Shown piece by piece: positions 1 to 10,128 of a stretch of 10,128 nt of DNA. The stretch's first letter is position 1. Each line of letters opens with the position of its first letter. Source of the DNA: Planctomycetota bacterium (GTDB lineage: Bacteria; Planctomycetota; Phycisphaerae; UBA1845; PWPN01); contig JACQVT010000740.1 of NCBI GenBank assembly GCA_016209665.1, positions 1 through 10,128 on the forward strand. The letters are read 5' to 3'. The position numbers and the translations under genes were made by a program. Below the pieces are notes generated by a model. It searched no databases. It was not told where the DNA came from and was given only the letters and a program-made list of their open reading frames with translations.

Positions 1-63
1 GGTGGGAATGGTGCGTCGCTCTATTTCCGTAGGACGCCGTCAAAGCGTTGGTTCCATAGGACC

Positions 64-81
64 GCGTCAACTCGTTGACGC
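64..81. repeat. Perfect small hairpin upstream of the methyltransferase gene
   Basis: Positions 64-70 (GCGTCAA) and 75-81 (TTGACGC) are perfect inverted repeats around a CTCG loop. A second near-palindrome, GGCAAC-AA-GTTGCC, lies at 110-123. They flank a perfect TTGACA at 90-95. The pair could be an operator, or the first hairpin could end an upstream transcript. The sequence does not decide between these. Nothing else is recognisable in 1-168. Confidence 0.4.
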
Positions 82-89
82 ATCTTCCC

Positions 90-118
90 TTGACAGGTGA
101 CGAAAGAACGGCAACAAG
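90..118 (+). promoter_or_regulatory. Candidate promoter for the methyltransferase gene
   Basis: TTGACA at 90-95 matches the sigma70 -35 consensus exactly. At 17-18 nt spacing there is only a poor -10 (AACAAG at 113-118). The position, about 50 nt before the likely start codon, is right, but the weak -10 keeps this tentative. Confidence 0.25.
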
Positions 119-168
119 TTGCCTTGGTCCTGAAACCCCCACCCAATCTGTCACCGACCGCGGCGGGC

Positions 169-990
169 ATGATGAAGCATCCATGCCGCGCCAGGCGAGG
201 TGTTTCGACGGTCGTCGTGCTGCTTCTCGCGGCGTGGTGGCCGGCGGTCGGAGCAGGGCCGGCATCATCCGCGCCGGCGGCCACCGCGCCGGCGGCAACG
301 GCGGCGGCGGGCGAGCCGCGGTACACGTTTCGGCGCCATCACGATCCCAACGGCACCGGCAAGTTCTACATGGGCCGCGAGATCGCCCTGGTGATGGGGC
401 ACCCGGCCGTCGGCTGGCTGGAACGGCCCGAGCGCGAGCGGGAGGAGGAGCCGGCCAAGCTGATCGCGGCCCTCGAGCTGCGGCCGGGCGACGTAGTGGC
501 GGATATCGGTGCGGGCAGCGGCTACATCACCACGCGGCTGGCCCGGGCGGTCGGGGCGGACGGCCGCGTCAAGGCGGTGGACATCCAGCCGGAGATGCTT
601 GAGGCGCTGCGGAACAAGCTGGCGGCGGAGGACATCGGCAACGTCGATCTGGTGCTCGGCGAGGAGGCCGACCCGAAGCTGCCGGACGGTTCGGTCGACC
701 TGGTGCTGATGGTCGATGTGTACCACGAGTTGGCCTGGCCGTTCGAGATGATGCAGGCGGTCGTCCGGGCCCTCAAGCCGGCCGGGCGGGTGGTGCTGGT
801 GGAGTATCGCAAGGAGGACCCGGCGGTGCCGATCAAGCTGGTGCACAAGATGACGGCGGCCCAGGCGATCGCCGAGATGAACGCCGTCGGCCTGCGGCAC
901 CGCGAGACGATCGCGACGCTGCCGCGACAGCACATCCTAATCTTCGAACGGCCGATCCCGACGAGCCGACCGGCCACGCCGGCTGAGTGA
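169..990 (+). CDS. Exported class I SAM-dependent methyltransferase
   Basis: Predicted 273-residue protein with a Rossmann-fold methyltransferase domain. The SAM-binding motif I is at residues 108-119 (DVVADIGAGSGY). The acidic end of the next strand is at 135-139 (KAVDI), and the post-motif segment MVDVYHEL is at 181-188. This resembles the 'predicted methyltransferase' group (COG4798-like) in which YHEL replaces the usual small-molecule methyltransferase motif. The N-terminus has basic residues (RARR), a hydrophobic stretch (STVVVLLLAAWW) and a possible signal peptidase site after AVGA near residue 29, followed by an Ala/Pro-rich linker, so export or anchoring in the periplasm is inferred. 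I chose ATG 169 (172 is equally possible) over the upstream GTG at 97 because it puts the signal peptide at the N-terminus. No clear Shine-Dalgarno is visible. The substrate is unknown. It converges on the next gene. Confidence 0.8.
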   Translation: MMKHPCRARRGVSTVVVLLLAAWWPAVGAGPASSAPAATAPAATAAAGEPRYTFRRHHDPNGTGKFYMGREIALVMGHPAVGWLERPEREREEEPAKLIAALELRPGDVVADIGAGSGYITTRLARAVGADGRVKAVDIQPEMLEALRNKLAAEDIGNVDLVLGEEADPKLPDGSVDLVLMVDVYHELAWPFEMMQAVVRALKPAGRVVLVEYRKEDPAVPIKLVHKMTAAQAIAEMNAVGLRHRETIATLPRQHILIFERPIPTSRPATPAE

Positions 991-1022
991 CCCGCCAAGT
1001 AGAAACGTAGGACCGATCATTT

Positions 1023-1100
1023 ACCAGCACGAAGCGCAAGCGAGTGCTCATCTCGCAGCTCGCGTCGACGGATGGGCACTCGCTTGCGCTTCGTGCTGGT
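1023..1100. repeat. Long imperfect inverted repeat between convergent genes
   Basis: A 29-nt arm at 1023-1051 pairs with 1072-1100 across a 20-nt loop with only one mismatch. It fills much of the 146-nt gap between two converging genes, so it may act as a bidirectional terminator or be a REP/BIME-type repeat. The core CACTCGCTTGCGCT (1077-1090) recurs exactly at 4986-4999 in a second inverted repeat, which favours a dispersed repeat family. Confidence 0.75.
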
Positions 1101-1136
1101 TAATCGACCGCGGGCCGGACGGTTCATCCACCGTTC

Positions 1137-2804
1137 CTACTGGGCGATGAGCTTCACGTTTTTCCAGACGCCGCCGCACCAGCCGGTGTTCCAGACACGG
1201 ACCGCGAGTTGCGCCGGCCGATCCGATTGGAGCTTGCCGGTTACGTCCACCAGGAAGCGCTGGTGGCGGATGTTCTCGCCGAAGCGCGAGGCGTAGAGAC
1301 GTTCGCCGTCGACGTAGACCGCGGCCTCGTCGGATACCGCCCCGAAGGCCAGATAGAGTTTCTTTCCCGAGGGCAGGTCCGGCGGCGTGTAGCTCAGGCG
1401 ATACCAGGCGGCGCCGTCGTAGGGGCTGTAGCCCTGCGGCTCCCAGAACTCGCGGACCCGGATCGTCGGCCAGGCGGCATCGTCGAAGGCGGGCTTGGCC
1501 CAGCCTCCATCGAGGCCCCGTTCGTCAGGGTCGAGATGAAACCGCCACTCGGGGGGCAGATCGGCGATGAACGCATGTGATTTCCACACGTCGCCGAAGG
1601 CGGCCTCGTCGGAGAAGCCCTCCTGCGTGCTCGCCGACAGGACCCGGTAGGTATTCGGCTTACGGTCGCGCGGCGGCTCGGGGACCGTGGGTGAGTGGGC
1701 GATCCGCAGGGCGTCGATATAGGGTTGCGGCAGCGGTTTGGTCACCTCTTTCTTATCCGCATCGACGGTCTTGGCGGTGCGGGCCCACCAGTTGAAGACG
1801 CCCGGCCACATCCACACGTAGCCGTCGCTGTAGGCCAGGGCGTGGTGCAGGCTGTAGGCGAACTCCTGCGGCGTGTAGTAGTTGTTGTCGAAAACGTCGA
1901 GATCCAGCGGTCGGCCCTCGCTGGCGTTCTCCCAGCAATCCGCCCAGAAGGAAAAGCCCACGCGGTGGCTGCGGCGATAACGATCGGGGTCGAAGCTGTG
2001 TTCGGGCATGAGGTCGGTCATCATCGTGCGGGCCCGCAGGTACGAGCCGGGCCCGCGGAAGCTGAAGCACTGTTCGTGCATGTCGAACACGCGGGCCGCG
2101 GGGCCGCACTCGGACAGCAGGCCGTCGACGAAGGCGGAGACCAGCGTGTAGAGCTTCTGGCGTGACGGCGGGTGCTGGGGCACGCCGCAGTAGCTTCCCG
2201 AGTAGCCGAAGAGCAGCAGGATCGTGATGTCCGGGAACTCCTTGACGACGGCCCGCATGATCTCGGCCCCGCGCCGGCGGACCTGGGCGCGGTACTCGTC
2301 GAAGCTCCTGGTGTCGTGATGGCGGGCGGCGGCGTAGCCGAAGAGCGGCAGGCCCTCGTAGTATTCCGAGTCGAAGCAGATGCCCTTGAAGCGGGCCTTT
2401 CTGGCGGCGGCGGCCATGAGCCGCCAGTTCTCGGTGATCCAGGGGGCCTCATCGAACCAGTCGAAGGCCTCGGCGGTCTTGCCCGGAAACGAGTAGCAGA
2501 GGTAGAAGTTGTCGGTGTGGGTGCGGAAGTCCGTGGCGGCCGTCTGGTCGGCCCACTGGTTGAGCTTGTCGGCCTCGATCTTCTGGTAGAACACCATCGG
2601 CCCGCCGGCGATGACGCCGTCGAAGGCGATCTCGGGGTCGCCGACGACGGGGCCTCGATAGCAGAGCAGCTTCTTGCCCTTCGTCGAGGGGGCGAACGTG
2701 TCCGCGGCGGGATCGGTCGCCGGGGCCGCCGCGACGGCGATGCAAGCCGGTGCTGTTACCAGGCCGACCGTTGCAGCCAGGACGAAGGTAACACACGATC
2801 TCAT
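1137..2804 (-). CDS. Exported glycoside-hydrolase-like protein with C-terminal beta-sandwich
   Basis: Predicted 555-residue secreted protein. It begins with a signal peptide (hydrophobic residues 5-20, probable cleavage after AVAAA near residue 27). The central part, about residues 45-370, has TIM-barrel-like features: alternating hydrophobic strands, GICFDSEYY at 141-149 (D145/E147 as possible acidic catalytic residues), ITILLLFGYSG at 193-203, FDMHEQ at 240-245 and WMWPGVFNWW at 331-340. The C-terminal region, about 415-555, looks like a GH2-type sugar-binding jelly roll (GGWAKPAFDDAAW, AAWYRLSY, VYVDGERLY). I infer a role in polysaccharide or glycoside breakdown outside the cytoplasm, but I cannot name a GH family. 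ATG 2804 is chosen because AAGGAG lies 5 nt upstream (2810-2815) and the signal peptide then starts the protein. It may share the deoC transcript or use a weak promoter in the 137-nt gap (TATACT at 2869-2874, minus strand). Confidence 0.72.
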   Translation of the reverse strand: MRSCVTFVLAATVGLVTAPACIAVAAAPATDPAADTFAPSTKGKKLLCYRGPVVGDPEIAFDGVIAGGPMVFYQKIEADKLNQWADQTAATDFRTHTDNFYLCYSFPGKTAEAFDWFDEAPWITENWRLMAAAARKARFKGICFDSEYYEGLPLFGYAAARHHDTRSFDEYRAQVRRRGAEIMRAVVKEFPDITILLLFGYSGSYCGVPQHPPSRQKLYTLVSAFVDGLLSECGPAARVFDMHEQCFSFRGPGSYLRARTMMTDLMPEHSFDPDRYRRSHRVGFSFWADCWENASEGRPLDLDVFDNNYYTPQEFAYSLHHALAYSDGYVWMWPGVFNWWARTAKTVDADKKEVTKPLPQPYIDALRIAHSPTVPEPPRDRKPNTYRVLSASTQEGFSDEAAFGDVWKSHAFIADLPPEWRFHLDPDERGLDGGWAKPAFDDAAWPTIRVREFWEPQGYSPYDGAAWYRLSYTPPDLPSGKKLYLAFGAVSDEAAVYVDGERLYASRFGENIRHQRFLVDVTGKLQSDRPAQLAVRVWNTGWCGGVWKNVKLIAQ

Positions 2805-2941
2805 GATGGCTCCTTCCGAACAACGCGAGCGGCGGTCGCAAGGTTCTCCGGGTGCGGCCGCGATGGGCAGTATACGTGGTCGTCGCCGGAAAGGAATGCA
2901 GCCACGAAAAGGCTTGTCGTGTTGGAGCAATTCGCCTTCGG

Positions 2942-3622
2942 TCACGTCGGCGTCTTGTTCAGTTCGTCGATGATGGCCGGGCCGGAGGAAGTGCCGATGC
3001 GGGTGGCGCCGGCGGCGATCATGGCCTGGGCGGCGGCGAGCGTGCGGATGCCGCCGGCGGCCTTGACCTTCAGCGGCGAGGCGTAGCGGTGCAGCAGGCG
3101 GACGGCGTCGACGGTGGCCCCGCCGGCGGGGTGGAAGCCGGTGGACGTCTTCACGAAGTCCGCCAGGGCCTCGGCACAGCAGCGGCAGCCGGCGATGAGC
3201 TGCTCGCGGGTCAGGGCGGCGGTCTCGAGGATGACCTTCAACTCGTGTTCGGGCGAGGCCGCGTGGACGGCGTCGGCGACGGCGGCGATGTCATCGCGGA
3301 CCACCGAGGTCCCGTCGGCGATCAGGTCGCCCACGCGGATCACCATGTCGATCTCGACCGCGCCGTCGTCGATGGCCCGGCGGGTCTCATCCACCTTCAC
3401 GTCGGTGCGGCTGGCCCCCAGCGGAAAACCGATCACGCTGGCCACGCGGACCTTGGTTGCCCGCAACCGCTCAGCGCAGCGCTTCACCCAGATCGGATTG
3501 ACGCACACGGCGATGAAGCCGTAGCGGCCCGCCTCGTCGCAGAGCTTGTCGATCGCCTGAGGCACGGCCTCCGGCTTGAGGATGGTATGGTCGATCATGG
3601 ATGCGATTTCTTGAGCGTTCAT
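2942..3622 (-). CDS. deoC: Deoxyribose-phosphate aldolase DeoC
   Basis: Predicted 226-residue class I aldolase (EC 4.1.2.4), which reversibly splits 2-deoxyribose-5-phosphate into glyceraldehyde-3-phosphate and acetaldehyde. The family signatures are complete. DHTILKP is at residues 11-17 and GFPLGAS at 65-71. EIDMV at 90-94 carries the catalytic Asp92. DFVKTSTGF at 155-163 carries the Schiff-base Lys158, and VKAAGGIRT at 186-194 carries the second active-site Lys187. Its length is normal for the short bacterial/archaeal form. It begins 6 nt after the kinase/deoxyribosyltransferase-like gene, so the two are almost certainly co-transcribed. No strong Shine-Dalgarno is visible before ATG 3622, which suits translational coupling. 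Cytoplasmic, deoxynucleoside catabolism. Confidence 0.95.
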   Translation of the reverse strand: MNAQEIASMIDHTILKPEAVPQAIDKLCDEAGRYGFIAVCVNPIWVKRCAERLRATKVRVASVIGFPLGASRTDVKVDETRRAIDDGAVEIDMVIRVGDLIADGTSVVRDDIAAVADAVHAASPEHELKVILETAALTREQLIAGCRCCAEALADFVKTSTGFHPAGGATVDAVRLLHRYASPLKVKAAGGIRTLAAAQAMIAAGATRIGTSSGPAIIDELNKTPT

Positions 3623-3628
3623 CTCGGG

Positions 3629-4819
3629 TCACCCGTGCCGGCCGCGTTCGCGGGGCCGGCCGGTGTTGTCGAACCGCAACTGAAATTCCTTGATGTAACC
3701 CTTCTTCTGGAAGTGCCGCAGGGCCCCCTCGACCGAATCGAACACCTCGGTGGCGGTGCGGGTGACGAACGGCGAGGGTTCGGCCTTGGGCTTCCAGACG
3801 ACGTACACCTCCTTGGTCGTCTCGTAGGCGTGCTGCAGCTCGCGTTCGACGCCGCTGGACAGGCCGGGCTTGCCGCTGGGCAGCTCGGGGACGTAGCTGA
3901 CGATCAGGTCGGACTGGTCGATCAGCTTGAAGTCGCGGGCGTAGATCTGGCCGTCGATGTCGCCGGCGACGGCCGTCACCTCGGCGACGGGCAACTCCAG
4001 CATCCGGCCGTGCACCTCGAGCCGGTAGCTCTTCTCGCCGCGCTTGGTGGCCTCGCCCGCCTCCATGAGCAGGCGCTTCTCATCCAGGTCGCCGGGGTCG
4101 AAGGTGATGAAATGCTCGGCGATGGTCTCGCGGAAGGCGTCGATCTCGGCCAACACCTCGGGCATGTCCATGACGTGGGTCATGGGGAACGACGGGTAGA
4201 CCTTGCGACGGTGGCCCTCGAACATGAGACGGTAGACCGACTCGGCCGTGTCGCGCTCGATGCCGCGGGCGATGACGTAGTAGCAGCCGTGGCCGCGGAT
4301 GATGCGAGCGAGGACCTCGGTGGCCAGGATCTCCTCCTCGCGCCAGACGAGGATGTCCTTGAGCGTGTGGGCGAGTTCGTGCTCGCGGGTCAGCCGCTCG
4401 TGGACGGCATCGACGTTATCGACGAGCGTGAAGTACAGGTCCGCGTTCAGCTCGACCATCTGGTCGTGGTCGAAGGCCGGGAACAGTCCGTGCCGCCAGC
4501 GGAACGTGGCGTGGGTGTTGACCAGGACGTTGGGGGCTTTCTCGGCGATGCGGAGGATGTCCTTGAACACCGACCGCCGCAGCGAGTCGAGGCGGGAGCG
4601 GGGCAGGTCGAGGATGCGGCCCGGCACGATGTCCGGGGCCTCCTTGTACATCATGTCGCCGACGTGGCAGACGACGACCTCCTTGCCGCTCCTGCGAGCG
4701 ATTTCAGCCACGCGCTCCATGAACGGCTTCTTTTCCACACCCACTTGGCCGGTCATGACGGCCCGGATGCCGGCGTGGTCCCGCCGGCCAAACAACGAAC
4801 CGGTCATTTCCGCGGACAT
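3629..4819 (-). CDS. Adenylate-kinase-like P-loop domain fused to nucleoside-deoxyribosyltransferase-like domain
   Basis: Predicted 396-residue, probably cytoplasmic protein with two apparent domains. Residues 17-200 resemble archaeal-type adenylate kinases: a P-loop region (VMTGQVGVEKKPF, 21-33), HVGDMMYKEA (52-61), NVLVNTHATFR (97-107) and LYFTLVDNVDAVHERL (128-143). The Walker A is degenerate: at the GxxxxGK[ST] positions it reads G24-QVGV-E29-K30-K31, so ATP binding may be lost or altered. Residues 206-345 resemble the nucleoside 2-deoxyribosyltransferase fold: KVYPSFPMTHV at the first strand, FDPGDLDE, YARDFKLIDQSDLIVSYVP, and SSGVERELQHA with a candidate catalytic Glu, then KEVYVVW. Start ATG 4819 has a perfect GGAGGT 5 nt upstream. 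Pairing with deoC supports a role in deoxynucleotide salvage or cleavage. The domain calls are from motif memory, not a search; a purely regulatory or defence role remains possible. Confidence 0.6.
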   Translation of the reverse strand: MSAEMTGSLFGRRDHAGIRAVMTGQVGVEKKPFMERVAEIARRSGKEVVVCHVGDMMYKEAPDIVPGRILDLPRSRLDSLRRSVFKDILRIAEKAPNVLVNTHATFRWRHGLFPAFDHDQMVELNADLYFTLVDNVDAVHERLTREHELAHTLKDILVWREEEILATEVLARIIRGHGCYYVIARGIERDTAESVYRLMFEGHRRKVYPSFPMTHVMDMPEVLAEIDAFRETIAEHFITFDPGDLDEKRLLMEAGEATKRGEKSYRLEVHGRMLELPVAEVTAVAGDIDGQIYARDFKLIDQSDLIVSYVPELPSGKPGLSSGVERELQHAYETTKEVYVVWKPKAEPSPFVTRTATEVFDSVEGALRHFQKKGYIKEFQLRFDNTGRPRERGRHG

Positions 4820-4824
4820 TGGCT

Positions 4825-4830
4825 ACCTCC
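4825..4830 (-). promoter_or_regulatory. Strong ribosome-binding site of the two-domain gene
   Basis: On the minus strand this reads GGAGGT, 5 nt before ATG 4819. It fixes the start codon. Confidence 0.7.
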
Positions 4831-4847
4831 AGTCGTGCCGGCCCCTT

Positions 4848-4876
4848 ATGGTAGCCGTGGCGGGAATGGGGGTCAA
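4848..4876 (-). promoter_or_regulatory. Sigma70-type promoter of the kinase/NDT-deoC operon
   Basis: On the minus strand TTGACC (4871-4876) is followed after exactly 17 nt by TACCAT (4848-4853). Transcription would start near 4841 and give a leader of about 20 nt carrying the GGAGGT site. Position, spacing and -35 match are all good; the -10 matches the consensus at 4 of 6 bases. Confidence 0.5.
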
Positions 4877-4949
4877 AAACGGCTTTCCCGACGACGATTG
4901 CGTCGCGGGGTCCGTGGGCGTCTGGGCGGCAAAAGCGAGGTAATCGTTC

Positions 4950-5009
4950 CAGAGCCCGGAGCGCCAGCGACGGCTAACCACGACCCACTCGCTTGCGCTC
5001 GGGGCTCTG
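4950..5009. repeat. Imperfect inverted repeat in divergent intergenic region
   Basis: Arms 4950-4973 and 4986-5009 pair at 20 of 24 positions with a 12-nt loop. The right arm contains CACTCGCTTGCGCT, identical to 1077-1090 in the repeat between the convergent genes. The rest of the 364-nt gap between the divergent genes holds the two promoters listed and no further gene that I can support. Confidence 0.65.
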
Positions 5010-5066
5010 ACACACCCCGGTCGGTTCCAGCGCGCACGCCGCGTCGCATTCAGGCCTTGGTCCGTC

Positions 5067-5095
5067 TTGAGTTTCGGCGGGGCATGGGATAGATT
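5067..5095 (+). promoter_or_regulatory. Candidate promoter of the cupin gene
   Basis: TTGAGT (5067-5072), 17 nt spacer, TAGATT (5090-5095); each hexamer matches the sigma70 consensus at 4 of 6 bases. Transcription would start near 5102, leaving a leader of about 80 nt before ATG 5184. The leader includes a G+C-rich self-complementary stretch around 5111-5125. Confidence 0.4.
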
Positions 5096-5183
5096 GACTC
5101 GGCCCGACGCTCCCGGCGCCGGGCGGGCCCGATTGCGGGAGGGTCAAGTCCAAACTAACCAAAGAAACGGAGTCCGTCGTATC

Positions 5184-6434
5184 ATGGCAACCCCCAGCAC
5201 CATTGTGAGCAAGAACATCGGATCGATCCTGAGTTCGGCCCTGGACGCGGGCGGCGGCCTGCTTCGCCTGACGCCCACCTGGGTGCCGCGGAGCTTCCTG
5301 CACCCCGGCCGGCGGATCAAGCTGCACCCGGATGACTACTATGCCTTCGGGGCCCACCGCGGCGGCATCGATGAACGCTGGTTCGCCAGCACCACCGAGG
5401 CCATGAACGATAACCGCACGCCCGACGAGGGGCTGAGCTACATCAAGTTCGAGGGCAAGCGGTTCCAGCTTCGCGAGGCGGTGGCCGAGGCCGGCGAGCG
5501 CATGATCGGCAAGACGATGTGGGACAAGTACAAGCGCTGGCCCGTGTACTCCAAGTTCTTCGACAACATGGGGCCGATCCCCCACCACATGCACCAGAAG
5601 CACGAGCACGCCGCCCTGACCAACCAACAGGGCAAGCCCGAGGCGTACTACTTCCCGCCCCAGCTCAACAACGTCGATAACAACTTCGCCTACACGTTCA
5701 TGGGCCTGGAGCCGGGGACGACCAAGGACCAGGTCCGCAAGTGCCTGGAGAACTGGAACAAGGGCGACAACGGCATCACGTATCTGTCGCGGGCGTACCG
5801 GCTCAAGCGCGGGGCGGGCTGGCTGATTCCGGCCGGCGTGCTGCACGCGCCGGGCTCGCTGTGCACGTATGAGCCGCAGTGGGGTTCCGACGTGTTCGGC
5901 ATGTTCCAGAACATCGTCGAGGGGCGCTACGTGCCCTGGGACCTGCTGGTCAAGGACGTGCCCAAGGACAAGCACCAGGACCTGGACTTTATCATCAGCC
6001 AACTCGACTGGGAGAAGAACGTCGACACGCACTTCATGGCCCACAACGCCCTCGATCCGATCGTGGATGAGGCGGTCAGCGGCAACGGCTGCACCGACCG
6101 GTGGATTACCTACGGCAAGATCGACGGCCAGCAGTTGTTCAGCGCCAAGGAACTGACGCTGGAACCGGGAGCCAAGTGCACGATCAAGGACGCCGGGGCC
6201 AGCGGGTGGATCACCGTCCAGGGCAAGGGCCGCATGGGCAAGCTGGACATCCAGACGCCGGTGAGCATCCGCTTCGGCGAGGAGCCGGACGATGAGATCT
6301 TCATCACCTGTGAGGCGGCGGCCAAGGGCGTGACGCTCGAAAACACCGGCACCGAGCCGCTGGTCGGGCTGCGCTACTTCGGCCCCGACACGCACGCCGC
6401 GGTACCGATGGTGGGTGATGGGCGAAAGCAGTAA
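5184..6434 (+). CDS. PMI-like cupin protein, probable sugar isomerase family
   Basis: Predicted 416-residue soluble protein of the cupin superfamily. It has the signature spacing of type I phosphomannose isomerases: a His-rich metal-binding segment PHHMHQKHEH (133-142), then GKPEAYY (150-156, E153 as a likely metal ligand), then GWLIPAGVLHAPGS (212-225, H221 as a likely ligand). A second beta-rich region follows at 310-405 (LTLEPGAKCTI, GWITVQGKG, VGLRYFGPDTH), so it may be bicupin. A metal-dependent aldose/ketose isomerase or related sugar enzyme is inferred; the substrate is unknown. ATG 5184 is preceded by a modest ACGGAG at 5167-5172. Reading from further upstream (5067) only adds residues without cupin character. 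The isomerase-like gene at 7100 is probably its functional partner. The hicB ribosome-binding site overlaps this gene's stop codon, and a diverged copy of its last 27 codons lies at 6884-6964. Confidence 0.75.
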   Translation: MATPSTIVSKNIGSILSSALDAGGGLLRLTPTWVPRSFLHPGRRIKLHPDDYYAFGAHRGGIDERWFASTTEAMNDNRTPDEGLSYIKFEGKRFQLREAVAEAGERMIGKTMWDKYKRWPVYSKFFDNMGPIPHHMHQKHEHAALTNQQGKPEAYYFPPQLNNVDNNFAYTFMGLEPGTTKDQVRKCLENWNKGDNGITYLSRAYRLKRGAGWLIPAGVLHAPGSLCTYEPQWGSDVFGMFQNIVEGRYVPWDLLVKDVPKDKHQDLDFIISQLDWEKNVDTHFMAHNALDPIVDEAVSGNGCTDRWITYGKIDGQQLFSAKELTLEPGAKCTIKDAGASGWITVQGKGRMGKLDIQTPVSIRFGEEPDDEIFITCEAAAKGVTLENTGTEPLVGLRYFGPDTHAAVPMVGDGRKQ

Positions 6435-6445
6435 GGAGCCGTTCC

Positions 6446-6658
6446 ATGCGATACAGGGTACTGATCGAACAAGACGACGACGGGGTTTTTGTGGCAGAGT
6501 GTCCCTCGATGCCCGGCTGCATCAGCCAAGGCGCCACTCGCGAGGAGGCCTTGTCCAATATCCAGGATGCCATGGCCGGGTATCTGGAGAGCCTGCGGAA
6601 GCACAATGAGCCCATCCCTCCGGCGATATGGGAGGAAACGGTGGAGATCCCGGCTTGA
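6446..6658 (+). CDS. hicB: HicB-family antitoxin
   Basis: Predicted 70-residue protein with the HicB fold: a partial RNase-H-like domain with MRYRVLIEQDDDGVFVAECP at residues 1-20, then PGCISQGATREEAL (23-36) and a helix with NIQDAMAGYLESL (38-50). It neutralises HicA. There is no C-terminal DNA-binding domain such as the helix-turn-helix or ribbon-helix-helix of longer HicB proteins, so direct autoregulation is doubtful. AAGGAG at 6433-6438 overlaps the TAA of the cupin gene, so hicB is transcriptionally and perhaps translationally tied to that gene. Its TGA overlaps the TTG start of hicA. The order is antitoxin before toxin, reversed from the textbook hicAB but common in other bacteria. Confidence 0.93.
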   Translation: MRYRVLIEQDDDGVFVAECPSMPGCISQGATREEALSNIQDAMAGYLESLRKHNEPIPPAIWEETVEIPA

Positions 6659-6879
6659 GCAAGCTGCCTGCCATCTCGGCACGAGAGGCGATTCGTGCCT
6701 TCGAGAAGATCGGCTACATGGTCGATCATCAGACCGGCAGTCACGTCATTCTACGACGTGCTCAAGCACCTCACCGCCGACTGAGCGTGCCCAACCATCG
6801 TGAGTTGGCCAAGGGGACACTTCGGAAGCTCGTGCGCGAGGCGGGCTTGAGCGTGGAGGAGTTTACGTCATTGCTGTAA
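6655..6879 (+). CDS. hicA: HicA-family mRNA interferase toxin
   Basis: Predicted 74-residue toxin with a double-stranded-RNA-binding-like fold that cleaves mRNA. The family pattern is clear: KLPAISAREAIRAFEKIGY at the N-terminus, QTGSHVILRR with the catalytic His of the GSH motif, LSVPNHRELAKGTLRKLVREAGLSVEEF at the C-terminus. I choose TTG 6655, overlapping the hicB stop as TTGA, because family similarity begins there. The in-frame ATG at 6628 would add nine residues that are only hicB sequence in another frame. All core motifs are intact, so the pair looks functional. It lies inside a carbohydrate gene cluster. Confidence 0.92.
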   Translation: MSKLPAISAREAIRAFEKIGYMVDHQTGSHVILRRAQAPHRRLSVPNHRELAKGTLRKLVREAGLSVEEFTSLL

Positions 6880-6883
6880 CGGG

Positions 6884-6964
6884 GAGGGGCTGCCGGTCGG
6901 CTTACGCTGCTTCGGCCCCGACACGCACCCGAGCGTGCCGAGCATCGGTGATGCGAAGAATTGA
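6884..6964 (+). pseudogene. Orphan C-terminal fragment of a second cupin gene
   Basis: This stretch reads EGLPVGLRCFGPDTHPSVPS and then IGDAKN before TGA 6962-6964. It parallels the last 26 residues of the cupin protein encoded at 6354-6434: about 17 residues are identical, with one inserted and one missing residue. At DNA level 6905-6928 matches 6372-6395 at 23 of 24 bases. There is no start codon, and the fragment begins only 4 nt after the hicA stop. It is the tail of a paralogue or of an older allele, separated from its gene body by hicBA. Confidence 0.82.
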
Positions 6965-6972
6965 ATGTATGG

Positions 6973-6991
6973 GACTGGCTTCCAGCCAGTC
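6973..6991. repeat. GC-rich hairpin 1 (GACTGGCT-TCC-AGCCAGTC)
   Basis: Perfect 8-bp stem with a TCC loop. It is the first of three similar hairpins in the 135-nt gap before the isomerase gene, differing from the second by compensatory changes that preserve pairing. Confidence 0.7.
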
Positions 6992-6994
6992 ATG

Positions 6995-7083
6995 GTGTGG
7001 GACCGGCTTCCAGCCGGTCCGATTTCTTGACCTCTCTGGAATCGGCAGTCTGCGAATGGACCGGCAAGATGCCGGTCCCACAC
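6995..7083. repeat. Two hairpins inside a longer inverted repeat
   Basis: Hairpin 2 is GACCGGCT-TCC-AGCCGGTC (7001-7019). Hairpin 3 is GACCGGCA-AGA-TGCCGGTC (7059-7077). The outer segment GTGTGGGACCGGC (6995-7007) is also the exact reverse complement of GCCGGTCCCACAC (7071-7083), so an alternative large stem is possible. The element ends 3 nt before the Shine-Dalgarno of the next gene. REP-like repeat or a mutually exclusive leader structure are both possible. Confidence 0.7.
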
Positions 7084-7099
7084 AAAAAGGAGCCGCACG

Positions 7100-8155
7100 A
7101 TGGCCAAGCACATGAATTCATACCCGAAGTTGCACAACGCCGCCTGGCCGGGGGTGGTCGGCAAGGGGCCGGGGGCCGAGGAGCCCGCGATCGAGCTGGA
7201 CACCATGCTCGATCTGACCGCCGCCGCGAACGTCGACGGCGTCAAGTTCGATGGGGTGGACCTGTTCCTGTTCGCGCCGCACGTGGACATCGATGCGTCC
7301 GACGACGACCTTAAGAAGCTGGCCGACAAGGTGCGGTCGCGCGGGCTGGTCATCGGATCGGTGGTGGCGCCGGTGTGGCCCCCCACCGGCGGCGGGTCGG
7401 CGATGGGCGGGCCCGAGGACCGCAAGAAGTACGGCGAACAGGTCCGCAAGGGCTGCCGGATCGCCAAGCGGCTCCACGAGCTGGGCGTGCGGCCCTACGG
7501 CGTGGTGCGGATTGACTCGGCGTGCGGGCCGGCCGACTGGCTGGCCGACCCCGCCGGCAACCAGAAGCGCATCGCCGAGACATTCCGCGAGGCGTGCACG
7601 ATCGCCGACGATTTCGGCGAGAAGCTGGCCGCCGAGGGCGAAATCTGCTGGGGCGGCATGCACTCGTGCAAGGCGATGGTGCAGTTGCTGGAGATGGTCG
7701 ACCGGCCCAAGACGCTGGGCTTCCAGGCCGACATGGCCCACACGCTGCACTACCTGCTCGGGACGAACGCGCCGGAAGACCGCATCCTGCCGGCGGACTT
7801 CCAGTGGTCGGACTCGGCCGCGTTCGAGAAGGCGTACAAGAAGATGACGACCGCCCTGCGCCCGTGGACGATCGACTTCCACGTCGCCCAGAACGACGCG
7901 ACGGTCAAGGGCTCGGGCTCGCACGACAAGACGGGCCGGCACTGCCTGGCCGACGACCCCAACGGCAAGCTCAACATCACCCGCGAGGCCGGCCGCTGGC
8001 TCCGCGACGAATCGGGAAAGCCCACGTGCAAGATCCGCCACCTCTGCTGGGACGGCTGCATGTTCCCCAACGCGGTCATGCACAAGCCGGCGACCTGGAA
8101 CAACATCCTCACCGCCATGATCGCCGTCCGCGACGCCCACGGGTGGACCGAATAG
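7100..8155 (+). CDS. Sugar-phosphate isomerase/epimerase-like TIM-barrel protein
   Basis: Predicted 351-residue cytoplasmic protein of the xylose-isomerase-like (AP endonuclease 2) TIM-barrel superfamily. Strands and likely metal ligands appear in the expected order: [16 protein letters not shown] (46-60), [11 protein letters not shown] (81-91), [11 protein letters not shown] (133-143), [10 protein letters not shown] (177-186, E181), [15 protein letters not shown] (206-220, D211), TIDFHVAQ (257-264, H261) and CWDGCMF (316-322). The family isomerises or epimerises sugars, inositols or keto-sugars. ATG 7100 has AAGGAG 7 nt upstream (7087-7092). Together with the PMI-like cupin and the truncated Gfo/Idh/MocA gene at 9814 it suggests a sugar or polyol oxidation-isomerisation cluster. 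The exact substrate cannot be read from the sequence. It ends shortly before a strong hairpin. Confidence 0.8.
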
Positions 8156-8177
8156 GCGAGCGGCAGGATGCAGCGAG

Positions 8178-8198
8178 CGGCGGGGTTTATCCCCGCCG
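8178..8198. terminator. Hairpin terminator candidate after the isomerase gene
   Basis: CGGCGGGG (8178-8185), loop TTTAT, CCCCGCCG (8191-8198): a perfect 8-bp GC stem 22 nt after the isomerase stop, followed by GTTCTTCT rather than a clean T-run. A terminator is likely by position. It may also be a dispersed GC-hairpin repeat. Confidence 0.55.
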
Positions 8199-8243
8199 GT
8201 TCTTCTCGGCAATGTTGATATGATGGGGGGCAGGAGCCTGCAG

Positions 8244-8485
8244 ATGGACTGGCGACAACGCATCTCGGTGAATCCGGCGGTCTGTCATAAGAGGGCCTGC
8301 ATCCACGGCACGCGCGTGATGGTTTCCGTGGTGTTGGACAACCTGGCGGACGGCGAGACGCCGGAGAGCATCGCTGCGACGTACCACATAGAGAAGGATG
8401 ATGTGTATGCCGCGTCCAGTACGCCGCGGAGCGTGCCAAGGAACGGGTGGTACAAGGTCTCGTTGCCACGGGTGAAATATGGTGA
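8244..8485 (+). pseudogene. DUF433-family antitoxin with apparent one-base frameshift
   Basis: From ATG 8244 (AGGAG 7 nt upstream at 8232-8236) the reading frame gives MDWRQRISVNPAVCHKRACI, then HGTRVMVSVVLDNLADGETP and ESIAATYHIEKDDVYAA, a typical DUF433 protein (small winged-helix-like antitoxins, usually next to a PIN-like DUF5615 toxin). After codon GCG 8412-8414 the family sequence moves to another frame: CAG TAC GCC GCG GAG (8417-8431) onward reads QYAAERAKERVVQGLVATGE to TGA 8483-8485. One lost base near 8415 explains this; restored, the protein is about 80 residues, normal for the family. The restored stop overlaps the next gene's ATG (8479), a coupling that supports the repair. Unrepaired, the frame runs on to 8771 with an unrelated tail. 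A sequencing error is possible. The customary DUF5615 partner is not here. Confidence 0.72.
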
Positions 8486-9150
8486 AATCGGTAGAAGGTG
8501 TTTATCGGCAAGGCAAGGTCGAGTTGCTCGAACCCGCGCCAGACATGGCGGAGGCGCGGGTTCTGATAACGTTTCTGCCCGCTACCGCGGAGGCTACGGT
8601 CCTTGCCGACTTGGACGCATACTCTCCCGAATACGAAAACCTCTTCTCCCGCATTCATCATCGTGCCCAGTTGGGTTATGGTCCGACCAACGAGGAGATA
8701 CTGTGCGTCACCAAGTGGAAGTTGTACCGGCTTACGCGAAAGCACTTCTCCGCGGTGAAGCGGGACGGTGATCGCATCCGGGACTGTCTCCTTCGGGCCG
8801 GCCTGACTGATCCTCTCGTGCGAAAGCAGGCCGTGAGCGCGTTGGTTGGGTTGGACCACATTAAGATGGCGCTGGCGTCGGCGCTCCTCGTGGCCTGCTG
8901 GCCGGATACCTACAGTATCCTTGATCGTCGCGCCCTGCAGCAACTCCGGGAAGCGAATTGTCACCAGGAACCTTGGCCACTTGATTCAGACCTTTGGCGG
9001 CAAGATGTTGACGGCTTCTTCGACCGGTACTTGCTCGCCGTGGAGCGGTTCAGGGTCGCGGAGGGCTTGCCGAGTTTCCGGGTGGCCGACCGCGTTCTCT
9101 GGGGTCGTTCGGTGCGTAATCAGATTCAGAAAGGCTTGACTGAACCTTGA
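8479..9150 (+). CDS. AF2212-like antitoxin N-terminus joined to HhH DNA-glycosylase-like region
   Basis: Predicted 223-residue protein. Residues 1-34 (VEGVYRQGKVELLEP, then EARVLITFLP) match the beta-strand pattern of AF2212/DUF104-type VapB-like antitoxins. From about 45 on the protein changes character: helical, with RKQAVSALVGLDHIKMALAS (115-134), then WPDTYSILDRRAL (141-153). This recalls the helix-hairpin-helix and following Asp region of HhH-GPD-type DNA glycosylase-like proteins. It ends with DGFFDRYLLAVERF and ADRVLW segments typical of small uncharacterised relatives. I do not know its function. ATG 8479 overlaps the restored stop of the DUF433 gene. Its AT content is higher than in the isomerase gene, consistent with acquisition. 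The joint could be a natural fusion, or an antitoxin gene that lost its stop by recombination. Confidence 0.55.
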   Translation: MVKSVEGVYRQGKVELLEPAPDMAEARVLITFLPATAEATVLADLDAYSPEYENLFSRIHHRAQLGYGPTNEEILCVTKWKLYRLTRKHFSAVKRDGDRIRDCLLRAGLTDPLVRKQAVSALVGLDHIKMALASALLVACWPDTYSILDRRALQQLREANCHQEPWPLDSDLWRQDVDGFFDRYLLAVERFRVAEGLPSFRVADRVLWGRSVRNQIQKGLTEP

Positions 9151-9194
9151 AGCGGCGAAAGGACGGCCGAGCGGAGCACCCGACAAAAAACGGC

Positions 9195-9407
9195 TCAAGT
9201 CCGGCTCAAGGCTCGACGGGCAGCGAGGAGGAGCCTTACCCGTGAGAACCAGCCTGCCGGATACAGATAGTCCTCACCGGATTCGTCGATGATACGGATC
9301 AGATCCTCAGCCGCGGCGGCACGGTCGGGCAGTACTGGATAGAGCTTCCCACGCACCAAATCAACCTCGTATCCGTCGTTCCGGAGGCAGACTGCAAACG
9401 CGGACAC
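9195..9407 (-). CDS. Small conserved protein with DESGEDYLYP motif
   Basis: Predicted 70-residue protein: FAVCLRNDGYEVDLVRGKLY, then PVLPD, LIRIIDESGEDYLYPAGWF and a less typical basic tail. I recognise the pattern (F-V-C-x-N-x-x-Y, K-x-Y-x-V-LPD, DESGEDYLYP) as a recurrent small hypothetical family in planctomycetes and cyanobacteria but know no function. I start it at GTG 9407 because similarity begins there and an upstream extension would be only out-of-frame sequence of the neighbour. It follows the HWYEAHGIG gene by 25 nt on the same strand, so they form a two-gene unit. Toxin-antitoxin-like behaviour is a guess from size and context. Confidence 0.6.
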   Translation of the reverse strand: MSAFAVCLRNDGYEVDLVRGKLYPVLPDRAAAAEDLIRIIDESGEDYLYPAGWFSRVRLLLAARRALSRT

Positions 9408-9432
9408 CGGGCGCGCACGCTTTCTCGGCTGC

Positions 9433-9678
9433 CTACAGGAGCCGCTTGATCTTGACGAGCCTTTTTCCGATCCCGTGCGCTTCGTACCAGTGCAGTTCGG
9501 CATCACGTTTGGACCCATTGGCCAATCTCACATGACCTACGCCCTTGCGCTTCACCCATCTACCCTTGCCGAACCTCTTCTCGAGCACCTTCAGCTGACG
9601 AATTCCGTGACCCGTCGCGATGACCTGAGATCGTTCAGGCCACCGAAGGACATCGAAGGATGGATCCGGCATCAACAA
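9433..9678 (-). CDS. Small conserved protein with ELHWYEAHGIG motif
   Basis: Predicted protein of up to 81 residues, basic. The C-terminal half (GKGRWVKRKGVGHVRLANGS, then ELHWYEAHGIGKRLVKIKRLL) has the look of a small recurrent bacterial family of unknown function, and ends in the usual K-x-K-R-x-L. The start is uncertain: ATG 9678 and ATG 9672 are in frame but have no Shine-Dalgarno, and the best promoter (9682-9711) would start transcription near 9675, implying a leaderless message from 9672 or an internal start. It is the first gene of a two-gene leftward unit and diverges from the truncated oxidoreductase. Confidence 0.6.
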   Translation of the reverse strand: MLMPDPSFDVLRWPERSQVIATGHGIRQLKVLEKRFGKGRWVKRKGVGHVRLANGSKRDAELHWYEAHGIGKRLVKIKRLL

Positions 9679-9681
9679 ACT

Positions 9682-9711
9682 ATCTTAGGGAGTTGGGCCC
9701 GCCGACGTCAA
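9682..9711 (-). promoter_or_regulatory. Candidate promoter of the small leftward gene pair
   Basis: On the minus strand TTGACG (9706-9711), 18-nt spacer, TAAGAT (9682-9687). Hexamer matches are good (5 of 6 and 4 of 6). The predicted start point lies almost on the first ATG codons. Confidence 0.4.
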
Positions 9712-9726
9712 GCCTCGATTTCTGTC

Positions 9727-9756
9727 TTGACCAGCTATCGTTCTTCCGGCTAGCAT
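9727..9756 (+). promoter_or_regulatory. Candidate promoter of the truncated oxidoreductase gene
   Basis: TTGACC (9727-9732), 18-nt spacer, TAGCAT (9751-9756), about 57 nt before ATG 9814. It is back-to-back with the leftward promoter. If active it would now transcribe the stub and then the nucleotidyltransferase gene. Confidence 0.4.
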
Positions 9757-9813
9757 CCTGTTGGATATGCGTTGAATCGTGGTGTCTGGACAATTCGGGA
9801 GGAGCGATACGTC

Positions 9814-9879
9814 ATGGCGAAGCCACTCAATGTCGGCCTGATCGGCTGCGGGTTCATGGGGCGGACGCACTGGCAGTGA
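9814..9879 (+). pseudogene. 5' stub of a Gfo/Idh/MocA-family oxidoreductase
   Basis: ATG 9814 has a strong GGGAGGAG (9797-9804) and reads MAKPLNVGLIGCGFMGRTHW then Q and TGA. The first 19 residues are the classic N-terminal beta-strand and NAD(P)-binding GxGxxG turn (GCGFMG) of Gfo/Idh/MocA dehydrogenases, which are normally 330-400 residues. The family sequence is lost after RTH (about 9870), where the next unit begins. The rest of the gene is not in the window. Such dehydrogenases commonly accompany xylose-isomerase-like and cupin proteins, so this may be a remnant of the same cluster, though that link is inference. Confidence 0.8.
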
Positions 9880-9924
9880 AGCGCGGTTGATGCCCGCTCA
9901 GGCTCTCACGCGAGCACAGGGACT

Positions 9925-10128
9925 ATGCAGGTGGACGCGAGATTGATCGACGAAGTGATCCGGCGCATTGCCGGCGTCGTGCGGCCGCGGCGGATCGTAC
10001 TGTTCGGGTCCGCCGCCACCGGGACGATGACCGCAGACAGCGACATCGATCTGCTGGTGTTGAAGAATGACGTGCGAAATCCCCGACAGGAGAGCACCCG
10101 GCTCCGCGCTGCTCTCGGTGGTCTGGGA
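9925..10128 (+). CDS. MntA-like minimal nucleotidyltransferase (cut by window end)
   Basis: Open from ATG 9925 to the window edge: 68 residues seen. Residues 28-42 (GSAATGTMTADSDID) fit the GS-x10-DxD catalytic motif of minimal nucleotidyltransferases exactly, preceded by the typical RRIVLFG strand and followed by LLVL. The C-terminal Asp-containing strand expected in the family lies beyond the edge. Proteins of this kind are usually encoded beside a HEPN-domain protein; in the HepT-MntA (type VII) systems MntA AMPylates and silences the HepT toxin. The partner would be just outside the window. No good Shine-Dalgarno is visible; GTG 9931 is an alternative start. It lies 45 nt after the oxidoreductase stub and may be driven by that gene's promoter. 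Confidence 0.85.
   Translation, partial: MQVDARLIDEVIRRIAGVVRPRRIVLFGSAATGTMTADSDIDLLVLKNDVRNPRQESTRLRAALGGLG

Follow-up and report, generated by a model that had tools for sequence, protein, structure and literature searches.

How did a hicBA toxin-antitoxin (TA) pair come to lie between two copies of the same gene end, and where does the second copy come from? Chromosomes frequently carry type II TA pairs, many of them away from any recognised mobile element, and their route of arrival is largely open. The question is raised here by a stretch of 10,128 bases from a Planctomycetota bacterium, called the window below.

The hicBA pair and its junctions in the window

The window contains a long, complete gene on the forward strand (5184..6434, with a TAA stop at 6434). 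No family was returned for it by Pfam, NCBIfam or a PDB sequence search, so "cupin" stays the label that the preliminary description had given it. The hicB antitoxin gene (6446..6658, forward strand; PF15919, 42.8 bits against a cut-off of 27) starts 11 bases past the long-gene stop, and an AGGAG motif overlaps that stop. The hicA toxin gene (6655..6879, forward strand; PF07927, 59.1 bits against a cut-off of 27) starts with TTG and overlaps the hicB stop; an ATG is present at 6628. NCBIfam gave no match for either hicA or hicB of the window. By Pfam, a HicA toxin domain and a HicB-type antitoxin domain are adjacent, as in HicBA type II systems, and the window hicBA is on these domains a predicted type II TA pair. 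It shares with known HicBA pairs the HicA_toxin and HicB_lk_antitox matches, the overlapping genes and the antitoxin gene in first place. As a TA pair it is thus ordinary, and the junctions are the unusual part.

The last 27 codons of the long gene (6354..6434, forward strand) and a fragment after hicA (6880..6964, forward strand, ending in TGA) are copies of one gene end. The preliminary description, whose coordinates for the long gene, hicB, hicA and the fragment proved correct on re-reading the sequence, had claimed a shared C-terminus on either side of hicBA and a block with 23 of 24 identical bases. Both are present: the Smith-Waterman score between gene end and fragment is 59, while the best of 100 shuffles reaches 34, and the block was located at 6372-6395 against 6905-6928. 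Along the full length of the two copies, 64 of 84 aligned bases are identical, and a tblastn search within the locus with the whole long-gene protein finds the fragment (E = 4e-4). The protein ends read EPLVGLRYFGPDTHAAVPMVGDGRKQ in the long gene and EGLPVGLRCFGPDTHPSVPSIGDAKN in the fragment, each followed by a stop codon. The fragment had been given as 6884-6964, and this coordinate stands, yet alignments with the gene ends of three relatives (L008, L005 and L019) reach back to the first base past the hicA stop, and homology may begin at 6880. The fragment is decayed, with one base missing near its beginning and a conserved Tyr changed to Cys. Because this block of 24 bases is the family's best-conserved motif (FGPDTH), it gives no sign of recency and no date.

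Relatives of the long gene, 65–83% identical, occur in 11 of the 12 other members of the family; proteins at 85–90% exist, and the DNA compared came from more distant relatives. We summarized 88 other cupin loci, which are the best 80 of 329 relatives plus 8 more, with four places found twice removed. All of the best 80 are planctomycetal by title, one being a Candidatus Kuenenia, apart from one titled only "bacterium". In many relatives the long gene adjoins a sugar-isomerase-like gene (7100..8155 in the window, forward strand; PF01261), its native downstream neighbour. The uninterrupted junction of these two genes, for which the preliminary description had proposed a search, is present in relatives without hicBA. 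Only 1 of the 88 loci (in G011) carries hicBA between the long gene and the isomerase gene, without the fragment, and hicBA may be missed at some loci because they end soon past the gene (the DNA examined downstream of the long gene was often 4 kb or less).

The junction past the long gene is a place where small genes land: an IVP-type gene lies directly past the long gene in five family members (G001, G002, G003, G007 and G010), and that of G010 (L018:5308-5754) matches PF05635. Several of the five IVP-type genes are framed by short repeats of the ATGACGAATGAC type. In the window, the interval that separates the fragment from the isomerase gene contains palindromic repeats of the GGGACCGGCTTCCAGCCGGTC type (6967-7081), and 25 bases of them are found once more in the assembly, at C837. 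Further downstream (8220-10128) several short open frames recall what we take to be other TA-like genes, presumably including a short antitoxin-like frame near 8220 and a nucleotidyltransferase-like frame at 9925-10128.

Flanking repeats around small modules in Planctomycetota

Other hicBA pairs flanked by gene-tail duplicates, which the preliminary description had proposed to look for, were found in the same phylum. The scope of this recurrence is Planctomycetota, and the loci come from searches of genomes at the levels of family, order and phylum, with the best 30 loci per search taken rather than all loci. The DNA upstream of each module was compared with the 400 bases past the module at a threshold score of 42. 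Loci with short flanks were dropped before counting (5 of 79 for hicA, 2 of 24 for ParE), as were repeats of one place.

Among the best-listed matches, a flanking direct repeat (score at least 42) is found at 11 of 74 testable hicA loci, 4 of 22 ParE-type loci and 4 of 30 loci of aspartyl-protease genes, compared with 0 of 30 loci of the IVP control gene. The cross-locus controls gave 0 of 592 for hicA, 0 of 176 for ParE-type, 1 of 240 for aspartyl-protease and 0 of 240 for IVP loci. Random intervals with the hicA layout gave 16 of 1920 (5 of 960 drawn from cupin loci, 11 of 960 from an 800-kb stretch of G075), and against them the Fisher test gives p = 7e-10 for hicA, 5e-5 for ParE and 2e-4 for aspartyl proteases; p is 0.03 for hicA against IVP loci. 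With a separate layout and a score of at least 40, repeats are found at 10 of 63 hicBA loci and in 2 of 1044 random intervals (p = 1e-11). In these counts the ParE match L308 and the hicA match L134 share one array and are not independent. Moreover, eight loci (L128, L162, L168, L116, L158, L135, L374 and L379) were counted that are not claimed as gene ends, being non-coding or unclear. The five clear gene-end cases around hicBA alone (5 of 74), set against all random matches, still give p = 8e-4. Beyond the phylum, a search with the window hicA in 72,556 plasmid records gave one match at E <= 1e-8, and a HicA alignment search gave four viral-contig loci with a best score of 25, none of them with a repeat.

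The five clear gene ends around hicBA are those of the window gene, ALDH (L134; 83%, the copy being found from 8 bases past the hicA stop), LemA (L132; 91%), Cas1 (L113; 85%) and an NDP-sugar epimerase (L160; 93% over 28 bases). ParE-type toxins are flanked by copies of the NuoF end (L323; 94% over 78 bases) and of the TsaD start (L331; 50 bases), and a ParE-type pair by the 5' side of the RNase P RNA gene rnpB, with 68 bases on the far side of the pair (L314:771-1385, G051). Around aspartyl-protease genes there are copies of the ends of DnaK (L377; 258 bases, 90%), a TPR protein (G075; 116 bases, 91%) and ALDH (G081). The bracketed structure occurs at ten unrelated genes, including that of the window, with direct copies of about 80 bases in the window and 28–258 bases elsewhere, and one whole copy of the neighbour gene survives in every case. 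A non-coding direct repeat of 132 bases (95%) also surrounds a hicBA pair (L243 / L162, in G357); a tRNA suspected beside this duplication was not confirmed. Since 5' sides were copied at TsaD and rnpB, the replacement of a tail is a single instance within a broader pattern, and these duplications contradict the idea that such a module generally carries a replacement gene tail. At the LemA locus of G027 (L237:5821-9629), the stretch with hicBA and the LemA tail copy measures about 3.8 kb, and the matching flanks of the sibling G075 lie about 0.9 kb apart.

Several modules can stack at one gene. For example, on contig C5 of G054 (L233:536-4518) an ALDH gene precedes four TA modules, and a copy of the ALDH tail stands behind every one of them. 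The ALDH gene is followed by hicBA with the first tail; then come a short gene that lacks a Pfam match, a ParE toxin gene and the second tail; a hicBA-like pair and the third tail; and lastly hicBA and a shorter ALDH tail, with a weak transposase match at the end. The hicBA-like pair in third place is below the Pfam cut-offs and perhaps degraded. The siblings G080 and G023, whose ALDH genes are 97% and 96% identical to that of G054, have a single ALDH end in the 14–16 kb examined, and here, as at the window junction, the inserted module is absent at the same place in relatives. In G081 the order is ALDH, aspartyl-protease gene, ALDH tail and a remnant similar to what follows the first tail in G054 (87% over 164 bases including the tail).

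Origin of the second copy

It is very probable that hicBA entered by an insertion that goes with a duplicated gene end, as such. For the second copy the evidence is mixed: it may be a duplication of the target or an allele from the DNA of a relative, and we lean slightly to the relative's allele. Our main reading, with a probability of about 0.45, is that hicBA is a minimal cassette whose insertion left a partial gene-end copy on the far side and the neighbour whole, the DNA coming from a relative. The donor DNA would already carry a gene end together with the TA pair. Homology inside the gene would guide one side of the joining, and the other side would be joined illegitimately, with the far end of the donor DNA meeting the gene end of the recipient directly past the toxin stop. 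The gene would thereby stay whole with the donor's end, the recipient's own end would be left behind as the fragment, and later rounds and exchange between relatives may build and shuffle arrays.

Such one-sided homology with a relative's DNA is the second of two origins that the preliminary description had offered, namely recombination with a "cupin-hicBA" donor locus. The bracket and its recurrence stand, and this second origin is favoured slightly; the first, a cassette carrying a replacement gene tail, does not hold as a rule. A locus of the "cupin-hicBA" type exists in G011 and is counted for a donor origin. The G011 pair was also considered as a representative of the donor: in a tree built from 18 pairs it groups with the window pair at a support of 61 only, and therefore neither common descent nor a donor relation between the two is established.

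The ALDH array gives a further sign of foreign ends. The ALDH gene of G054 itself follows G080 and G023, and the first fragment agrees over 68 bases at 98.5% identity with the ALDH end of G081, which is another species. These mixed tail types point to ends of different alleles. Against this reading, the first fragment taken over its whole aligned length is no closer to G081 (95 of 134) than to G080 (95 of 135).

The codon positions of the changes bear on the same choice. If a fresh duplication had simply decayed, the changes would be expected to ignore codon position. Changes on the fragment branch were polarised with relatives and counted by codon positions 1/2/3, which gave 2/1/10 for DnaK, 4/2/5 for LemA, and 6/5/11, 2/3/4 and 3/2/10 for ALDH fragments 1–3. 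The pooled count is 17/13/40 (p = 4e-5 against equal rates, p = 0.016 on the assumption that almost every mutation falls on G or C), and it is not a count of independent cases, because the three ALDH fragments share one reference gene. Outside this first pool, the ALDH fragment of G081 itself gives 2/1/1, which speaks against a donor origin, and the window 3/2/4 (total differences 5/5/9); the pool including both is 22/16/45 (p = 7e-5 for equal rates, 0.035 for G/C mutation).

The main rival to a relative's allele is a de novo insertion with long target duplication, in which about 30–260 bp of the target would be copied, identical at first, and the unneeded copy would decay. We hold it to be a serious alternative, at rather less than even odds. 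It is stated for restriction-modification systems in section 7 of PMC3874152. It fits the copying of 5' sides (TsaD, rnpB) and of non-coding DNA (132 bases at 95% in L162), as well as the G075 copy, which continues beyond the stop and, like that of L162, includes non-coding DNA. The five NuoF differences look neutral, three of them by eye at codon positions 1–2. The LemA fragment matches its own upstream copy at 103 of 143 bases and the sibling at 97 of 143, and the two DnaK copies resemble each other (90%) more than they resemble the rest of the family (protein identity 70–84%); a donor origin is weakened because the copies are closest to each other in these two cases. For DnaK, relatives at 70–84% protein identity are the sole references, and a search for a sibling in the same-genus genome G055 gave no match. 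Against target duplication stand the third-position excess on the fragment branch and the mixed tail types in the ALDH array. Moreover, the similarity in ALDH and LemA ends close to the stop codon, where a target copy could continue.

Which of the two copies is the native one was addressed in the window and at two other loci. Of 120 listed proteins the ends of 16 of the closest were read: 11 of these carry GDA[RK] close to the terminus and none carries GDG; the fragment reads SIGDAKN (GDAKN), the present long-gene tail GDGRKQ and the relative L008 CDGKK. These very few residues hint that the fragment may be the older native end, which would fit the GDA[RK] type of the closest proteins. The check that the preliminary description had proposed, whether the fragment is closer to the native orthologue than the present tail is, has these few end residues in its favour, and by nucleotide identity neither copy is clearly closer. 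The fragment matches the L008 end at 66 of 85 bases, its own in-gene tail at 64 of 84 and the L005 end at 62 of 85, which is not decisive for calling the native copy. The direction assumed there, with the fragment as the displaced native end, is reversed in ALDH (G054) and LemA (G027), the two cases with close siblings, where the upstream copy and not the fragment resembles the clean siblings. Identity profiles and permutation tests with 10 relatives, which are too distant, showed no consistent recombination breakpoint in the long gene of the window; of 9 comparisons, those with L009 (p = 0.003) and L013 (p = 0.03) deviate, and their peaks lie at positions unrelated to each other.

The structure alone would permit a relic of tandem duplication, with hicBA landing between two cupin genes and the second gene then deleted except for its end. 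Two full tandem cupin genes in relatives, with hicBA elsewhere, had been named beforehand as the observation that would speak against an insertion, and a second full cupin is seen in 0 of the 88 other loci in the DNA examined. The same history would also be needed at ALDH, LemA, Cas1, NuoF and DnaK, and four times at one ALDH, and we regard it as very improbable. We give equally little credit to a site-specific integrase acting from elsewhere, which would put cassettes into gene ends like islands with a replacement gene end. Gene-end copies are the classical trace of site-specific integration; however, the targets here are unrelated genes, the copies vary between 28 and 258 bases, and the targets extend to 5' sides and non-coding DNA. 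Chance similarity or an assembly artefact is hardly credible: the window is a 10-kb contig (10,128 bases) of an assembly in 940 contigs that is 77.6% complete, but the score is far above the shuffles, the copies have diverged, and the pattern recurs in other assemblies, including on a 5.25-Mb contig.

Beyond the window, we suggest only tentatively, and as a rather unlikely generalisation, that short addiction modules in Planctomycetota may spread as putatively integrase-free cassettes, with the end of an ordinary housekeeping gene serving as their recombination site. Each arrival would bring or copy this gene end and spare the host gene, successive arrivals at one gene would stack into TA arrays, and the gene-end spacers would be exchanged by homology between relatives.

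Relation to known systems and use of the scar

In natural transformation, homology-facilitated illegitimate recombination joins foreign DNA by homology on one side only. By analogy, this process would yield the structure seen here if it acts in these bacteria. Long target duplication with restriction-modification systems was reportedly described by Nobusato et al. 2000 and Furuta et al. 2010. As far as section 7 of PMC3874152 and the corresponding part of PMC3031569 go, this "insertion with long target duplication" is the nearest published kind. Both consist of a small addiction module without visible transposase, flanked by direct copies of the target whose length is variable and of the order of 100 bp. 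What differs from restriction-modification systems is the kind of module, here planctomycetal TA pairs and aspartyl-protease genes, the frequent divergence of the copies with an excess at the third codon position, and the stacking of several modules at one gene, spaced by gene-end copies. TA pairs also occur as integron gene cassettes (PMC2654758), which are likewise arrayed in the same orientation and separated by a repeat; the repeat here is the end of a housekeeping gene (ALDH).

Among the listed titles and abstract openings of open-licence papers, none reports an insertion with gene-end copies for TA pairs, which is not proof of absence. The new point, common to the donor reading and to target duplication, is that small TA pairs arrive with a gene-end scar. 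The pattern suggests a route by which TA pairs enter operons without breaking them. The gene-end copy is a readable scar of arrival, which can be scanned for and identifies the neighbour that was hit, and it explains why a toxin pair or a similar small module is found beside dnaK, nuoF or tsaD with the gene left whole. If the copies come from relatives, the host's own conserved gene ends act as landing pads.

A scan of 800 kb of G075 gave 92 direct-repeat pairs, and 35 lines passed an automatic gene-end filter. By eye, most of these are internal repeats of repetitive sequence, and two look like clean gene-end duplications. One of the two surrounds an aspartyl-protease gene; the other (C1:754695-755554; L284), with a copy of 133 bases (91%), encloses some 600 bases where no gene was recognised by eye.
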